From Microbacter margulisiae (GTDB lineage Bacteria; Bacteroidota; Bacteroidia; Bacteroidales; Paludibacteraceae), in NCBI RefSeq assembly GCF_014192515.1, contig NZ_JACHYB010000001.1, positions 1,612,001-1,676,000 of the forward strand: a stretch of DNA of 64,000 bases, written 5' to 3'. Numbering within the stretch: position 1 is the first letter of the stretch; each line of letters starts with the position of its first letter. Of this stretch, positions 1 through 64,000 are shown in pieces. Both the position numbers and the translations under genes were made by a program. The notes beneath the pieces were generated by a model, which was not told where the DNA came from, made no database searches, and saw nothing but the letters and a program-made list of their open reading frames with translations.

Positions 1-130
1 TAAGGAAGACACATTCAATTTGACAATGGACAGTTGACAATGAGAATCAGTATACAGCAATTAATTTTCAACTTTACACCTTTCACCTTCAACCCGTTGT
101 TTGTTGTTCAACCTTCGACTCTTGATTTTT
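1..130. repeat. Left arm of inverted repeat bracketing ovoA cassette
   Basis: This stretch reappears in reverse complement at about 3553-3675, with only a 14-bp indel (extra TGACAATGGACAGT-like bases here) and a few substitutions. It contains phrases such as CAACTTTACACCTTTCACC and TTGTTTGTTGTTCAACC. The two arms enclose the short-chain dehydrogenase and ovoA genes. It is non-coding. Confidence 0.8.
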
Positions 131-264
131 TTACTCAATCCGTTAATTATCTTATCAGCTCCTTATCACATCACCACATTATTTCAGTTATTCTTGTAGC
201 TTCCGATACTTGAAGAAACTTCCTCAACTTCTTGCTGTTTTTACATATCAAACCGCTTTCTCAA

Positions 265-474
265 AGCAGAAATTACCCTAACCAACAGTGCAACGAACCA
301 TATCGTTGGGAAAATTACCAGCCGCATTGCTGCGCGGCTAAAGAACATTAAGAATATTGTTTCCCTCACTGATGCGCAGATAAAGAACGTTAAAAATATT
401 GGTTTCTGCACGAATGCACGGCTAAAGAGCGTTAAGAATATTGCTTGCCGCACCAGTGCGACAAAGTATTTCAC
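265..474. repeat. Degenerate 42-bp tandem repeat
   Basis: The core GCTAAAGAAC recurs at 337, 379 (as GATAAAGAAC) and 421, exactly 42 bp apart, and weaker copies extend left to about 265. Each unit carries AAxATT plus a small imperfect palindrome around GCAC..(A/G)TGC. A 77-codon minus-strand frame runs through it because 42 is a multiple of 3, but it looks like a by-product of the repeat. The array lies just downstream of the short-chain dehydrogenase gene. Confidence 0.7.
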
Positions 475-517
475 ATTAAAGATTCATCCGCGAAGGGTTG
501 TTCGCTTGCAATTCGTA

Positions 518-1246
518 CTACCGGGGAGTGTTCATACGGTCAAATACCTGCTGCCATTCCTCCAGTCCAATTTTGGATAATGATTCGCTATACCCAAACG
601 TAAGCGTTGTTTCTCCCTTTGTCAATTGTTCAAAAATATGGGCAATAAAATCGCTCACAGATGGAGCATAATCATGAAGCCCCTTGCCTCCGAGATCAGT
701 ATTAAGCGCCGGAGGAATAATTTCGATCACTTCAACGTGACTCGATGCCAAAATGGCACGCATCGAAGCTGTAAAAGAATGGGAAAACGCCTTTGTAGCT
801 GAATAGTCCGCTACCTGCGACATAGGTACCAAGCCGAGTGCGGAAGTAACATTCACAATGGTGTTCAGCGATTTTAATTTCAAAAACAAAGATATCAGAT
901 GAACCGGAGCCTCAACATTGATAGCAATCTCTTCATGGGCACGTGCCGCAAAGTCATGGTCAAACAAAGACATGCGCTGCTGGATGCCGGCATTATTCAC
1001 TAGCACATTCACATCAGGATGAGCTGCAGCAATCCATTGAAAAAGGCGTTCCCTTTCGAATGGCAATGACAGGTCACACACCTTGGCAATCACAGACGGA
1101 TGCTTGTCCACAACCTCCTGCAGCACCTCCTCTCTTCTGCCGCAAATGATAACCGTATTACCTTCCTGCAAAAACCGCTCCGTAAGCCCCAGCCCAATGC
1201 CAGTCGCTCCCCCTGTAATCAAGATTTTATTGTCGGATAACTTCAT
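518..1246 (-). CDS. Short-chain dehydrogenase/reductase (SDR)
   Basis: This is a 242-residue classical SDR, an NAD(P)-dependent cytosolic oxidoreductase. The Rossmann glycine motif GGATGIGLG is at about 12-20, NNAG at 84-87, the catalytic Ser near 135 and YSATK at 148-152. Overall it resembles DltE-like SDRs of unknown substrate. The ATG at 1246 lies 4 bp after the ovoA stop, so the two genes are almost certainly one transcript. The pairing suggests a role linked to sulfur or histidine metabolism, but that is inference from position only. The family assignment is secure and the substrate is unknown. Confidence 0.9.
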   Translation of the reverse strand: MKLSDNKILITGGATGIGLGLTERFLQEGNTVIICGRREEVLQEVVDKHPSVIAKVCDLSLPFERERLFQWIAAAHPDVNVLVNNAGIQQRMSLFDHDFAARAHEEIAINVEAPVHLISLFLKLKSLNTIVNVTSALGLVPMSQVADYSATKAFSHSFTASMRAILASSHVEVIEIIPPALNTDLGGKGLHDYAPSVSDFIAHIFEQLTKGETTLTFGYSESLSKIGLEEWQQVFDRMNTPR

Positions 1247-1250
1247 GTGT

Positions 1251-3365
1251 TTATAATTTTACTGATTTTTTTTGCCAGAAAGAGATTTCGCAACGTTTGA
1301 TTTCGGTAACCCTTGATGATTTACGAATATTCAACGGCAAGTCAAACGGTTTTCCGTGAAGCATAAAATGAGGCTCCAGGATGGTCTGAATACCCTCGAA
1401 AGAGGTCAATGGCTCGCCATCCAGTTTGAATCCGCCCGGCCAGAATTCCCGGGAAGCCATCTGTCCATTCCATGCATATGTCGAGGCAATTACCAGCCAA
1501 CCCTTATCATTAAGCCTTTCATGAATATGTTGCAGGAAAGCGGTCGGATAGCGCAACTCTTCCAGTAAATTCGGCATCACAATCAAGTCATAGCCCGAAT
1601 ACAGTGATTTCAGATTATGAGCATCAGCCTGCATAAACAGGATATGATCCTTTCCTTTGGCTAACGTTTCGGGAAGCACAATCTCACGATAAAACACCAG
1701 TTCTCCCTCATCTTTCATAATATAACGCATAAATCCCTTTTCTTTTAGTTGATCCGGTATGCGAATAAAACGGGCGGAAAAATCAAGCGCCGTTACATCA
1801 GGAAAAGCAGTAGCCAGTTCAAAAGCCAATCGACCGGTATCCGCATTCAGATCAAGCACTTTCTGAATAGACCTCCCCCGAAGTACGTCAAGGATAGAAC
1901 TACCCAGCTTTTGATAAAAATTAGATAACGAATCAATCGTATCGCTCCAATTAGCCTCGCATGACAAAGCAACTTCCACATCGGTTTCATATTCGTCGTT
2001 ATGAATAACCAAAGGCGTTTCAGACTCTACATAACGAAACCCGGCATGCTGATAAAAATGACGGCGAAACGCATACCGCGCATGGTGCGTTGCTTCGTTC
2101 CCCGTAGAAATCCATGAACCTCCTTTAATCAAATTATGTTTGCCATCAAAAGTCGGTGTCGAAAAATCATCATACACCGGATGTACTTTAAATCCGGGAT
2201 AACCGGTTATCGGCGTCTCCGTCCATTGCCATACATTCCCTATCACATCATAAAAGTCGCCCATGCGAAAACGATCGACAGGGCAAGGTGATGCTCCATG
2301 CTCCAGGTTAATATTTCCCGGAGCCACTTCCCATTCCGGTTCGTCAGGCACCTGGCAAACTTCCGCCAATCGTACCCATTCCGCTTCGGTAGGCAGACGG
2401 TATGTCTTCCCTGTTTTAAGGCTTTTCCAATTACAAAAAGCCTTCGCTTCAAGATAGTTCACCTCTACAGGCCAGTTCCATGGCATGGAAATCTCTTCAG
2501 CTACCAGTCTCAACCAATAGGATTCTCCGTCACGACGCCAGAAAAGAGGCATTTCGGCTTGCTTATAATTACGCCAGCTCCAGCCTTCTTCCGTCCAGTA
2601 TTCCTGAATATGATATCCATTATCCTGAACAAAAGCAAGAAATTCCCCATTGGAAACCAGCATGGCAGAAGCTTTAAAATCAGGGACTGCTTCAGTATAT
2701 TTACCATATTCATTATCCCACCCGAACAAAGGATGATCAGCAGGCTTACCTAATGTCATCACAGCTCCAGCAACCGGCAACATGCTGTTGTGAGGCGCTT
2801 CACCCCATTCCTGACAAATTTTCCCAAACAAGCCGGACGCCACTTCATCCAGTGGCAACTGACGAATCAGTACTGATGATGTTTCCAGGTGAATACGTTC
2901 ATGTTCAATGCCCATCAGGATAATCCACAAAGGATTTTCCCAATTGGTGGGCAATGCCACAGGCATGCTACGGATTACCTCCAAAACCACTTCTTTCGCT
3001 TTCTCCCTATACGCGCGAACTTCCTCCACAGGAGGCCAGTTATAATGTTTTTCATTCAAATCGTCCCAACTCATCTCGTCCACTCCAATGGCAAACATGG
3101 ATTCAAAGTCGCGGTTAATTCGCTGATCAATAATCTTAGCCAAAATCAGTTTATTGATATAAAATACAGCAGTATGCCCCAGATAAAAAAGAAGTACGTG
3201 CCGAAGCGGGTCGCCACGATGATAAAACACCTCATCCGATTTCAACTGAGTGTACAGCTTTTCGTCAATAGCCCAGGTTTTTTCAAAATAATCCAGAATT
3301 TCTCGCCTCTTAACCTCTGGATCGCCATGTTGCAGATCAATAGTTTTGGTAATGAGCTCTTTCAT
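1251..3365 (-). CDS. ovoA: 5-histidylcysteine sulfoxide synthase / mercaptohistidine methyltransferase (OvoA)
   Basis: OvoA is the key enzyme of ovothiol synthesis. It is an iron-dependent enzyme that joins cysteine to histidine C5 as a sulfoxide, usually fused to a SAM methyltransferase that methylates the imidazole. The order here is a DinB-like N-terminal domain (about 1-170) with the iron-ligand pattern HERIHLE (HxxxHxE) near 155-161, a formylglycine-generating-enzyme-like domain (about 210-460, ending in HAGFRYVE), then a methyltransferase with VLDLNADTGRLA near 500. At about 704 residues it has full family length. I chose the ATG at 3365; the frame stays open to a GTG at 3392 inside a palindrome, which is less likely. 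It is the first gene of a two-gene operon with the SDR. The PLP lyase that finishes ovothiol synthesis (OvoB) is not in the window. Confidence 0.9.
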   Translation of the reverse strand: MKELITKTIDLQHGDPEVKRREILDYFEKTWAIDEKLYTQLKSDEVFYHRGDPLRHVLLFYLGHTAVFYINKLILAKIIDQRINRDFESMFAIGVDEMSWDDLNEKHYNWPPVEEVRAYREKAKEVVLEVIRSMPVALPTNWENPLWIILMGIEHERIHLETSSVLIRQLPLDEVASGLFGKICQEWGEAPHNSMLPVAGAVMTLGKPADHPLFGWDNEYGKYTEAVPDFKASAMLVSNGEFLAFVQDNGYHIQEYWTEEGWSWRNYKQAEMPLFWRRDGESYWLRLVAEEISMPWNWPVEVNYLEAKAFCNWKSLKTGKTYRLPTEAEWVRLAEVCQVPDEPEWEVAPGNINLEHGASPCPVDRFRMGDFYDVIGNVWQWTETPITGYPGFKVHPVYDDFSTPTFDGKHNLIKGGSWISTGNEATHHARYAFRRHFYQHAGFRYVESETPLVIHNDEYETDVEVALSCEANWSDTIDSLSNFYQKLGSSILDVLRGRSIQKVLDLNADTGRLAFELATAFPDVTALDFSARFIRIPDQLKEKGFMRYIMKDEGELVFYREIVLPETLAKGKDHILFMQADAHNLKSLYSGYDLIVMPNLLEELRYPTAFLQHIHERLNDKGWLVIASTYAWNGQMASREFWPGGFKLDGEPLTSFEGIQTILEPHFMLHGKPFDLPLNIRKSSRVTEIKRCEISFWQKKSVKL

Positions 3366-3390
3366 TCGTTTATAATTTATCTTTAATTGC

Positions 3391-3423
3391 ACTCATCGGA
3401 TGACTTAAAGTCATCCGATGAGT
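3391..3423. promoter_or_regulatory. Perfect 16-bp palindrome in ovoA leader
   Basis: The left arm ACTCATCGGATGACTT (3391-3406) is followed by a single A and the exact reverse complement (3408-3423). It lies 26 bp upstream of the ovoA ATG, between it and the predicted promoter. No T-run follows on the minus strand, so an operator or a leader RNA hairpin is likelier than a terminator. Confidence 0.75.
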
Positions 3424-3499
3424 TAGTTGTTAATTATATAATGAGTTCGCCAAGGTCATTTTTTTCAAGATACACATGCAAAAGCATGCAAAACTTTTT

Positions 3500-3530
3500 C
3501 AAAGATATAATTTTTAATTTCGGATGCCAA
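3500..3530 (-). promoter_or_regulatory. Predicted Bacteroidota promoter for ovoA
   Basis: On the minus strand a -7 box TATCTTTG (3507-3500, consensus TAnnTTTG) follows a TTG at 3530-3528 with 20 bp spacing, as expected for the primary Bacteroidota sigma factor. Transcription would start near 3493, giving a leader of about 130 nt that contains the palindrome. Confidence 0.5.
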
Positions 3531-3552
3531 CCGAAAGCAGCATTTTTTATCG

Positions 3553-3675
3553 GAATCACCAAGAACCAAGAGTCGAAGGTTGAACAACAAACAACGGGTT
3601 GAAGGTGAAAGGTGTAAAGTTGAAAATTAATTGCTGTATGCTGATTCTCATTGTCAATTGAATGCGTCTTCCTGT
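3553..3675. repeat. Right arm of inverted repeat bracketing ovoA cassette
   Basis: It is nearly the exact reverse complement of 1-130 and includes AACAACAAACAACGGGTTG and GGTGAAAGGTGTAAAGTTG. It ends with the generic phrase block CTTCCTGTATCTTCTTTAAC at 3669-3688, which is shared with many other intergenic regions of the window. Confidence 0.8.
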
Positions 3676-3756
3676 ATCTTCTTTAACTTCTCCTCTTCCC
3701 GTATTTTCTCTAACTTCTTGCTGTTTTATCATCTTCTCTCATTTTCAAGTTTTTGC

Positions 3757-3795
3757 ATAAAAAAAGAACCACTTTCAATGACTTGAGTGGTTCTT
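3757..3795 (-). terminator. Rho-independent terminator after the SPFH gene
   Basis: The stem arms AGAACCACT (3765-3773) and AGTGGTTCT (3786-3794) enclose a 12-nt loop. On the minus strand they are followed by a run of seven T. It lies about 30 bp downstream of the SPFH gene stop. Confidence 0.8.
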
Positions 3796-3822
3796 CCTTC
3801 TTTTCATATTGCAAGATTCCTT

Positions 3823-4710
3823 CTATGCTTGTTTTTTCTTGTTATGGTCAAGTGGCACAATACCAGCCATTTCTCCAATAATATTCACCAGCTCTGTGCC
3901 GGTTGGAATAACAATTTTTGCATTATTTTCCAGTGAAGCCTGCAACGTATCCAGTTTCTTCAGCAATTGAGCATTGCCTATAAAGTATTTATCAGCAGCT
4001 TCGTTGACCAGTCGAATAGCCTCGGCTTCACCCTCGGCATGCAGGATTTGTGATTGCTTGTAACCTTCGGCTTCTTTAATCTTAGCTCGTTTTTCACCAT
4101 CGGCAGCCGTTTCGCGTGCAGACGCAAAGTCAATAGCAGCAATCTTTTCGTTTTCAGCCTTTACAACTTTATTCATCGTTTCCTGTACATCGCGCGGCGG
4201 ATCTATCTCTTTCAACTCCGTGCGCACAATTTGAATGCCCCATGTCTGTGTTTCAAGCAACAAAGTCCGATGCAACTCGGCATTGATCTTTCCCCGTTCG
4301 CTGTTGGCAGACTTCAGGGTCAGCGTCCCAATAATGTTACGAAGCGTTGTCCGGGCAAGGTTCACAATCTGCCACTTGTAGTTATTTACATTATAAAGTG
4401 ACCCTTTCACGCTCTCTTCGTCTTCTTTTACCTTGAAATAGACTTGTGCATCCACACTGGCATTCAAATTATCGTTCGTAATAATTTCCTGTGGATCGGC
4501 ATTCACCATTTGCTCCGTAATGTTCACCGCATACATTTTTTCAATAATTGGGATTATCCAATGAAAACCCGGTTTGGCAAACCGGTGGTATTTTCCCAAC
4601 CGTTCAATTAAACCGCGATGTGTGGGCCGTACAATACGCACTCCCCAGAAAAACACAACAATAGCTGCTACAACTACATAAAAAATTACCATAATCGTTA
4701 TCCTTTCCAT
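3823..4710 (-). CDS. SPFH/band-7 (stomatin-like, QmcA-type) membrane protein
   Basis: The 295-residue protein has one N-terminal membrane segment (about 8-24, MVIFYVVVAAIVVFFWGV), followed by a band-7 domain (RPTHRGLIERLGKYHRFAKPGFH, continuing through VNADPQEIITNDN) and a coiled-coil rich C-terminal half (AENEKIAAIDFASARETAADGEKRAKIKEAEG region). Family members form large oligomers in membrane microdomains and are linked to membrane protein quality control. The start is uncertain: an ATG at 4692, six codons in, sits just after a GGAAAGGA stretch and is equally plausible. A terminator follows the gene. It is monocistronic or co-transcribed with the holin-like gene 87 bp upstream. Confidence 0.9.
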   Translation of the reverse strand: MERITIMVIFYVVVAAIVVFFWGVRIVRPTHRGLIERLGKYHRFAKPGFHWIIPIIEKMYAVNITEQMVNADPQEIITNDNLNASVDAQVYFKVKEDEESVKGSLYNVNNYKWQIVNLARTTLRNIIGTLTLKSANSERGKINAELHRTLLLETQTWGIQIVRTELKEIDPPRDVQETMNKVVKAENEKIAAIDFASARETAADGEKRAKIKEAEGYKQSQILHAEGEAEAIRLVNEAADKYFIGNAQLLKKLDTLQASLENNAKIVIPTGTELVNIIGEMAGIVPLDHNKKKQA

Positions 4711-4796
4711 TTTTTAGGCTTCATGCAATACACATTTGCCTGGTTAATAATATTGAATTCATGCGCAACGTTCTATACGATTTTTTATTGTTAGGA

Positions 4797-5312
4797 TTAC
4801 TTCGCGGAAGCCCTTCTGGCAGCCTGCGAGATTTTATGAATCATGGAAGCAGCATGTCTTTTCTTGGCAATGAAATAAATGGAAAGACCCACCGCCATCA
4901 TGCTGAATAATTGGAATATAACGACATAAAGAACAGAAAGCAACAGAGCATTCCCTTTTTCATAGAAAAACACTCCAATCAATACCGATACAGAAAACCA
5001 GAGCACGGCAAAGAAGATCAACAGGATAATCAGCAGAAGCCCTATTAAAGCCATGTTTTGCAAATCTTTTTTGATCGCGTGAATTAATTCCTGTTTCAAA
5101 AAACGCGCTGTCCAAAGGAATGGGATTTTAATGGCATCAATCACAAACGAGAAAAGCAATGACATCACCGAACGGAATGAATATTTCTTTCTCGCTTTCG
5201 GTTCATCCGATGCATTCTCCTGCGACACGTCAGACATCTCAGGAGAATCATCTTGTTTCCATTCTTTGTGTAAAGTTGTTTCAAGTTGTTCCAACAAATC
5301 AATAATATTCAT
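4797..5312 (-). CDS. Phage-holin-III-like / four-helix membrane protein
   Basis: This is a small membrane protein of about 171 residues. It has a charged N-terminal part (LEQLETTLHKEWKQDDSP), then a long amphipathic helix and two strong hydrophobic segments (MALIGLLLIILLIFFAVLWF and LLLSVLYVVIFQLFSMMAVG) with a basic tail. This layout matches the holin superfamily III / DUF1469-type proteins often found near envelope genes. I use the ATG at 5312, because the longer frame starts only at a TTG. There is no phage context, so a lytic role is unlikely. The function is unknown. It lies 86 bp upstream of the SPFH gene on the same strand. Confidence 0.65.
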   Translation of the reverse strand: MNIIDLLEQLETTLHKEWKQDDSPEMSDVSQENASDEPKARKKYSFRSVMSLLFSFVIDAIKIPFLWTARFLKQELIHAIKKDLQNMALIGLLLIILLIFFAVLWFSVSVLIGVFFYEKGNALLLSVLYVVIFQLFSMMAVGLSIYFIAKKRHAASMIHKISQAARRASAK

Positions 5313-5487
5313 CTGTTTGGCATTTATTTTCAAAAGATCAGATCGATATCATGTTTCACAATAACATAAACCATTTTTTCAAAGCACTTTATGAAACATC
5401 TCTTTTGTGTTCGATCATTTAATCATCCATTTTGACTTACAAAAATAAACCAAAAAGGGAAAAATGATATTGTATCTCAGATTATTA

Positions 5488-5518
5488 TTGCAAAAAAGGA
5501 CAAAAAATCAGATATTTG
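5488..5518 (+). promoter_or_regulatory. Candidate promoter for reductase-like gene
   Basis: TTG at 5488-5490, then 20 bp, then GATATTTG (one mismatch to TAnnTTTG), 19 bp before the ATG at 5537. On the other strand TATTTTTG (about 5444-5437) is a candidate -7 box for the divergent holin-like gene. Confidence 0.35.
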
Positions 5519-5536
5519 CATCATCAAACGAACATC

Positions 5537-6301
5537 ATGACATTAGAAACACTCCGGATCATCGCCTTTATTTGGATTGCCATGGCTGTGATTGTACATA
5601 TCACCCTGTTTTATGTCACGGCTCCTTTCGGAAGGCACACTACAGACAAGTGGGGCTGGACTGTCAACAACAAACTGGCTTGGGTTGTAATGGAATTTCC
5701 ATCTTTATTCGTGATGGTTTACTTCCTTTTGGCAGGATCTAACTCTATGCAACCCTTTGTTTGGTTACTGTTTGCTCTTTGGATTATCCATTACATCAAT
5801 CGTAGCCTGATTTATCCTTTCCGCATCCGAAAAACACCAAGGAAAATGCCGGTAATCATTATGCTAAGCGCAATCTTTTTCAACATAATTAATGCAGGAT
5901 TAAACGGATATTATCTGGCGTCATTGGCTCCGGTACAACATTATAATGCGACATGGTTAGGAACGCCTCACTTCCTTATAGGCATAATACTCTTCCTGAC
6001 AGGAATTTTCATCAATTGGAAAGCCGACAATATACTCATTCATTTACGGAAACCCGGCGAAACCGAATATAAAATTCCCCAGGGGTGGTTATTTGATTTT
6101 GTTTCGTCGCCCAATCTGCTGGGTGAAATCATCGAATGGACAGGCTTTGCTCTCATGGCCTGGAATTTGCCAGCATTTACCTTTATGATATGGACATGGG
6201 CCAATCTTATCCCCCGTGCCCGAAATCATCATGAGTGGTATTTGCTACATTTCCCCAACTACCCCCGAAACCGAAAAATTATCTTGCCATTTATGTATTA
6301 A
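5537..6301 (+). CDS. Steroid 5-alpha-reductase / DUF1295-like membrane protein
   Basis: The 254-residue polytopic membrane protein has six or seven hydrophobic segments. The C-terminal third carries the signature of the 3-oxo-5-alpha-steroid 4-dehydrogenase family: SPNLLGEIIEWTGFAL, NLIPRARNHHEWY and FPNYPRNRKIILPF. Eukaryotic relatives reduce a C=C bond with NADPH; the bacterial substrate is unknown. I prefer the ATG at 5537 to the TTG at 5516. It is divergent from the holin-like gene and probably monocistronic. The family is clear; steroid chemistry should not be assumed. Confidence 0.85.
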   Translation: MTLETLRIIAFIWIAMAVIVHITLFYVTAPFGRHTTDKWGWTVNNKLAWVVMEFPSLFVMVYFLLAGSNSMQPFVWLLFALWIIHYINRSLIYPFRIRKTPRKMPVIIMLSAIFFNIINAGLNGYYLASLAPVQHYNATWLGTPHFLIGIILFLTGIFINWKADNILIHLRKPGETEYKIPQGWLFDFVSSPNLLGEIIEWTGFALMAWNLPAFTFMIWTWANLIPRARNHHEWYLLHFPNYPRNRKIILPFMY

Positions 6302-6344
6302 AGCTGTACAACTTCATCCGCGAATCTCAATTTTTCTCCAGACA

Positions 6345-7112
6345 TCAAATATTTTTCCTGATAATAAATTGCCGAAGTTTTGTCACATTTTTCAGAAACA
6401 AAGCAAGCATGGGACAAAAAATTTGATTTCGTTGCAAACTTTGGTAGTCTTCCCGCATCTTCTGTACTATATTCGGTAGGTTACGATTACTAATGCCACC
6501 ACTTCTCATCTTTACGATAAGAGTGGATAAATACACCATCCGTAATTTTTCATTCTTAAAGATACGCAATAAAAAATCATAATCAGCAGATATCTGTAGC
6601 TTGGGATCATACAACCCATTATGCTGATAAACTTCCCTTCGCACAAAGACAGTTGGATGAGGTGGCATCCATCCTCTTTGAAGTAATGCATCCGTAAATT
6701 CCTTGCTTTCCCAATAACGAATGGCTTTAGTAAGGTTTGAATGCTTTACATATACCAGATCCCCATAAACCACATCGGCGTGGTACGTTTCAAAAACATG
6801 ATGAATACGGGATAATACATTAACTGAAGAAAAGACGTCATCCGAATGAAGAAACCCCACGATGTCTCCCGTTGCCATGCGGATGCCTTTATTCAGTGCG
6901 TCATATATACCGCTATCCGGTTCACTGATCCAACGCATTCGATTCCCCAATCGACAGGCATATTCTTTAATAATTGCTACTGTATTATCCCGCGATTGAC
7001 CGTCGATAATGATATATTCAATATCTGAAAAAGTTTGTGCTAATATTGATTCTATTGCTTCCCGTATGGTATCAGAACTATTATAAGCTACAGTAATAAT
7101 GGAAATCCGCAT
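6345..7112 (-). CDS. Glycosyltransferase family 2
   Basis: This 255-residue cytosolic or membrane-associated GT-A glycosyltransferase starts with SIITVAYNSSDTIREAIESI. It has the donor-binding motif IIIDGQSRDNT, EPDSGIYDALNKGI and the metal-binding HSDDVF. It resembles WcaA/WbbD-like enzymes and is paralogous to the family-2 enzyme at 27938-28696 (IIIDGGSTDST, NGISDAFNKGIRLA). It is the last gene of a minus-strand cluster of four glycosyltransferases and a polymerase. Donor and acceptor cannot be predicted. Confidence 0.9.
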   Translation of the reverse strand: MRISIITVAYNSSDTIREAIESILAQTFSDIEYIIIDGQSRDNTVAIIKEYACRLGNRMRWISEPDSGIYDALNKGIRMATGDIVGFLHSDDVFSSVNVLSRIHHVFETYHADVVYGDLVYVKHSNLTKAIRYWESKEFTDALLQRGWMPPHPTVFVRREVYQHNGLYDPKLQISADYDFLLRIFKNEKLRMVYLSTLIVKMRSGGISNRNLPNIVQKMREDYQSLQRNQIFCPMLALFLKNVTKLRQFIIRKNI

Positions 7113-7306
7113 CTATGCTTTTTATTATGTTAAACACTGATCTACGACTTTGCCATATTCATCAAAATCGAAAATCCCGGGAAGAATCTTTCAATCATTA
7201 AAGATAGACAAACAATTTATATATAACGGAGAATTTTTAATCTTATTGCATATTGACCGACAAAAAAAGCAACTATTCATAGCTTATTTTCCACAAATAA
7301 TTGATT

Positions 7307-8353
7307 TTAAATATTCTGCAACAATTGAACAGTTTCACAGCCTACCTTCTCCCACGAATACTTTTGGGCAACGATAAAAGCTTTTTTCTGTAGCTTTTTT
7401 CTGATTTCTACATTCTGCAATGAATCTATCAACTGAGAACATACGTGAACATCATATCGATCAAACAACAAGGCTCCCTCTCCTGCAATCTCTTTTACAG
7501 CGGGACACGCAAAAGCAACCACAGGACATCCGGCACGCATGGCTTCCACCACCGGTACTCCAAACCCTTCGTATTGGGATGGATGTATCAGACACGTTGC
7601 AGCATTATACAATTCATTCAATCGACTCTCGGTGATCCCTTGCAAATGTTCCACCCTATTCCTTACCTCGGTCATTAAAGCCAATTCCCGCTTCGAAAAA
7701 TCGCCTCCTCCCACAACCGTTAATCTCCAACCTGGGTTATGTTTCAACAATGCTATCACAAAATCAAACCGTTTATATGCTGCCCGGCTTCCGACAAACA
7801 ATAAAGAGTTGGGACGAATAGTAGAATCCATTGGGAAGAAGCAAGGACTCACACCGCTGTAAATAACCGATATCTGTTGTTCAGGATAGTTATACACAGC
7901 CATTAAATCGCGCTTTGTAGTATATGAATTGCAGATAATATGATCCGCTTTTTTAACAGCACGCCTTTTCATAAAAATGGCCACCTTATTCTGCAAACCC
8001 TTCATATAAAACTCCTGAATGCAGTCATGAAAAGTGAGCACATTGATCGCATTCCGATTCGATGACACCCTGTAATAGCTCGAATAAAAAATAAATTTAT
8101 CTTCTTGCTCAGGTAGGTGTAATGAAAATAACCTCGAAAAGTAATAATGCTTCCTCTGGATCATATGATCTGAAGGCATCATCCTCTTTATTTCCTGATC
8201 GTAAATATTGGCGCTACTGTTTTTATACTGAATATAATACACAGCTTGTTGCAATTCCGATCGGCTTATACTCGACAACAACTCTTTCCAGCGAATAGAA
8301 ATGCCGCCCGCTTTTTGAATGGAAAAAATAATGTTATCTAAATAGATCTTCAT
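7307..8353 (-). CDS. Glycosyltransferase family 4
   Basis: The 348-residue GT-B glycosyltransferase has LLFVGSRAAYKRFD at the start of its C-terminal Rossmann half and the family-4 donor site PSQYEGFGVPVVEAMRAG (the E-x7-E pattern), followed by PVVAFACPAVKEIAGEGALL. The N-terminal segment AGGISIRWKELLSSI is typical of mannosyl- or rhamnosyl-type enzymes acting on lipid-linked glycans. It lies 26 bp downstream of the polymerase gene, so it is co-transcribed. The sugar specificity is unknown. Confidence 0.9.
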   Translation of the reverse strand: MKIYLDNIIFSIQKAGGISIRWKELLSSISRSELQQAVYYIQYKNSSANIYDQEIKRMMPSDHMIQRKHYYFSRLFSLHLPEQEDKFIFYSSYYRVSSNRNAINVLTFHDCIQEFYMKGLQNKVAIFMKRRAVKKADHIICNSYTTKRDLMAVYNYPEQQISVIYSGVSPCFFPMDSTIRPNSLLFVGSRAAYKRFDFVIALLKHNPGWRLTVVGGGDFSKRELALMTEVRNRVEHLQGITESRLNELYNAATCLIHPSQYEGFGVPVVEAMRAGCPVVAFACPAVKEIAGEGALLFDRYDVHVCSQLIDSLQNVEIRKKLQKKAFIVAQKYSWEKVGCETVQLLQNI

Positions 8354-8379
8354 AATTGCGTTAACAATATTATCATCCT

Positions 8380-9492
8380 TTAATACATCGTTCTGAAATA
8401 GGTTGTATTGAGAAATAATCCTTTGTAAGGATCAAACAGATCAGGAAACGAAGCAATGCTTTGGTATAAAAACAACACAGCAAAAACCAAAAGGACACAC
8501 GCGACAATAGTTCTGTTCTCTTTACCTTTAAATAATAAAAGTTGCGACGAAAGCAACAAGGGTTCCATCATATTAAAATAAAAACTTCCCCGGCTGATCA
8601 TCACCAACAATGTATTCGCAAACAGAAAGTAAATTACCAGGCCCAGAATATAACCGTTCAATAATAGCGTATAATAGGGCAATTCATCCTTGAGTTTTTC
8701 TCTTTGGTAAAGAAAGAAAGCAACAAACACGATTCTTTTCAACAAGCCTGTAATAGATAATTGATTCTGTCGCACATTATCATTCAAATCGTTCAGATAT
8801 TGATTGATATGGCTTGCCGCATTCCCTCCCAATAAGCTTCCTGCTTTAGAAAAGAGCATCAAAGGAACCTGACTCTCCCCAATCACAAAGGCAATCGCTA
8901 AAATCAATACGATATAATACACACGGATTTGACGGTTCATGAAATAAAACACGCCAAACATAATGGCAGAAGTATGAAAACTGGCAGCAACCGCAACCAG
9001 CAAAAAGAAGATCCAGGGTTTGGCTTCAACAACATACCGCAAAGCACAAAAACAGATGGCAAGAGCAATAAGCTGGCGGTTTGAGCCCAACATCCCCATT
9101 GAAAGGGTATAAAACATCAACAGGGAAATATAGAAATAAGGAGCATAACGCTCAAAACTTTTAAAAATAAGCAGATAGAAAATGATGGCATGTACCAGTA
9201 AAAAAAGCGAATAACTGGTGGAGATCATCTTCATGAGATAAATAAAAACATCATACCCGATCTCCATCCCATTTTGCAACGGCGACACGGAACTCCAGTC
9301 GGTAATGGAATTGAAGTGATCCAGATAGGTATTCCAGTCAGTTCCGGTCTCCCATCGAAGTCCGACCTGCAGCACCAACATCAAAAACATCGCATATTTC
9401 ATCCACCGCCATGTTCTGTCCGATAACTCATAATTGATATCCAACAGGGCAAAGAGAAACAGGACAAAAATGGTAATATAATAAACCGTCAT
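8380..9492 (-). CDS. EpsG-family polysaccharide polymerase
   Basis: The 370-residue membrane protein has about ten hydrophobic segments and the EpsG hallmarks: GLRWETGTDWNTYLDHF near residue 45-60, NGMEIGYDVFIYLMK, and GSNRQLIALAICFCALRY with the SFHTSAIMFG loop. EpsG-type proteins are Wzy-like polymerases that join lipid-linked repeat units outside the inner membrane. The start overlaps the stop of the upstream glycosyltransferase by 4 bp (ATGA), which indicates translational coupling. This is the second polymerase in the window; the other is at 28719-29957. Confidence 0.85.
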   Translation of the reverse strand: MTVYYITIFVLFLFALLDINYELSDRTWRWMKYAMFLMLVLQVGLRWETGTDWNTYLDHFNSITDWSSVSPLQNGMEIGYDVFIYLMKMISTSYSLFLLVHAIIFYLLIFKSFERYAPYFYISLLMFYTLSMGMLGSNRQLIALAICFCALRYVVEAKPWIFFLLVAVAASFHTSAIMFGVFYFMNRQIRVYYIVLILAIAFVIGESQVPLMLFSKAGSLLGGNAASHINQYLNDLNDNVRQNQLSITGLLKRIVFVAFFLYQREKLKDELPYYTLLLNGYILGLVIYFLFANTLLVMISRGSFYFNMMEPLLLSSQLLLFKGKENRTIVACVLLVFAVLFLYQSIASFPDLFDPYKGLFLNTTYFRTMY

Positions 9493-10559
9493 TTCAAAGC
9501 TCTGTTATACAACAATTTATACGCTTCCATCATTAATTCGTTAGAGAACCGATGTTCATAATAACCCCTAAAATCATAGTTGTCCCGATTTGTCAAGGCA
9601 AACCGGATAGCACAATCCATAGCTTCAACCCGATTGTCAAACAAAAAATCGTTTGAAATAATAATCTCGGGAATCGCACAACAATTCGAAGCAATCACAG
9701 GTTTATTGAACAGATACCCTTCTATAATAGGCATTCCAAAACCTTCCCCGTAGGTTGCTGTAACCATCACTAAAGCACATTGTGCATATAACGCCAACAA
9801 AAGCTGATCATCCACATATCCTAACATCCGGATATTTTGCAGTCCTTTTTGGGTAATTTGCTCCTGATAATATTCCAGTAAAGGACCTTTCCCGGCTACG
9901 ACAAATGTACGCCCATCAACTTGGGAAAACTCTGCCAGCTTGATCAGCAGATCAATGCCCGCCCGCTCTTCTATACTTCGTACAATCAGGATAAAATCAT
10001 CCTTTTTTACAATATCATCTGCCCAGCTCCGACCATTGTTACTCATCGGTTCATAATGGGAAGTATTGGGGATAATACTATAATTGGTTCGTCTGCCAAA
10101 CAACGATTGCTCCATAGCAAACCGTGAAACAAAATGAACCCGGCCACACCGATAATAGAGCAGCTTTTCGAGCAGATAAAAAATCAACCTCCCACGTTTA
10201 TGTTTGCTCTTATCCAAATAATAAAGAGCGTCATGCACCGATAAAATACCGGTTCTATAGATTAAAAAAGCCGAAAGCAGGGCATTATGTGAATGAATAA
10301 TCAGATGCTTCTGCTTTTGTTTAATTTTGAAAAGGATTGCATTCAGTCGCACCGGCCAAAACCAGTCATTCTTAAGCGATAGGCAGATATAGTGGCGTCC
10401 ACCTTTGTATGCGGTTGTGCTCTCTCCCCAATGGATATAATAGATGCGCTGAAAACTATACGACTGCGATTGCATTTCAATGACGTTTTCGACCCCGCGC
10501 TTATGGGTTTGATACGCGTTGCTTCCAAAATATACAATGGCAGGTTGTTTTTCAGTCAC
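9489..10559 (-). CDS. Glycosyltransferase family 4
   Basis: The 356-residue GT-B enzyme has an N-terminal half with KRGVENVIEMQSQSYSF. The C-terminal half carries ILIVRSIEERAGIDLLIKLA and the donor site ATYGEGFGMPIIEGYLFNKP, then VIASNCCAIPEII. It overlaps the EpsG gene by 4 bp. A predicted promoter sits about 60 bp upstream, so this gene may start a transcript with the polymerase and two further glycosyltransferases. The sugar specificity is unknown. Confidence 0.9.
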   Translation of the reverse strand: MTEKQPAIVYFGSNAYQTHKRGVENVIEMQSQSYSFQRIYYIHWGESTTAYKGGRHYICLSLKNDWFWPVRLNAILFKIKQKQKHLIIHSHNALLSAFLIYRTGILSVHDALYYLDKSKHKRGRLIFYLLEKLLYYRCGRVHFVSRFAMEQSLFGRRTNYSIIPNTSHYEPMSNNGRSWADDIVKKDDFILIVRSIEERAGIDLLIKLAEFSQVDGRTFVVAGKGPLLEYYQEQITQKGLQNIRMLGYVDDQLLLALYAQCALVMVTATYGEGFGMPIIEGYLFNKPVIASNCCAIPEIIISNDFLFDNRVEAMDCAIRFALTNRDNYDFRGYYEHRFSNELMMEAYKLLYNRALK

Positions 10560-10617
10560 AGTTCTCTATGGTCAAAAGGGGTGAAATTTAATATAAATCC
10601 GTTTTACTCATAAAATA

Positions 10618-10649
10618 CAAAGCTACAATGTTTCGGTCTGTTTACCGAA
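10618..10649 (-). promoter_or_regulatory. Candidate promoter with upstream 6-bp inverted repeat
   Basis: On the minus strand the -7 box TAGCTTTG (10625-10618) precedes the glycosyltransferase ATG at 10559 by about 60 nt. Just upstream an inverted repeat TTCGGT-N6-ACCGAA (10632-10649) overlaps the -33 region and could be an operator or the 3' hairpin of the upstream gene. Confidence 0.4.
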
Positions 10650-10724
10650 CGCATATTGATTTTTTTGTAGCTCCTAAAGCGAAATGTGACATAACGTTCT
10701 ATTCCGCTCAAAAACAAATCAACC

Positions 10725-11639
10725 TCATACCTTAAGCCGGGATTGTAAAAATTGAAGATATACTCGTTTTTCCTTCGTATGCAACCGGGAATCAAACACA
10801 ATCGGTATTCTGATAACAAAATAGAGAATACGAAATAATAGGTAGTTCCAATATTTCGAATGCTTGCGAAAATAGTAAAACATACTCGTCTCATGCTGCA
10901 TACGCCTTGCAGTTGAAAAATCCGGTCTTTCATCGCTCCTGCCTTCTAAATGAACTATTTTGGGCTCTTTCATAATAATTCTCTGGTATCCGCCACTTGG
11001 CTTGCCCATTCTGTATTGTAAATCAGCATCTTCAAAATACATAAAAAAAGCAGGATCAAAACCATTGAATTGCTCCATGACCGATGCCTTTACAAACAGG
11101 TCAGCACCCGTAATGTAATCTACCATGTAAAATGGCGTTGAAGCATCATAACAGTACATCTCCTGCCCCCGTTTCCGGATTAAATATCCTCGTTCCACAT
11201 AACCCGACAAAACGTCATGAATCGTTCTCCACATGGAAGGATATCTTCCCGAAGAATGAACAATATTGTCATTTTTATCCCGTAAAATAGTTCCCAGTGC
11301 ACCAATATTTCCCTCTGCATAATGCGTATAAAAATCATAGAATAGTTTGATGGCATTGTTTTGGATCAGGGTATCCGAATTCAGCAACAACAGATAAGTC
11401 CCGCTTGCGACCTTCATTCCCATATTATTTGCCGCACCAAACCCTACATTCGTATCGTTTTCAATCAACTTCACCTGGGGAAATTCAGTTCTTATAGCTT
11501 CTAAAGAATCATCCTCCGAGTGATTATCTACCACAATAATCTCATACGCTATATCGCAGGTATATGTCACGATCGAACGAATACATGGCATAACCAGTTC
11601 TTTCGTATTGTAATTCACTATAATTACAGAGACATCCAT
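10725..11639 (-). CDS. Glycosyltransferase family 2, rhamnosyltransferase-like
   Basis: The 304-residue GT-A enzyme has DVSVIIVNYNTKELVMPCI, IIVVDNHSEDDS, the NVGFGAANNMGMK motif, LLLNSDTLI and MYFEDADLQYR. This is the WbbL-type (dTDP-rhamnosyltransferase-like) subgroup of family 2. The C-terminal 50 residues are basic and hydrophobic (YWNYLLFRILYFVIR), consistent with membrane attachment. It is separated from the next gene downstream by 165 bp that hold a candidate promoter. Rhamnose as donor is a guess from the subgroup. Confidence 0.88.
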   Translation of the reverse strand: MDVSVIIVNYNTKELVMPCIRSIVTYTCDIAYEIIVVDNHSEDDSLEAIRTEFPQVKLIENDTNVGFGAANNMGMKVASGTYLLLLNSDTLIQNNAIKLFYDFYTHYAEGNIGALGTILRDKNDNIVHSSGRYPSMWRTIHDVLSGYVERGYLIRKRGQEMYCYDASTPFYMVDYITGADLFVKASVMEQFNGFDPAFFMYFEDADLQYRMGKPSGGYQRIIMKEPKIVHLEGRSDERPDFSTARRMQHETSMFYYFRKHSKYWNYLLFRILYFVIRIPIVFDSRLHTKEKRVYLQFLQSRLKV

Positions 11640-11689
11640 CTAAGTACACGTATTACTTATGTTAGTCGATACTGGACAGTATATAAGCA

Positions 11690-11985
11690 GATTGAAGGAT
11701 CGAAGGATTGAGTGATTGAGGGTTCTAACTTCCGTAACTTATTTAATTTCATACTGTTCAGATTCCTACTATACTACCGTCCACCAGCTACTACACTACT
11801 TTGAGGTTGTTATCTTCTTTTCTTCATGCAACTTCCTTAACTTCTGACCTTCCTTAACTTCCTACTGTTTTATCGGTTATTCTGTTACTCCGTCATTCAG
11901 TTATTCAGATTTCCTACTACACTACCATCTACTCACTACTATCTACTGAATAGTTATCTTCAAATTTTCATTGTCAATTGGATTC
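11690..11985. repeat. Mosaic of short intergenic repeat phrases
   Basis: There is no gene here. The segment is built from short phrases that recur across the window: GATTGAAGGATCGAAGG-like, ACTTCCTTAACTTC-like, CTGTTTTATCRGTTATTCTG, CAGTTATTCAG, CTACTATCTACT and TTTTCATTGTCAATTGG. It abuts the AbiEii stop codon directly. Confidence 0.75.
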
Positions 11986-11986
11986 C

Positions 11987-12775
11987 TTACTCTGTAAGTG
12001 AATCTACAAATTCTCCACACCTCAAAATCTTCCCGCTATTGGTTTTATTGAATAGCAAATGCTCAAAATCTTTTTGCTTCTTTTTTAAATCAACCGTTTC
12101 CAGTAGTTTGGCTGTTGCTTGTTTGAACTCTTGCAAATTGTGCACCCCACAACGTTTTGAAAGAAAACTATAGTCTGGTTTGGTTTGCGCCAGTAAAAAC
12201 ATCACGTCATAAAAATCACGTCCTTTAGAACGGGCTAACATGGCAGCTATCTTCATGCTGCACAATACTCCGTCGGAGGGAACCGGGAAAGGGAAAAAGA
12301 ATCCGCAGCCTTTGATATTCGTGATCACTGGTGGATAAGCGACTCCCTGACCCTGGCTTTCGACCTTTACAAAAAAACGTTCTTCCTTATGTCCGCTTAA
12401 TTCCAAAGCAAACAACAGCTCCGGGAAATAGATATTACGCCTAAAAGCTGTCAGTCTGGGATTGTCTTTGTCTTTTGTTTCTACCCGTAATCCGGAACGT
12501 TTTAAAAACCGGATTATTTCGTTTGTCATTTCAATAAATTCATCTTGCGAAAGATCTGTGCAATCAAAGTCCAGGCCTTCGGAGAATCGGTCTATTCCTT
12601 TTACTAAACGGAGATTTGTTCCACCGATAAAAACTATCTTCCGGATATAGGGTGTAGAAGAAAGGTAATCCAGCATCATCAACTGTAAATACTCTTTTAA
12701 TATATGTTTGTCGAAAATCGAATTTTTACGGAGTTGATCCGGGAAATAATTTCTTATCTGTTCAATGGGTATCAT
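11987..12775 (-). CDS. abiEii: AbiEii-type nucleotidyltransferase toxin
   Basis: The 262-residue protein of the AbiEii/MenT nucleotidyltransferase family is the toxin of type IV toxin-antitoxin systems linked to phage abortive infection. The catalytic signature GGTNLRLVKG is at 51-60, followed by DRFSEGLDFD at 62-71 (canonical RFSEDLDFD; the middle Asp is Gly here). A conserved KIAAMLARSKGRDFYDVMFLL lies near 185-205. The start overlaps the AbiEi gene stop by 4 bp. A degraded copy of its 3' end lies on the other strand at 21050-21300. Because the second motif has Gly in place of the usual acid, activity should be verified. Confidence 0.9.
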   Translation of the reverse strand: MIPIEQIRNYFPDQLRKNSIFDKHILKEYLQLMMLDYLSSTPYIRKIVFIGGTNLRLVKGIDRFSEGLDFDCTDLSQDEFIEMTNEIIRFLKRSGLRVETKDKDNPRLTAFRRNIYFPELLFALELSGHKEERFFVKVESQGQGVAYPPVITNIKGCGFFFPFPVPSDGVLCSMKIAAMLARSKGRDFYDVMFLLAQTKPDYSFLSKRCGVHNLQEFKQATAKLLETVDLKKKQKDFEHLLFNKTNSGKILRCGEFVDSLTE

Positions 12776-13389
12776 AAATGGTAGGTTTTAAAAAGTAACC
12801 TGGCCCGATGGTCGAGTGCCTTGCTTTGAAACCGGACGCAATAATCAGCCAGTAAATCCTTATTTAAATTATCATGCAAGAAACTCCCATCCAAGCGTAA
12901 CTCTTTCAATTCCTGTTTGTTGTTGTAGAACGGATAGAGGTACAGTAAGTCAAGCAATGCCTTTTCGGGTGTGGCAAACGGTATAGCGTTAGTTCCCTTC
13001 ATTGGCTTTAACTCGTATCCAAAGATCAGGTTTTCTTTGACATTATGATAAGCGTATTCTCCAAAGTCATTATGAAATGAGGTTGTCTTTAGGGACGTTA
13101 CGCTCGTGATTTGCACTACTGCCTCAGGAATCATTCCATAAAATGCCAATGCCGTATGCAGGCTGATATAAGAGGGTCGGTAAATGCGGTTGGCAAAATA
13201 AAGGGAATAATCCGGCTTGTTCTTATATTCTGAAAAAGCAAAATATCCCTGTCTTAATCGGATGATATACCCCTTCTTAGACCACCGGGTAAGATTATTG
13301 CGGTCAAAATCAGGCTGCCATGCATATATCTGATAGATACTGAAGCATGCTAAATCGAACATTTTATCTTTGAATTCCAGAAAAGTCAT
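12772..13389 (-). CDS. abiEi: AbiEi-type antitoxin / transcriptional regulator
   Basis: This protein of about 205 residues has an N-terminal winged-helix part (LTRWSKKGYIIRLRQGYFAFSE), then a domain with PSYISLHTALAFYGMIPE and ATPEKALLDLLYLYP, the hallmarks of AbiEi antitoxins. It would neutralise AbiEii and repress its own promoter. I chose the ATG at 13389 over a TTG at 13410. It overlaps the toxin gene by 4 bp. An inverted repeat straddles the predicted -7 box just upstream, as expected for autoregulation. Confidence 0.88.
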   Translation of the reverse strand: MTFLEFKDKMFDLACFSIYQIYAWQPDFDRNNLTRWSKKGYIIRLRQGYFAFSEYKNKPDYSLYFANRIYRPSYISLHTALAFYGMIPEAVVQITSVTSLKTTSFHNDFGEYAYHNVKENLIFGYELKPMKGTNAIPFATPEKALLDLLYLYPFYNNKQELKELRLDGSFLHDNLNKDLLADYCVRFQSKALDHRARLLFKTYHL

Positions 13390-13392
13390 TTC

Positions 13393-13430
13393 GTTTCTAT
13401 TATGCTGCAAATATAGTGCATTTTAGAAAC
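13393..13430 (-). promoter_or_regulatory. AbiEi operator/promoter: inverted repeat around -7 box
   Basis: The arms GTTTCTATTATGC (13393-13405) and GCATTTTAGAAAC (13418-13430) match in 11 of 13 positions. Between them lies CAAATATA (13408-13415), a TATATTTG -7 box on the minus strand. The spacing puts the start of transcription about 12 nt before the antitoxin ATG. AbiEi proteins are known to bind inverted repeats in their own promoter. Confidence 0.6.
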
Positions 13431-13469
13431 AAAAGAATGATTTTAACATCCTATCCCCGGAATTTTCAA

Positions 13470-13572
13470 AGAGCCAAAGGATTGATGGACTGAGGGACAG
13501 AATAAAAAAGCCAAGAAATCTGCTGACTCTTGACTCTTGGTTCTTTTACTCAATCCTTCCATGCCAAAATCT
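13470..13572. repeat. Mosaic repeat phrases between AbiE and AAA ATPase
   Basis: Short phrases AAAGGATTGATGGACTGAGG and GACTCTTGACTCTTGGTTC followed by ACTCAATCCTTCC separate the two cassettes. No gene is seen. Confidence 0.65.
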
Positions 13573-14802
13573 TCACAGTTTGGTCAAAAGAAAATCTTTT
13601 AAGTGCATTTGTTCAATGCCGTTATAATTACTTCCTGCACTATATTCATCCATTGTTACCACATATTTACGATAGTTATCCTCAATTTTTAACAAATTTC
13701 CAAATTCCCGGTTCACCGTGCTTTCATCAGTAAGCATGTATGCCACCTGAACATAAATGAATTTCCCTTCTTTTTCCGCCACAAAATCGACTTCCGTTGA
13801 TTCAAATCGTCCTACATACACTTTATATCCTAAACGAATTAAGTGAAGGTAAACAGCGTTTTCCATCACTTTATTGATATCTTTTCTTCTGTTAAATCCA
13901 CGAATACTATTTCGAAGGCCTATGTCTTCAAAATAATATTTCTCTCCCACTTCAAATACTCTTAATCCTGCAATATCATAACGTGGCACTTTATAAACAA
14001 AAAATGCAGCAGCAAGCGGCTTCAAATAATTCAACACGGCTTGTGTGGTAACAGAAGTACGTTGCAATTTCAAATACTTTGCTATGTTATTAGCCGAAAA
14101 CAGATTGCCAACATTGTCAGCAAGAAACTCCACCAAGTTTTCCAAAAATGTGATATTACGGATTCCTTCACGAGCCACAACATCTTTCAACAAAATAGTG
14201 GAGTACACATTACGCAAATACTCAAACGCGGAGGTATCGTCTAATCCTATCACTTTCAAAAACGGCATCCCGCCAACCGTAAGATATTTATTCAGATTTT
14301 CCGTCGAACTATCCAATTGGAAGAAATTCAAAAACTCATCATACCCCAACGAATGAACGGTAAATTCAATATATCTTCCGGCTAAAAAAGTGGCCAATTC
14401 CCCCGAAAGCATGTTGGCATTGCTCCCGCTACAAAACAGATCACAACAATTTTCGGCAAGCAAACTCCGCAACGCTTTCTCAAAATGTGCAATCTCTTGT
14501 ATCTCATCCACAAAGAGATAGTTTTTAACGCCATCCTTCAAATGATCCTTTACAAAATGATACAGGATGTCATCATCCGTAATATGTTCGTATGGATTTA
14601 GCTCTTTATTGATATATATTATATTAGATAATGCATCTGCCTGTTTAATATCCTCTATTAATTGAAAAAGGATATAACTTTTCCCCACTCTGCGCTGTCC
14701 GGAGATCACTTTTATAATTGCTTTATCAATAAACGGTTTTATCCGTTCGGTATAGATCGGACGAGGAATAAAGGGTCTGGCTTTTAATATTTCATCTATC
14801 AT
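13573..14802 (-). CDS. AAA ATPase with DUF4143 domain
   Basis: This ATPase of about 409 residues has the AAA_14/DUF4143 architecture. Walker A SGQRRVGKS is at about 34-42, Walker B LFVDEIQE near 96-103, and sensor region LFCSGSNANMLSGEL. The DUF4143 part has a winged-helix segment (FSANNIAKYLKLQRTSVTTQ) and a PD-(D/E)xK-like end (TEVDFVAEKEGKFIYVQVAY). Such proteins are common in Bacteroidota accessory regions; their role is unknown. I use the ATG at 14802 because the longer frame begins at TTG. It is bracketed by repeat phrases on both sides. A second, distinct member is at 16125-17282. Confidence 0.88.
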   Translation of the reverse strand: MIDEILKARPFIPRPIYTERIKPFIDKAIIKVISGQRRVGKSYILFQLIEDIKQADALSNIIYINKELNPYEHITDDDILYHFVKDHLKDGVKNYLFVDEIQEIAHFEKALRSLLAENCCDLFCSGSNANMLSGELATFLAGRYIEFTVHSLGYDEFLNFFQLDSSTENLNKYLTVGGMPFLKVIGLDDTSAFEYLRNVYSTILLKDVVAREGIRNITFLENLVEFLADNVGNLFSANNIAKYLKLQRTSVTTQAVLNYLKPLAAAFFVYKVPRYDIAGLRVFEVGEKYYFEDIGLRNSIRGFNRRKDINKVMENAVYLHLIRLGYKVYVGRFESTEVDFVAEKEGKFIYVQVAYMLTDESTVNREFGNLLKIEDNYRKYVVTMDEYSAGSNYNGIEQMHLKDFLLTKL

Positions 14803-14869
14803 AATGGATATTTTTCGGATAAACAACAAATTTATCTATTATAATTGACAAATATACACATAATTCTCC

Positions 14870-15180
14870 TTTGTAGTTCTTTCTGTCCATGCCTTGCCAT
14901 TTTTTATTCAGATCTCATCACCACATTAGCTCAGATTGCTTGGCTCTTGATTCCTGGTTCTTGGCTATTGGCTATTTTACTCAACTCTTCAGTCCCTTTG
15001 TCCTATAAGCTAACGAACTCAATAACAGGAAAAAGCACCGTATGTTCTTCAAACCTTCAATTTCCAGGGACATAGTCCTGTCATCTTCGTAGAAAAATGT
15101 ATGCAACAGAACAAAAGGAGCGTTAGCTCTGACATCTTCGCAAAACTGAATAACCTGTAAACAAATAACACAATAACATA
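14870..15180. repeat. Mosaic repeat phrases upstream of the A-family repeats
   Basis: There is no credible gene. It has GATTCCTGGTTCTTGGC, TTTACTCAACTCTTCAGTCC and an AGGGACATAGTCCTGTCATC phrase that recurs in variant form at 44935 and 44985. At 14887 a TGTCCATGCC decamer matches the IS3 terminus but is too short to claim. Confidence 0.5.
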
Positions 15181-15188
15181 AAGATGTA

Positions 15189-15486
15189 CCGTAAACAGAT
15201 TTGGAAGGACATTGGCCGGTGAGCCAAAAAACAAGCAAGGAAACGGAAAGAATCGTCCTTGTTTGAAGTTTCCGACGAAGGAGGAAACAAGTTTGGACGA
15301 TTCCCGTTTGCGAGCGCCCGTTTTTTGAGCGAAGCGGGCAGAGTCTTGAAAAGCACGTTTTAGTGAGAGTAGAGACAAAATGATATTTTGTCTCTGCCGA
15401 GCGTAGTGCTTTCAACGAAGTTAAGTTCTTTGCTTCCTTTCTGGTATCAAGACAAGAAAGGAAGTAGGGTTTGGGGCAAAGCTCCA
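15189..15486. repeat. Structured repeat family A, copy 1
   Basis: This is one of two nearly identical 298-bp direct repeats 450 bp apart. It folds into several stems: GAATCGTCC/GGACGATTC (about 15260/15295), GTTTCC/GGAAAC inside it, GCCCG/CGGGC, a perfect AGAGACAAAAT/ATTTTGTCTCT hairpin (about 15371-15395), GAAAAGCAC/GTGCTTTC around it, and CTTCCTTTCT/AGAAAGGAAG (about 15433-15464). Open frames inside are short, overlap in several registers and are judged not to be genes. It may be a structured RNA or a hairpin-rich mobile repeat. Confidence 0.8.
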
Positions 15487-15638
15487 AATCAATGGACAGT
15501 TGACAGTTGACAATTGACAATGAAAATCAGAATACAGCGGTTAATAGTAAATGGTAAATGGACTCTTGTCTATTTTACGCAACACTTCATTTCCTCTCTT
15601 CTGTAAACTAACAAACATAATAATAACATGAAGAAGCG

Positions 15639-15936
15639 CCGTAAACAGATTTGGAAGGACATTGGCCGGTGAGCCAAAAAACAAGCAAGGAAACGGAAAG
15701 AATCGTCCTTGTTTGAAGTTTCCGACGAAGGAGGAAACAAGTTTGGACGATTCCCGTTTGCGAGCGCCCGTTTTTTGAGCGAAGCGGGCAGAGTCTTGAA
15801 AAGCACGTTTTAGTGAGAGTAGAGACAAAATGATATTTTGTCTCTGCCGAGCGTAGTGCTTTCAACGAAGTTAAGTTCTTTGCTTCCTTTCTGGTATCAA
15901 GACAAGAAAGGAAGTAGGGTTTGGGGCGAAGCTCCA
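15639..15936. repeat. Structured repeat family A, copy 2
   Basis: This second direct copy differs from 15189-15486 by only one visible base (GGGGCGAAGC versus GGGGCAAAGC). Flanks are similar before the copy (AACATGAAGAAGCG versus AACATAAAGATGTA) and differ after it. The near identity of two neighbouring copies points to recent duplication or gene conversion. Confidence 0.8.
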
Positions 15937-15979
15937 AGAATCAATAACAAAACAGCAGGAAGTTAAAGAAGATACAGGA

Positions 15980-16042
15980 AGAAAAGAAGTTACCGAACAA
16001 CATCACCTTGCGGTGGAACCGCTTACTATTTGTAGCAAACTT
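15980..16042. repeat. 62-bp repeat shared with 21357-21418
   Basis: AAGAAGTTACCGAACAACAT followed by CACCTTGCGGTGGAACCGC and TTACTATTTGTAGCAAAC is found identically at 21357-21418. It contains the small palindrome GCGGTGGAACCGC. Its function is unknown. Confidence 0.75.
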
Positions 16043-16090
16043 CCTTCCTGTTATTCACATTTTCATCCATGCAATTTCAAATTTTATATT

Positions 16091-16098
16091 TATATTTG
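16091..16098 (+). promoter_or_regulatory. Candidate -7 box TATATTTG
   Basis: It matches TAnnTTTG exactly and lies 27 bp before the ATG of the AAA ATPase gene at 16125. A clear -33 TTG was not seen. Confidence 0.4.
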
Positions 16099-16124
16099 CA
16101 TGATAAAACAAACATTCCTCACCT

Positions 16125-17282
16125 ATGTATATTCCCAGGGAAATAGAGAACAATATCCTTACATCACTAAACAACAATCCAGTGGTAGCGCTAATCGGGC
16201 CAAGGCAATGTGGAAAATCCACATTAGTCAGGCACATCCTCACAAGCCAGCCCAACAGCATCTATTTAGATATGGAACGGCCATCTGATTTGCAAAAACT
16301 GAATGATGCAGAATGGTTTCTATCCACCCAAAAAGGGAAACTGATATGCATTGACGAAGTGCAACGGCAACCCATGCTATTCCCATTGATACGAAGCCTT
16401 GTGGATGAATGGGGAACGAACGGCTCGTTTTTGTTACTTGGATCAGCTTCCCGGGATCTATTGCAACAGAGCGCTGAATCACTTGCCGGCAGAATAAGTT
16501 ATAAGCGACTCACTCCTTTCCTATGGAAAGAATTACACGGAACCGTCAACTTTGAAACCTATTTCTCAATGGGGGCCTTTCCCCGGAGCATTCTTGCCAT
16601 AAATCCTGATGCATCGTTTGAATGGCGCGAAAACTTTATCTCTACCTTTCTGGAAAGGGATTTGCTGTTTTGGAGAGGGGTTACTCCATCTGCCATGAGA
16701 CGTCTCTGGCAAATGCTGGCCCACGTCAACGGGCAAACGGTAGACTACTCTACCCTGGCCAAATCACTGGGAGTTTCGTCGGTAACTGTGAAAAATTATA
16801 TCGACTTACTGGAAAGTACCTTTATGGTGGAAGTTGTGCCTGCCTACATCTCCAATACAGGGAAACGCTTGGTAAAAGCTTCTAAAGTCTACGTTGCTGA
16901 CACAGGCATTACGGCTGCTTTGCTTAACTTGCGAAGTTTTGAAGAGATTGCGGGTCATCCATCACTGGGCGCTATCTGGGAGCAAATTGTCTTATCCAAT
17001 CTGAAAGGGTTATTTCCGGATGCGATATTTAACTTTTATCGAACCAGTAATGGCGCTGAAATAGACTTCGTTGTAACTGTCAAAGGAATTGTTTTAGCCA
17101 TAGAATGCAAATCAAGCTATGCCCCTGTTCTCTCCAGGGGAAACTACCATGCAATTGCAGACATAGCCCCACGGCATGTGTTTATCGTATCTCCAATAGA
17201 AAAAGGCTGGCAGATGAAACCCGAAATGGATGTAGTATCGTTAAATGAACTGGAATATAAAATACGGGAAATAACAGAATAA
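16125..17282 (+). CDS. AAA ATPase with DUF4143 domain
   Basis: The 385-residue AAA_14/DUF4143 protein has Walker A GPRQCGKST at 25-33, Walker B KLICIDEVQ at 72-80, and LLLGSASRDLLQQSAESLAG as sensor region. A winged-helix segment (DYSTLAKSLGVSSVTVKNYI) is followed by a C-terminal PD-(D/E)xK-like fold (NGAEIDFVVTVKGIVLAIECK). It belongs to a different subgroup from the protein at 13573-14802. The role is unknown. The stop codon lies 7 bp before the left end of the IS3 element. Confidence 0.9.
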   Translation: MYIPREIENNILTSLNNNPVVALIGPRQCGKSTLVRHILTSQPNSIYLDMERPSDLQKLNDAEWFLSTQKGKLICIDEVQRQPMLFPLIRSLVDEWGTNGSFLLLGSASRDLLQQSAESLAGRISYKRLTPFLWKELHGTVNFETYFSMGAFPRSILAINPDASFEWRENFISTFLERDLLFWRGVTPSAMRRLWQMLAHVNGQTVDYSTLAKSLGVSSVTVKNYIDLLESTFMVEVVPAYISNTGKRLVKASKVYVADTGITAALLNLRSFEEIAGHPSLGAIWEQIVLSNLKGLFPDAIFNFYRTSNGAEIDFVVTVKGIVLAIECKSSYAPVLSRGNYHAIADIAPRHVFIVSPIEKGWQMKPEMDVVSLNELEYKIREITE

Positions 17283-17352
17283 CCGATTCTGTCCATGCCT
17301 GAAATAAGTTGACCACTTTAGAGTAACAAAAACAACTAAAAAGTGAAACAAC

Positions 17353-17766
17353 ATGGCACGACCAGATCAATTAAAAATGAGTACAGCCGAACGTCGTCGG
17401 CGTAAATTCAGTGACAATTTCAAGATTCAAAAAGTTCGGGAAATTGAAACGGGACAAACCAAAGTATCAGAGATTTGTTCTCAGTATCAGGTTGCTTATA
17501 AAAATGTCTATCTTTGGATAGATAAATTTGGCAGCATGAAAAAGGACAAAGGAGAACGTATGATTGTCGAAACCCAGAGTGACACCCGTCAACTTATTGA
17601 ACTCAAGAAACGGATATCTGAACTTGAACGCATCATTGGTCAAAAGCAAATACTCATTGATTTTCAGGATAAGATGATAGAGTTAGCAGAAGAAACCTAT
17701 GGAGTGGATATTAAAAAAAAATTCTTTTCCACACCATCCAGTACTTCTGGGCAAACCGGAAAGTGA
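17353..17766 (+). CDS. IS3-family transposase OrfA (helix-turn-helix)
   Basis: The 137-residue DNA-binding subunit has an N-terminal helix-turn-helix (KFSDNFKIQKVREIETGQTK, then SEICSQYQVAYKNVYLWIDK) and a leucine-zipper-like coiled coil (LIELKKRISELERIIGQKQI) near 75-100. The stop overlaps the start of orfB (TGATG). IS3 elements often make a fused OrfAB by frameshifting; no slippery A-tract is placed for it at the overlap, though a run of A lies near 17716, about 50 bp upstream. Confidence 0.9.
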   Translation: MARPDQLKMSTAERRRRKFSDNFKIQKVREIETGQTKVSEICSQYQVAYKNVYLWIDKFGSMKKDKGERMIVETQSDTRQLIELKKRISELERIIGQKQILIDFQDKMIELAEETYGVDIKKKFFSTPSSTSGQTGK

Positions 17767-18635
17767 TGGCTTACAGCTTAAACAAACTCTATCAAAGTAT
17801 CGGAGTAAGCAAACAGGCTTTTCATCAGCGCATGGACAGATACCTGCAAGAACGCTCTATTGAAGAACAAATTCTAATGTTAGTATATCGTGTCCGTGAG
17901 GATCATCCTACGATGGGATTACGCGATATGTATTTCAAAATAGCTCCCATTGATATGGGCAGGGATCGTTTTGAAATACTTTGTAAGGAATCCGGCTTAA
18001 TGGTGGAGCGCACACATAACTTGCGAAAAACCACCGATAGTTCGGGTGTAATCCGGTTTGATAATCTGCTGATCGGATTGGTTATTAATAAACCCAATCA
18101 GGTTTGGCAAAGTGATATTACTTACTTTGATCTCAACGGAAAGTTTTATTACATAACCTTTATCATGGACGCTTTCTCCAGAGTAATTGTGGGTCATGCC
18201 ATTTCACAACGATTAAAGACCGAACAAACTACTTTGCCTGCTTTACAAAAAGCAATCAAATCCTGCATGGATTTGAATATATGTATTCATGCGCTTATTT
18301 TTCATTCTGACGGAGGTGGGCAGTATTATGATAAAGATTTCCTGAAACTGACTGAAAAATACAAAATCAGAAACAGTATGTGTCAATATCCCTGGGAGAA
18401 TGGAAAAGCTGAACGCATTAACGGCATTATTAAAAACAACTATCTAATTCATAGAGTTATCAATTCTTTCGAACAATTACAGATAGAGGTTGACCGAAGT
18501 GTGTTTCTTTACAATACCCAAAAACCGCATAGTAAGTTACAACGAAAAAGTCCAAAGCAGTTCGAAAATGAATATTTTTGTATGGCTAATTATACTGAAC
18601 ATGTAAACACTGACTCTAAGGAGTCAAATTGTTGA
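17766..18635 (+). CDS. IS3-family transposase OrfB (DDE integrase)
   Basis: The catalytic subunit has about 289 residues. It has an HTH_21-like N-terminus (REDHPTMGLRDMYFKI) and an rve integrase core with the DDE triad visible as QSDITYFDL, FHSDGGGQYYD and YPWENGKAERINGIIK, ending in YNTQKPHSKLQRKSPKQFE. The ATG at 17766 overlaps the orfA stop; a GTG sits one codon earlier. The frame is intact, so the element may be active. Confidence 0.92.
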   Translation: MAYSLNKLYQSIGVSKQAFHQRMDRYLQERSIEEQILMLVYRVREDHPTMGLRDMYFKIAPIDMGRDRFEILCKESGLMVERTHNLRKTTDSSGVIRFDNLLIGLVINKPNQVWQSDITYFDLNGKFYYITFIMDAFSRVIVGHAISQRLKTEQTTLPALQKAIKSCMDLNICIHALIFHSDGGGQYYDKDFLKLTEKYKIRNSMCQYPWENGKAERINGIIKNNYLIHRVINSFEQLQIEVDRSVFLYNTQKPHSKLQRKSPKQFENEYFCMANYTEHVNTDSKESNC

Positions 18636-18690
18636 TAACGAGAATAACTTTCTTGACGCTTCGCTAAAAGTTATTGCCCATTATCAACAA
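18629..18690 (+). terminator. Long hairpin at the 3' end of IS3 orfB
   Basis: TTGTTGATAA (18629-18638) pairs with TTATCAACAA (18681-18690), and inside it AATAACTTT pairs with AAAGTTATT. The orfB stop codon lies within the outer stem. There is no T-run, so it may limit read-through or protect the end of the message rather than terminate. Confidence 0.5.
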
Positions 18691-18774
18691 TAGTTGCATT
18701 ATCATCATTTTGTTCTGAAAGTATAGATGAAAAAAATAGGTAACAAAACGGTCAACGATATTCAGGCATGGACA

Positions 18775-19030
18775 TCAATTGACAATGGACAATGGACAGT
18801 TGACAATGAAAATCTGGAAGTTAAAGAAGATACAGGAAGATGAGAAGATAACTATTCAGTAGATAGTAGCAATCAAATTACTGAATAACAGAATGACTGA
18901 GTGACGGAATAACAGAATAACTGATAAAACAGTAGGAAGTTACAGGAAGAACCGGGAAATCGGCAATCTGGTTAATCTAAAATTTCCATAGCAGATTGTC
19001 TTGGTTCTTGACTCTTGGTTCTTGGCTCTT
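18775..19030. repeat. Mosaic repeat phrases (inverted orientation)
   Basis: Read in reverse complement it shows the usual order: ACTTCCTACTGTTTTATCAG, then repeated GTTATTCTGTTATTC, then CTACTATCTACT, then CTTCCTGTATCTTCTTTAAC and CATTGTCAACTGTCC. It contains no gene. Confidence 0.7.
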
Positions 19031-19168
19031 TTGAATAGCAGTGTCAAAGCCGTCTATATCAAGAGAGGGATAAGAAAGAACTTTGGACAAAAAACTTCAT
19101 GTTCGCCATCAACGGGAATGCCGGGTATATTTTACACCGTAAGCAGTTCGGGATCCGCCGGTATTAAT

Positions 19169-19604
19169 AATTCAACTTTCGCAAGCTCTATAAGGTGTTT
19201 AATGAAAAGAGATTACGTTGGTGCATGGGGAACGACCTTGTCCGGTGAGCCAAAAAGCAAGTGAGGCGGCGGCTAAAAATCGTCCTGTTTGAGCGACGAA
19301 GGAGTGAGTTTGGACGATTTGAGTCGACGAACGCCCGTTTTTTGAGCGAAGCGGACATAGTCTTGAAAAGCACGTTTCAGCGAGGGCAGAGACAAAATCC
19401 CATTTTGGTTCTGCCGAACATAGTGCTTTCAACGAAGTTAATTTTTTGCCTACTTTTTGTTTCAAGACAAAAAGCAGGTCGGGGTTGAAGGGGCGGAAGC
19501 CCCTTGCAAGGTAGTTTGTTATATGTTCTTGATAATCAATCATGATATTGTAATAATTACTTATTGACAGGTGTTGTATGACATGCAAAAGTTCAATGAA
19601 TAAT
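19169..19604. repeat. Structured repeat family A2, copy 1, with terminal inverted repeats
   Basis: The 436-bp non-coding unit is bounded by TTCAACTTTCGCAAG (left) and, inverted, TGAACTTTTGCATG (right). The core is a diverged form of family A: AAATCGTCC/GGACGATTT replaces GAATCGTCC/GGACGATTC, so pairing is kept by compensating change. CCTACTTTTTGT/ACAAAAAGCAGG replaces CTTCCTTTCT/AGAAAGGAAG. A second copy of the same length is at 59477-59911. Confidence 0.8.
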
Positions 19605-19732
19605 TTATGCAATGACAATCACTTATGCATGTTCACATTGATCTTTGTTGTATGTTGTCTTCCATGATTTTTTGCATGGGTTAGCATAATTTGTTATATT
19701 TTTTCCAGTAAGGTGGTTTTTATTTGAATGCA

Positions 19733-20548
19733 TTATCCGTCAATTTCAATATCAGTATTGATAATGATTTTCCATTTTTTATCCTGATTTTTTTGTTCTG
19801 CAGTTTTACCAGTTTTGAGTGGAACCAGTTGAAAGTTACAGTTCGCCTGAATCGCTTTTTCATAAAGTTGATTGGCTAAATCTGTCGATTCAACTACATT
19901 TTCCAACAAGTATCCCAAACGTTGAATTGTTGCAGTGCTCACAATATCGAAAAAACTATCCGGAGTTTTTGTGAAATCAAGTGACTCAGTAAGATCATTC
20001 AAGACAGTACATGCTCTGTTAAGTCCCCCAATTTCTTTTTCATACTGAATGATATCTGCCGCAGTAAGTAATGCTGATGAAATACGGACATATCCAGTTT
20101 GTGTTTTACGCATTTCGAGTAAATCGTCTGTGGGAAAGTTACGTCGAGCAACAAACTGCAGGCGAACATTCTTTTTTTTATTGTCGCGTAAAGTAGGGTG
20201 TTGAATCACTACCGAAAATATTTGAGGTTGTTGCAATGCTGCTCCATAAAAAGCAGCGGCATTGAGTAAGCCTACATAATAAGGACGTTGAACATGTTTC
20301 ATCAGGTGATCGATATACATAACCGGAGGTAGTATACCTTTGGATGTATATGAAACAGGAACAATCACATAAAATCCTTTCCAAACCGATACTATATTGT
20401 TTTTTGCTGATAGTCGGGAGAGTGCACTACGAATACCTGTTGACTGAAGCCCGGGAAAAGCTTCGGCAACCTGCTCTACAGAAAAATATAGTTTGCCATT
20501 TTGCTGAAGTTGATTTATCCAATCTTTTATACTTGAAGCTGTATTCAT
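19733..20548 (-). CDS. Orphan AbiEi-like antitoxin / transcriptional regulator
   Basis: The 271-residue protein is of the AbiEi_4-like type. The N-terminal winged helix (YFSVEQVAEAFPGLQSTGIR, RLSAKNNIVSVWKGFYVIVP) is followed by MYIDHLMKHVQRPYYVGLLN and AAAFYGAALQQPQIFSVVIQ, then ISSALLTAADIIQYEKEIGG. AbiEi proteins neutralise AbiEii and repress their operon. The toxin gene that should follow is absent: 129 bp downstream stands a family A2 repeat. It is distinct in sequence from the AbiEi at 12772-13389. A promoter with a strong inverted repeat is retained upstream. Confidence 0.85.
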   Translation of the reverse strand: MNTASSIKDWINQLQQNGKLYFSVEQVAEAFPGLQSTGIRSALSRLSAKNNIVSVWKGFYVIVPVSYTSKGILPPVMYIDHLMKHVQRPYYVGLLNAAAFYGAALQQPQIFSVVIQHPTLRDNKKKNVRLQFVARRNFPTDDLLEMRKTQTGYVRISSALLTAADIIQYEKEIGGLNRACTVLNDLTESLDFTKTPDSFFDIVSTATIQRLGYLLENVVESTDLANQLYEKAIQANCNFQLVPLKTGKTAEQKNQDKKWKIIINTDIEIDG

Positions 20549-20562
20549 TTTGCTAATTTAAG

Positions 20563-20615
20563 ATATTCTGGTTGCAAATATAATCACTTCTCGGATATAA
20601 TTGCAGCCAGAATAT
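20563..20615 (-). promoter_or_regulatory. Operator/promoter of the orphan AbiEi gene
   Basis: The arms ATATTCTGGTTGCAA (20563-20577) and TTGCAGCCAGAATAT (20601-20615) are inverted with one mismatch in 15. A -7 box TATATTTG (20582-20575, minus strand) overlaps the left arm, 27 bp before the ATG. A weaker copy of the right half (TCGGATATTATCGCATCC) recurs near 20757. Confidence 0.65.
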
Positions 20616-20639
20616 AGGCATTTTCAAAAAATCAGATAA

Positions 20640-21049
20640 ACTATGGATAATAAAGAAATGGTATACGAACTAAAGCTTTCATCACAAAAACGTTGTATGT
20701 TCAATACAGAGTATACATACCAAAAAATAAATTGGCTGCAATTATTACTTATTTTCGGATATTATCGCATCCAAAATATTGTATGATGTTAGATTTAGAT
20801 TTTATAGTTAGCATTATTTGTCCCGTTTGTTACGTAATAAACGGGACAATTTAACTTGAATTTGAGTTGACTTTGGCGACATTGAGGACTATGGCTGCCA
20901 AGTAAACGGCGCAAAATATTTGTTATTTTTGGTCTAAGCCTTCCTGTTGGATAAGAACAGAGTATAGCAGATTTGGTAATGAGTGGCATTTATTGTCAGA
21001 TTTGTTGTGTTTTGAGACGCGGCATGGAGCAAAGAAGAACGAGACGTGG
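20640..21049. other. Gene-free stretch with a 30-bp near-palindrome
   Basis: I see no intact gene. The main structure is TGTCCCGTTT (20819-20828) facing AAACGGGACA (20839-20848) with TTACGTAA in the centre, a 30-bp palindrome with one mismatched pair. It could be an operator, a hairpin, or the scar of a lost mobile element. Confidence 0.5.
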
Positions 21050-21300
21050 GTAAGCATTCTAAAGGACGTGATTTTTATGACTTGATGTTTTTACTGGCGC
21101 AGACCAAACCAGACTAAGATTTCCTTTCAAAGCGCTGTGGAGTGCACAATTTGCAAGAGTTCAAACAAGCCACAGCCAAACTACTGGAAACGGTTGATTT
21201 AAAAAAGAAGCAAAAAGATTTTGAGCATTTACTATTCAATCAAACCAATAGCAGGAAGATTTTGAGATGCGGAGAATTTGTAGATTCACTTGCAGAATAA
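21050..21300 (+). pseudogene. 3' remnant of an abiEii toxin gene
   Basis: Translation gives KGRDFYDLMFLLAQTKPD, a stop (TAA at 21115-21117, where the intact gene has Tyr), then DFLSKRCGVHNLQEFKQATA and the rest of the C-terminus to CGEFVDSLAE. It corresponds to roughly the last 80 codons of the AbiEii at 11987-12775 at very high identity, and the similarity runs on into the 3' flank (GGAATCCAAT). It is on the opposite strand to the intact gene, so it is a segmental duplication that later decayed. Confidence 0.9.
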
Positions 21301-21356
21301 GGAATCCAATGGACGATGACAATCTGGAAGTTAAGAAATTACGGGAAGTTACAGGA

Positions 21357-21418
21357 AGAAAAGAAGTTACCGAACAACATCACCTTGCGGTGGAACCGCT
21401 TACTATTTGTAGCAAACG
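21357..21418. repeat. 62-bp repeat shared with 15980-16042
   Basis: It is an identical copy of the GTTACCGAACAACATCACC-containing repeat. Here it follows the abiEii remnant. Confidence 0.75.
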
Positions 21419-21499
21419 GATGATACGATATCGTCAGGAAGATGCAGAGCATCGTGATATCAATGCAATGGAATCAGGTCATCATATGAATCATAGTGC

Positions 21500-21637
21500 T
21501 GACAGTCATTTCCCCTTCATCAGAAGGGCAGAATTAATCTGTCAAACAAGCTAATGCTACCATGGTTGCCGAAAGATCGTGCTCAAGTGTTGTCCCCTTT
21601 GGTTAAAGGGGACGAGCGGAGCGGGTGGGGTTGGAGG
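21500..21637. repeat. Repeat family D, inverted copy
   Basis: It is the reverse complement of 48693-48838. It contains the perfect hairpin GTCCCCTTT-GGTT-AAAGGGGAC and the GAGCGGAGCGGGTGGGGTTG phrase. Related material is at 52358-52592. Confidence 0.7.
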
Positions 21638-21866
21638 ACTCAAATAACTGAATGACAGAGCAACAGAATAACTGATAAAACAGCACGAAGTTAAAGAAGA
21701 TACAGGAAGTTAGGGAAGTTAGAACCCTCAATCCCTCGATCCTTCAATCTTTCCGGGGACGAGCGGAGCGGAGGGGTTGAAAAGTGAATAACTGAATAAC
21801 CGAATTACTGAAAATTTGCCCGACTGTCAGATAAAGCCTTATGTCAACGATATTCAGGCATGGACA
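21638..21866. repeat. Mosaic phrases ending in a solo IS3 right end
   Basis: Phrases such as AACAGAATAACTGATAAAAC and GAAGTTAAAGAAGATACAGG lead to CAACGATATTCAGGCATGGA (to 21866), which matches the right terminus of the IS3 element at 17290-18774. No other part of the IS is present. Confidence 0.7.
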
Positions 21867-21937
21867 GCTTGTTTACTTTCAACTTTACCCCTTAAACTTT
21901 CAACTGCTGTTTGTTGTTTCTCTATAAACTTTACACC

Positions 21938-22863
21938 GAATTCGTCTTGACTTTTACAAGCTTTAAATACTAAAAAAAGGGAAGAGCCGTTTTATGAAAA
22001 GCAAAACTATAAAACACCACTCTTCCCCATGTACTTAGTACTCGACAAAGATACAATAAATAAAGAAATAGTGCCATTCATCCCTGTACCCAAGAGAGGG
22101 TTCAGGACAAAGTGTGATATCGCCGAGATTGTTAACTGCATATTGTACAAATTAAAAACAGGTTGTCAATGGCATATGTTGCCCGTTAAAAGTTTATTTT
22201 CTAATGTCGTATTGCATTATAAGACTGTTTTCGGTTATTTTCGTACATGGTGTAAATCAGGAGTGTTACAACAAATCTGGTTTGGTTTATTGAATAAATA
22301 CAGAGCCTCATTGGACATGTCCAGTGTTGATTTGGATGGCAGCCATACCCCCGCATTACGTGGAGGAGAACAGGTTGCTTATCAGGGTCGGAAGAAAAGG
22401 AAGACTACCAATGCTCTTTATCTTACAGACAGACAAGGTATCCCATTGGCCATATCAGACCCGATAGAAGGGAATCACAATGATTTACATCAAATTAAAG
22501 AACGTTTTACCGACATTATTGATTCGCTGAATAACTCCGATATAAGAGTTGATGGTCTTTTTCTTAATGCCGATGCAGGTTTTGACTCTGCGGAGTTCAG
22601 AGAATTCTGTTCTTCCCATGAAATAATACCCAACATCGCTATTAACTGGCGTAACGCAGCACATACGGATGATATATTCTTCGATGAATTGCTCTATCAG
22701 CAACGCTATTGCATAGAAAGAACCAATGCATGGATGGATAGTTTCAGATCTCTATTGAACAGATTTGATGTTACTTGCTCCAGTTGGCAAAGCTTTAACC
22801 TTATCGCTTTTATCGTGATACTACTTAAGAAAATTACTAAACAGAAAAAGTCAAGATGACTTC
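21938..22863 (+). mobile_element. Intact IS5-family insertion sequence, copy 1
   Basis: The ends are GAATTCGTCTTGACTTTT (left) and, inverted, GAAGTCATCTTGACTTTT (right). A 3-bp target duplication ACC flanks it (21935-21937 and 22864-22866), and the empty site is visible as the TTACACCTTAAACTTTCAAC phrase found at 49025. It is 926 bp long. Copy 2 is at 35519-36443. Confidence 0.88.
22029..22859 (+). CDS. IS5-family transposase
   Basis: This 276-residue DDE transposase has an N-terminal DUF4096-like part (IVNCILYKLKTGCQWHMLP), then the DDE core: SVDLDGSHTPALRGGEQVAY, LNADAGFDSAEFREFC and RYCIERTNAWMDSFRSLLNR. The ATG at 22029 is the natural start. The frame is intact, unlike copy 2. Confidence 0.92.
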   Translation: MYLVLDKDTINKEIVPFIPVPKRGFRTKCDIAEIVNCILYKLKTGCQWHMLPVKSLFSNVVLHYKTVFGYFRTWCKSGVLQQIWFGLLNKYRASLDMSSVDLDGSHTPALRGGEQVAYQGRKKRKTTNALYLTDRQGIPLAISDPIEGNHNDLHQIKERFTDIIDSLNNSDIRVDGLFLNADAGFDSAEFREFCSSHEIIPNIAINWRNAAHTDDIFFDELLYQQRYCIERTNAWMDSFRSLLNRFDVTCSSWQSFNLIAFIVILLKKITKQKKSR

Positions 22864-22995
22864 ACCTTAAACTTTCAACCGTAATTCTCTTTAGACATTT
22901 AAAAATTCTTGATTCTTGATTCTTGCTCTTGGTTCTTGATTCTTGGCTCTATCCAATCTTCCCATAACCTTTCAGCTAGTTTACCTGAAAAAACG

Positions 22996-23025
22996 TATCT
23001 TTGTACCGGTATTCGGTACCCGAAT
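22996..23025 (+). promoter_or_regulatory. Candidate wzi promoter with leader inverted repeat
   Basis: The -7 box TATCTTTG (22996-23003) fits TAnnTTTG. Right after it GTACCG-GTATT-CGGTAC forms a perfect 6-bp inverted repeat near the expected transcription start. The leader would be about 95 nt before the ATG at 23106. Confidence 0.45.
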
Positions 23026-23105
23026 AACACATTTTCATATTACGCTATAAAGCAAAGCCTTCACGTATTCAAAGTCACAGGCAACCTAATTGACCCCTAT
23101 TCAGT

Positions 23106-24614
23106 ATGAAGATACATCGCCTTATCCCCGCATTAATTGTTTTTGCAGCCTTCTGCAACACAACAGCCCAGACACAACATATAACCTATAACACTGAGTT
23201 TTCCACCAACGTGGGATCCGGCGGGTATGCTCCCTTCTGGCTGATCACCAACAAAGACGGCATTCCCGATATGCAACCCAACAGCGCATATCTTCGCGCC
23301 GGTATCTTTCAAAAAAGCGATACGGTGAAGCGTTTCTCCTATCAATACGGAGTCGATCTGGTAAAAACCACCCACACCTCAGCCATCCTTTTCCCGGAAC
23401 AATTCTACGTCAACTTGCAATACCACCATGTAGCGCTCCATATCGGCAGCCAGATCCGGAATGACGGACTTCAAAACCGGCTGCTGAGTAGCTGTGGAGG
23501 AGGTACCTTGTGGTCTGGCAACGCTCGTCCTTTGCCGGAAGTGGCATTTGTTATCCCCGATTTCATCACTGTGTTTCATCGTATGCCCTGGTTAAAAGCC
23601 AAAGCGGAGATCTCCTATGGCTGGTTGGTGGACAACGGATACCAACTACAACCTGCCCATACCCAAAACGAATTTGTCTCGGTGAATGGTTTTTTACATC
23701 GTAAAATGGTGGCGTTACAGTTTAAGGGAAAGTCTCCCTGGAGCTTTACCGCTTTGGGGGAGGTAGATGTGGAGTTTGGGGGGAATCAGATTACCTATGC
23801 CAATGGACAAATAGTTTCAAATTTTCATAATGCTGCGGATCTGAAACACTTCCTCATGGTAATGATCCCATTTAAGGGAGATAAATCAGCGCCTGGTGTA
23901 GATCAGGCATGGTTTTATGGCAATTATGTAGGCGATTGGCAGGGCAGGTTAACCTACGATATGGGGAATAAGGGCCAGCTTCATGCCTATCTGGACAATT
24001 ATTTCGAAGATTCTTCCGGACTTTGGAAGCTAAACGGGCTGGATGGCCTGTGGGGAATAGAATATGATGCTGTCGGGAAGAAGTTGATTAGTGGAGTAGT
24101 AGTGGAATATTACCAATCTACCAACCAAAGCGGACCGATTATGTTTCGTCCGGCAGATTATAATTACAAAACCAATCTAAAATATTGGACCTATGGCGAT
24201 GATAATTATTATAATCACAGTTTTTATATCGGTTGGTCCAACTATGGACGGGCGATAGGCTCACCTATAGTTACATCCCCTATTTACAACCAAGACGGAA
24301 ATTTGACATTCGAGGATAACCGCGTACGGGCCTACCATATCGGCCTCATGGGCTATTTATCCAATGATTGGTCTGACCGGCTACTGGCTACCTACCGGGA
24401 AGGATTTGGCACAATGAGCACTCCTTTTATCAATCCACAACAGGGCTTTTCCGGCATGCTCGAAGTCAATTATACCCCTCACCAACTCAAAGGATTTTCC
24501 GTGTCTGCTGCGGCTGCATTTGATAGAGGAGCGCTGACGGGCAACAACTGGGGCTGTAATCTTACACTAAAGCAAAACGGTATATTGGATTGGTTCAGAA
24601 AAACAGAAAAGTAA
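23106..24614 (+). CDS. wzi: Capsule assembly Wzi-family outer-membrane protein
   Basis: This 502-residue protein has a signal peptide (about 1-21, LIPALIVFAAFCNTTAQ). The rest is a beta-barrel-like chain with many alternating aromatic strands. Recognisable Wzi-family segments are the N-terminal GSGGYAPFWLITNKDGIPD, AEISYGWLVDNGYQ and the C-terminal end with GCNLTLKQNGILDWF. Wzi proteins sit in the outer membrane and hold capsule on the surface. It is monocistronic, convergent with the minus-strand glycosyltransferase cluster at 24.8-48.2 kb, and fits a capsule or exopolysaccharide role for that locus. Confidence 0.88.
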   Translation: MKIHRLIPALIVFAAFCNTTAQTQHITYNTEFSTNVGSGGYAPFWLITNKDGIPDMQPNSAYLRAGIFQKSDTVKRFSYQYGVDLVKTTHTSAILFPEQFYVNLQYHHVALHIGSQIRNDGLQNRLLSSCGGGTLWSGNARPLPEVAFVIPDFITVFHRMPWLKAKAEISYGWLVDNGYQLQPAHTQNEFVSVNGFLHRKMVALQFKGKSPWSFTALGEVDVEFGGNQITYANGQIVSNFHNAADLKHFLMVMIPFKGDKSAPGVDQAWFYGNYVGDWQGRLTYDMGNKGQLHAYLDNYFEDSSGLWKLNGLDGLWGIEYDAVGKKLISGVVVEYYQSTNQSGPIMFRPADYNYKTNLKYWTYGDDNYYNHSFYIGWSNYGRAIGSPIVTSPIYNQDGNLTFEDNRVRAYHIGLMGYLSNDWSDRLLATYREGFGTMSTPFINPQQGFSGMLEVNYTPHQLKGFSVSAAAAFDRGALTGNNWGCNLTLKQNGILDWFRKTEK

Positions 24615-24821
24615 TACCACTTTGCCGAGACCGATCTTCATTGTCATATAATAAAGGCCAAACAATGAGATATCATTATGATTTTGTAGATAATATCTTG
24701 GAAGGCTACACTCATTCATACTCACATTGATTAAACTAAACAAGTATCAAATCTTATAAGCGAACCAACGCATCTGCACATCTCAATTATTAATATTATC
24801 AATTTACTCTAGGATCTGGAC

Positions 24822-25925
24822 TTAAGATTGATCTTTTATTCCTTTAAAAAAATATTCATATTGATCAATGATATTCTTCCAACTATAAATATTAGCTATT
24901 TTGTGTAGATTATGTTCAATATAATGCTGAAGCTGAGTTTTCATGGTATTATTAATGATATTTGTTAAAGTTTTGGAATCAGAAAAAGCAAATCCATCTT
25001 CATTAACAATCGCTCTGTTAAATTCATTATCATGATAACAGATGAGGGCTGATGACCCCATCGCTTCGAGTAATGAAGGGTTAGTTCCACCTACGGAGTG
25101 ACCGTGAAAATAGAGATTGGAGAAATATCTCAAGTTATTCAGGGTTCTTTGATCGTAAATAGCTCCAATAAAACGGATACGTTTATCTACATTATTATAT
25201 TGGTTAAACATGCGTAGCCCAAATTTATTATGTTTGTAATTACCCACAAGAAGAAGTTGTCTATGAGTTATAGATTGCACATAAGCTTGTAATATCATTT
25301 CAATATTATTTTCCGGTTCAAAACGTGCAACTAACATATCATATTCATAAACTTGGACATCAAAAGTTTTTATCTCATCTTGATTTGCATCTATAAAAAT
25401 AAAACTACCGTAGGGTAGATAGGTAGATTTAACATTATATGTATTTTTTAAATATGTTTGTATCCCTTTAGAATCAGCAATTAAATAACTACTATTTCTT
25501 ACAGCAAGCTTTTCTGCAAATCTAAGAAACAATTTCACTTTCTTAGAATATTTATTGCGTTTCCACTCTAGTCCATCCATATTTGTTATAACAAAGGGCT
25601 TGCTTTTGCAGAATATTCCTTGCCAAATAGAGCTACTTCCATATCCAAGCATATATACAAAATCAAAATCTCTTTTACGCGCATCTAATATGCATAAAAA
25701 ATCATAAATAAATTGACCTATGGTTCCAATTCTATTTTCAGGATCATATTTATGTATTAGTTGTACTCCATTATACAGGTGGCTTTTATATAAATGGGAT
25801 CCAGAACAATATACAGTGACTTCATGCCCTTTTTGTACCAGACCTTGCGATAATATATCAGCAAATTGTTCAAAGCCCCCATAATTATTTGGTATTCCTC
25901 TTGTCCCCAGAATGGCTATTTTCAT
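24822..25925 (-). CDS. DUF1972-type glycosyltransferase family 4 (rhamnosyltransferase-like)
   Basis: The 367-residue protein has the DUF1972 N-terminus KIAILGTRGIPNNYGGFEQF and NMDGLEWKRNKYSKKVK, then a GT-B C-terminal half with HGHSVGGTNPSLLEAMGSSA. Members studied elsewhere are rhamnosyl- or fucosyl-type transferases in O-antigen and S-layer glycan assembly. It is the last gene of the large minus-strand locus. Its AT content is visibly higher than that of the Wzi gene, as for the other genes from here to 41.7 kb, which suggests separate acquisition. Confidence 0.88.
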   Translation of the reverse strand: MKIAILGTRGIPNNYGGFEQFADILSQGLVQKGHEVTVYCSGSHLYKSHLYNGVQLIHKYDPENRIGTIGQFIYDFLCILDARKRDFDFVYMLGYGSSSIWQGIFCKSKPFVITNMDGLEWKRNKYSKKVKLFLRFAEKLAVRNSSYLIADSKGIQTYLKNTYNVKSTYLPYGSFIFIDANQDEIKTFDVQVYEYDMLVARFEPENNIEMILQAYVQSITHRQLLLVGNYKHNKFGLRMFNQYNNVDKRIRFIGAIYDQRTLNNLRYFSNLYFHGHSVGGTNPSLLEAMGSSALICYHDNEFNRAIVNEDGFAFSDSKTLTNIINNTMKTQLQHYIEHNLHKIANIYSWKNIIDQYEYFFKGIKDQS

Positions 25926-25968
25926 ATTTTTTTATCTTCACATAGACAACAACATTTTTGTGTCATAT

Positions 25969-27093
25969 CTATTTTGTACATAATATAAAATCAATAATTG
26001 TATTATAGCAAACAAACACATGCTTTTCATCATAAACGTTAATCGCAAGTTGACGGCCCTTAATCCCCATCTCCTCTCTCTCAGATTGAGACATTTTACA
26101 AATTTTCATCATTGCATCGACCAAAGAGCCAACGCACTTTTGTTTTACCAAAAAACCAGTTTCACCATCAATAACCATTTCTCTACAACCTTTATTATCT
26201 GTAGTAATAATAGGAACACCTATTGACAAAGCTTCCATAAGCGATCTATTCATACCTTCATTATAATATGATGGCAAAACAAAACAATCACTTGACTGCA
26301 TTTTTTCAAGAACATTAGTAATACGACCTTCATAAATAATTACTCCGCAATTATGGTCATTCATAACTACATCTTTGGGTACCGCAGATGGATGGCCATT
26401 ATCTATTTCACCACATAAAATAAATTCTGCAGAAGGGAATTTAATCTTAACCATTCTTGCCGCCTCCACATACTCTGAATAACCCTTTTGATATAAAAGA
26501 CGTGAAATCATTAAAAAGACAAGATGATTATTTTGATTTTTGTCTGAATTTGGTTTATAAAAATCTGTATCTAGGCCTTCTCCACTTTCATATAGAACAG
26601 ATTTCTTCTCTGGAACAACTTGTTTTGAAATTAAAAAGCGTCTATCATCTTCATTTAAAAAAACTGTTTTAACAGAAAAACGAAGTGCATATTTTAGCAC
26701 TAGCCTCATTATTTTATTAATAAGCGAGTCTTCAGTAAGGATGTTACTCAACCCTGCAAATATCGAAACAGAAAATATGTGATTTAATTTTGCTGCTAGA
26801 TTACCAAATAAAATAGGTTTTATCGTGTAATGAAAAATCACGTCTGGCTTAATTCTATGGTATATTTTACACAGGGATATAAAATATTGAATATTTACAT
26901 AAATACTAGTAGTAGTTCTATTTAATTTGATGGGAATAAATTCCACTCCCTGGATAGAATTATCTTCAAGATCATTAGTCTCTGGAGCCACAACGACAAC
27001 CTTATATCCTTGATTCAATAAATTTTTAATTACCCCTCCCCTAAAATGATATAACGCCCACAAATGATTATCCGAAAATAAAATAGTTGCCAT
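25969..27093 (-). CDS. Glycosyltransferase family 4 (PglA/CapM-like)
   Basis: The 374-residue GT-B enzyme has an N-terminus with LFSDNHLWALYHFRGGVIKN, a VFHYTIKPILFGNLAAKL segment typical of PglA-like HexNAc transferases, FLMISRLLYQKGYSEYVEAA, and the donor site YYNEGMNRSLMEALSIGVP followed by TDNKGCREMVIDGETGFLV. It probably adds an amino sugar or deoxysugar to a lipid-linked chain. It lies 18 bp downstream of the next gene of the operon. The specificity is inference from the subgroup. Confidence 0.88.
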   Translation of the reverse strand: MATILFSDNHLWALYHFRGGVIKNLLNQGYKVVVVAPETNDLEDNSIQGVEFIPIKLNRTTTSIYVNIQYFISLCKIYHRIKPDVIFHYTIKPILFGNLAAKLNHIFSVSIFAGLSNILTEDSLINKIMRLVLKYALRFSVKTVFLNEDDRRFLISKQVVPEKKSVLYESGEGLDTDFYKPNSDKNQNNHLVFLMISRLLYQKGYSEYVEAARMVKIKFPSAEFILCGEIDNGHPSAVPKDVVMNDHNCGVIIYEGRITNVLEKMQSSDCFVLPSYYNEGMNRSLMEALSIGVPIITTDNKGCREMVIDGETGFLVKQKCVGSLVDAMMKICKMSQSEREEMGIKGRQLAINVYDEKHVFVCYNTIIDFILCTK

Positions 27094-27111
27094 TTTACTA
27101 TAAATACAGCA

Positions 27112-27960
27112 TTAATAATTCGCAATACAATTAAACAATCTCAACATATTTAGTTTTATTTTGTAATACATATATACAAATACATTTATCTTAAATCTAT
27201 AGGCATTTAATTCTTTTTTAAGAAATGGCATCAAATACACAATCTTTAAAAATCTCTTCAGCATATACTTAGCATCAACATGCTTAGAGCCGATACTATT
27301 ATTACTATGCTGACGATATAAGATAGTTGCACTATTGACAAATTGACATTTCCCGTAATAGGCTATATTTGTTGCTATCCAATGATCATGCGTCAGAAAC
27401 AAGGGCATTGGTAGTATGTATTCTTTAGCTATTTTATTTACCATCATAGTACAACCGGCAACTACACTTAGCGCTAACATTTCATAATAATTTGGTGATC
27501 GTATTGAAAATAAGCGATGTGTATTTACAAATGACTCAGAGATTAAGTGTAAATTTTGATCTACCTCTTTTAAATCTGTATAAACTAACAATGGAACAGT
27601 AGGATATTGTATCTCCATTGTTCTCATTTCTTTATAGGTAATATAGATCTTATCAGGCAACCAAACATCGTCTTGATCACAAAACATAATATAATCACTA
27701 GTAGAACTTTCAAGAAGTGCAGAAAATGAGAATGTTGATCCTAAATGACCCTTCTTGTCTTTAAGAAGTAAAATTTTATAGGGATTCTGCTTAATAAACT
27801 CATTTATAATTTTAATCGTATTGTCGGTTGATCCATCATCTCTAATAATAATTTGCCAATTGGTGTATGTTTGGTTAAAAATAGAATATAATTGTTCTCT
27901 TATATATTGTTCTCCATTAAATGAGGCTAATACAATATCAATTTTCGCGTCCAATCCCAT
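27112..27960 (-). CDS. Glycosyltransferase family 2 (RgpB-like)
   Basis: The 282-residue GT-A enzyme has DIVLASFNGEQYIREQLYSI, IIIRDDGSTDNT and IMFCDQDDVWLPDKI, the pattern of alpha-1,3-rhamnosyltransferase (RgpB-like) enzymes. YRQHSNNSIGSKH near residue 215 fits the same group. The C-terminal 50 residues are basic and aromatic and may bind membrane. The start overlaps the end of the upstream gene by 23 bp. Confidence 0.88.
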   Translation of the reverse strand: MGLDAKIDIVLASFNGEQYIREQLYSIFNQTYTNWQIIIRDDGSTDNTIKIINEFIKQNPYKILLLKDKKGHLGSTFSFSALLESSTSDYIMFCDQDDVWLPDKIYITYKEMRTMEIQYPTVPLLVYTDLKEVDQNLHLISESFVNTHRLFSIRSPNYYEMLALSVVAGCTMMVNKIAKEYILPMPLFLTHDHWIATNIAYYGKCQFVNSATILYRQHSNNSIGSKHVDAKYMLKRFLKIVYLMPFLKKELNAYRFKINVFVYMYYKIKLNMLRLFNCIANY

Positions 27961-28696
27961 AAATCAACATTTTAACATATACAACAAAATGATAATATAC
28001 ATTACACAGTAGATATTCTATTTTATGCATAAATTTCTTTCCAAAATAATTATTCTTTATAATAAAAGCCTCATGTAGGGATTCTGAAATTAAATGATTA
28101 CTTATGCCTCCGAAACGCATATTTGAAATTAACACATTAGACATTTTAAAATTCACACCTGATAAATAACATCTTAAAATGAAGTCATAATCCATAAGTA
28201 CTCTTATATTTTCATCATATAACCCTATTTTATGATAAATTTCTTTTGGACAAAACATACCTGGATGCCAAATAGTCATTTGTAATTTAATATTATCAAG
28301 AGTGCTACTTTTTATTTTATAATGAGTTGAATTATTCCACAATTTGACATTTCCGCAAATAATGGTATTGGAATTTACGTAATTATTTATGATTTTTTCA
28401 ATAGCATCAGTCTCATACCAATCGTCTGAATTGACCAACCCAATAACTTTACCTTTAGCTAATCGAATACCTTTATTAAATGCATCTGAAATTCCATTAT
28501 CTTTTTCCGATACCCAATAGGCCAATCTATCTTGATATTTTTTAATGATTTCAACTGTTGAATCAGTAGAACCTCCATCTATAATTATATATTCTATATT
28601 CTTATAAGTTTGTTCAAGTACACTGTTAATTGTTTTTTCAATAAACATTTCACCATTATACACTATGGTTATTATTGAAACTAAAACATTCTCCAT
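27938..28696 (-). CDS. Glycosyltransferase family 2
   Basis: The 252-residue GT-A enzyme has SIITIVYNGEMFIEKTINSV, IIIDGGSTDSTVEIIKKY, SEKDNGISDAFNKGIRLAKG and LVNSDDWYETDAI. It is a paralogue of the enzyme at 6345-7112 in the other glycan cluster, so the two loci may build related linkages. It lies 22 bp downstream of the polymerase and is co-transcribed. The donor is unknown. Confidence 0.9.
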   Translation of the reverse strand: MENVLVSIITIVYNGEMFIEKTINSVLEQTYKNIEYIIIDGGSTDSTVEIIKKYQDRLAYWVSEKDNGISDAFNKGIRLAKGKVIGLVNSDDWYETDAIEKIINNYVNSNTIICGNVKLWNNSTHYKIKSSTLDNIKLQMTIWHPGMFCPKEIYHKIGLYDENIRVLMDYDFILRCYLSGVNFKMSNVLISNMRFGGISNHLISESLHEAFIIKNNYFGKKFMHKIEYLLCNVYYHFVVYVKMLIYGIGREN

Positions 28697-28718
28697 ATTA
28701 GGTTTGTTTTACGTATTG

Positions 28719-29957
28719 TCATTTTACACAATAATTATCATCAACTAAAGGTTTCTTATTATATATTTTAATATTTCTTTTGCCAAATACTAAAGTAGAA
28801 ATTACAAAAATATAAAAGAATGCGGTATCTGTCAATCCTTCGCTCATGTTTGCAACAATAACCAAAAGCAAGAAATAAGAAGCATACTTCGATGAAGGAA
28901 AAAATTTAGATTTATAAAATAAATAGTATATATAAATTCCAATAAATAATCCCCAATTAAGTAATAGCCCTAAAAAACCATTAGTTAAACCTCCAGGTAT
29001 TGAGCCATATTTGTATGGCAAAAACGGAGAATTAGCACCCCAAAAGGCTTCTTCAATATTATTAAATTCTATGTTATCTATAAGTGAATGTACATTAAAA
29101 TCCACCCCAACTAAAGGATGTAGCATAAGTAATTTAAATTCTACATATGTATTAGAAAACCGTATCAAACCAGATAAATTAGTTGTCAATTTAGAATAAA
29201 TCGCATTGGATAGAACTGGCATAAAAAACATCACTATAATACTTATAAAAACAATACTATAATTCATTCTAGCCATTTTTCTATTTATATTCATAAAAAA
29301 CAAAGCATTAATCATCAGCAATACAAAGCCAGTTGATGATATAGTAAAAACCACTACAACTACGATCCACATTAAGTGCTTTAATTTTTTCCCATTGTAA
29401 ATACTAATAAATAAAAATACATTTGCAAGAAATTGCAATGTACCAGGCTCCCAGAATAAGCCAGTAATCCTAGGAAACCCATCATTGGGAATAAAATAAT
29501 AAAATAGATAATATATAGTTACATAAGGCATTCCATTTAATAAGAAGGGGCGAATTAATGGATGTAAAATTATAAACACAAAGATCGAAATAAAAGCATG
29601 TATTATAAACAAGCGCAGTGTAACGTATAAATCGATTAACATCTGCTGAGGTTGCCCTATATATGATAATGAGAACATATAAGAAGCTACCATGATTAAT
29701 ACAGTATTTAATGTTGATTCTACAGAACCATTTTTAGAATATTGAAGTATAGAAAAAATTATTATTAAGCCTGCAAATAACAACAAACCATATATTCTTA
29801 TTTTTTTTACATATCTTAAATTAAATACAATTACTAAACAAAGCAACAAAGAGCCCAACCCTTGAAAAAACCTGATGCCACAAGTTTCTATTAAAATACA
29901 TGAAAGAGAGAATATTTGCAGATATCTCGAATGTAAGAAATCACTTGTTTTAGACAT
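28719..29957 (-). CDS. wzy: O-antigen/capsule repeat-unit polymerase (Wzy-like)
   Basis: The 412-residue polytopic membrane protein has about eleven hydrophobic segments and one large periplasmic loop (about 245-320, including FWGANSPFLPYKYGSIPGG). FPRITGLFWEPGTLQFLANV in the middle fits the O-antigen ligase/polymerase superfamily. It would polymerise the flipped repeat units. Wzy proteins share little sequence, so the call rests on topology and neighbourhood. The gene is very AT-rich. Confidence 0.75.
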   Translation of the reverse strand: MSKTSDFLHSRYLQIFSLSCILIETCGIRFFQGLGSLLLCLVIVFNLRYVKKIRIYGLLLFAGLIIIFSILQYSKNGSVESTLNTVLIMVASYMFSLSYIGQPQQMLIDLYVTLRLFIIHAFISIFVFIILHPLIRPFLLNGMPYVTIYYLFYYFIPNDGFPRITGLFWEPGTLQFLANVFLFISIYNGKKLKHLMWIVVVVVFTISSTGFVLLMINALFFMNINRKMARMNYSIVFISIIVMFFMPVLSNAIYSKLTTNLSGLIRFSNTYVEFKLLMLHPLVGVDFNVHSLIDNIEFNNIEEAFWGANSPFLPYKYGSIPGGLTNGFLGLLLNWGLFIGIYIYYLFYKSKFFPSSKYASYFLLLVIVANMSEGLTDTAFFYIFVISTLVFGKRNIKIYNKKPLVDDNYCVK

Positions 29958-30186
29958 ATAAATAATATCTAATGTTCATTGAACAGAAAATAAATGATCA
30001 TCCATTATTGTAATTTAGTAGTTCCAAATTATATCTATTTATGTCTCGTCATTGTCCCCCAATTGTTGAGCGACGAACATAAATATCAATGATCCATATA
30101 TACATTAGTAGTACCCTAGTGCATTTAGATCACGAGGGACTTGATTAGATTCATATTACGATTTAATAATTTGTTTATCACTTCAC

Positions 30187-30764
30187 TAGTGTCCACTAAA
30201 AAAACAGCACTGTATAAATATTAAAAAGCAAATAAACTTGGTTCACTTGAACCGCATCGTTCATTGAAATTGTTGAAGTTAGATTTGTTGAGCAAATCAT
30301 TTATATTGGTTTTGTCCGTTAGTGACATGTCGAGAATCTGAAGCATTTCGTAGATGGAGCATTCCCGCTTCAAGCCATGATGCATTATTGCCACAAGGCA
30401 GTAAGCGGTAATTGCTGAGTATATCTGGATTCGGACAGCATTTTCAGTTACGCCCCAAAACTTTTGGATATTGAGATGCTGCTTCAGCCATTTGAAAAAC
30501 AACTCAATCTGCCATCTGTTCTTGTAAAGAAGTACAACTTGCAAAGCATCAAGACTTAAAGCATTGGTTAGGAAGGTGAACCCTCGGTCTTGTTCTTCGT
30601 CATAGAAGACAATCCTTCGTAAGGGCTTCGGATAATGCTTTTCACTCGTGTATCCTGTGAATATCAATACAAAGATAAATTGAAATCGTCGCACCCAGAA
30701 ATCGCTGCAACTATCTAATTTTCAATATTTTCAAAGATATTTTTCGATTTTTTAGTGAACACTA
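30187..30764 (-). mobile_element. Internally deleted IS4-family element
   Basis: The inverted ends TAGTGTCCACTAAAAAAAC (left, from 30187) and TAGTGTTCACTAAAAAATC (right, read inverted, to 30764) enclose only the last third of a transposase gene. At 578 bp the element is far too short to be functional. Confidence 0.75.
30221..30694 (-). pseudogene. IS4-family transposase, C-terminal fragment
   Basis: About 140 residues remain: LRRIVFYDEEQDRGFTFLTN, then NRWQIELFFKWLKQHLNIQK with the catalytic Glu region (the YREK-like motif), then a tail to SLFAF. The N-terminal DDE aspartates are missing. The first 15 codons of the frame read across the deletion junction. Confidence 0.85.
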
Positions 30765-30774
30765 ATGTTATCAT

Positions 30775-31311
30775 TTAAATAATAGTCAAAACGGTGATAT
30801 TCGACAGTATTCCGTTTTTATAACCATCAAAGGATTTAGCGTAATTGTCACCGTTCATAAATTGATCGCAAAGCTGTGAAAACAGAGTCTCAATACATTT
30901 TATCGTTTTTCTCAACATATAAAAGAGCTTGTTAAGATATCTTCTTTACAAACCGTAGTTCGTGAAGATCAACTTGACTTACAAATTTCCAAAGGTATGT
31001 TATCAATGATAAAACAGATTTCTGAGCCAGTCAACTTTTTCGCTATTGCTTTGCGGATACGTTCTTTTTACAAAAAACAGCATTCGTCTACGACTATTAT
31101 AAATACTACGTTCAATCTCCCAGTGATTCAGGAATAATTCTAAATAGCTTATTTTCAGAATTAATACCTAAATATTCTGCCGTCAAATCCATTGAAATTG
31201 ATTTCATGTCGCATAAGCGTGGACAACGAATTTGATTCAGAAAATTTCTTTTTGGCTCAAATTGCTTTACTATCTCGGAATTTTCTCGTACTTTGTTATA
31301 AAGTTGTTCAT
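30775..31311 (-). pseudogene. Decayed IS982-family transposase
   Basis: Pieces in several frames match the family in order: MNNFITKYEKI (start at 31311), ERSIYNSRRRMLFFVK, NIPLEICKSS with an ARTTVCKED-like continuation (TTVCKED visible), then directly CIETLFSQLCDQFMNGDNYA and NGILSNITVLTII to a stop at 30775. Frameshifts, stops and an internal deletion of perhaps 400 bp have destroyed it. It abuts the IS4 remnant. Confidence 0.75.
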
Positions 31312-31439
31312 GTATTTATCAGATGGGTAACCAAATAAATATACGGATTTTATCCGAAATGGACAACTTTTCCAGTTTTAAATTACAAATGCACTACTGA
31401 TATATTTAGTTCATATATAGAATAAGTCATCAAACAAAT
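31312..31439. other. AT-rich stretch, no feature seen
   Basis: The sequence between the IS982 remnant and the DUF6492 gene holds no recognisable gene. It may contain the missing end of the IS. Confidence 0.3.
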
Positions 31440-32318
31440 CTAAACAAACAACAACTTATATATTTTATTTAACAATCTAGTATAAACACGCAAGCATAAC
31501 CATATAATAGATTTTGGGAAAGAAGGCGAATCATGCTCTTCAAATGAAAGGGTATGATACCCTAAATTTGATAAAATATTGATCTTTTTAAATGTGATTA
31601 AACGATGATACACAAGTCCTGCATGACGATACGTCTTTAAGGACTGAATCTTATAAATAAGCGGATAATAATTAAGCACATATGTTCCGTAAGTCTCAAA
31701 CTCAGAAAACCCATTAGGCTGATCTTTATCAACTGCATTGATTATTTTCTCATACCAAACTTCCCCTAATACATTGAATCTCTCTATATCAGAAATCATA
31801 CTCTTTACAATTGGCACATTAAAGATCATATGCTCTGCAATAAAAGAATAATCATTTGTTTTCTCCAAACCAAGAATATGATAAATAGTGTCAAAGTATG
31901 GTTTATGATACTCAGATGTTTTAGTAAAAAAAAGACTTGATTCATCCTTAAATCTAATAAAATTCACTGGAATCGTATCAGCATCCCAGACTAAATAATT
32001 TTCTTTGGGGTAAGGTGTTAATGCAAAGCCTAATTTCATAAACTGTTGAAAATACCAACCAATATTATAAGGAGGGTTCAAATGATTTTCGATCATTTTT
32101 TTTATTTCTCCAAAAGTAAGACCTGGAACTAATTTATCTTCATCAAGAACAATAACATTATTGATAGAGCAAAATTTATGTGAAAAATGATGCATTTGGT
32201 GCGATTTTGTTATTACATATATTTTATCGTGTTTAATATATAAATTAATGTAGTAAATTACCTTTTTTACGATCACACAATGATTTGGACCCACAACTAT
32301 AACAATATCAACATCCAT
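31440..32318 (-). CDS. DUF6492 family protein (putative glycosyltransferase)
   Basis: The 292-residue protein has VDIVIVVGPNHCVIVKKVIY at the N-terminus, GWYFQQFMKLGFALTPYPKE and NYLVWDADTIPVNFI in the middle, and SFIAEHMIFNVPIV and FSEFETYGTYVLNYYP later. The WDADT segment resembles a GT-A DxD motif. DUF6492 proteins are found in polysaccharide loci and are thought to be glycosyltransferases, but the activity is not established as far as I know. It lies 12 bp downstream of the family-4 enzyme and is co-transcribed. Confidence 0.75.
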   Translation of the reverse strand: MDVDIVIVVGPNHCVIVKKVIYYINLYIKHDKIYVITKSHQMHHFSHKFCSINNVIVLDEDKLVPGLTFGEIKKMIENHLNPPYNIGWYFQQFMKLGFALTPYPKENYLVWDADTIPVNFIRFKDESSLFFTKTSEYHKPYFDTIYHILGLEKTNDYSFIAEHMIFNVPIVKSMISDIERFNVLGEVWYEKIINAVDKDQPNGFSEFETYGTYVLNYYPLIYKIQSLKTYRHAGLVYHRLITFKKINILSNLGYHTLSFEEHDSPSFPKSIIWLCLRVYTRLLNKIYKLLFV

Positions 32319-32330
32319 CGTAGTAGAACA

Positions 32331-33563
32331 TTATTTTAAGTTTAACACAGAATCGTATACCACAATTAAATCTTTTAGAATAGAAGCTGGATTATGCCTG
32401 CTTTTTGCTATTTTTCGTTCGTTAGCACCCATTTTCATTGATAATTCATGATCGCACGCAATTCTTATTATCTGTGTAGCCATATAATAAGGATCGTTTG
32501 CGGGGACCAAAATACCGGACAAATTATCCTCAATTAGACTAGAAACACCACCAACATTTGTTGCTATTATGGGGATACCAATCATTTGAGCCTCACAAAT
32601 ACTATTAGGGCTATTCTCAATATAAGATGTATGTACAAAAAGATCTGAATCATATAATTCAGAAATTAGTGCTTCAGCAGTGACAATTCCTTTCAAAATC
32701 ACATGAATATTTTTTGCTTTTAACCCCGTTTGTTTCTCAGCAAAAAAACAGTCATTTACACCAAAAATATTCCATTCAAATTCAAGTTTCGTATATTTCA
32801 TCAATATATTAGCACTTTTAAGTACTAAATCCAAACCTTTATAGGATGCTTCAGATAAAACAGAAGAAATAATAATTTTTTTATGAACATGAGGTTGCCA
32901 ATCACTTGTATTATAAAAAGGTTGCCTAAGGACTTCACTGCAATAGAAATAAAAAGAATCAGGTGCTAACAATTTCGAGACACTCTTATCCCAGAGTGTT
33001 CGACCAATAATGAATTTGCAGTTTTGAAGAATATCAATTTCTCGTTTTGAATTATGTTTCCACCATCGCAATATTTGTATATTTTTTATTATTTTTGTAA
33101 TTCCACTGCCATTTTGATTAATAAAACTATATCTAGAACCGGAACCGAAGAAAGTATTCAGATAAGGATTAAGGATTCCTTGTAAATGAATTACAACTGG
33201 AATATCAGTGTATTTTCCAATTAATCCAAAACTTATTTCAGTACCCCAGACATGAATAATATCTGGATTAAAATCAACAAGTATTTTTTGGATCCACTTA
33301 GTTTCAATATTATCATAGAACTCATACAATAGATGATGTTTAATTTTTTTTAACTTAGAGTCATATAAATTTATTGGGTAATATGTTGTATTATTGATTT
33401 TAACCCTGAAGCAATCATCATTATAAAAGAAAGCAATAGCCAATTCAATATCACTTCGTTGAGTAACAATTGACTCTAAAGCACCAATCCACCCTCCATT
33501 ATTATAACCTACCCGATGTTGGGAGTACAAAGAAGGATTTCCACTTAACCAAAGAATTTTCAT
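32331..33563 (-). CDS. Glycosyltransferase family 4
   Basis: The 410-residue GT-B enzyme starts MKILWLSGNPSLYSQHRVGY and has IIHVWGTEISFGLIGKYTDI, IISSVLSEASYKGLDLVLKS and the donor site YIENSPNSICEAQMIGIP followed by ATNVGGVSSLIEDNLSGILV. Its first codons resemble those of a truncated gene at 36478 (MKILWINSVPS), so two related enzymes with the same start probably stood in tandem. A nest of IS elements now lies directly upstream, so its transcription from the wzz-side promoter is probably interrupted. Confidence 0.9.
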   Translation of the reverse strand: MKILWLSGNPSLYSQHRVGYNNGGWIGALESIVTQRSDIELAIAFFYNDDCFRVKINNTTYYPINLYDSKLKKIKHHLLYEFYDNIETKWIQKILVDFNPDIIHVWGTEISFGLIGKYTDIPVVIHLQGILNPYLNTFFGSGSRYSFINQNGSGITKIIKNIQILRWWKHNSKREIDILQNCKFIIGRTLWDKSVSKLLAPDSFYFYCSEVLRQPFYNTSDWQPHVHKKIIISSVLSEASYKGLDLVLKSANILMKYTKLEFEWNIFGVNDCFFAEKQTGLKAKNIHVILKGIVTAEALISELYDSDLFVHTSYIENSPNSICEAQMIGIPIIATNVGGVSSLIEDNLSGILVPANDPYYMATQIIRIACDHELSMKMGANERKIAKSRHNPASILKDLIVVYDSVLNLK

Positions 33564-33585
33564 AGAATTATTAACTATTGTTATG

Positions 33586-34022
33586 CTAGTTTATAAATGA
33601 CGGATAAAGTCTTTTTAGTTTCACCCACGCATCTTTATTTGTAAATTGCCAATTGATTTTAGCATTTTTATTATTTCGATATTCTTGCCATGCTTCAACT
33701 TCATTTTTTACTTTCTCAATTGTAGCAATATGACGATTCAACATTGTCCGTTTAGTACATGTAATTCTATCTCTGCCATGTTTGGGTATAAAAACAAACT
33801 CAAATCGATCCCATATCCTTTTTGCCTCTTCCGATTCAAACTCCTCATAGAATACAGAAGCATCGTACGTTTTGAAGTTGTCCATTACCAGTTTTATCTT
33901 TTTTGCATGGGATACATCTCACCTACAATTCGTTTTGCAAATTTAGCCCAGTCTTTTTTTGTCTTATATTCAGTGACTTCGACTATTCTATTTCCCTTTA
34001 ATGGCTCGTTTGCAATAAATAT
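33586..34022 (-). pseudogene. IS630-family transposase fragment, frameshifted
   Basis: Read on the minus strand: FIANEPLKGNRIVEVTEYKT and KKDWAKFAKRIVGEMYPMQK, a frameshift near 33888, then MDNFKTYDASVFYEEFESEE and FVFIPKHG, ending LKRLYPSFIN. This is the C-terminal half of an IS630 DDE transposase. The N-terminal half is cut off by the IS4-family element at 34023; across its 6-bp target duplication the frame would read NIFIANEPL. The helix after PKHG (normally SWLNMAEIE) is altered. Confidence 0.85.
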
Positions 34023-35507
34023 ATCAATGTCGTTTAATTAAGGTGAAGCTATAATCTTTTGTAATTCATGGAGTAAAGTTTTTTGGGCTTTTTCTTTCGT
34101 TCGTTACTACGTCCCGGACGGATGACTTCTCTGGTTTTTTCAACCACTGAATCGAATGCCTGCATTGCTTTTTCAAATTGTTGTTTAAGCAGTAGTGGTA
34201 TCAGAATATTTTGAGTCATTGATAAAGCATTTGTTTGATTAATCTGTTGATTGTATTTTCTTTGTTCATCAGCCTTGTATTCTTCTCTTACTTTTTCGTC
34301 AATGGGATGCGCGTAAATAGCACAAAGACTCATTAAAAAGATTTTTGCATGAAAATCTTGCCTTACCGCTATGGCTGTTTTACCTGAGAAATCTTCTAAT
34401 TCTATTCTGCTTTTTAGCAACTTATATGCTTCTTCTACTCCCCAGCGAAGATGATACAATTCATCAAAATCTTCGTATTTATATTTTTCTGCATCTATCA
34501 AAGAGGTACACAATATCTCTTTGCTTCCATCCGGCAAACCTATTTTTACTAAACGGCAGGTGATCGTTGTATCTTGCATGTGGGGATATTCAGCCAACTT
34601 CTTTCTGTCTTTTTTTGGCAAGGTAAAAGTTACGATCCTTTCTTTTTCTTCACTTTCGGTAAAATCTTTTACCTTTAACCACCAATCCTCTTTCAAGCGA
34701 ACACAAAATTCAATCCCCTCGGCCTGAAGTAAAAACAACAACCAGAAACTTGGATAGCCCCGATCAAGTAGCAATAAATCTCCTTTTTTGACTTTGGATA
34801 AATGCTTCATTAATAAACTGTTTTCGCTGCTTGAATAAGGTGCTAATTGCCCTTCAATAGTAACCTTGTTCAAAACATCATACAGCACCGATCCCAAAGC
34901 CAATGAACGTGGGCTATCTGCTTTGGGACCAAATTCATGCACCCCAAATTCCTCTACCACACTTGGGTGATTCGGCAGCACCAAACGCGTTCCATCGACA
35001 GCTAACACCCGATGCTCTTCCCATAAATAATAGGGCGCTTCATCATAAAAAGTATTCACAGCAACTTCATTCAGTCGTTCAAAAGCCCATGGATCCAATT
35101 TGGAACGAGCTGTCGAAAAAGCACCTTTTGTTACGGCTCGAATATTAAAATCCGATTGATTAACCGCTTTGAAAAAACCGTCTAATTCTCGTTGTATGGA
35201 TGACTTAAATGTTATGATCAATACAATTAAATTTTTGAATGTCAGTACTCTATCTCGTGTAAATACTTTTTTAAGGACACCTCGTGAGCGTCCCCTAAAC
35301 TCTTCGTTATCAAGTTCATACACTATGTTTTTAGATACATTTCCACGGTAATCCGCTTTTTGATTAGTACTTGGGTTACCCCCATTAATATATGGTTTAA
35401 AAATACGAAGAAATTCTCACACTACAAAATACAAACAACTTTTTCTTTGAGGTAATTCATTTCCTGTCAGACTCTAAGATGGGTATTCTTAATTAAACGA
35501 CATTGAT
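34023..35507 (-). mobile_element. Intact IS4-family insertion sequence inside IS630 remnant
   Basis: Terminal inverted repeats ATCAATGTCGTTTAATTAAG (left, 34023-34042, and inverted at the right end, to 35507) bound a 1485-bp element. The 6-bp direct repeat AAATAT (34017-34022 and 35508-35513) is its target duplication. The gene is read on the minus strand. Confidence 0.85.
34049..35323 (-). CDS. IS4-family transposase
   Basis: The 424-residue DDE transposase has the first Asp in HRVLAVDGTRLVLPNHPSVV, the second in LLLLDRGYPSFWLLFLLQAE and the Glu in YHLRWGVEEAYKLLKSRIEL (YREK-like). The first start-like codon is a GTG at 35323. The frame stays open for about 31 codons further upstream (FLRIFKPYING...NQKADYRGN) without an ATG, so the true N-terminus may be longer or the original start lost. 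The element is otherwise intact. Confidence 0.9.
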   Translation of the reverse strand: MYELDNEEFRGRSRGVLKKVFTRDRVLTFKNLIVLIITFKSSIQRELDGFFKAVNQSDFNIRAVTKGAFSTARSKLDPWAFERLNEVAVNTFYDEAPYYLWEEHRVLAVDGTRLVLPNHPSVVEEFGVHEFGPKADSPRSLALGSVLYDVLNKVTIEGQLAPYSSSENSLLMKHLSKVKKGDLLLLDRGYPSFWLLFLLQAEGIEFCVRLKEDWWLKVKDFTESEEKERIVTFTLPKKDRKKLAEYPHMQDTTITCRLVKIGLPDGSKEILCTSLIDAEKYKYEDFDELYHLRWGVEEAYKLLKSRIELEDFSGKTAIAVRQDFHAKIFLMSLCAIYAHPIDEKVREEYKADEQRKYNQQINQTNALSMTQNILIPLLLKQQFEKAMQAFDSVVEKTREVIRPGRSNERKKKPKKLYSMNYKRL

Positions 35508-35518
35508 AAATATATTAT

Positions 35519-36443
35519 GAATTCGTCTTGACTTTTACAAGCTTTAAATACTAAAAAAAGGAAGAACCGTTTTATGAAAAGCAAAACCATAAAACACCAC
35601 TCTTCTCCATGTACTTAGTACCCGACAAAGATACAATAAATAAAGAAATAGTGCCATTCATCCCTGTACCCAAGAGAGGGTTCAAAACTAAATGTGATAT
35701 GGCCGAGATTGTTAACTGCATATTGTACAAATTAAAAACAGGTTGTCAATGGCATATACTGCCAGTTAAAAATTTATTTTCTAATGTCGTATTGCATTAT
35801 AAGACTGTTTTCGGTTATTTTCGCACATGGTGTAAATCAGGAGTGTTACAACAAATCTGGTGTGGTTTATTGAATAAATACAGAGCCTCATTGGACATGT
35901 CCAGTGTTGATTTGGATGGCAGCCATACCCCCGCATTACGTGGAGAAGAACAGGTTGCTTATCAGGGTCGGAAGAAAAGGAAGACTATCAATGCTCTTTA
36001 TCTTACAGACAGACAAGGGATCCCATTGGCCATATCAGACCCAATAGAAGGGAATCACAATGATTTACATCAAATTAAAGAACGTTTTACCGACATTATT
36101 GATTCGCTGAATAACTCCGATATAAGAGTTGATGGCCTTTTGCTTAATGCCAATGCAGGTTTTGACTCTGCGGAGTTCAGATAATTCTGTTCTTCCCATG
36201 AAATAATACCCAACATCGCTATTAAATGGCATATCGCAGCACATACGGATGATATATTTTTCGATGAATTGCTCTATCAGCAACGCTATTGCATAGAAAG
36301 AACCAATGCATGGATGGATAGTTTCAGATCTCTATTAAACAGATTTGATGTTACTTGTTCCAGTTGGCAAAGCTTTAACCTTGTCGCTTTTATCGTGATA
36401 TTACTTAAGAAAATTACTAAACAGAAAAAGTCAAGATGACTTC
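35519..36443 (+). mobile_element. IS5-family insertion sequence, copy 2 (defective)
   Basis: It is 925 bp long, with the same ends as copy 1 (GAATTCGTCTTGACTTTT and inverted GAAGTCATCTTGACTTTT). The flanking triplets TAT and AAA differ, so there is no target duplication. Loss of DNA next to the element, or recombination with another copy, is implied. Confidence 0.85.
35609..36439 (+). pseudogene. IS5-family transposase with internal stop
   Basis: It is collinear with the copy at 22029-22859 without indels. A TAA at 36182-36184 replaces GAG/AGA context (GTTCAGATAATTC instead of GTTCAGAGAATTC), truncating the protein at 191 residues before the catalytic Glu. Several other substitutions (RGEEQVAY, LLLNANAGFD, where the second catalytic Asp of NADAG has become Asn) show that it has been decaying. 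Confidence 0.9.
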
Positions 36444-36478
36444 AAAGAAGGAACGCTGTTAATCCAAAGAATTTTCAT
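36444..36478 (-). pseudogene. First codons of a beheaded glycosyltransferase gene
   Basis: An ATG at 36478, 8 bp after the stop of the family-2 enzyme upstream, reads MKILWINSVPS and then runs into the end of IS5 copy 2. The start closely resembles that of the family-4 enzyme at 32331-33563 (MKILWLSGNPSL). The rest of the gene is missing from the window. Confidence 0.75.
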
Positions 36479-36485
36479 AGTAATA

Positions 36486-37496
36486 TTAATCATCTAAATA
36501 CACATCTTTAATACATCTATATTCTCTTCTTGTGAAAAAATAAGTAACATATCGATAAAAATAAAGAATCGCAAAAGGAAATAAGAGTAGAAAACGAAAT
36601 GGATATCTTAAAATTCGAATATAAAAAGGATGAAAATAAAATCTTCGGAACATAATCTGATCAAAAAGATATATTGATGTCAAAGTGTTATATGAAGGAC
36701 CATCAGACAGTGTTGCAATCAAACGAAACATTTGTTTTACAGATGGACTGTACATTTTCATTTTTAATGCAAGTTTTTTGCTTAATCCGTGTTTGACTAT
36801 TGATGGTAATTCAATTATTGAATAATAACCAAGTGACTGAAGAACATGAGACCATTGCCGATCTGGTGAGGGTTTTCCCCAATTTACAATTTGCTCTGCT
36901 GAAAAATATGTTTCACTTCTCTCATCTAATGATTGTAATATAATAACTATTTGAGATGCGCATGAATATATATAATGATAAGCAAATCTCAAATTAATTA
37001 TAACCTCAGGAACTTTGTACACATTACAAGAAATAAAAAGTAGATTAGAATAATCATCAATGCCATCAACAAAACCAGTAAGACCTTTTGATCTAAAAGA
37101 CTTGTTTCTAAAATATATTTCTGAAGAAAAATTAAAAAACATCACTTCTGGATATAAAATAATATGATTAAATATCTTATTTACAGCATCTAAAATAGGA
37201 ATATCATCATCTCCTAAAATCCATAAATAAGGACTAGTGCAATATTCAAAACACCTTACGATATTTGCATCTCCTCCTATGTTTATTCTATTGCGAATAA
37301 ATTCTATATTTATTTTTTTTATATCAGGAATTGTTTCATATAGTACATCTTGCATTATTTCATCAGAATGATTATCAATAATCAATAATTTTACTTTTTC
37401 ATTCAATTGTGGCAAAAGATGAGTTACATTATTAATGAGAAATTCTTTTCTATTATAAGTTGGAATAGCAATTGTCAGTAGTACTTCGTTATCCAT
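36486..37496 (-). CDS. Glycosyltransferase family 2
   Basis: The 336-residue protein has TIAIPTYNRKEFLINNVTHL, LLIIDNHSDEIMQDVLYETI, FIRNRINIGGDANIVRCFEY and YLWILGDDDIPILDAVNKIF, the GT-A core with a DDD metal site. The C-terminal third is basic and hydrophobic with a likely membrane helix (FPFAILYFYRYVTYFF). It overlaps the flippase gene by 8 bp. It is the last intact gene before the IS nest. The sugar is unknown. Confidence 0.88.
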   Translation of the reverse strand: MDNEVLLTIAIPTYNRKEFLINNVTHLLPQLNEKVKLLIIDNHSDEIMQDVLYETIPDIKKINIEFIRNRINIGGDANIVRCFEYCTSPYLWILGDDDIPILDAVNKIFNHIILYPEVMFFNFSSEIYFRNKSFRSKGLTGFVDGIDDYSNLLFISCNVYKVPEVIINLRFAYHYIYSCASQIVIILQSLDERSETYFSAEQIVNWGKPSPDRQWSHVLQSLGYYSIIELPSIVKHGLSKKLALKMKMYSPSVKQMFRLIATLSDGPSYNTLTSIYLFDQIMFRRFYFHPFYIRILRYPFRFLLLFPFAILYFYRYVTYFFTRREYRCIKDVYLDD

Positions 37497-38844
37497 GCCA
37501 TATTTTTTTACTGTGAATAAATATTCTATATTCCCATATTTTCATCAAACAAATAATTGTCACATAACCAATTACCAAACCATTAACACCAAATTTTCTA
37601 CCTAAGATAAGGGTTGAAGCTGCCGCCAATATGCCGGTAACAACGGAAGTAATCAAATAAGGTTCTTTCTTGTGGCAACGTAAATAAGTAGCCCACGAAA
37701 ACACCATTTGATTGACAAAAATGCCAATTCCAAGAATAACAACCAAATGCACGGGCAAAAAACGGCTCCCAATAGAAAACTTAAAATAACGAAGCAATAC
37801 TATAATACTGATCAATGCCAGTACGCCTAAAAAATTAAGCGATAAAACCTGTTTAAATGTTTTGTTAAATAAATTATCTGCAAACTTAAAGTCACGCTTT
37901 GCAAACAATTTGGAAAATGTTGGCACTTTAGTTGTAATCCAGCTCATAGTAAGTCCTGATAGCCCATTAAAAACTGCCATAGTCATCCCCATTTGTCCTG
38001 CAACGATAGCTCCCGAAGTTGCAAACAAAACCGGATTAAATAACTGGAAAATAAAATACCCACTGATCCAACTAACGGCAATTTTCCATTGATACGGAAA
38101 AATTTCTTGTTTATAATTGATGTGCCATCTTCCTAACAGTTTCCAAATACGTAATAGTGTAATTCTAAATTCAGAAAAAGCTAATAGGACCAAAGCTATC
38201 AATAAAGATACAGTTCCGGCTACAGGTGCGGAATACAAATGCCCTCCAAAATACAACAATATCCATAAAACAATTAGATTAACAGACTGCTGGATCAATC
38301 TTAATTTAGCCATCTCTTTTACTTTTCCTAATCCTTGAATAAAGGAAAAAATAGGAATTACAATAAATGCCAGACATGTATTAAAAACCAAAATGATCCA
38401 TGGGTACTTCCATTCAACATTTGAGTTATGGCTATATTTGCTAAAAAATAGATAACCGGCGATCATTAAGACCACAAATAAGCCGATACTTAAAGTTGAA
38501 AACCATCGAATACAAAAATGCAATAAACTGGAGAGCCTGGATTGGGCTTTTTGTTCTGTTTCATTTTGCGATATATTGAATGTCGAAATATGTGCTGTTT
38601 CATGAGCAGCATATTGAGTAATAATAGTATCAAATCCCAGTTGGAAAAATACCTGAATAGCTAGAATGCTACCAAAAGTATAATAAAAACCTTGTTCCTC
38701 TTTTGTTAAAAATAAAGCTATAAGAGAAAGCGAAACAATGCTTCCCGCAGCCTGAATTAAATTACCGCCTATTGTAAATCCGATAGCTTTATCAATGCCA
38801 ATTTTGGATGATATAAAGTATTTTATTTTTCTTAGCCCTTCCAC
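37489..38844 (-). CDS. wzx: Polysaccharide flippase (Wzx-like, MATE/MOP superfamily)
   Basis: The 451-residue protein has about twelve membrane segments. The N-terminus IGFTIGGNLIQAAGSIVSLS and EEQGFYYTFGSILAIQVFFQ is typical of the oligosaccharide flippase family. It would move lipid-linked repeat units across the inner membrane. The first start codon in frame is a GTG at 38844, 15 bp after the transketolase stop. It overlaps the next gene by 8 bp. Confidence 0.85.
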   Translation of the reverse strand: MEGLRKIKYFISSKIGIDKAIGFTIGGNLIQAAGSIVSLSLIALFLTKEEQGFYYTFGSILAIQVFFQLGFDTIITQYAAHETAHISTFNISQNETEQKAQSRLSSLLHFCIRWFSTLSIGLFVVLMIAGYLFFSKYSHNSNVEWKYPWIILVFNTCLAFIVIPIFSFIQGLGKVKEMAKLRLIQQSVNLIVLWILLYFGGHLYSAPVAGTVSLLIALVLLAFSEFRITLLRIWKLLGRWHINYKQEIFPYQWKIAVSWISGYFIFQLFNPVLFATSGAIVAGQMGMTMAVFNGLSGLTMSWITTKVPTFSKLFAKRDFKFADNLFNKTFKQVLSLNFLGVLALISIIVLLRYFKFSIGSRFLPVHLVVILGIGIFVNQMVFSWATYLRCHKKEPYLITSVVTGILAAASTLILGRKFGVNGLVIGYVTIICLMKIWEYRIFIHSKKIWHG

Positions 38845-38859
38845 AAAATATAAAGCTTA

Positions 38860-39786
38860 CTAACAATTAATACACTTAAAATCTTCTATATGCAACTCAA
38901 GCCCGGCTTGTTGCCGTAAATAGCCTTGTGATCCAGCTACTGAAGCAAAACAATCTTGAATTCCAATTCTCTTTATAAAAGGAAAGGTTGATAAACTACC
39001 TGCCTCTATTAAATCATTAATACTCTCTAAAACAACGGAACCAAAACCGGCTGCTTTTTGATGCTCTTCTATCGTAATAATTTTTTGATGGGTTTTACAT
39101 ATTGCAGCTAATACTTCTATATCAATGGGTTTTGCAAAAGGGAAACTATAAACAGATGCTTTTATATTATTATCTTTAACAAAATCGACTACGTACTTCA
39201 ACATAGCACCCGTAGATAGAACCGCAACTTTATTTTCTCCTTCTTGTATCTTTAGAATTTCGCCTAATTGAAGATGTTCTATTGGGCCTTTATGCACTAA
39301 TGGCTCTCCTGCTTTACCAATTCTTATATAGCATGGACCTTGGTAATTACAACAAAATGTTGTAATGGCTTTTGCTTCAAAGGGATCTCCTGGAGCGCAT
39401 ACAACCAAATTAGGAATTGTGCGTAACATTCCTATTTCTTCAGTGGCATGATGGGAAGTCCCTAAAGGGCCATAAGCATATCCACCTCCCACAGCCACAA
39501 TTTTAACATTAAGATTATGATAACAAATATCGTATCTTATTTGTTCCATACAGCGCAAAGTAGGGAAATTTCCAATCGAATATATGAATACACAATATCC
39601 TTCCATTGCAAGCCCAGCGGCAATTCCAGCCATATTTTGTTCTGCTATACCAACATTCAGATACCTTTCAGGAAACCTTTCTGCAAAAGGTTCAATTACA
39701 CTAAAGCCCAAATCACCCACTAACAAAAATATTTTTTCGTTATGCGTAGCTTCTTCTATTAATTGATTAATAAATGCTGTTCTCAT
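38860..39786 (-). CDS. Transketolase C-terminal subunit
   Basis: The 308-residue protein has the pyrimidine-binding and C-terminal domains of transketolase: LLVGDLGFSVIEPFAERFPE, YLNVGIAEQNMAGIAAGLAM, HHATEEIGMLRTIPNLVVCA and ITIEEHQKAAGFGSVV. Split transketolases (N and C parts as two genes) act as heterotetramers. The ATG overlaps the N-subunit stop by 4 bp. Its place between flippase and epimerase/RfbH genes suggests nucleotide-sugar tailoring rather than the pentose phosphate pathway; transfer of a two-carbon unit to a keto-sugar is an inference. Confidence 0.9.
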   Translation of the reverse strand: MRTAFINQLIEEATHNEKIFLLVGDLGFSVIEPFAERFPERYLNVGIAEQNMAGIAAGLAMEGYCVFIYSIGNFPTLRCMEQIRYDICYHNLNVKIVAVGGGYAYGPLGTSHHATEEIGMLRTIPNLVVCAPGDPFEAKAITTFCCNYQGPCYIRIGKAGEPLVHKGPIEHLQLGEILKIQEGENKVAVLSTGAMLKYVVDFVKDNNIKASVYSFPFAKPIDIEVLAAICKTHQKIITIEEHQKAAGFGSVVLESINDLIEAGSLSTFPFIKRIGIQDCFASVAGSQGYLRQQAGLELHIEDFKCINC

Positions 39787-40616
39787 CGTATCTCCAGTTC
39801 TTTTATTGCTTCATTATATTGTTCTTCTGATGGTGATTTATAGTGCCATAATAGATTATTCTCCATAAAGGAAATACCTTTCCCTTTAATAGTATTGGCT
39901 ATTATAACTCTGGGTACCCCTTCTATTTTTTCTCTTGTAAAAGCATTAAAAATTTCAGCATGGTTATGCCCATCAATTTCAATAACATCCCAATTAAAAG
40001 CCTTAAATTTTAATTGTAACGGTTCTAATGCAATAACGTCATTCGTATTACCCAAGCTTTGAATTTTGTTGTAATCCACTATTACATTTAAATTATCAAG
40101 CTTATGTTGAGGAGCAAACAAAATAGACTCCCAATTAGATCCTTCGTCTAGTTCACCATCACTAATTAAACAATATACTTGCCACAATTCATGTTTCCTT
40201 TTTGCCGCAAGCGCAAGTCCACAACTAACAGGTAATGCATGTCCTAAACTTCCTGCTGAAATCTCAATGCCAGAAACATAGTGACTTGTATGAGACAAAT
40301 AAATACTATCATTTTTACTGTATGTATTCAAATCTTCAATAGGAAAAAATTGCTTTAAGGCTAAAGTTGCGTATAAACTGGTGCAAGCATGACCTTTAGA
40401 TAATAAAAAACGATCCCTCGCAGGATTAGAAGGATTTGATGGGTCTAACGAGAGTATTTCATTGTATAATACAGCTAAAATATCAACCATGGATAAAGCC
40501 CCACCAATATGAGATGCCTTTGCATTAAAAACCATTTGCAGAGTTAATTTGCGAATACTCTTGGCAAAGTCCTCAGTTTTTTGAGGATGATCATCAATTC
40601 GTTCTTTAATTTTCAT
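39783..40616 (-). CDS. Transketolase N-terminal subunit
   Basis: The 277-residue thiamine-diphosphate-binding subunit has SHIGGALSMVDILAVLYNEI, RFLLSKGHACTSLYATLALK and the ThDP motif LISDGELDEGSNWESI ending in VDYNKIQSLG. It pairs with the C-subunit gene just downstream (4-bp overlap). The start overlaps the epimerase gene by 11 bp, so the three genes are translationally coupled. Confidence 0.9.
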   Translation of the reverse strand: MKIKERIDDHPQKTEDFAKSIRKLTLQMVFNAKASHIGGALSMVDILAVLYNEILSLDPSNPSNPARDRFLLSKGHACTSLYATLALKQFFPIEDLNTYSKNDSIYLSHTSHYVSGIEISAGSLGHALPVSCGLALAAKRKHELWQVYCLISDGELDEGSNWESILFAPQHKLDNLNVIVDYNKIQSLGNTNDVIALEPLQLKFKAFNWDVIEIDGHNHAEIFNAFTREKIEGVPRVIIANTIKGKGISFMENNLLWHYKSPSEEQYNEAIKELEIR

Positions 40617-41658
40617 TATAACTTACAATTGTTCTATAAAACCCTGTTTTTATATCAACTTTTGGAGCCCAACCAATATTTTTAATTTTATTTATATTAG
40701 GAAGAATCCGATTAATATTAGATGGTATGTATCCTGGAGATGTAAATTGTTTATCCATCTTTAACGAAAGTGATTTTTCGGGGAAGAGATCAATTAAAAT
40801 TTTTGCTAGATCTTTAACACTATACTCTTCTGAGGGATTACCCACATTATAAGCTTCACCAATAGACCCATTTAACAAAACATAGAAATAACCTAAAACA
40901 GCATCTTTTATATAGCAATACGCTCTTTGAGCACATCCATCGCTTTTCATTATAATGTCTTGATTGTTGAGAATATTAAACACAAAGTCTGCAAAAACTC
41001 TACCATCATTGGGACTCATCCCTGGTCCATAAGTGTGAAATGGTCTAATTATTTTTACTGGGACATTAAATTGTTTATACCACGAAACACATATGGTTTC
41101 TCCCAATCTTTTGCTTTCAGCATAACATGACCTAACATTCATTGGATCAAGATAACCAAAGTCTGTTTCGTCAATTGCATTACTTGTGTTTTTATTTCCA
41201 TAAACCTCAGCAGAGCTAAAAAAAATGAACATTTCTGTTTGTTGTTCTTTTGCTAGTTTTAAAAGATTAGTTGTTCCTATGACATTAGGATTTATTGTTC
41301 CTACAGGATCTATTCCATAGTATTTGGGGCTCGCTTGGCTTGCAGCATGAATTATGATGTCAATTTTATTTGTTATATTAATCGGGTCACAAATATCTTG
41401 AACTATAAGACTAAAAAAACTCTCTTTCAAATAATCCTCGAATCGAATATTTGCCTTTTCTTCATTCCTTACAATTGCAAAAATATGGGTATTGAATATT
41501 ATTTTTTGCTTGATAAGAAATAAAAAGACTTCAATCCAATATGAGGGGAGCATGCCATTTGCACCAGAAATAAGAATATTTTTATTCGATAATTTTGTCC
41601 AATCTAGGTTTTCTTGACAAATTTGTTCAATGTCTTCCTGAATAATAGTATTTTTCAT
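40606..41658 (-). CDS. NAD-dependent epimerase/dehydratase
   Basis: The 350-residue extended SDR has the NAD-binding NILISGANGMLPSYWIEVFL near 28-47 (GxxGxxxS-like), IIHAASQASPKYYGIDPVGT, FFSSAEVYGNK, and the catalytic YAESKR (Tyr-x3-Lys). The layout is close to dTDP-glucose dehydratase/UDP-glucuronate decarboxylase-like enzymes. In this setting it could reduce or epimerise the product of RfbH, or the product of the transketolase. The substrate is not determined. Confidence 0.85.
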   Translation of the reverse strand: MKNTIIQEDIEQICQENLDWTKLSNKNILISGANGMLPSYWIEVFLFLIKQKIIFNTHIFAIVRNEEKANIRFEDYLKESFFSLIVQDICDPINITNKIDIIIHAASQASPKYYGIDPVGTINPNVIGTTNLLKLAKEQQTEMFIFFSSAEVYGNKNTSNAIDETDFGYLDPMNVRSCYAESKRLGETICVSWYKQFNVPVKIIRPFHTYGPGMSPNDGRVFADFVFNILNNQDIIMKSDGCAQRAYCYIKDAVLGYFYVLLNGSIGEAYNVGNPSEEYSVKDLAKILIDLFPEKSLSLKMDKQFTSPGYIPSNINRILPNINKIKNIGWAPKVDIKTGFYRTIVSYNEN

Positions 41659-41672
41659 AGCCGTTTTATTTG

Positions 41673-42356
41673 TTATTCCCAGTCATCGGTCAGCACATTC
41701 CCAGCCGAAACTCCTTTGGAAATTAATGTTTGTTTGAACGCTTTAATCATGGGAGGTGGACCGGAGACAAAATAGTTTGATTCTAAGCTATTTTCATCTG
41801 CAATGCTTTGTATATTAAGAACCCCGTCTTTATCTTCGTAATACGACTTCACGAATTGAGACGAATTGCACGAACGGGCCAATTCACCCTCGTAAATATT
41901 AAAAGCTTTCAAACGAAATCCCAGATAAATCTTCGGATTAATATACTCATTAAAAGATTGATGCGTAAAAAGTGATAAAAAAGGAGTGATACCGGTTCCT
42001 CCTGCAATAAATACGGTATTTGTTTTATTATGGGGTTGGGTAAACAGCTCGCCGTAGGGAAGTTTTAGCCACACAAATGAACCCTCTTTCAGGGTAGATT
42101 CCATGAGTTGAGTAAACCTGCCTTTAACCGCATAGGTTATTTTAATAGTCGCTTCATCGGGATTACTCTGCATGGAAAAACAACGGGATTCCGGCCATTG
42201 TCCGGTGCCATCGTACGCTTCGTCAATGGCAAGGTGTAGGAACTGTCCCGGGGAATACTTATAAAGACGATCTAGAGATTCAAATTCCAGCGTATATATC
42301 CCGCTAAAGGGATTAATGATTGATTTAACTTGGGATTTATACTTCTTTGATAACAT
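41673..42356 (-). CDS. FAD/NAD(P)-binding oxidoreductase (RfbI/AscD-like, no ferredoxin domain)
   Basis: The 227-residue ferredoxin-NADP-reductase-type protein has the FAD-binding RCFSMQSNPDEATIKITY, GSFVWLKLPYGELF, NAD-binding VFIAGGTGITPFLSLF and YFVSGPPPMIKAFKQTL. In the CDP-3,6-dideoxyhexose pathway the E3 reductase passes electrons from NADH to RfbH. Known E3 proteins carry an extra plant-type 2Fe-2S domain; here no Cys cluster is present and the protein is about 100 residues shorter. RfbH in the window carries its own cluster Cys motif. The role is inferred from the neighbourhood. Confidence 0.8.
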   Translation of the reverse strand: MLSKKYKSQVKSIINPFSGIYTLEFESLDRLYKYSPGQFLHLAIDEAYDGTGQWPESRCFSMQSNPDEATIKITYAVKGRFTQLMESTLKEGSFVWLKLPYGELFTQPHNKTNTVFIAGGTGITPFLSLFTHQSFNEYINPKIYLGFRLKAFNIYEGELARSCNSSQFVKSYYEDKDGVLNIQSIADENSLESNYFVSGPPPMIKAFKQTLISKGVSAGNVLTDDWE

Positions 42357-42361
42357 ATTGT

Positions 42362-42411
42362 TTTTTTGTTACATTGAGTTTTACAGAGGAAACACAGAGT
42401 TTCTCGGAATC
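42362..42411. repeat. ACACAGAG-type repeat, 3' flank of GxxExxY gene
   Basis: Contains TTTTACAGAGGAAACACAGA and GTTTCTCGGAATC, matching the repeat on the other side of the gene (42800-42890). Confidence 0.5.
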
Positions 42412-42413
42412 AA

Positions 42414-42785
42414 TTATCGGACAACCCGACGAATACCCGCTTTCAGACTTTTTACATTGAAATTGATCAGTAAACCAGTATTTATATGAGAAAATTTAAG
42501 GTAAGTCAGAATCTGGGCAAGATGAACATCATTTAGTGCTTCAACAACTTTCAACTCAATAATAACTTTATTCTCAACCAACATATCTATTCGGTATCCG
42601 CACTCTAATTTGATTTCTTCATAAACCAAAGGTAATGCAACCTCTGTTTCAACATGAAGTCCCCTTTTACGAATTTCGTAAGCCAAACATGCTTGATAGG
42701 AAGATTCTAACAAACCAGGCCCAAGTTCAGAATGGACTTTATAGGCTGCTTCAAGAATTAACCTTGTTATTTCATTAATCTCCAT
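42414..42785 (-). CDS. GxxExxY protein
   Basis: The 123-residue protein has the family signature GPGLLESSYQACLAYEIRKR (G-x2-E-x2-Y) and then a PD-(D/E)xK-like core GYRIDMLVENKVIIELKVVE, ending INFNVKSLKAGIRRVV. Its function is unknown; it is a nuclease-like fold found throughout bacteria. I use the ATG at 42785; the frame extends to a GTG at 42815. It interrupts the rfb operon between rfbH and the reductase and is flanked by ACACAGAG repeats, which suggests insertion. Confidence 0.9.
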   Translation of the reverse strand: MEINEITRLILEAAYKVHSELGPGLLESSYQACLAYEIRKRGLHVETEVALPLVYEEIKLECGYRIDMLVENKVIIELKVVEALNDVHLAQILTYLKFSHINTGLLINFNVKSLKAGIRRVVR

Positions 42786-42799
42786 ACTTTCTTTTAATA

Positions 42800-42877
42800 T
42801 TACACAGAGTTTCACGGAGGGAACACAGAGTTACACGGTGATTTAAAACTCTGAGAGACTCTGTGAATAACTCTGCG
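42800..42877. repeat. ACACAGAG-type repeat, 5' flank of GxxExxY gene
   Basis: Contains ACACAGAGTTTCACGGAGG, AACACAGAGTTACACGGTG and CTCTGAGAGACTCTGTG, continuing as CTCTGCGCTACTCTGCG into the end of rfbH. Similar material lies after the gene. Confidence 0.6.
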
Positions 42878-44476
42878 CTACTCTGCGTACCCTTTTAAAA
42901 AAGATTCAAGGATTTCCTCTGCATAATCAAACATCTCCTTTGTCAACCCCGGATAAGTTCCTAAAAAGAATGTATTATTCATGATATAATCCGTCTTGTC
43001 CAAATGATCCGCAATGCGCCAGTTTTTGTTTACATAACCGGGCTGTTTGGTAATGTTTCCTGCAAATAAATTTCGGGTTTCGATTAAGTTACTATTCAAA
43101 TAACGGGTTAATTCATCGCGGGTAAAAGGCACATTGTCTTTTAACGTAACAATAAAGGCAAACCAGGCCGGATCAGCATTTTCTGTAGCTTCAGGTAAAA
43201 GAAAATAATCGGAGTATTTCGTGAAAATTCGTGTCCATTCGTGAAAATTAGCCTTTCTGCTTTCACAGAATGCCGGTAATTTATCCATTTGTGCGCTTCC
43301 AATAGCCGCCTGAATATCGGTCATTTTCAAATTATAACCTATTTCCGAATAAACATACTTATGATCATAACCTACAGGAAGCTTTCCAAATTGCTGGGTA
43401 AATCGCTTGCCACAGGTATTGTTCTCTCCTCCGGTACAGTAGCAGTCACGACCCCAATCACGAAAAGCGCGTATTAATCTGGCTAACTGGGGATCATTGG
43501 TACATATAGCGCCACCTTCCCCTGTCGTGATATGATGAGCAGGATAAAAAGATATTGTTGAAATATGGCCGAAAGTACCTGTATATTTTCCTTTGTATCT
43601 GCTACCGAAAGCATCGCAATTATCTTCAATTACCCACAAATGATATTTTTCCGCTAAGTCCATAATAACATCCAGATGGAAAGGATTCCCCAAGGTATGA
43701 GCAAGAAAAATACAACGTGTCTTAGGAGATATCGCTTTTTCAATCATTTTTACGTCGATATTGTAAGTAGGAATATCCACATCAACAAAAACAGGAATCA
43801 AACCATTTTGAATGATAGGGGTAATTGTAGCCGGAAATCCTGCAGCAACAGATATCACTTCATCCCCGGGTTTAAGTCGTCTGTCCCCCAGTTTTTCGGA
43901 AGTCAGCGCGGAGAATGCAAGAAGATTGGCGGAAGAGCCTGAATTGGTGAGCAAAACATGTTCAACACCTAAAAATTCAGCAATCTTTTCAGCAAAAGCT
44001 TCAGAAAACCGTCCTTCGGTGAGCCAGAAATCCAATGACGCATCGACAGCATTCGTCACTTCCTGTTCATCGAATACGCGACCGGCATAATTAACCTTCG
44101 ATTTACCCGGAATAAATTCCATCGGCTGAAAACGGGTATGGTGGTATATTTCGGTTTCATTGATTACTATTCGGCGCAGTAACTTAAACATTGCCGAAGC
44201 ATTCAGTTCTGCCAACTCTTTTAGAATAATATCTTTACTGAGAAGAACAATTTTATCCAATTGAAGATAAGAAGCAACGGGAAGAGGAATAGATTTAAAA
44301 TCAGTTTGTTTTAAGATGATCTGATTTCTACTTGGGTAATTTTTTGTTGTGATAAAAGCAAAACGGATATCTCCATATTCATTGGGTTCACTAAGCGCCA
44401 AAACCGGCCTTTTCTTGCTAGAAGATAAATCAGTGTATGGAAACGGCACTTTAAAAATCTTTCCTTTATAATTCAT
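42878..44476 (-). CDS. rfbH: PemK/MazF-type toxin domain fused to RfbH (CDP-4-keto-6-deoxyglucose-3-dehydrase)
   Basis: A 532-residue fusion. Residues 1 to about 105 are a complete PemK/MazF-like fold: GKIFKVPFPYTDLSSSKKRP, FAFITTKNYP, LDKIVLLSKDIILKELAEL. From about 108 the chain is RfbH: EFIPGKSKVNYAGRVFDEQE, TNSGSSANLLAFSALTS, the diagnostic His in place of the PLP lysine (YPAHHITTGEGGA, 311-323) and the 2Fe-2S motif RDCYCTGGENNTCG (343-356), running to the normal C-terminus. RfbH removes the C3 hydroxyl in CDP-3,6-dideoxyhexose synthesis. The first 12-20 residues of a normal RfbH are replaced by the toxin. No stop or frameshift separates the parts. The start overlaps the antitoxin-like gene by 11 bp. 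Internal starts (e.g. Met119) could yield free RfbH. Confidence 0.9.
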   Translation of the reverse strand: MNYKGKIFKVPFPYTDLSSSKKRPVLALSEPNEYGDIRFAFITTKNYPSRNQIILKQTDFKSIPLPVASYLQLDKIVLLSKDIILKELAELNASAMFKLLRRIVINETEIYHHTRFQPMEFIPGKSKVNYAGRVFDEQEVTNAVDASLDFWLTEGRFSEAFAEKIAEFLGVEHVLLTNSGSSANLLAFSALTSEKLGDRRLKPGDEVISVAAGFPATITPIIQNGLIPVFVDVDIPTYNIDVKMIEKAISPKTRCIFLAHTLGNPFHLDVIMDLAEKYHLWVIEDNCDAFGSRYKGKYTGTFGHISTISFYPAHHITTGEGGAICTNDPQLARLIRAFRDWGRDCYCTGGENNTCGKRFTQQFGKLPVGYDHKYVYSEIGYNLKMTDIQAAIGSAQMDKLPAFCESRKANFHEWTRIFTKYSDYFLLPEATENADPAWFAFIVTLKDNVPFTRDELTRYLNSNLIETRNLFAGNITKQPGYVNKNWRIADHLDKTDYIMNNTFFLGTYPGLTKEMFDYAEEILESFLKGYAE

Positions 44477-44681
44477 TCCAAATATCCTCCTCCGGTTCGT
44501 TCAACATTTGTGTCATACCACTTTGTTCCTGTATTTTCATAAGGTCGTATGATGACGTTTCAGTCCCTGTTTCACCTATATTTGTGGGCAATATAATCAT
44601 TTCGGCTTGTACCCCGAAACTGTCAGGTATATTATATTGCTTAAATTCCTTTCTTGGAATAATTCTTTTGATTGCTTGCAT
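44466..44681 (-). CDS. Antitoxin-like small protein upstream of the PemK-RfbH fusion
   Basis: The 71-residue protein has a basic N-terminal part (MQAIKRIIPRKEFKQYNIPD) and an acidic C-terminal tail (SGMTQMLNEPEEDIWNEL), the tail type seen in antitoxins paired with PemK/MazF toxins. The stop overlaps the fusion gene start by 11 bp, the arrangement of a toxin-antitoxin pair. It probably binds and masks the toxin domain of the downstream fusion. The call rests on context and composition. Confidence 0.7.
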   Translation of the reverse strand: MQAIKRIIPRKEFKQYNIPDSFGVQAEMIILPTNIGETGTETSSYDLMKIQEQSGMTQMLNEPEEDIWNEL

Positions 44682-44689
44682 ATGATTCT

Positions 44690-45090
44690 GTTTTTATACA
44701 ATGTTACACGTAGTGATTCTGTTTTATCTTTATTGCTATTTGAGATTTTGACTGAAAAACTGAATAATAAACAATCGAAAATAAAGCAATTGAATGCGAT
44801 TGACAGTTGGCAATAAAAATTTGAAGAAGAGAAGTTCTGAAGTTAAGGATGTTATAACCTTCAATCTTTCGATCCAAAATTCCCATAACAGATTCCTTTT
44901 ACTCAATTCTTTCTTCAGTCCTTCAATCTAAAGGGACGTAGTCCTGAAATCTTAGTAGCACGAAATAGCAAATTACATTACAAGGGGCGTAGCCCTGAAA
45001 TCTTAATGTTAAATTAACAAAACAATAAACATCAAGAAATGAAGGAAATTGTGGTCGTTAAAAGAACTATGAACAACAAGCATTGAATTA
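44690..45090. repeat. Gene-free gap between antitoxin and rfbG with repeat phrases
   Basis: Holds ACTCAATTCTTTCTTCAGTC, AACCTTCAATCTTTCGATCC and two AGGGACGTAGTCCTGAAATC-type phrases (44935, 44985). It breaks the otherwise tight rfbF-rfbG-rfbH order, in line with insertion of the toxin-antitoxin pair here. No gene is seen. Confidence 0.6.
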
Positions 45091-45098
45091 TCTCATCT

Positions 45099-46172
45099 TC
45101 AAATTTTCAAATCTATATATTGTTCTATTTGTTTCTCAGTAATTATTCTCACATCTTCATTGGACAAAAAGGCTTTATTCCAATCGACAATCGATTTTAG
45201 GGTGGTTTCAATATTCCAAAGAGGTTCCCAGCCTAATCTGGCTTTAGCTTTCGAGCAATCCAGTTTCAAATAGGTAGCTTCATGGGGCTGTGGATGATTA
45301 TCAATAGCATACGAAGCATCATTGCCCCACAAGGCACAAATACGTTTTACGATCCATTCGACATTTTTTGCATCTTTATCATCAGGCCCAAAATTCCATG
45401 CTTCGGCAAATGGCGCTCCATCTTGATAAAGACGTTCCGCCAGCATCAGGTATCCTGCCAGAGGCTCCAATACATGTTGCCAGGGTCGAATTGCATACGG
45501 GCTTCGTATCTTCACCTCTTCACCTTGTGTAATAGCCCGGATAAAATCGGGAATCAACCGGTCTTCTGCCCAGTCGCCTCCTCCAATCACATTTCCGGCA
45601 CGGGCCGAGGCAATAGCCACACCATGTTCAGCATAGGTCTGAGAGTTGAAAAAAGAATTGCGAAAAGCCGATGTCACTAATTCAGAGCAGGCCTTACTGT
45701 TCGAATAGGGATCATATCCCCCTAAGGGTTCATTTTCACGATATCCCCAAAGCCATTCCTTATTGTCATAACATTTGTCAGTTGTAACATTGACAACTGC
45801 TTTTATTCTGGTGGTGTGCCGGATGGCTTCCAACAAATGCACTGTCCCCATCACGTTCACTTCGTAGGTTTCCATCGGATTCTTATAAGATTCCCTTACC
45901 AATGGCTGGGCAGCCATGTGGATCACAATCTCGGGCTTTACCTGCTGCAAGGTTAACAATAATCTATTATAATCGCGTATGTCCCCAATAAAAGAAGTAA
46001 CAAGTTCATCAATATGTGCTTCTTCATATAAACTGGGAAAAGTAGGCGGTTCAAGGGCATAACCAGATACAGATGCACCCAGCTTATGAAGCAACAAGGA
46101 AAGCCATGAACCTTTAAACCCTGTATGTCCGGTAATCAATACCCGTTTCCCTTTATAAAAATCTCCAAACAT
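45099..46172 (-). CDS. rfbG: CDP-glucose 4,6-dehydratase
   Basis: The 357-residue extended SDR converts CDP-glucose to CDP-4-keto-6-deoxyglucose. NAD-binding RVLITGHTGFKGSWLSLLLH is at about 10-29, then HMAAQPLVRESYKNPMETYE, VVNVTTDKCYDNKEW and YDPYSNSKACSELVTSAF with the catalytic Tyr and Lys, and GNVIGGGDWAEDRLIPD. All are hallmarks of RfbG. It lies 52 bp downstream of rfbF. Its product feeds RfbH. Confidence 0.95.
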   Translation of the reverse strand: MFGDFYKGKRVLITGHTGFKGSWLSLLLHKLGASVSGYALEPPTFPSLYEEAHIDELVTSFIGDIRDYNRLLLTLQQVKPEIVIHMAAQPLVRESYKNPMETYEVNVMGTVHLLEAIRHTTRIKAVVNVTTDKCYDNKEWLWGYRENEPLGGYDPYSNSKACSELVTSAFRNSFFNSQTYAEHGVAIASARAGNVIGGGDWAEDRLIPDFIRAITQGEEVKIRSPYAIRPWQHVLEPLAGYLMLAERLYQDGAPFAEAWNFGPDDKDAKNVEWIVKRICALWGNDASYAIDNHPQPHEATYLKLDCSKAKARLGWEPLWNIETTLKSIVDWNKAFLSNEDVRIITEKQIEQYIDLKI

Positions 46173-46224
46173 AATTCGTGTAATTCGTCTTAATTCGTGA
46201 AATTGGTAAAATTCGTAAATACAC

Positions 46225-46998
46225 TCACCAAATTTTCCATTCGCAATGTTCGGAATTCCACATTGCCTCCAACTCTATTTTATCCCGTAATGTATCCATA
46301 GGTCTCCAAAAACCGGTATGCCGGTATCCTGCCAGTTGGTTATCTCGGGCAATGGTTTCCAAAGGAGTGCGTTCCCAAATGGTTTGATCTCCTTCCGTAA
46401 TGTATTGGAAAATCTGAGGTTCTAGTACAAAAAAACCACCATTAATCCATGCGCCATCGCCTCTGGGTTTTTCCTGAAAAGCGGTAATCATATTTTCTGC
46501 ATTAAGTTCTACTGCCCCGAATTTACCCGAAGGCTGTACAGCGGTAAGTGTTACCAATTTGCCATTTTGTTTGTGAAAATCTACCAATTGATGAAGATCT
46601 ACATTGCTTACGCCATCCCCATACGTCAACATGAAGGTTTCATTACCAATATATTTTTCCACCCGCTGAATACGTCCCCCGGTCATGGTATTCAATCCTG
46701 TATCAACTAATGTGATTTTCCACGGTTCTGCATGGGAATCATGAATTTGAATATCGTTATTACCAAGATCGATGGTAACATCCGCCTGATGCAAAAAATA
46801 ATTGGCAAAATACTCCTTAATGATATATCCTTTATAGCCACAACAAACAATAAACTCATTAAAGCCATATGCTGAATAAATTTTCATGATATGCCACAGA
46901 ATAGGCTTGCCTCCGATTTCCACCATAGGTTTTGGCTTCAAATCGGTCTCTTCACTCAAACGGGTTCCCAACCCTCCGGCTAAAATGACGACTTTCAT
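46225..46998 (-). CDS. rfbF: Glucose-1-phosphate cytidylyltransferase
   Basis: The 257-residue nucleotidyltransferase starts [20 protein letters not shown], with [40 protein letters not shown] and [19 protein letters not shown], matching RfbF. It makes CDP-glucose from CTP and glucose-1-phosphate, the first step of the CDP-dideoxyhexose branch. It lies 111 bp downstream of wzz and upstream of rfbG. Confidence 0.95.
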
Positions 46999-47109
46999 GT
47001 ATAAACAATTTTAAACGATATATAAATCAATATCAACAATTTATGAATTCCATAATATTATAAGAGGCGTATGATTGATATAGATAAATTACGGTATGCC
47101 CAAGCAAAA

Positions 47110-48210
47110 TTATGCTTTTGAATGATGGTCAGGATATAATAGGTTCTCTTTTAGCTTTCGATAAAAATAGACAAGCACAAGAAACATTACAATCACAAAG
47201 CCACCAATCAATCCTCCCAAAACAATCCCTTTCGCTTTCCCTAATTTATGTTTCTGCAAAGGTAAAGTAGGCGAATCGATCACCTGCACCAAAGGCGTAT
47301 CCTGATCAATGCTTAATTTCAGTACTTCCAGATTCTTCTTCATCTCTATTAAGGTGGCTGCAGCAATTTGCATATCGGTTGACTTTCTAATCAGGCTTAC
47401 ACCACCTATCTGTTTTACCATATTAGGAGCATTATCCGCCAAGGCTGCTCTTGAAGCAACAGCGTTATCATACACAGCCTCGACCGAATCCGCCTGATGG
47501 AGTAATGTTTCATAATTCTGTCGGGCTACTTTGGTTTTTGTGGCTACGTAAAAATTTGTAGTAACTTGAATCAGATTCTCTACAAACAACTGCGATAACA
47601 ATTCATTTTGGGAAACGAAGGTAATATCCCCAATGCTTAATTTCTTATCTCGGCTTTGAGCCGTCAACATCGGCTTTTTGATAATGGTAGTATATATCGC
47701 CTCTAAAATACTATCCTGTGCACGGGTAAAGGTACTTTGCTGCTGATTCACCGGGAACTGCATATTACGCATCGTTGGATTTTTGCTTTTTGCCCATCCT
47801 TCCCGCAAATGATAGGTGTCTATATAGAGGTTTAACAGATTGGTTGCCTTTCCATCAATCTGAACCGGCTGTAACAAGGTATTCTCAATAAGCCGGTGTG
47901 ACATAAAAAGTGCATACAAGTTATCTCCTCCGAAAGCGCCACTGGTTCCTCCACCTAATGAAAAACCAAATTGGCTGGCCAAACTCGAAATATTTGACAT
48001 GCTACTGGATTGATCATCCTGTATAGCAAAAGAAAGGGTAGCCGTGTATGTCGGTTTAATCAGGAAAGAAGCAATAAGGCCAATTACTGCCCCTGCCAAA
48101 CCCATTCCAACCACCCATTTCTTTTTTTGTAAAATAAGCTTTTTAATCTCTCCCAGATGAAAAAGAATTTCTTGTAACGATATTTCGTCATTTGTTTTTT
48201 CCGGCCCCAT
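47110..48210 (-). CDS. wzz: Polysaccharide chain-length regulator (Wzz-type)
   Basis: The 366-residue inner-membrane protein has the Wzz N-terminal domain with a first membrane helix (VVGMGLAGAVIGLIASFLIK, about 35-54), a long periplasmic alpha-helical part (for example YETLLHQADSVEAVYDNAVA) and a second membrane helix (GIVLGGLIGGFVIVMFLVLV, about 327-346) preceded by the proline-containing TPLVQVIDSPTLPLQKHKLG. It is the first gene of the big minus-strand locus. No cytosolic kinase domain follows. Confidence 0.9.
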   Translation of the reverse strand: MGPEKTNDEISLQEILFHLGEIKKLILQKKKWVVGMGLAGAVIGLIASFLIKPTYTATLSFAIQDDQSSSMSNISSLASQFGFSLGGGTSGAFGGDNLYALFMSHRLIENTLLQPVQIDGKATNLLNLYIDTYHLREGWAKSKNPTMRNMQFPVNQQQSTFTRAQDSILEAIYTTIIKKPMLTAQSRDKKLSIGDITFVSQNELLSQLFVENLIQVTTNFYVATKTKVARQNYETLLHQADSVEAVYDNAVASRAALADNAPNMVKQIGGVSLIRKSTDMQIAAATLIEMKKNLEVLKLSIDQDTPLVQVIDSPTLPLQKHKLGKAKGIVLGGLIGGFVIVMFLVLVYFYRKLKENLLYPDHHSKA

Positions 48211-48330
48211 ATACTGATGGATAAATATGTATATAAATTATATGATAGCTATCAGTAGTTTTAGTAGATGACAAATTGATAGCCATAGCTTCTCTAACCT
48301 CTTGTTGTTTTATCAGTTATTCAGTTATTT

Positions 48331-48668
48331 AATTTCGTCTACTTTACTGCCAATGTGTAGGTTTTCGCATTGGCTGTTGTGCGTTAAGAAAAATCATGAA
48401 GCGAAACGTTAAAACAAAAACGGTTTGAGCAAAGCGAGTTTTTTTGTTTTAGCGTAGCAGAATGATTTTTTAGCTACAACAGGCAGAGCGGCGGCATTTT
48501 TTGTTTCCTTTTTTTTGCTGCAGCAAAAAAGGAAAAGCCTGTCCGGCTTGAGGACAGAATAAGATATAAAGAGAAACAACAAACAGCAGGTTAAGTATCA
48601 AAAGATAGGAATCTGTTGACAACGCTGATGGCTCTTCTTTAGCTTCATTCTATTCAATCATTATGTTA
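48331..48668. repeat. Structured repeat family B, copy 1
   Basis: Starts AATTTCGTCTACTTTACTGC. The core folds as nested stems: CTGTTGT/ACAACAG, AAAAATCAT/ATGATTTTT, TAAAACAAAAA/TTTTTTTGTTTTA, then a separate CCTTTTTT-GCTGCAGC-AAAAAAGG hairpin and GAGGACAG tail. The same unit, same orientation, is at 51495, 51992 and 53648. It is non-coding. Confidence 0.8.
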
Positions 48669-48692
48669 CTCTGCTATTCCGTTCACTTTCCA

Positions 48693-48838
48693 ACCCCACC
48701 CGCTCCGCTCGTCCCCTTTAACCAAAGGGGACAGCACTTGAGCATTATCTTCCGGCAACCATGGTAGCATTAGCTTGCTCTGGCAGATTACTCTGCCCTT
48801 CTGATGAAGGGAAGTACCCGCAGGGGGTAGGGTTAGAT
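48693..48838. repeat. Repeat family D, copy 2
   Basis: Begins CCAACCCCACCCGCTCCGC and holds the perfect GTCCCCTTT-AACC-AAAGGGGAC hairpin and the TCTGCCCTTCTGATGAAGGG and AGTACCCGCAGGGGGTAGGG phrases. It is inverted relative to 21500-21637. Confidence 0.7.
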
Positions 48839-48839
48839 C

Positions 48840-49140
48840 TTCTATATCTTCTTACCATCAGATTCTCAGATTTCTACTATCTACTTTCTACCAACTACTA
48901 AACTACTTTTCGTTTGACATCTTCTGATCTTCATTGTCAATTGTCAACTGTCCATTGTCAATTGAATCAGTTATTCAGTAATTCAGTCATTCAATTATTC
49001 AGATCGCCCGCTGTTGTTATTTCCCTATAAACGTTACACCTTAAACTTTCAACCGCAGTTTGTCGTTTGTCTTTAGACTGCTGCTTTTTTTGCCTTTGCC
49101 TATCGATCTTCGATACCTCCGCCCCGTAATCCCGTAATAT
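48840..49140. repeat. Mosaic repeat phrases
   Basis: CTACTATCTACTTTCTACC, GTCAATTGTCAACTGTCC, CAGTTATTCAGTAATTCAG and the TTACACCTTAAACTTTCAACC phrase that forms the target site of IS5 copy 1. No gene is seen. Confidence 0.65.
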
Positions 49141-49243
49141 AATGCGTGTATGTGAACTATGCTCGTTAGATTTAATGATATAAACCGATCAGCAATACGG
49201 AAATAAGCCAAGCCATTTCAACTGCAAACAAAACGGTAAATAG

Positions 49244-49825
49244 TTCAACTTTCGCAAGTAAAATAACTTGCTGATATATAAGAAAAAAGCAGCATATACA
49301 TTTGGTAAAATCACTGAATATCAGTAACTTTATGTTGTCAAACAAAATCCAAAAAATATGTTGCGACACAAAGATACAATAATACTTTCAGAGAAAAATA
49401 GCTTTTTTACTTCAAGTGAAAAAGCAATAGGAACAATGTTTAGTCTCCTTGTTTATGTTTTTAAAAGTTGCCGTATGAAATTTGAATTCCATATCTGATA
49501 ATTTGGATCAGGTAACCATTTCAGAACCTTATTTTGGATGTAGCTTAACCCTTAGTAGGAAAACCAATAACCACACTGGGAATTAACCTTATTTCCTTAT
49601 TCCATACGATAATAATTTGTTTGGAGGAGGGTGTAAAGGATTCACATCCTAACATTATCATATTTTGGATGTGAAAATTTACTGCTTGTTTCATGTAATA
49701 AGGGAATAAGGGTTGCCTGATCTTCATATGATCTATTGCTACTAAGGTTCAGCTACTTACAAAATAAGGTTTAAATCTCAACAACCTAAAGCAATCGGGT
49801 TAATTGGAGCTTGCGAAAGTTGAAT
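49244..49825. repeat. Non-coding repeat family C, copy 1, with terminal inverted repeats
   Basis: A 582-bp unit bounded by TTCAACTTTCGCAAG (49244-49258) and its exact inverse CTTGCGAAAGTTGAA (49811-49825). Internal paired segments include AACCTTATTTTGGA with ACAAAATAAGGTTT, CCCTTAGTAGG with GCTACTAAGG, and CCTTATT..CCTTATT with AATAAGGGAATAAGG. No credible frame is present. Copy 2 is at 59966-60530, clearly diverged. The termini match those of family A2. Confidence 0.8.
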
Positions 49826-49899
49826 AAATAGTAAAACTGAATAGGTAAATTAGGTAATTCATTTTCAAATTACCATATCTTCAAATCAGCACTTGTTGA

Positions 49900-50745
49900 T
49901 TATTCAAGTTCTTTTTTCTTTCGAAATTCTAACTGCTTTGCATTCAATCTTGAAACTATTTTCTTCCCTGTTTTTGCTTCAATTTCTTTACGTGTATTGC
50001 CAGCTATCATTCCTCCTTGCTTGGCAATTTTACGACTGTCTTCAAAGGTTTCAGGATTCTTCTCTTTTGATATCTCTGTGGTTGTTGCTTCAGCAAGCAT
50101 ATTCAAAACCAACTCTAAATTAGTCATGTGATCCCGTAAATTTTCCTTCTTCAGATTCTTAAAGGCTTTATATTGTTTGGTAGTAAACCCACTCCATGCT
50201 TTTGAAATCTCATCAGTAAGAATGGCATATTCTTGTCCTTTTTGTACTCCTCTGTTATCCCATTCGTCGGTCAGATCTTTACGTATTTCAATACTCTTGA
50301 GTCTTTGATTAATCCAGGCAGTAGAATAACCCTTGCGTAAATAGGTTTCCATTAATCTATCAATTCCAATTTCAGGATCTTCAATTTCATCTATTCGTTC
50401 ACGGGCAACTTGTGCCAACCAAAGCTTAAAAGGTTCCGCTTTCGGGGATGGAATAGATTGAATAAGACGAAATAATTGCTCTGTATCAGCCACATCTGTG
50501 AATCGCATCTTCCCATCTTCAGCTAACAATTTCAACCGGTTACAATTTGTAACCGTTTCATTCCCCTCTTTAAGAAGTCGGCTTTTCAATACTTTCCAAT
50601 AATTTCGGGATCCTTGAAAGTGGGGTTGATCTGTTAGAATTCCAACAACGTCAACTATTGAAAAATACCACTTTTCTCCTTCTTCATCCCAATACGTACG
50701 AATTTTTTGATCATTAAATAACTTGATAGCTGTTTCTTTGGTCAT
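49900..50745 (-). CDS. BRO-N domain protein (phage antirepressor-like)
   Basis: The 281-residue protein has a BRO-type N-terminal domain (KIRTYWDEEGEKWYFSIVDV, then VGILTDQPHFQGSRNYW) and a downstream region with FRLIQSIPSPKAEPFKLWLA and GIDRLMETYLRKGYSTAWIN, the pattern of chromosomal BRO/DinD-like proteins. The C-terminus is Lys/Glu-rich (KIVSRLNAKQLEFRKKKELE). The function is unknown; relatives include phage antirepressors and DNA-damage-inducible DinD. It lies alone between repeats. Confidence 0.85.
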   Translation of the reverse strand: MTKETAIKLFNDQKIRTYWDEEGEKWYFSIVDVVGILTDQPHFQGSRNYWKVLKSRLLKEGNETVTNCNRLKLLAEDGKMRFTDVADTEQLFRLIQSIPSPKAEPFKLWLAQVARERIDEIEDPEIGIDRLMETYLRKGYSTAWINQRLKSIEIRKDLTDEWDNRGVQKGQEYAILTDEISKAWSGFTTKQYKAFKNLKKENLRDHMTNLELVLNMLAEATTTEISKEKNPETFEDSRKIAKQGGMIAGNTRKEIEAKTGKKIVSRLNAKQLEFRKKKELE

Positions 50746-50767
50746 GTTTAATTAATTGATTAGTTAA

Positions 50768-50802
50768 TTCAACTTTCACAAACTCTATAAAGTACCTAAT
50801 GA
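50768..50802. repeat. Solo left end of an A2-type repeat
   Basis: TTCAACTTTCACAAACTCTA followed by TAAAG..CCTAATGACAGG matches the left terminus of the A2 repeats at 19169 and 59477. The rest of the unit is absent. Confidence 0.55.
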
Positions 50803-50888
50803 CAGGTAAAACGTCTAAAGTTTAAGGTGAATCTAATATCTAATGTAAATCTGTTGCCTTTTGCTATTTTCTTTAGACTTTTTAGACC

Positions 50889-51119
50889 TTAGACTTTGGG
50901 GTTTAGTGAGACACTAAACAACTGCTTAATATCAGGATTTCGTTCAAAATTTACTTCCAAAAAATACTCGAATGTTTCACCTAAATGCCGCACGGCAGAT
51001 GATTTCCCAACTTGTCGAGCACCGCGTAACAACAAAGGCTTATGATGTATATCCTCTTTCCATGTTTTTAAATGGAGGTCAATATCGCGCGAAAAATACA
51101 AGTTATTACGTTGTGACAT
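50889..51119 (-). pseudogene. AAA ATPase, N-terminal fragment
   Basis: 76 residues: NLYFSRDIDLHLKTWKEDIH and the Walker A LLLRGARQVGKSSAVRHLG, then EVNFERNPDIKQLFSV and a stop after junction sequence. This is the start of an AAA_14-type ATPase (usually about 400 residues) whose remainder has been lost. It is related in type, not sequence-identical, to the ATPases at 13573 and 16125. Confidence 0.8.
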
Positions 51120-51289
51120 ACAGATTCTAATTTACAGCAAAGATAATGGTTTTACAGAAATATACCATCACAAAATACGCATTACACCAGAAATATGCCA
51201 TCACAAATTTGGAATAATTACAGAAAAGCACCACCGTAACTAATCATATACACACTACACTACATTCTTATTGCTATCTGAATAACCGC

Positions 51290-51494
51290 TAACCACTGTA
51301 TTTTGATTTTCATTGTCAATTGTCATAAGAGATTGAATCAGTTATTCGGTTATTCGGTTATTTGAGTCATCCAACCCAACCCGCTTCGCTCATCCCCGAA
51401 AAGATTGAAGGATCGAGGGATTGAGGATTCTAACTTCCCTAACTTCCTGTATCTTCTTTAACTTCGTGCTGTTTTATCAGTTATTCAGTCATTT
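51290..51494. repeat. Mosaic repeat phrases
   Basis: TTTTCATTGTCAATTGTCA, CAGTTATTCGGTTATTCGG, AGATTGAAGGATCGAGGG and CTTCCTGTATCTTCTTTAAC occur in the usual order before a family B unit. No gene is seen. Confidence 0.65.
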
Positions 51495-51836
51495 AATTTC
51501 GTCTACTTTACTGCCAATGTGTAGGTTTTATCCGCATTGGCTGTTGTGCGTTAAGAAAAATCATGAAGCGAAGCGTTAAAACAAAAACTGTTTGAGCAAA
51601 GCGAGTTTTTTTGTTTTAGTGTAGCGGAATGATTTTTTAACTACAACAGGCAGAGCGGCGGCATTTTTTGTTTCCTTTTTTTTGCTGCAGCAAAAAAGGA
51701 AAAGCCTGTCCGGCTTGAGGACAGAATAAGATATAAAGAGAAACAACAAACAGCAGGTTAAGTATCAAAAGACAGGAATCTGTTGACAACGCTGATGGCT
51801 CTTCTTTAGCTTCATTCTATTCAATCATTATGTTAC
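51495..51836. repeat. Structured repeat family B, copy 2
   Basis: Near-identical to the copy at 48331. It has TTATCCGCATTGGCTG (a slightly longer form than copy 1) and the same nested stems; one base differs in the ACAACAG arm context (TTAACTACAAC). Confidence 0.8.
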
Positions 51837-51991
51837 TCTGTCATTCAATTATTTGATTTCCAACCCCACCCGCTCCGCTCGTCCCGGAAAAGATTGAAGG
51901 ATCGAGGGATCGAAGGATTGAGAGTTCTAACTTCCCTAACTTCCTGTATCTTCTTTAACTTCGTGCTGTTTTATCAGTTATGCTGTCATTT

Positions 51992-52334
51992 AATTTCGTC
52001 TACTTTACTGCCAATGTGTAGGTTTTATCCGCATTGGCTGTTGTGCGTTAAGAAAAATCATGAAGCGAAGCGTTAAAACAAAAACTGTTTGAGCAAAGCG
52101 AGTTTTTTTTGTTTTAGTGTAGCGGAATGATTTTTTAGCTACAACAGGCAGAGCGGCGGCATTTTTTGTTTCCTTTTTTTTGCTGCAGCAAAAAAGGAAA
52201 AGCCTGTCCGGCTTGAGGACAGAATAAGATATAAAGAGAAACAACAAACAGCAGGTTAAGTATCAAAAGACAGGAATCTGTTGACAACGCTGATGGTTCT
52301 TCTTTAACTTCATTCTATTCAATCATTATGTTAC
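51992..52334. repeat. Structured repeat family B, copy 3
   Basis: Third direct copy, about 497 bp from copy 2. Its poly-T is one base longer (GAGTTTTTTTTG). A mosaic segment with AGATTGAAGGATCGAGGGATC lies between copies 2 and 3. Confidence 0.8.
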
Positions 52335-52357
52335 TCTGTCATTCAGTTATTTGAGTC

Positions 52358-52592
52358 CTCCAACCCCACCCGCTCCGCTCGTCCCCGAAAGGATTGAAGG
52401 ATCGAAGGATTGAAGGTTGTAGCTTCTCTAACTTCCTGTTGTTTTATCAGTCATTCCGTTATTCCGTTATTCACTTTGGGGACAGCACTTGAACATCATG
52501 TTTTGGTAACCATGGTAGCCTCAGCTTGCTCTGGCAGATTGTTCTGCCCTTCTGATGAAGGGAAGTACCCGCAGGGGGTAGGGTTAGATCTT
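52358..52592. repeat. Repeat family D, copy 3, split by mosaic phrases
   Basis: The D hairpin is opened: CGCTCGTCCCCGAAAGG is followed by GATTGAAGGATCGAAGG, ATTCCGTTATTCCGTTATTC and only then CTTTGGGGACAGCACTTGA. A phrase block has replaced the loop of the hairpin found intact at 48715-48740. Confidence 0.6.
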
Positions 52593-52733
52593 CTATATCT
52601 TCTTACCATCAGATTCTCAGATTTCTACTATCTACTTTCTACCAACTACTAAACTACTTTTCGTTTGACATCTTCTGATCTTCATTGTCAATTGTCAACT
52701 GTCCATTGCCAATTGAATCAGTTATTCAGTCAT

Positions 52734-53147
52734 TTAATTTCTAATTACCGTAGGAACAATTAAAGCCTCGAGCACTTCAACATATTGATAAGCTAATTCA
52801 ATTAATGGACTTACTTCATCTGAAGTCAATCTGTAAAGATCATCATAATCGCCTGCTTGTCGCAATTCAAAAAGCTTGGAATAAAATTTAGATTGTTCTT
52901 TAGGTACAATACCTGTAGCTACAAAATTCAAACCAAAAAGGCGAATGACTCCGGAATGCGTCTGAGCCGAATAGCCATGATACAACAACAAGGCGCTTGT
53001 CATATAATAACAAGCATAATATAACCGATTCACAACAGCATTCCAATATCCTAATTTAGCAATTCCAGATGCCTCTTTCAATGTTTCTTTGGCTTTTTGA
53101 ATTCGGTAATAGATAATAGCATCCCTTTCTTCGCGACTTAAACTCAT
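52734..53147 (-). CDS. HEPN domain protein (toxin-type partner)
   Basis: The 137-residue helical HEPN protein (PF05168 type) has ETLKEASGIAKLGYWNAVVN, RLYYACYYMTSALLLYHGY and LFELRQAGDYDDLYRLTSDE. HEPN proteins paired with minimal nucleotidyltransferases form toxin-antitoxin-like modules in which HEPN is a ribonuclease-like toxin. A clear R-x4-6-H motif is not evident here, so activity is unproven. It overlaps the nucleotidyltransferase gene by 4 bp. Confidence 0.85.
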   Translation of the reverse strand: MSLSREERDAIIYYRIQKAKETLKEASGIAKLGYWNAVVNRLYYACYYMTSALLLYHGYSAQTHSGVIRLFGLNFVATGIVPKEQSKFYSKLFELRQAGDYDDLYRLTSDEVSPLIELAYQYVEVLEALIVPTVIRN

Positions 53148-53461
53148 AATTCAATTCCGTCTTTTTCTACGTTTTTATAAAAAGGAGTAAAACTTCGTAG
53201 TTTCCATTCTTGAAAGGTGTACATTTTCGGACTGAATTGTTCTCCGGCTATCCATCCGGTTTCATAAATTGGATATGCAATACGGTCAAAATCGGAAGAT
53301 TCTATATGCTGTTTATCCAATAAAATAAGCAAATCCCAGTCCGAATCAATGCGGGCATCACCACGGGCATGCGATCCAAACAAAATTATTTTTCCATTAG
53401 GATCGACAGAAAGCAAAATAAATTTGGCTCTTTGCAGTAATTCTTGTTGCAATTTTTCCAT
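53144..53461 (-). CDS. Minimal nucleotidyltransferase (MNT) paired with HEPN
   Basis: The 105-residue nucleotidyltransferase has the active-site motif ILFGSHARGDARIDSDWDLL (GS-x10-DxD). It precedes and overlaps the HEPN gene by 4 bp. MNT proteins neutralise HEPN partners, in the known MntA case by transferring AMP. The module is bracketed by family B and mosaic repeats. Confidence 0.88.
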   Translation of the reverse strand: MEKLQQELLQRAKFILLSVDPNGKIILFGSHARGDARIDSDWDLLILLDKQHIESSDFDRIAYPIYETGWIAGEQFSPKMYTFQEWKLRSFTPFYKNVEKDGIEL

Positions 53462-53647
53462 TTTTATCTTTTATTCCTGAACAACAAAACACCAGTAAGT
53501 TAATAAAATTGAATCAGTTATTACGACTTTGGGACTATGCCTCCTTAGATTGAAGGACCGAGGGACTGAAGGATTGAGGGTTCTAACTTCCCTAACCTCC
53601 TGTATCTTCTCTAACTTCGTGCTGTTTTATCAGTTATTCTGTCATTT

Positions 53648-53966
53648 AATTTCGTCTACTTTACTGCCAATGTGTAGGTTTTATCCGCATTGGCTGTTGT
53701 GCGTTAAGAAAAATCATGAAGCGAAGCGTTAAAACAAAAACGGTTTGAGCAAAGCGAGTTTTTTTGTTTTAGTGTAGCGGAATGATTTTTTAGCTACAAC
53801 AGGCAGAGCGGCGGCATTTTTTGTTTCCTTTTTTTTGCTGCAGCAAAAAAGGAAAAGCCTGTCCGGCTTGAGGACAGAATAAGATATAAAGAGAAACAAC
53901 AAACAGCAGATTAAGTTTCAAAAGATAGGAATCTGTTGACAACGCTGATGGCTCTTCTTTAGCTTC
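53648..53966. repeat. Structured repeat family B, copy 4
   Basis: Fourth direct copy, ending TTTCAAAAGATAGGAATCTG and GGCTCTTCTTTAGCTTCTGA. It lies between the MNT-HEPN module and the Wza-like gene. Confidence 0.8.
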
Positions 53967-54033
53967 TGATTCTCATTATCAATTGAATGCATCTTCTTTA
54001 ACTTCTTTCAGACAGAATTAAAACCCAGGCTTC

Positions 54034-56484
54034 TCACTTTTTAAATAACGTTACTAGCACCACAGCTAAGGTAGAAAGCGATGTTGAAAGCGTTAGTAGT
54101 TCTCCTAAAGACATACCCTTTTTCATCGGTTTTGTTGGCACAACAATATGTGCACCGGGGGTAATAGATGGATAAGCCTTGATTCCCAGAAAGCTGGAAG
54201 TAGCATCCACAGAACCGTTGGAATAAATCACATAGGTCTTCCGATCAAATGCATTATCAGAAAATCCACCGGCATGTTTGATGTAATATTGCAACGATTT
54301 CCCTTTCTCATAACGGATCATGGAGGGCATCAACACTTCACCCGAGACAATCACTGTTTCCGGGCGTCTGGGAATAGACAACACATCCCCCTCCTCCAAT
54401 ACAAGATCCTCTGATGAGCCAGGATGCGTCAATATCTTAGTTAAATCAATCGAAACCCGGCTCGGTTCCTGAAGTAGATCCTTAGGCGGATTGGGATTCA
54501 GGGAATCCCTGATCTCCCGTTGTTGTTTTTCGATGGTTTTTTGCGTCACCTGTTCCAGCCATTTCCGTGTGCCGTCTTTTACAGCCGCCGGGTTACGAAT
54601 CAACATCGCCCCTGCTGCATAGGCATAAGTAGTAAGCCCTCCCGCCTGCCGCACAAGGTCGGAGATGCGTTGGTTTTTCGAAAGCAGGATGTAATTACCC
54701 GGGGCTTCAACTTCACCTTCCACTTTCACCTGTCGCATATCCTCCGCACCGAAAATGGCATGCACCACCACATGGTCATCCCGCTTAAGCAGGAATGTGG
54801 CCGCCGCTCCATAATCCAGCGCATGATCCATCTTCACTTTAAAGGAAAGGGCTTTAATCACATTAGCATTCAGCGTCTTCACATCGGTTACACGTCGATA
54901 CACCACGATCTCTGCCAGATTGGCCATGGGTTTAAATCCATTAGACAGGAGGATCAGGTCTTTCAGCGTCATCCCGGGGGCATAGGCATAGGTGCCCGGG
55001 GTAATCACTTCACCCGAAACATCCACAGAATCGCGCTCCTTCATGGTCAGTACCGAAGCAATATAAACACTGTCATCCCGTTGCAACAACACATTATCCG
55101 AGTCGTTCATCGCCGCCTTTGGGGTGAACGATGTCATCTCCGGAAGCTGTAATGCATTCTTCCGGAAAATAACGGCGCTATTCACAAAGGCATCTTCCCG
55201 TAAACCATCGGCTTTCAGAATGAGGTCTTTCACCCGCATACCCGGAGTGAGGGCATATACGCCTGGACGATAGACAGCTCCCGATATCTGCACACGGTTT
55301 TCAAAACGGTTTAACAACTTGCCTACAGTATATTGATCGCCCGGTTGGGTCAGAAACGTAGCAAAATTTGCATGATCCACATCAATCACCTCTTTCTCTT
55401 TCAGGGTATTGCGATATACAGTAATCGTTTGCCTGTAAGCATTTTCCGTAAACCCTCCTGCAAAATCAATCAGCTCCTGTAAGGTTTCCCCTTTCCGCAT
55501 CTCGAATATAGCAGGATGCTTCACTTCTCCTGTCAGTGTCACACGGTTTTTATAGGGTAATACTTTAATGACGTCCTGATCCTGCAACCGCAGGTTATTT
55601 TGCTTCCCATACACCAGAAAGTCATACAGGTCGATAGTGGCAATCACTTTATTATCCCGGATCAGTTGAATATCGCGGAACGAACCACTCGCTTTCGGTC
55701 CACCCGACTGATACAATGCATTATAAACCGTAGCGAGCGATGGCACAGTATAAGAACCGGGATAAGTCACTTCGCCGGTGACAAAAACCGTGATGCTACG
55801 GATATCCCCTAATGTGATATTTACAAAGGTATTGCCAGTGGTAATTCCTTTATACACCGTTGCTAGCCGTGCTTTAATCAATTTTCGTGCTTCAGCGATG
55901 GTTAGTCCGTTCACATTAACAATACCTACATTGGGGATCATAATGGTACCGTCAGGGCTGATGCTTAACTTATAGTTCACCTCCGACACCCCGTAGATAT
56001 CAATCAACAACTGGTCATCGGGACCTAGAACATAATCCAGGGGAGTTGCCAGCCGTAGATTGGGTTCAAAACTCAGGTTGACATTTTTAAAAATAGAAGC
56101 GCCGAATATCTGAAGAGGTCGTACAGAATCGGTATCTGCCGCACGATTTAAAAATAAAGAAGCCGTATCCGCTGGATTAGGTTTACGAATTTTCACTCCA
56201 TATCGGGTGCTGTTGTATTTCACAACCCTGGCCTTGAACTGATCAACCTGATTTTGGGAAATACCCTGGGAAGCAGCATATTGATCCAGTTGATTCATCG
56301 AAACCCCTTCCGATTGCATCTTCTGTTGAATAGCGCTGATCTGTTGATCGCTAAGGCTGCTAACATCCACATTCTTCAACATACTCAGCGATTGAGCCTG
56401 CATGGCGCAAGCGAACAAAATGCCTGCCACCAAAATAATAAACCGTGTTGACAACAGCTTACCTGTAAAAATTACACCTTTCAT
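54034..56484 (-). CDS. Polysaccharide export protein with SLBB repeats (Wza-like)
   Basis: This outer-membrane/periplasmic exporter has about 816 residues. A signal peptide (FIILVAGILFACAMQAQ, about 15-31) is followed by a Poly_export domain (YVLGPDDQLLIDIYGVSEVN, ISPDGTIMIPNVGIVNVNGL), then six or so SLBB domains, each with a G(E)V..PG.Y-type strand (VTGEVTYPGSYTVP, LTGEVKHPAIFEMRKG, VEGEVEAPGNYILL, VSGEVLMPSMIRYEKG), and a C-terminal membrane helix (LSTSLSTLAVVLVTLFKK). I prefer the ATG at 56484; the frame extends 13 codons further. It is separated from the wzz locus by accessory cassettes. Confidence 0.9.
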   Translation of the reverse strand: MKGVIFTGKLLSTRFIILVAGILFACAMQAQSLSMLKNVDVSSLSDQQISAIQQKMQSEGVSMNQLDQYAASQGISQNQVDQFKARVVKYNSTRYGVKIRKPNPADTASLFLNRAADTDSVRPLQIFGASIFKNVNLSFEPNLRLATPLDYVLGPDDQLLIDIYGVSEVNYKLSISPDGTIMIPNVGIVNVNGLTIAEARKLIKARLATVYKGITTGNTFVNITLGDIRSITVFVTGEVTYPGSYTVPSLATVYNALYQSGGPKASGSFRDIQLIRDNKVIATIDLYDFLVYGKQNNLRLQDQDVIKVLPYKNRVTLTGEVKHPAIFEMRKGETLQELIDFAGGFTENAYRQTITVYRNTLKEKEVIDVDHANFATFLTQPGDQYTVGKLLNRFENRVQISGAVYRPGVYALTPGMRVKDLILKADGLREDAFVNSAVIFRKNALQLPEMTSFTPKAAMNDSDNVLLQRDDSVYIASVLTMKERDSVDVSGEVITPGTYAYAPGMTLKDLILLSNGFKPMANLAEIVVYRRVTDVKTLNANVIKALSFKVKMDHALDYGAAATFLLKRDDHVVVHAIFGAEDMRQVKVEGEVEAPGNYILLSKNQRISDLVRQAGGLTTYAYAAGAMLIRNPAAVKDGTRKWLEQVTQKTIEKQQREIRDSLNPNPPKDLLQEPSRVSIDLTKILTHPGSSEDLVLEEGDVLSIPRRPETVIVSGEVLMPSMIRYEKGKSLQYYIKHAGGFSDNAFDRKTYVIYSNGSVDATSSFLGIKAYPSITPGAHIVVPTKPMKKGMSLGELLTLSTSLSTLAVVLVTLFKK

Positions 56485-56539
56485 ATTTTTATAAATAAAT
56501 AAAAAATCATATGCCACATTCACGGGATGATAGAAAATG

Positions 56540-56724
56540 TGATAATTAAATGCTTGTTGCTTCCGACTTCTTTAACTTCTCATCTTCCTGTATCTTCTTT
56601 CACTTCCTGTTGCTTTATCAGTTATTCTGTTACTCTGTCATTCAGTTATTGGATTGCTACTAAACTACTTTGAGGTTTTCCTCTTCTCCTCTTCCTGCAA
56701 CTTACAGATTTTCACTGTCAATTG
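56540..56724. repeat. Mosaic repeat phrases
   Basis: TTCTTTAACTTCTCATCTTC, CTGTTGCTTTATCAGTTATT, CTGTTACTCTGTCATTCAG and TTTTCACTGTCAATTGTCAA lead up to the stop codon of the HEPN gene. Confidence 0.65.
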
Positions 56725-57234
56725 TCAACTATCCATTGAATCCATTTCCTTCATTACATAGCTAAACTTTTTGAATAAATATGATTCAACTGTTGACCAG
56801 ATATGAAGCAACGTGCTATAGTTCACATGAATTTGATTTAATCCCTCTATCACTTCCTGTTGATGAAACGGATATTCATGCGCTATTATATTTCGGATAT
56901 CCCGCAAAATCAACCAATCAGTTGCATTATCGAGGATAGTTAATGCCTCCAGTTTATTCAACAGATCGATAAATGGAACATTACGCGTCTCCTCTCCCAG
57001 GTTTTCAAGAATAGCCTTAAAAAGTTTTCCACCCATGCTATCCTGTAATTTCGAGAAGCGATACACAAACTGGTCGAAATAAGCCAGCAAGTCCGGCTCC
57101 ATAGTATCGTACCTTTCAATAGTAAGGGGGAAGCAGGGTGCAATTTTGGAATAAGCAGACATCATACGCTCCAAATGCAGCTTACTTACTCGGTAGGCTT
57201 CTTTCAGTTTGTCATCTTTCTCGTAAAGAATCAT
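56725..57234 (-). CDS. HepT-like HEPN toxin
   Basis: The 169-residue helical protein has the HEPN catalytic motif RNIIAHEY (R-x4-H-x-Y) at about 123-130 within LRDIRNIIAHEYPFHQQEV. The Tyr in this motif is the target of AMP transfer in HepT/MntA systems. The start overlaps the nucleotidyltransferase gene by 4 bp. Mosaic repeat phrases adjoin the stop. Confidence 0.88.
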   Translation of the reverse strand: MILYEKDDKLKEAYRVSKLHLERMMSAYSKIAPCFPLTIERYDTMEPDLLAYFDQFVYRFSKLQDSMGGKLFKAILENLGEETRNVPFIDLLNKLEALTILDNATDWLILRDIRNIIAHEYPFHQQEVIEGLNQIHVNYSTLLHIWSTVESYLFKKFSYVMKEMDSMDS

Positions 57235-57542
57235 GATTCGGATAGCAGAAGGGAGTGCTGTTGTATAGATTTATAGAATGACTGTTTAGATCGTGTTAAC
57301 CCATTATCAAAAACAACATCGATTTTACGATCGCCCAATATACGTTTCAGATCAACCAAATAAAGGATTTTTTTTCTTATTGTCAGTTGCGATTCGTCAG
57401 GATGTTGAATCATCAGGTCGATATCTCCTCCTTTGAGTTGATCATCCACACGCGAACCAAACAAATAAACCCTGACGCTTTCAGAAAAATGTCTTTGAGC
57501 AAGGGTTACGATCGTATTGATTTCAAACTGGGTTAACCGCAT
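57231..57542 (-). CDS. MntA-like nucleotidyltransferase antitoxin
   Basis: This protein of about 103 residues has VYLFGSRVDDQLKGGDIDLM (GS-x9-DxD), the minimal nucleotidyltransferase motif. It is paired with the HepT-like gene by a 4-bp overlap. I use the ATG at 57542; the longer frame starts at TTG. It probably AMPylates or masks HepT. Confidence 0.88.
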   Translation of the reverse strand: MRLTQFEINTIVTLAQRHFSESVRVYLFGSRVDDQLKGGDIDLMIQHPDESQLTIRKKILYLVDLKRILGDRKIDVVFDNGLTRSKQSFYKSIQQHSLLLSES

Positions 57543-57569
57543 CGGGCAAAAAATCAAATGCAAAACGAT

Positions 57570-57875
57570 TCATCTTCTGTAATTTCTGGCTCCGGACAGA
57601 TGGCTACTACCTCTCGGGCAGATTGAAGGACTGAGGTTATAACTTCCTTACCTTCGTATCTTCTTTAACTGCAGATTTTCCTTGTCAACTGCCAACTGAA
57701 TTTATCTTTTTTCCACAACAAAGCTCGTCACTCCCAACTGGAGCAACGAACCAACAGTAAGCCATTATCATTCCTCAAAACCCACACCTAAATGACAATG
57801 GTTCACTTTTCATTCTATATCAGACATGTTCCTATACGTATAACGCAAAACATCCGAAAAACGTATACCAACATT
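57570..57875. repeat. Gene-free gap with mosaic phrases
   Basis: AGATTGAAGGACTGAGG, ACTTCCTTACCTTCGTATC and TGTCAACTGCCAACTG are variants of the common phrases. The remainder before 57876 shows nothing recognisable. Confidence 0.5.
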
Positions 57876-58952
57876 TTAACCCTCTCTATGAAGTGGCAAG
57901 GGTGCTTCTTTCGTTTTTCTGTTCTGTAACAACACTAACACAAAGTAGAACAGGAGATACAAAACCAACAACAAGGCCAACAAAATATGGATATTAAGCG
58001 CTCGTAATAAAAAAATCAGCACTACCACTGCAAAGTTAAACAAAATAAGGATTAGGCTTGAGGCAAGATGAGAAAATTTTAAATCCAAACATTTATGATG
58101 GATATGGTTTTTATCTGGTTTGAAGGGAGATTTGCGATGCCTTATCCTCACCAGCATCACCCGGAAAACATCCAGAACAGGAAACATCAGAATAGACAAT
58201 GAGATAGCCGGTGAAGCAGCGCCATGTCCCGTACCAATGGCGAATTCGTTATACCGGATCACCATCACCGAGATGAGCAATCCAAGAATCAACGACCCCG
58301 TATCGCCCATAAAAATTTTATTCGTTTTCCCGAACAGATTGAAATAGAGAAAAGGCATCACACTACCGGCAGCGGCAAAAGCCAAAATAGCATAAGCAGT
58401 CTGCCCGTAACCGATAAAGAATACGCCGAAAATGGAGGTGATCATCAGGCTCAATCCTCCTGCCAGTCCGTCAATGCCATCAATCAGGTTCATCGCATTG
58501 ATGATGCCAATAATCACAAGAAAACTCAGCACCACACTTTCCACATAGCCAATCTCTTCAATCCCGAAAATACCATGCAAACTGGTGAGGCGGATACCTC
58601 CCAAAACAATCAGAATTCCTGTAGCAAAAAACTGGGTAACAAACTTGGTGGTAGCAGACAAAACCAGGATATCATCTTTGATCCCCAGAAAAAACAAGAG
58701 TGTCATGGAGGCAAAAATATACCTGAAATCAGCCACCTCTATTTTATCAATAGACAACAGGGTACCGATGGTAATACCTAAAAACAGGGCCACTCCTCCC
58801 AGATTGGGGATGGGGACATCATTCACCTTTCGCTCATTCGGTTTATCAACGAGCTTCTTCATAGCCGATATCTTCACGATAACCGGAATGGATATATACA
58901 CCAGAACAGCGCTGATTAAAAAAGCAGCTATGATGTGCATCGTTTCAAACAT
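57876..58952 (-). CDS. Undecaprenyl-phosphate sugar-1-phosphate transferase (WecA/MraY family)
   Basis: The 358-residue protein has about eleven membrane helices. Family motifs: KPNERKVNDVPIPNLGG, GIKDDILVLSATTKFVTQ, NAMNLIDGIDGLAGG, FMGDTGSLILGLL and the cytosolic HxHH loop KNHIHHKCLD. It transfers a sugar-1-phosphate (often GlcNAc or another HexNAc) to undecaprenyl phosphate and starts glycan assembly. It could serve both polysaccharide loci of this window, as no other initiating enzyme is present. It stands alone with its own promoter. Confidence 0.9.
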   Translation of the reverse strand: MFETMHIIAAFLISAVLVYISIPVIVKISAMKKLVDKPNERKVNDVPIPNLGGVALFLGITIGTLLSIDKIEVADFRYIFASMTLLFFLGIKDDILVLSATTKFVTQFFATGILIVLGGIRLTSLHGIFGIEEIGYVESVVLSFLVIIGIINAMNLIDGIDGLAGGLSLMITSIFGVFFIGYGQTAYAILAFAAAGSVMPFLYFNLFGKTNKIFMGDTGSLILGLLISVMVIRYNEFAIGTGHGAASPAISLSILMFPVLDVFRVMLVRIRHRKSPFKPDKNHIHHKCLDLKFSHLASSLILILFNFAVVVLIFLLRALNIHILLALLLVLYLLFYFVLVLLQNRKTKEAPLPLHREG

Positions 58953-58959
58953 ACCTTAA

Positions 58960-58988
58960 GCAGTCAACTTATTTTGACTGCAAAATTA
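58960..58988 (-). promoter_or_regulatory. Promoter and leader hairpin of the WecA-like gene
   Basis: On the minus strand the -7 box TAATTTTG (58988-58981) precedes the gene, followed by the inverted repeat GCAGTCAA-N6-TTGACTGC (58960-58981) that would begin at the 5' end of the message, 8 nt before the ATG. A hairpin so close to the start could limit translation. Confidence 0.45.
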
Positions 58989-59099
58989 CAGAAATTTTGG
59001 TTTAGTCGAGCATCATCTCTCTTTAAATCGCTTTGCATTTTACTTATTTATCATTCATTCGTAATATTATTGCACACAAAATAAATATTTCACGTCAAC

Positions 59100-59476
59100 A
59101 CAAGAGATAACAAACAGATAATCAAATCAATCTAATATTTAAAAAATACAGATATGCAAGAAAAACAGAGATACCCTCCTATCCGGCAGTAGAATAAATT
59201 GCAACCTCAATTTGCGCACGTTTACCCTGTTTTTATACTGTGTATTGTAAGTATGTTATATACTCTTTACCAACACCTGTTGTACTTCTCCCTCAAAAAC
59301 TATTTTCCCTTTTTCTTTCCCTCTGGAGAAAGTCTCCAAAGGAGAATAGAGGTTGGAGAGGACTTAGGCATAAGGACGAAAGGAACAAATAACATTTAAC
59401 GCAATAATTTCATATTCAATATTTTTTATGATATAACGCAGATTACCATAAACTCAAACACCTCCAAAAGGTGAAT
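59100..59476. other. Gene-free stretch
   Basis: Contains CCCTCTGGAGAAAGTCTCC and AATAGAGGTTGGAGAGG phrases common between genes in this phylum. No credible gene or RNA was recognised. Confidence 0.4.
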
Positions 59477-59911
59477 AATTCAACTTTCGCAAGCTCTATA
59501 TCGTACTAACGATACGATCTTTCTTTGATACATAGGGAACGACCTTGTCCGGTGAGCCAAAAAGCAAGTGAGGCGGCAGCTAAAAATCGTCCTGTTTGAG
59601 CGACGAAGGAGTGAGTTTGGACGATTTGAGTCGACGAACGTCAGTTTTTTGAGCGAAGCGGACATAGTCTTGAAAAGCACGTTTCAGCGAGGGCAGAGAC
59701 AAAATCCCATTTTGGTTCTGCCGAACATAGTGCTTTCAACGAAGTTAATTTTTTGCCTACTTTTTGTTTCAAGACAAAAAGCAGGTCGGGATTGAAGGGG
59801 CAGAAGCCCCATGCAAGGTAGTTTGTTATATATTCTTAATAATCAATCATTATATTGTAATAATTACTTATTGACAGGCATTGTATGACATGCGAAAGTT
59901 CAATGAATAAT
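59477..59911. repeat. Structured repeat family A2, copy 2, with terminal inverted repeats
   Basis: 435 bp, ends TTCAACTTTCGCAAG and (inverted) TGAACTTTCGCATG. Nearly identical in core to 19169-19604; AAATCGTCC/GGACGATTT is kept while the GCCCG arm has changed (ACGTCAG). It is followed closely by a family C unit. Confidence 0.8.
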
Positions 59912-59965
59912 AACCAGACAAAACAGATGAAGCTTTATAAAAGATAAACACAGAGAATTTAATGA

Positions 59966-60530
59966 TTCAACTTTCACAAGTAGAAAAACTTGCTGATATG
60001 CAATAAAAAGCAGAATAATGTTTTGACAAAGCCACTGACTTGCAACAATTTTATGTCGTACAAAAAAAAACCAACACAATATGCTGCGGAACAAAGATAC
60101 AATAATACTTTCAGAGATAAACGGCTATTTTAGGGACAATGTTCTGTTTCATACGTTTATGTTTTTAAAAGTTGTCATATGCAACTCGAATCCCACGTAT
60201 GACAATCCGGATCAGGTAACTATTTCGAAACCTTATTTTGGACGTAGTCTAACCCTTAGTAGGAAAACCACCACCCCCCTGGTAATTGCCCTTATTCCCT
60301 TATTAGATACGATAAGAATTCGTTTTTAAAAAGGCGTAAAGGACTCACATTCCACTATTAACCTCTCCTCGGATATGAATAGTTTACTGGCATGTTTCAT
60401 AATAAGGGAATAAGGTTTGCCTGATCTTTATATGATCTATTGCTACTAAGGGCCAGATGTTTCAAAAATAAGGGTTTAAATATCAACAACCTAAAGCAAA
60501 CGGGTTCATTGGAGCCTGGAAAAGGTGAAT
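59966..60530. repeat. Non-coding repeat family C, copy 2
   Basis: 565 bp, left end TTCAACTTTCACAAG, right end degenerate (GCCTGGAAAAGGTGAA). Internal complementary segments are kept, e.g. CCTTATTCCCTTATTA with TAATAAGGGAATAAGG, and CCCTTAGTAGG with GCTACTAAGGG. It is diverged from 49244-49825, but the pairing segments are well conserved. Confidence 0.75.
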
Positions 60531-61546
60531 GAATGATTCAACTAAAATGGAAACAATTAGGATACATCCGGGATTCGTAGTAGATAAAACAATCATCCGG
60601 TAAGCTAAAAAAAGACTCTCGGATCCCGGCTGATGTATATGCCTTAACCTTTATCGGCAATGATACTTTTATCGTATTCCAGCTTATTGGCCTCTCCCGG
60701 CCTGTGGATGCCCCCTCCCAAAGAAAGGGAAATTTGAGAACAGGATGTGCGTTATAAAAATACTCAAAGATATAATTGAAAATCAGCAAAAGTCCCTCTA
60801 CTCCGGAGAGGGATTTAGAAAGAGGTCTGATAGATGATATGCTAAAAATATTCAACAAAGGGCGACGATACAATAGAGACCAGGTATAATTGCTACAATG
60901 ACATTCAAAAACCAAGAGGAAACAGGGAGGCTCTCAATTTGAAGAGTTGGGTTGTAAAATGAGATAATCTTTATTCATTTTGCAACACTAAGCCTCATTT
61001 TTTTCGGGAGGCTGGAATTGAAAAATAAAAAGTCAGGATGAGTTCGGTTATAACCCTTTCTGATCCTGTTTTCTTCTTCGTTTGTTCTGTTCTTCTGTCC
61101 TGACTGAGTGGTTTTATAAAAGCTGACCAACGAGTGAACTTTGTTGTTTGTTGCTCTCATTAACCTTTACACCTTACATTTTCAACCGCAGTTATCTTTT
61201 GGCTCACTGTTTGTCTTTTTCCTGCCATCATGTCATACAAAACCTGACAAAATACCAATGCCATTGTGTCAGGGTTACATTCCATTTTCTCCCAAAAAAC
61301 AACATCCGTCCTGACACACAATCAGATTTAATGACACAGATTCCTGATGTAAACAACAAAAAGCGGATATCAATATGAATTTTGACCTTATTCTATATTT
61401 AACTTAATATCAACGAATTAACAATAGTAACGATATTGAATATTACACCTAATATCAACATTTAAAAACATTATTAAGCCCACTACCTCGTCATTTACAT
61501 AACAATTAGCTTAAAAGGCCATATTTATTTTATAATATTAATTACA
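60531..61546. other. Gene-free stretch
   Basis: Contains AGTCAGGA and its inverse TCCTGACT about 65 bp apart (61032 and 61097), several TGACA repeats near 61240-61340, and AT-rich DNA from 61380. The open frames here are short and overlap repeat phrases such as CCGGAGAGGGATTTAG. No gene is supported. Confidence 0.4.
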
Positions 61547-61562
61547 TGGCACGGAATTTGTA
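61547..61562 (+). promoter_or_regulatory. Sigma-54-type promoter candidate
   Basis: TGGCACGGAATTTGTA fits the -24/-12 consensus TGGCAC-N5-TTGC with only the last C replaced by T, and lies in an AT-rich stretch. The next plus-strand gene is the DUF6266 gene 565 bp downstream; what the promoter drives is unknown. Confidence 0.35.
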
Positions 61563-61814
61563 TTTATTATTTCACAAAACAAAGTTTGAATATTTTGTTA
61601 ATTATACAAACACCATATAATACATGACACATCTTAATCGCTTATTTTATATCGCAGACAGGCATCCGCCTCCCAGAGGACAACCGCTGCCAGAGCCAAC
61701 ACGCCGGGTTGTACAATGTGAATATGCACACCATAATGATCATTCCCATGCCCGCGCGCCGCCCTGAAGCCAAAGGGAAGAAGCAACACAGCCCGACAGC
61801 CACCCCAACAGCCA

Positions 61815-62075
61815 TCGAAGAAGGTTCGGTAAATCACCCCTACAGGTTCGACATAGGTTCGATAAAAAGAGGCATTCATCCGACCATGTTTCGATAAAAA
61901 GAGCAGGAGGCCTCGACTGACCATTAATGTAGGTTCGATGTTTGTTCGATATTCTTCGACACTTCTTCGACGAATCGCCGATGAGTCATCAATGTAGCTT
62001 CAACCTACCTTCAAGGCTCCCTTTGCCCAACCTTAACAAAACATCGACAGGGATCGGGTTGGGGTCGATAAACAA
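61815..62075. repeat. Cluster of TTCGA motifs upstream of DUF6266 gene
   Basis: TTCGA(T/C) occurs at least seven times between 61845 and 61975 (AGGTTCGACATAGGTTCGAT, ATGTTTCGATAAAAAG, TTTGTTCGATATTCTTCGAC, CTTCTTCGACGAATC), plus TCGAA on the other strand near 61815. Two AAAAAGAG-containing units (TTCGATAAAAAGAG) repeat. It may be a protein-binding array or a decayed repeat. Confidence 0.5.
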
Positions 62076-62126
62076 AATAAAATAACGCCGCGAAAACGGC
62101 AATATAAACATTTAACAATTTAAATT

Positions 62127-62759
62127 ATGTCGAAAGTTAATTCTTTCGCCTATGGCGAAATCTCAGGAAAGTTCGGCAACACCGTGGGTGCTGTCGACAA
62201 AAAGGGTAACACAACTATGCGTGAATATCGAGCACCAAGTGATCCCAAAACAGAAAATCAGATGAGGCAAAGAAATCGGTTCAGTTTTGTGAATACAGAG
62301 CTGAGCCTGATGAAACTGATGTTCAAACAAACCTATGTGGCTTGCAAAACAAAGGAAGAGTTGCGTAAAGCCGGATGGGGTGCTGTGAACAATGCCGTCA
62401 GTGGTGATTATCCCGATTTTTCGGTCAATTACGAAAATCTGGTTATTGCAAGGGGATCATTACCCAAGTTGGAAAAGATTACCGTGACAACCACGGGGGA
62501 TACTAAAGTGAATGCCACATGGGACACAACTCCATTTCTGGGGATTGATCCGGCAGATCAGGTAAAGTTTGTTTTCACCAACCCTGATTCGAAAATATGG
62601 CATATGGCTGAAGAGGTTTCCAAACGGTCGGAGGGTGCCGTTGATATTCAGCTTCCGGTTGTGTGGACGGGCATCGAAGTGCATTGCTGGGCCTTTACGA
62701 TGCGGTTGGATGGCAAAGCTACCTCCACCAGTCAATACATCAGTGCGCTGCAACTTTAA
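62127..62759 (+). CDS. DUF6266 family protein
   Basis: The 210-residue protein of a Bacteroidota-specific family starts with GEISGKFGNTVGAVDKKGNT, TMREYRAPSDPKTENQMRQR and NRFSFVNTELSLMKLMFKQT, followed by GAVNNAVSGDYPDFSVNYEN and a beta-rich C-terminal half. There is no signal peptide or membrane helix. The function is unknown. It is monocistronic, with a strong terminator after it. Confidence 0.88.
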   Translation: MSKVNSFAYGEISGKFGNTVGAVDKKGNTTMREYRAPSDPKTENQMRQRNRFSFVNTELSLMKLMFKQTYVACKTKEELRKAGWGAVNNAVSGDYPDFSVNYENLVIARGSLPKLEKITVTTTGDTKVNATWDTTPFLGIDPADQVKFVFTNPDSKIWHMAEEVSKRSEGAVDIQLPVVWTGIEVHCWAFTMRLDGKATSTSQYISALQL

Positions 62760-62792
62760 TGCCCTGAACCAGGCTTCAATGCCCTTCTGATG

Positions 62793-62836
62793 AAACTCCA
62801 CCCACATGATATTGCGAGTATCGGGTGGAGTTTTTT
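62793..62836 (+). terminator. Rho-independent terminator after DUF6266 gene
   Basis: The perfect 11-bp stem AAACTCCACCC (62793-62803) / GGGTGGAGTTT (62823-62833) is followed by a T run to 62836. Confidence 0.9.
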
Positions 62837-62949
62837 GTACTCTATAAACGTGAAGCACGAAACACGGCAAACCACTTTGCCCTGGGTCTGTAGCCACTCA
62901 AGCTTCTCTCCTTACCCCCTTAGCTTCTGCTACTTTTTTATTCTGCTAC

Positions 62950-63435
62950 TCAATGGTTCGACCATTCACAGGTGTCAATCCAACGCCTTTCGGTGAAGAA
63001 TAATTTGCTGGCCTCTATATTCTCAACCAATTTTTCCGTCATTTCAATCACTTCCGGCACAAGATCATGAAGCCCTTTGGGAAGATATTCATGAGCAATC
63101 TGGTTACGCATATCCCGGATGGTTATCATCTGGTCGGCAGAATGGATAAGGTGCATTTTTTCACACATATTCATCATGTCGATAAAAGGAACGAATGATT
63201 CATGCAATAGCATCCAGCTCGTTCGCAGTATCTTTTGGGTAAACAGATCCGATGTCCTGTTAAACTTGGAAGTCAGGGAGTCAAACGATTCCTGTTCTTC
63301 AAATGAAAAAGCCGGTTTTAATCCGATCGCTTTACATTTTTCTACAGAAAGCAGTAACGTTTCAATCGACGTATTCAAAAATTGCCATTCTGTTTGGAGT
63401 AATTCGATCAATAAATCTTCCTGAGCTGGCTTCAT
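62950..63435 (-). CDS. HepT-like HEPN toxin
   Basis: The 161-residue helical HEPN protein has RNQIAHEY (R-x4-H-x-Y) within ITIRDMRNQIAHEYLPKGL at about 103-120. FDSLTSKFNRTSDLFTQKIL and SFVPFIDMMNMCEKMHLI are similar in layout to the HepT-like protein at 56725-57234, with low sequence identity. The start overlaps the MntA-like gene by 4 bp. It is the third HEPN module of the window. Confidence 0.87.
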   Translation of the reverse strand: MKPAQEDLLIELLQTEWQFLNTSIETLLLSVEKCKAIGLKPAFSFEEQESFDSLTSKFNRTSDLFTQKILRTSWMLLHESFVPFIDMMNMCEKMHLIHSADQMITIRDMRNQIAHEYLPKGLHDLVPEVIEMTEKLVENIEASKLFFTERRWIDTCEWSNH

Positions 63436-63719
63436 AATTCAATAGCATTAGGTTCTATCAATTGGCGGAATACAGATGCATCGTTATGAGTAAAATTCAC
63501 AAAATCAATTTTTTGCCATCCATACTGCTTATAAAAAGCAATACGGATGTCTCTAAATATTTTCTTATCAATTGGTTTTGAAGTCAATATCATCAGATCA
63601 ATGTCGCCTCCCAGGGCTTGATCCTGCGTACGCGATCCAAACAAAAAAAGCCTTGCGTCCGGAGCCTTTTCTCCGAATATCTGTTTCAGAAAGCTTATAA
63701 TATGATTATTTAATCGCAT
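63432..63719 (-). CDS. MntA-like nucleotidyltransferase antitoxin
   Basis: The 95-residue minimal nucleotidyltransferase has LFLFGSRTQDQALGGDIDLM (GS-x9-DxD) and KQYGWQKIDFVNFTHNDASV. I chose the ATG at 63719, which starts MRLNNHIISFLKQIFG; the longer frame lacks a good start. It forms a module with the HepT-like gene downstream. Confidence 0.87.
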   Translation of the reverse strand: MRLNNHIISFLKQIFGEKAPDARLFLFGSRTQDQALGGDIDLMILTSKPIDKKIFRDIRIAFYKQYGWQKIDFVNFTHNDASVFRQLIEPNAIEL

Positions 63720-63799
63720 GGCAATACATGATAAAGCAAGTTTTGTATCTACCTGCAAAGATATATGTTTTTTACACAATGTGAAAAAGAAAGCTTTAA

Positions 63800-64000
63800 T
63801 CTACTGCCTACTTTGCAGTTGCCATCTGCAGATTTTCTTTCATTGTCAACTGTCCATTGAAAATGTCTCAATAAAAATATACCTTTGTAGCAAGGTTTAT
63901 TGAAGGTGGTCAAAAATTCTACTGCCCAGGTTTAATGTAAATTAATTCATTGAAAAAAATAGCTATCTCATGCACAACTGGTTTGAATGTAAAGTAAGAT
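63800..64000. repeat. Mosaic repeat phrases and unassigned end
   Basis: Phrases TGCAGATTTTCTTTCATTG and TCAACTGTCCATTGAAAATG adjoin the third HEPN/MNT module. The last 120 bases show no gene. Confidence 0.5.

Follow-up and report, generated by a model that had tools for sequence, protein, structure and literature searches.

The described systems closest to the locus considered here are the MazEF/PemIK type II toxin-antitoxin pairs, the RfbH/E1 sugar enzymes and the toxin-antitoxin addiction modules of plasmids and islands. Catalysis by MazF is attributed to an Arg and a Thr in the available part of PMC7354611, and the available part of PMC11130411 places the Arg on strand beta2 and the Thr on strand beta3. 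The function of chromosomal toxin-antitoxin pairs in their host cells has long been an open question. The window, a stretch of 64,000 nucleotides from Microbacter margulisiae (positions 1,612,001 to 1,676,000 of contig NZ_JACHYB010000001.1), contains a toxin that is inseparable from a gene of known function and has kept its antitoxin-like gene, and natural cassette swaps at this site in other genomes are ready-made comparisons.

Architecture of the fused gene

On the minus strand, window positions 44476..42878 form a single open reading frame (ORF) of 532 amino acids with no internal stop. The features of the locus, in window coordinates, are:

41673..42356, minus strand: FAD/NAD reductase (PF00175, over the cut-off)
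42414-42815: GxxExxY (PDDEXK_3) gene
42878..44125, minus strand: RfbH (CDP-4-keto-6-deoxyglucose 3-dehydrase) part, residues 118-532 plus the stop codon (NF011936; E1 3bcx/3bb8)
44129..44200, minus strand: junction helix, residues 93-116 (model secondary structure; junction comparison)
44162..44476, minus strand: MazF/PemK-like toxin domain, residues 1-105 (PF02452, fold, residue counts)
44466..44476, minus strand: 11-bp overlap of the antitoxin stop and the fusion start (ATG at 44476) (ORF coordinates)
44466..44681, minus strand: antitoxin-like gene, type A, 71 aa, stop TAA at 44466-44468 (ORF, BLAST relatives)
44486..44493, minus strand: GGAGGAGG, Shine-Dalgarno-like (read from the sequence)
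44682..45098, minus strand: gap of 417 bp from rfbG to the antitoxin-like gene (ORF coordinates)
45099..46172, minus strand: rfbG, CDP-glucose 4,6-dehydratase (TIGR02622, 515 bits)
46225..46998, minus strand: rfbF, glucose-1-phosphate cytidylyltransferase (TIGR02623, 430 bits)

The preliminary description of this DNA proposed a PemK/MazF domain in frame with an intact RfbH, and both families are indeed matched within the one stop-free frame: Pfam PF02452 (PemK) at residues 4-103 with 26.6 bits (cut-off 23.1), and the RfbH equivalog NF011936 at residues 98-528 with 683 bits (cut-off 423). Only one of the seven RfbH matches in the source genome passes the family cut-off, and it is this fusion. 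Among solved structures, its best relatives are those of the E1 enzyme, 3bcx and 3bb8, which align from query residue 104 onward. The hallmarks of RfbH are kept, as had been claimed: four Cys and the His that occupies the PLP-lysine place, which we take to be the PLP and 2Fe-2S cofactor-related sites, are invariant in 54/54 fused and 40/40 ordinary cores.

Structure prediction bears out the PemK/MazF fold proposed for the N-terminal domain. Residues 1-118, modelled alone from 64 aligned rows, give a mean pLDDT of 93.7, with six strands and then a long helix. All 50 PDB entries listed in a fold search with this model are MazF-type toxins by title (best E 2e-6), a few of the titles saying just endoribonuclease, toxin, MoxT or mRNA interferase; the B. 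subtilis MazF-RNA complex 4mdx is among them. A comparison of the N-terminal domain sequence with PDB sequences found no match. The model of the whole fusion is poorer (pLDDT 78), and the 50 entries listed in its fold search are sugar aminotransferases/dehydratases, mostly over model residues 145-531. R23 lies on strand 2 and T43 on strand 3 of the toxin model; from the strands on which they lie and from an alignment to free PemK homologues, these residues are predicted to correspond to the MazF catalytic pair as given in the available parts of the papers cited above.

The toxin domain stands in place of about the first 20 residues of RfbH, as first described, and models and junction comparison agree that the first helix of ordinary RfbH is replaced by the last toxin helix. 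In 22/22 fused rows compared, this helix occupies the place of the ordinary first helix, just before an FxPG-like motif. Downstream of the fusion start, in-frame ATGs occur in the window at codons 96 and 119. Among 13 genes examined, there is no conserved internal RfbH start near the junction, because two of them (L009 and L018) have no ATG, GTG or TTG in codons 96-140; free RfbH from an internal start is thus rejected as a conserved feature. The suggestion that RfbH synthesis depends on translation of the toxin holds, since both share a single reading frame.

Gene neighbourhood

Where an ordinary rfbH has an rfbG-like neighbour, it mostly begins 6-40 bp after that gene, an estimate made by placing the rfbH start 26 codons before the core. 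The 417-bp gap of the window contains two 24-nt direct repeats, 92% alike, at 44931-45005. When its 6 frames were compared with 9 queries (54 comparisons), no convincing remnant of an older cassette was found in this gap; a single weak match was to a type-B toxin (types are defined below).

The FAD/NAD reductase downstream is a candidate E3-like electron donor of RfbH. Further downstream of rfbH, at 38860-41658, lie a split transketolase-like pair, recognised by eye from translations, and an NAD-dependent epimerase/dehydratase, which together suggest a modified, perhaps branched, sugar product. The rfbH frame contains a TTCGTGTCCATTCGTG-type repeat at 43218-43255, which recurs with 2 mismatches in the reductase gene at 41850-41865 (2 matches against 0.01 expected). 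The protein sequence at the first repeat, NFHEWTRIFTKYS, is also kept in relatives such as P0002 and P0007, and the repeat may therefore not be an insertion. A ACACAGAGTTTCACGGAG-type repeat, seen by eye at 42800-42885, takes in the RfbH stop as well as the start of the GxxExxY gene.

Distribution of the fusion

A search for homologous fusions in other genomes, as the preliminary description had suggested, found them in 36 other proteins and in loci from several phyla. Including the window's own, 37 database proteins of 467-578 aa carry the fusion (query residues 1-125 only, long proteins allowed); all contain PF01041, a Pfam domain of RfbH type. A profile scan of genome contigs confirmed 12 of 28 candidate stretches, the other 16 failing confirmation; the profile was built from fusions, which biases the confirmed set towards them. 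The confirmed loci come from Bacteroidales, two Geobacter, Anaerolineae, Desulfobacteraceae, Riflebacteria, Oscillochloris, Desulfohalobiaceae, Campylobacteraceae, a deltaproteobacterium, Nitrospirae and Akkermansia, and in 12/12 the toxin domain runs in frame into RfbH sequence. The frame of L012 (Desulfobacteraceae Eth-SRB1, 9956-11694) is broken within the RfbH part, which implies that this locus tolerates loss of the enzyme part, and the type-A fusion of L016 is ended by the contig end. A single recent accident is rejected by the 36 other protein clusters and the twelve confirmed loci.

Surveys with an RfbH query estimate how common the fusion is. Across the phylum, 30 RfbH were found in 29/395 genomes, 8 of them fused, in frames of 540-565 aa; across the order, there were 25 matches in 23/393 genomes, 3 of them partial, and 3/22 near-complete RfbH (window, L077 and L079) are fused. 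With both surveys pooled and the window counted once, 10/51 near-complete RfbH are fused. Each of these ten has a MazF-type domain and an overlapping antitoxin-like ORF, the domains of L030 and L031, which have identical cores, falling under the Pfam cut-off; the remaining 41 either begin with a short N-terminus of the ordinary kind or are interrupted by contig ends. Within one genus, 7/11 RfbH are fused, the same genes as in the phylum survey. In 65 genomes of this genus, five of the PemK matches listed fall in frames of 540-564 aa, all five of them RfbH fusions, and no other match listed is in a frame longer than 213 aa; the weaker L030 and L031 are not among the matches listed. At E 1e-60, a plasmid collection gave 57 records with RfbH-like matches and a phage collection 8; the matches in the 15 plasmid rows listed and in all 8 phage rows begin at residue 100 or later, with no fusion among them.

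Cassette types and the overlapping antitoxin-like gene

At least three kinds of toxin and antitoxin-like pair occupy the same site. Type A is the kind found in the window. In type B (L077, L033, L036, L037, L041 and L055), toxin and antitoxin both differ from type A, and type C is a third pair, found in L016 (antitoxin frame 5342-5590, fusion to 7200). At least one member of each type exceeds the PF02452 cut-off: beside the window, the three type-B members tested (of six) score 42.1 (L077), 37.9 (L033) and 29.8 bits (L055), and type C scores 28.2 bits; L030 (17.6 bits) and L020 (16.5 bits) fall under it. L016 contains a tandem array at 5342-8815, with the type-C pair and RfbH, a shortened type-B pair and a type-A pair that continues into RfbH; the array is a possible intermediate of cassette exchange.

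The coordinates confirm the antitoxin-like gene reported upstream of the fusion and its 11-bp overlap, and the same 11 bp recurs in L009-L019 (12/12 with the window, taking the nearest ATG and, for L016, its type-A gene). Measured from the nearest start codon, L020 and L030 have an overlap of 8 bp, five type-B loci one of 17 bp and type C one of 4 bp; in L077, also type B, it is 14 bp if TTG is the start. An overlapping antitoxin-like ORF is present in 21/21 distinct fused loci with upstream DNA read, those of L020, L030 and type C being assigned by place, size and pattern only. BLAST relatives of the 71-aa gene lie directly 5' of the fusion in 11/12 other loci, and L020 has an ORF of similar look at this place. 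The 71-aa gene of the window has no Pfam or NCBIfam match, and a Pfam search with 14 type-A and 7 type-B antitoxin-like proteins gave nothing better than E 0.04. Because the fusion start sits within the antitoxin-like gene, the two proteins are made together; GGAGGAGG, also within that gene and 9 nt ahead of the fusion ATG, is a putative translation signal.

Exchange of cassettes and selection

In a midpoint-rooted tree of 54 fused and 40 ordinary RfbH cores (94 in all), 16 changes of the type-A label are required, and well-supported branches force at least 11 of them. In a tree of 133 toxins, built by a quick method from few columns, the type-A fused domains form one group (47/47, SH-aLRT 89), in which the sole unfused neighbour is P0041. 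Closely related toxins thus sit on scattered enzymes. Both trees omit the truncated P0020, and the duplicates L031 and L079 were dropped; the RfbH tree also omits L012 (broken), the type-A gene of L016 (contig end), the partial L080, L081 and L083, and L071, which is ordinary; the toxin tree omits P0029 and L020, both of which are included in the residue counts below. Some toxin domains among the kept rows are identical or nearly so (P0004/L009, P0012/P0013), and the counts are therefore not of independent events.

Some pairs of close enzymes carry very different toxins. P0014 and L077 are 89% identical in RfbH but 25% in the toxin, and are sisters in the RfbH tree (support 100/85). L030 and L055, with 94% identity in RfbH but 23% in the toxin, fall in a fully supported clade of six whose finer order is weak, and L016c (from L016) and L018 have RfbH parts 83% identical with toxins 26% identical. 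DNA identity between L030 and L036 per 50 columns is 64-90% in rfbG, drops to background level within the cassette alone (22-52%), is 58% where the junction lies and reaches 80-100% further on, apart from an opening block of 14% on the edge of the alignment; this shows that the cassette has been replaced between rfbG and the RfbH core. L009 keeps a 39-residue remnant of a type-B antitoxin upstream of its type-A pair; compared with four type-B antitoxins, none of 2000 shuffles scored as high as this remnant with any of them.

The earlier suggestion that one pair had landed at the rfbH 5' end and lost its stop codon holds as to the fusion itself, but not as a one-off event in this genome: the fusion is widespread, has been repeatedly exchanged and exists in at least three types.

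Toxin and antitoxin of five type-B loci of one genus are under purifying selection. Over 10 pairs, mean dN/dS is 0.15 (0.08-0.31) for the toxin part, 0.14 (0.06-0.27) for the antitoxin and 0.05 for RfbH, rough figures because several dS values exceed 1.

Possible roles of the fusion

The reading we favour, with belief and doubt about evenly balanced, is that RfbH has captured a type II MazEF/PemIK-like cassette as its N-terminal module, a cassette silenced by its antitoxin and penalising loss of the operon. The antitoxin gene would carry the translation start of the fusion, so that every enzyme molecule would bear a MazF-type RNase domain made together with the antitoxin. The RNase would be silent under bound antitoxin while RfbH does its normal chemistry. 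Were the operon lost or replaced, the short-lived antitoxin would vanish and the leftover fusion could cut mRNA, which would penalise loss of the locus. The data above show the architecture, the fold, the kept catalytic residues, the overlapping gene, purifying selection in one group and the repeated exchange; we infer toxicity, RNase activity, binding and neutralisation by the antitoxin, antitoxin lability and the addiction role. The cassette is swapped as a unit between the rfbG end and the first helix of RfbH, which leaves unrelated toxin-antitoxin types on nearly identical enzymes; the swapping of several pairs at the same spot suggests a link between the sugar genes and a poison-antidote system. 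Against the reading count the lack of a known antitoxin family for the 71-aa gene, the loss of both catalytic residues in P0037, the distance of the fused type-A toxins from free ones and the broken enzyme part of L012. An active domain would make this, to our knowledge, the first metabolic enzyme with its own addiction toxin; it would also suggest a way for surface-polysaccharide loci to resist loss or replacement.

A more tentative proposal, which we doubt more than we believe, makes the rfbH 5' end a recurrent docking site for interchangeable cassettes: surface-antigen operons would be armed, in that residual enzyme-toxin would poison cells that lose the operon or exchange it for an allele with another cassette, and allele competition or phages would drive the swaps.

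The main rival, which we consider unlikely, is domestication, with the MazF fold serving as a non-toxic dimer clamp or docking site of RfbH and the small protein as a partner or chaperone. The fused type-A domains do form one group apart from free toxins, the toxin helix does merge with the RfbH helix, and close free relatives are few: a single-sequence search for short relatives of the toxin domain found 2, one probably a fragment, and of the 183 found by a profile search, the closest inspected mostly look like cut fusions, the clear free toxins being more distant. In addition, P0037 has lost both catalytic residues. However, Arg and Thr are each kept in 55/56 fused domains (78/78 and 77/78 free homologues, respectively), and a purely structural role does not readily account for three different pairs at one site, each accompanied by an antitoxin-like gene of its own.

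Less probable again is autoregulation, in which the antitoxin would act as repressor of the operon and the fused toxin as co-repressor; the level of RfbH would thereby feed back on transcription of its own gene, and toxicity would be incidental. Type II toxin-antitoxin pairs commonly autoregulate, and the overlapping frames and the repeat-containing gap ahead of the window pair would fit such control; yet no operator or DNA-binding domain was identified, and the gap is preceded by rfbF and rfbG. An assembly artefact or read-through pseudogene might be suspected from the many relatives drawn from MAGs or metagenomes and from the broken frame of L012, but it is contradicted by conservation in 36 other protein clusters, by the position of the window within a 2.25-Mb contig and by dN/dS well below 1 for toxin, antitoxin and RfbH alike among the five type-B loci, and is rejected as having almost no chance of being right.

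Comparison with known systems

The preliminary description knew of no fusion of this kind, and none turned up in the literature searched: a search for RfbH with MazF found nothing (most subscription papers and all bioRxiv preprints lay outside its scope), one for RfbH with toxin-antitoxin systems found no fusion by title, and the available part of the type II survey PMC2701414 names none. Like MazEF/PemIK systems, the locus has the MazF/PemK fold, the Arg/Thr pair and a small upstream gene overlapping the toxin gene; unlike them, its toxin runs in frame into a sugar enzyme, and the small partners drew no Pfam match. Like RfbH/E1 (PDB 3bb8, 3bcx), it contains a complete enzyme with His at the PLP-lysine place, the invariant Cys and rfbF-rfbG neighbours, whereas roughly the first 20 residues are swapped for an RNase-fold domain of about 105 residues. 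Plasmid and island addiction modules resemble the proposal made here in that loss of linked genes would be punished; in contrast to these modules, the toxin of the fusion is covalently part of the gene product, and its cassettes are exchanged in place at one gene.
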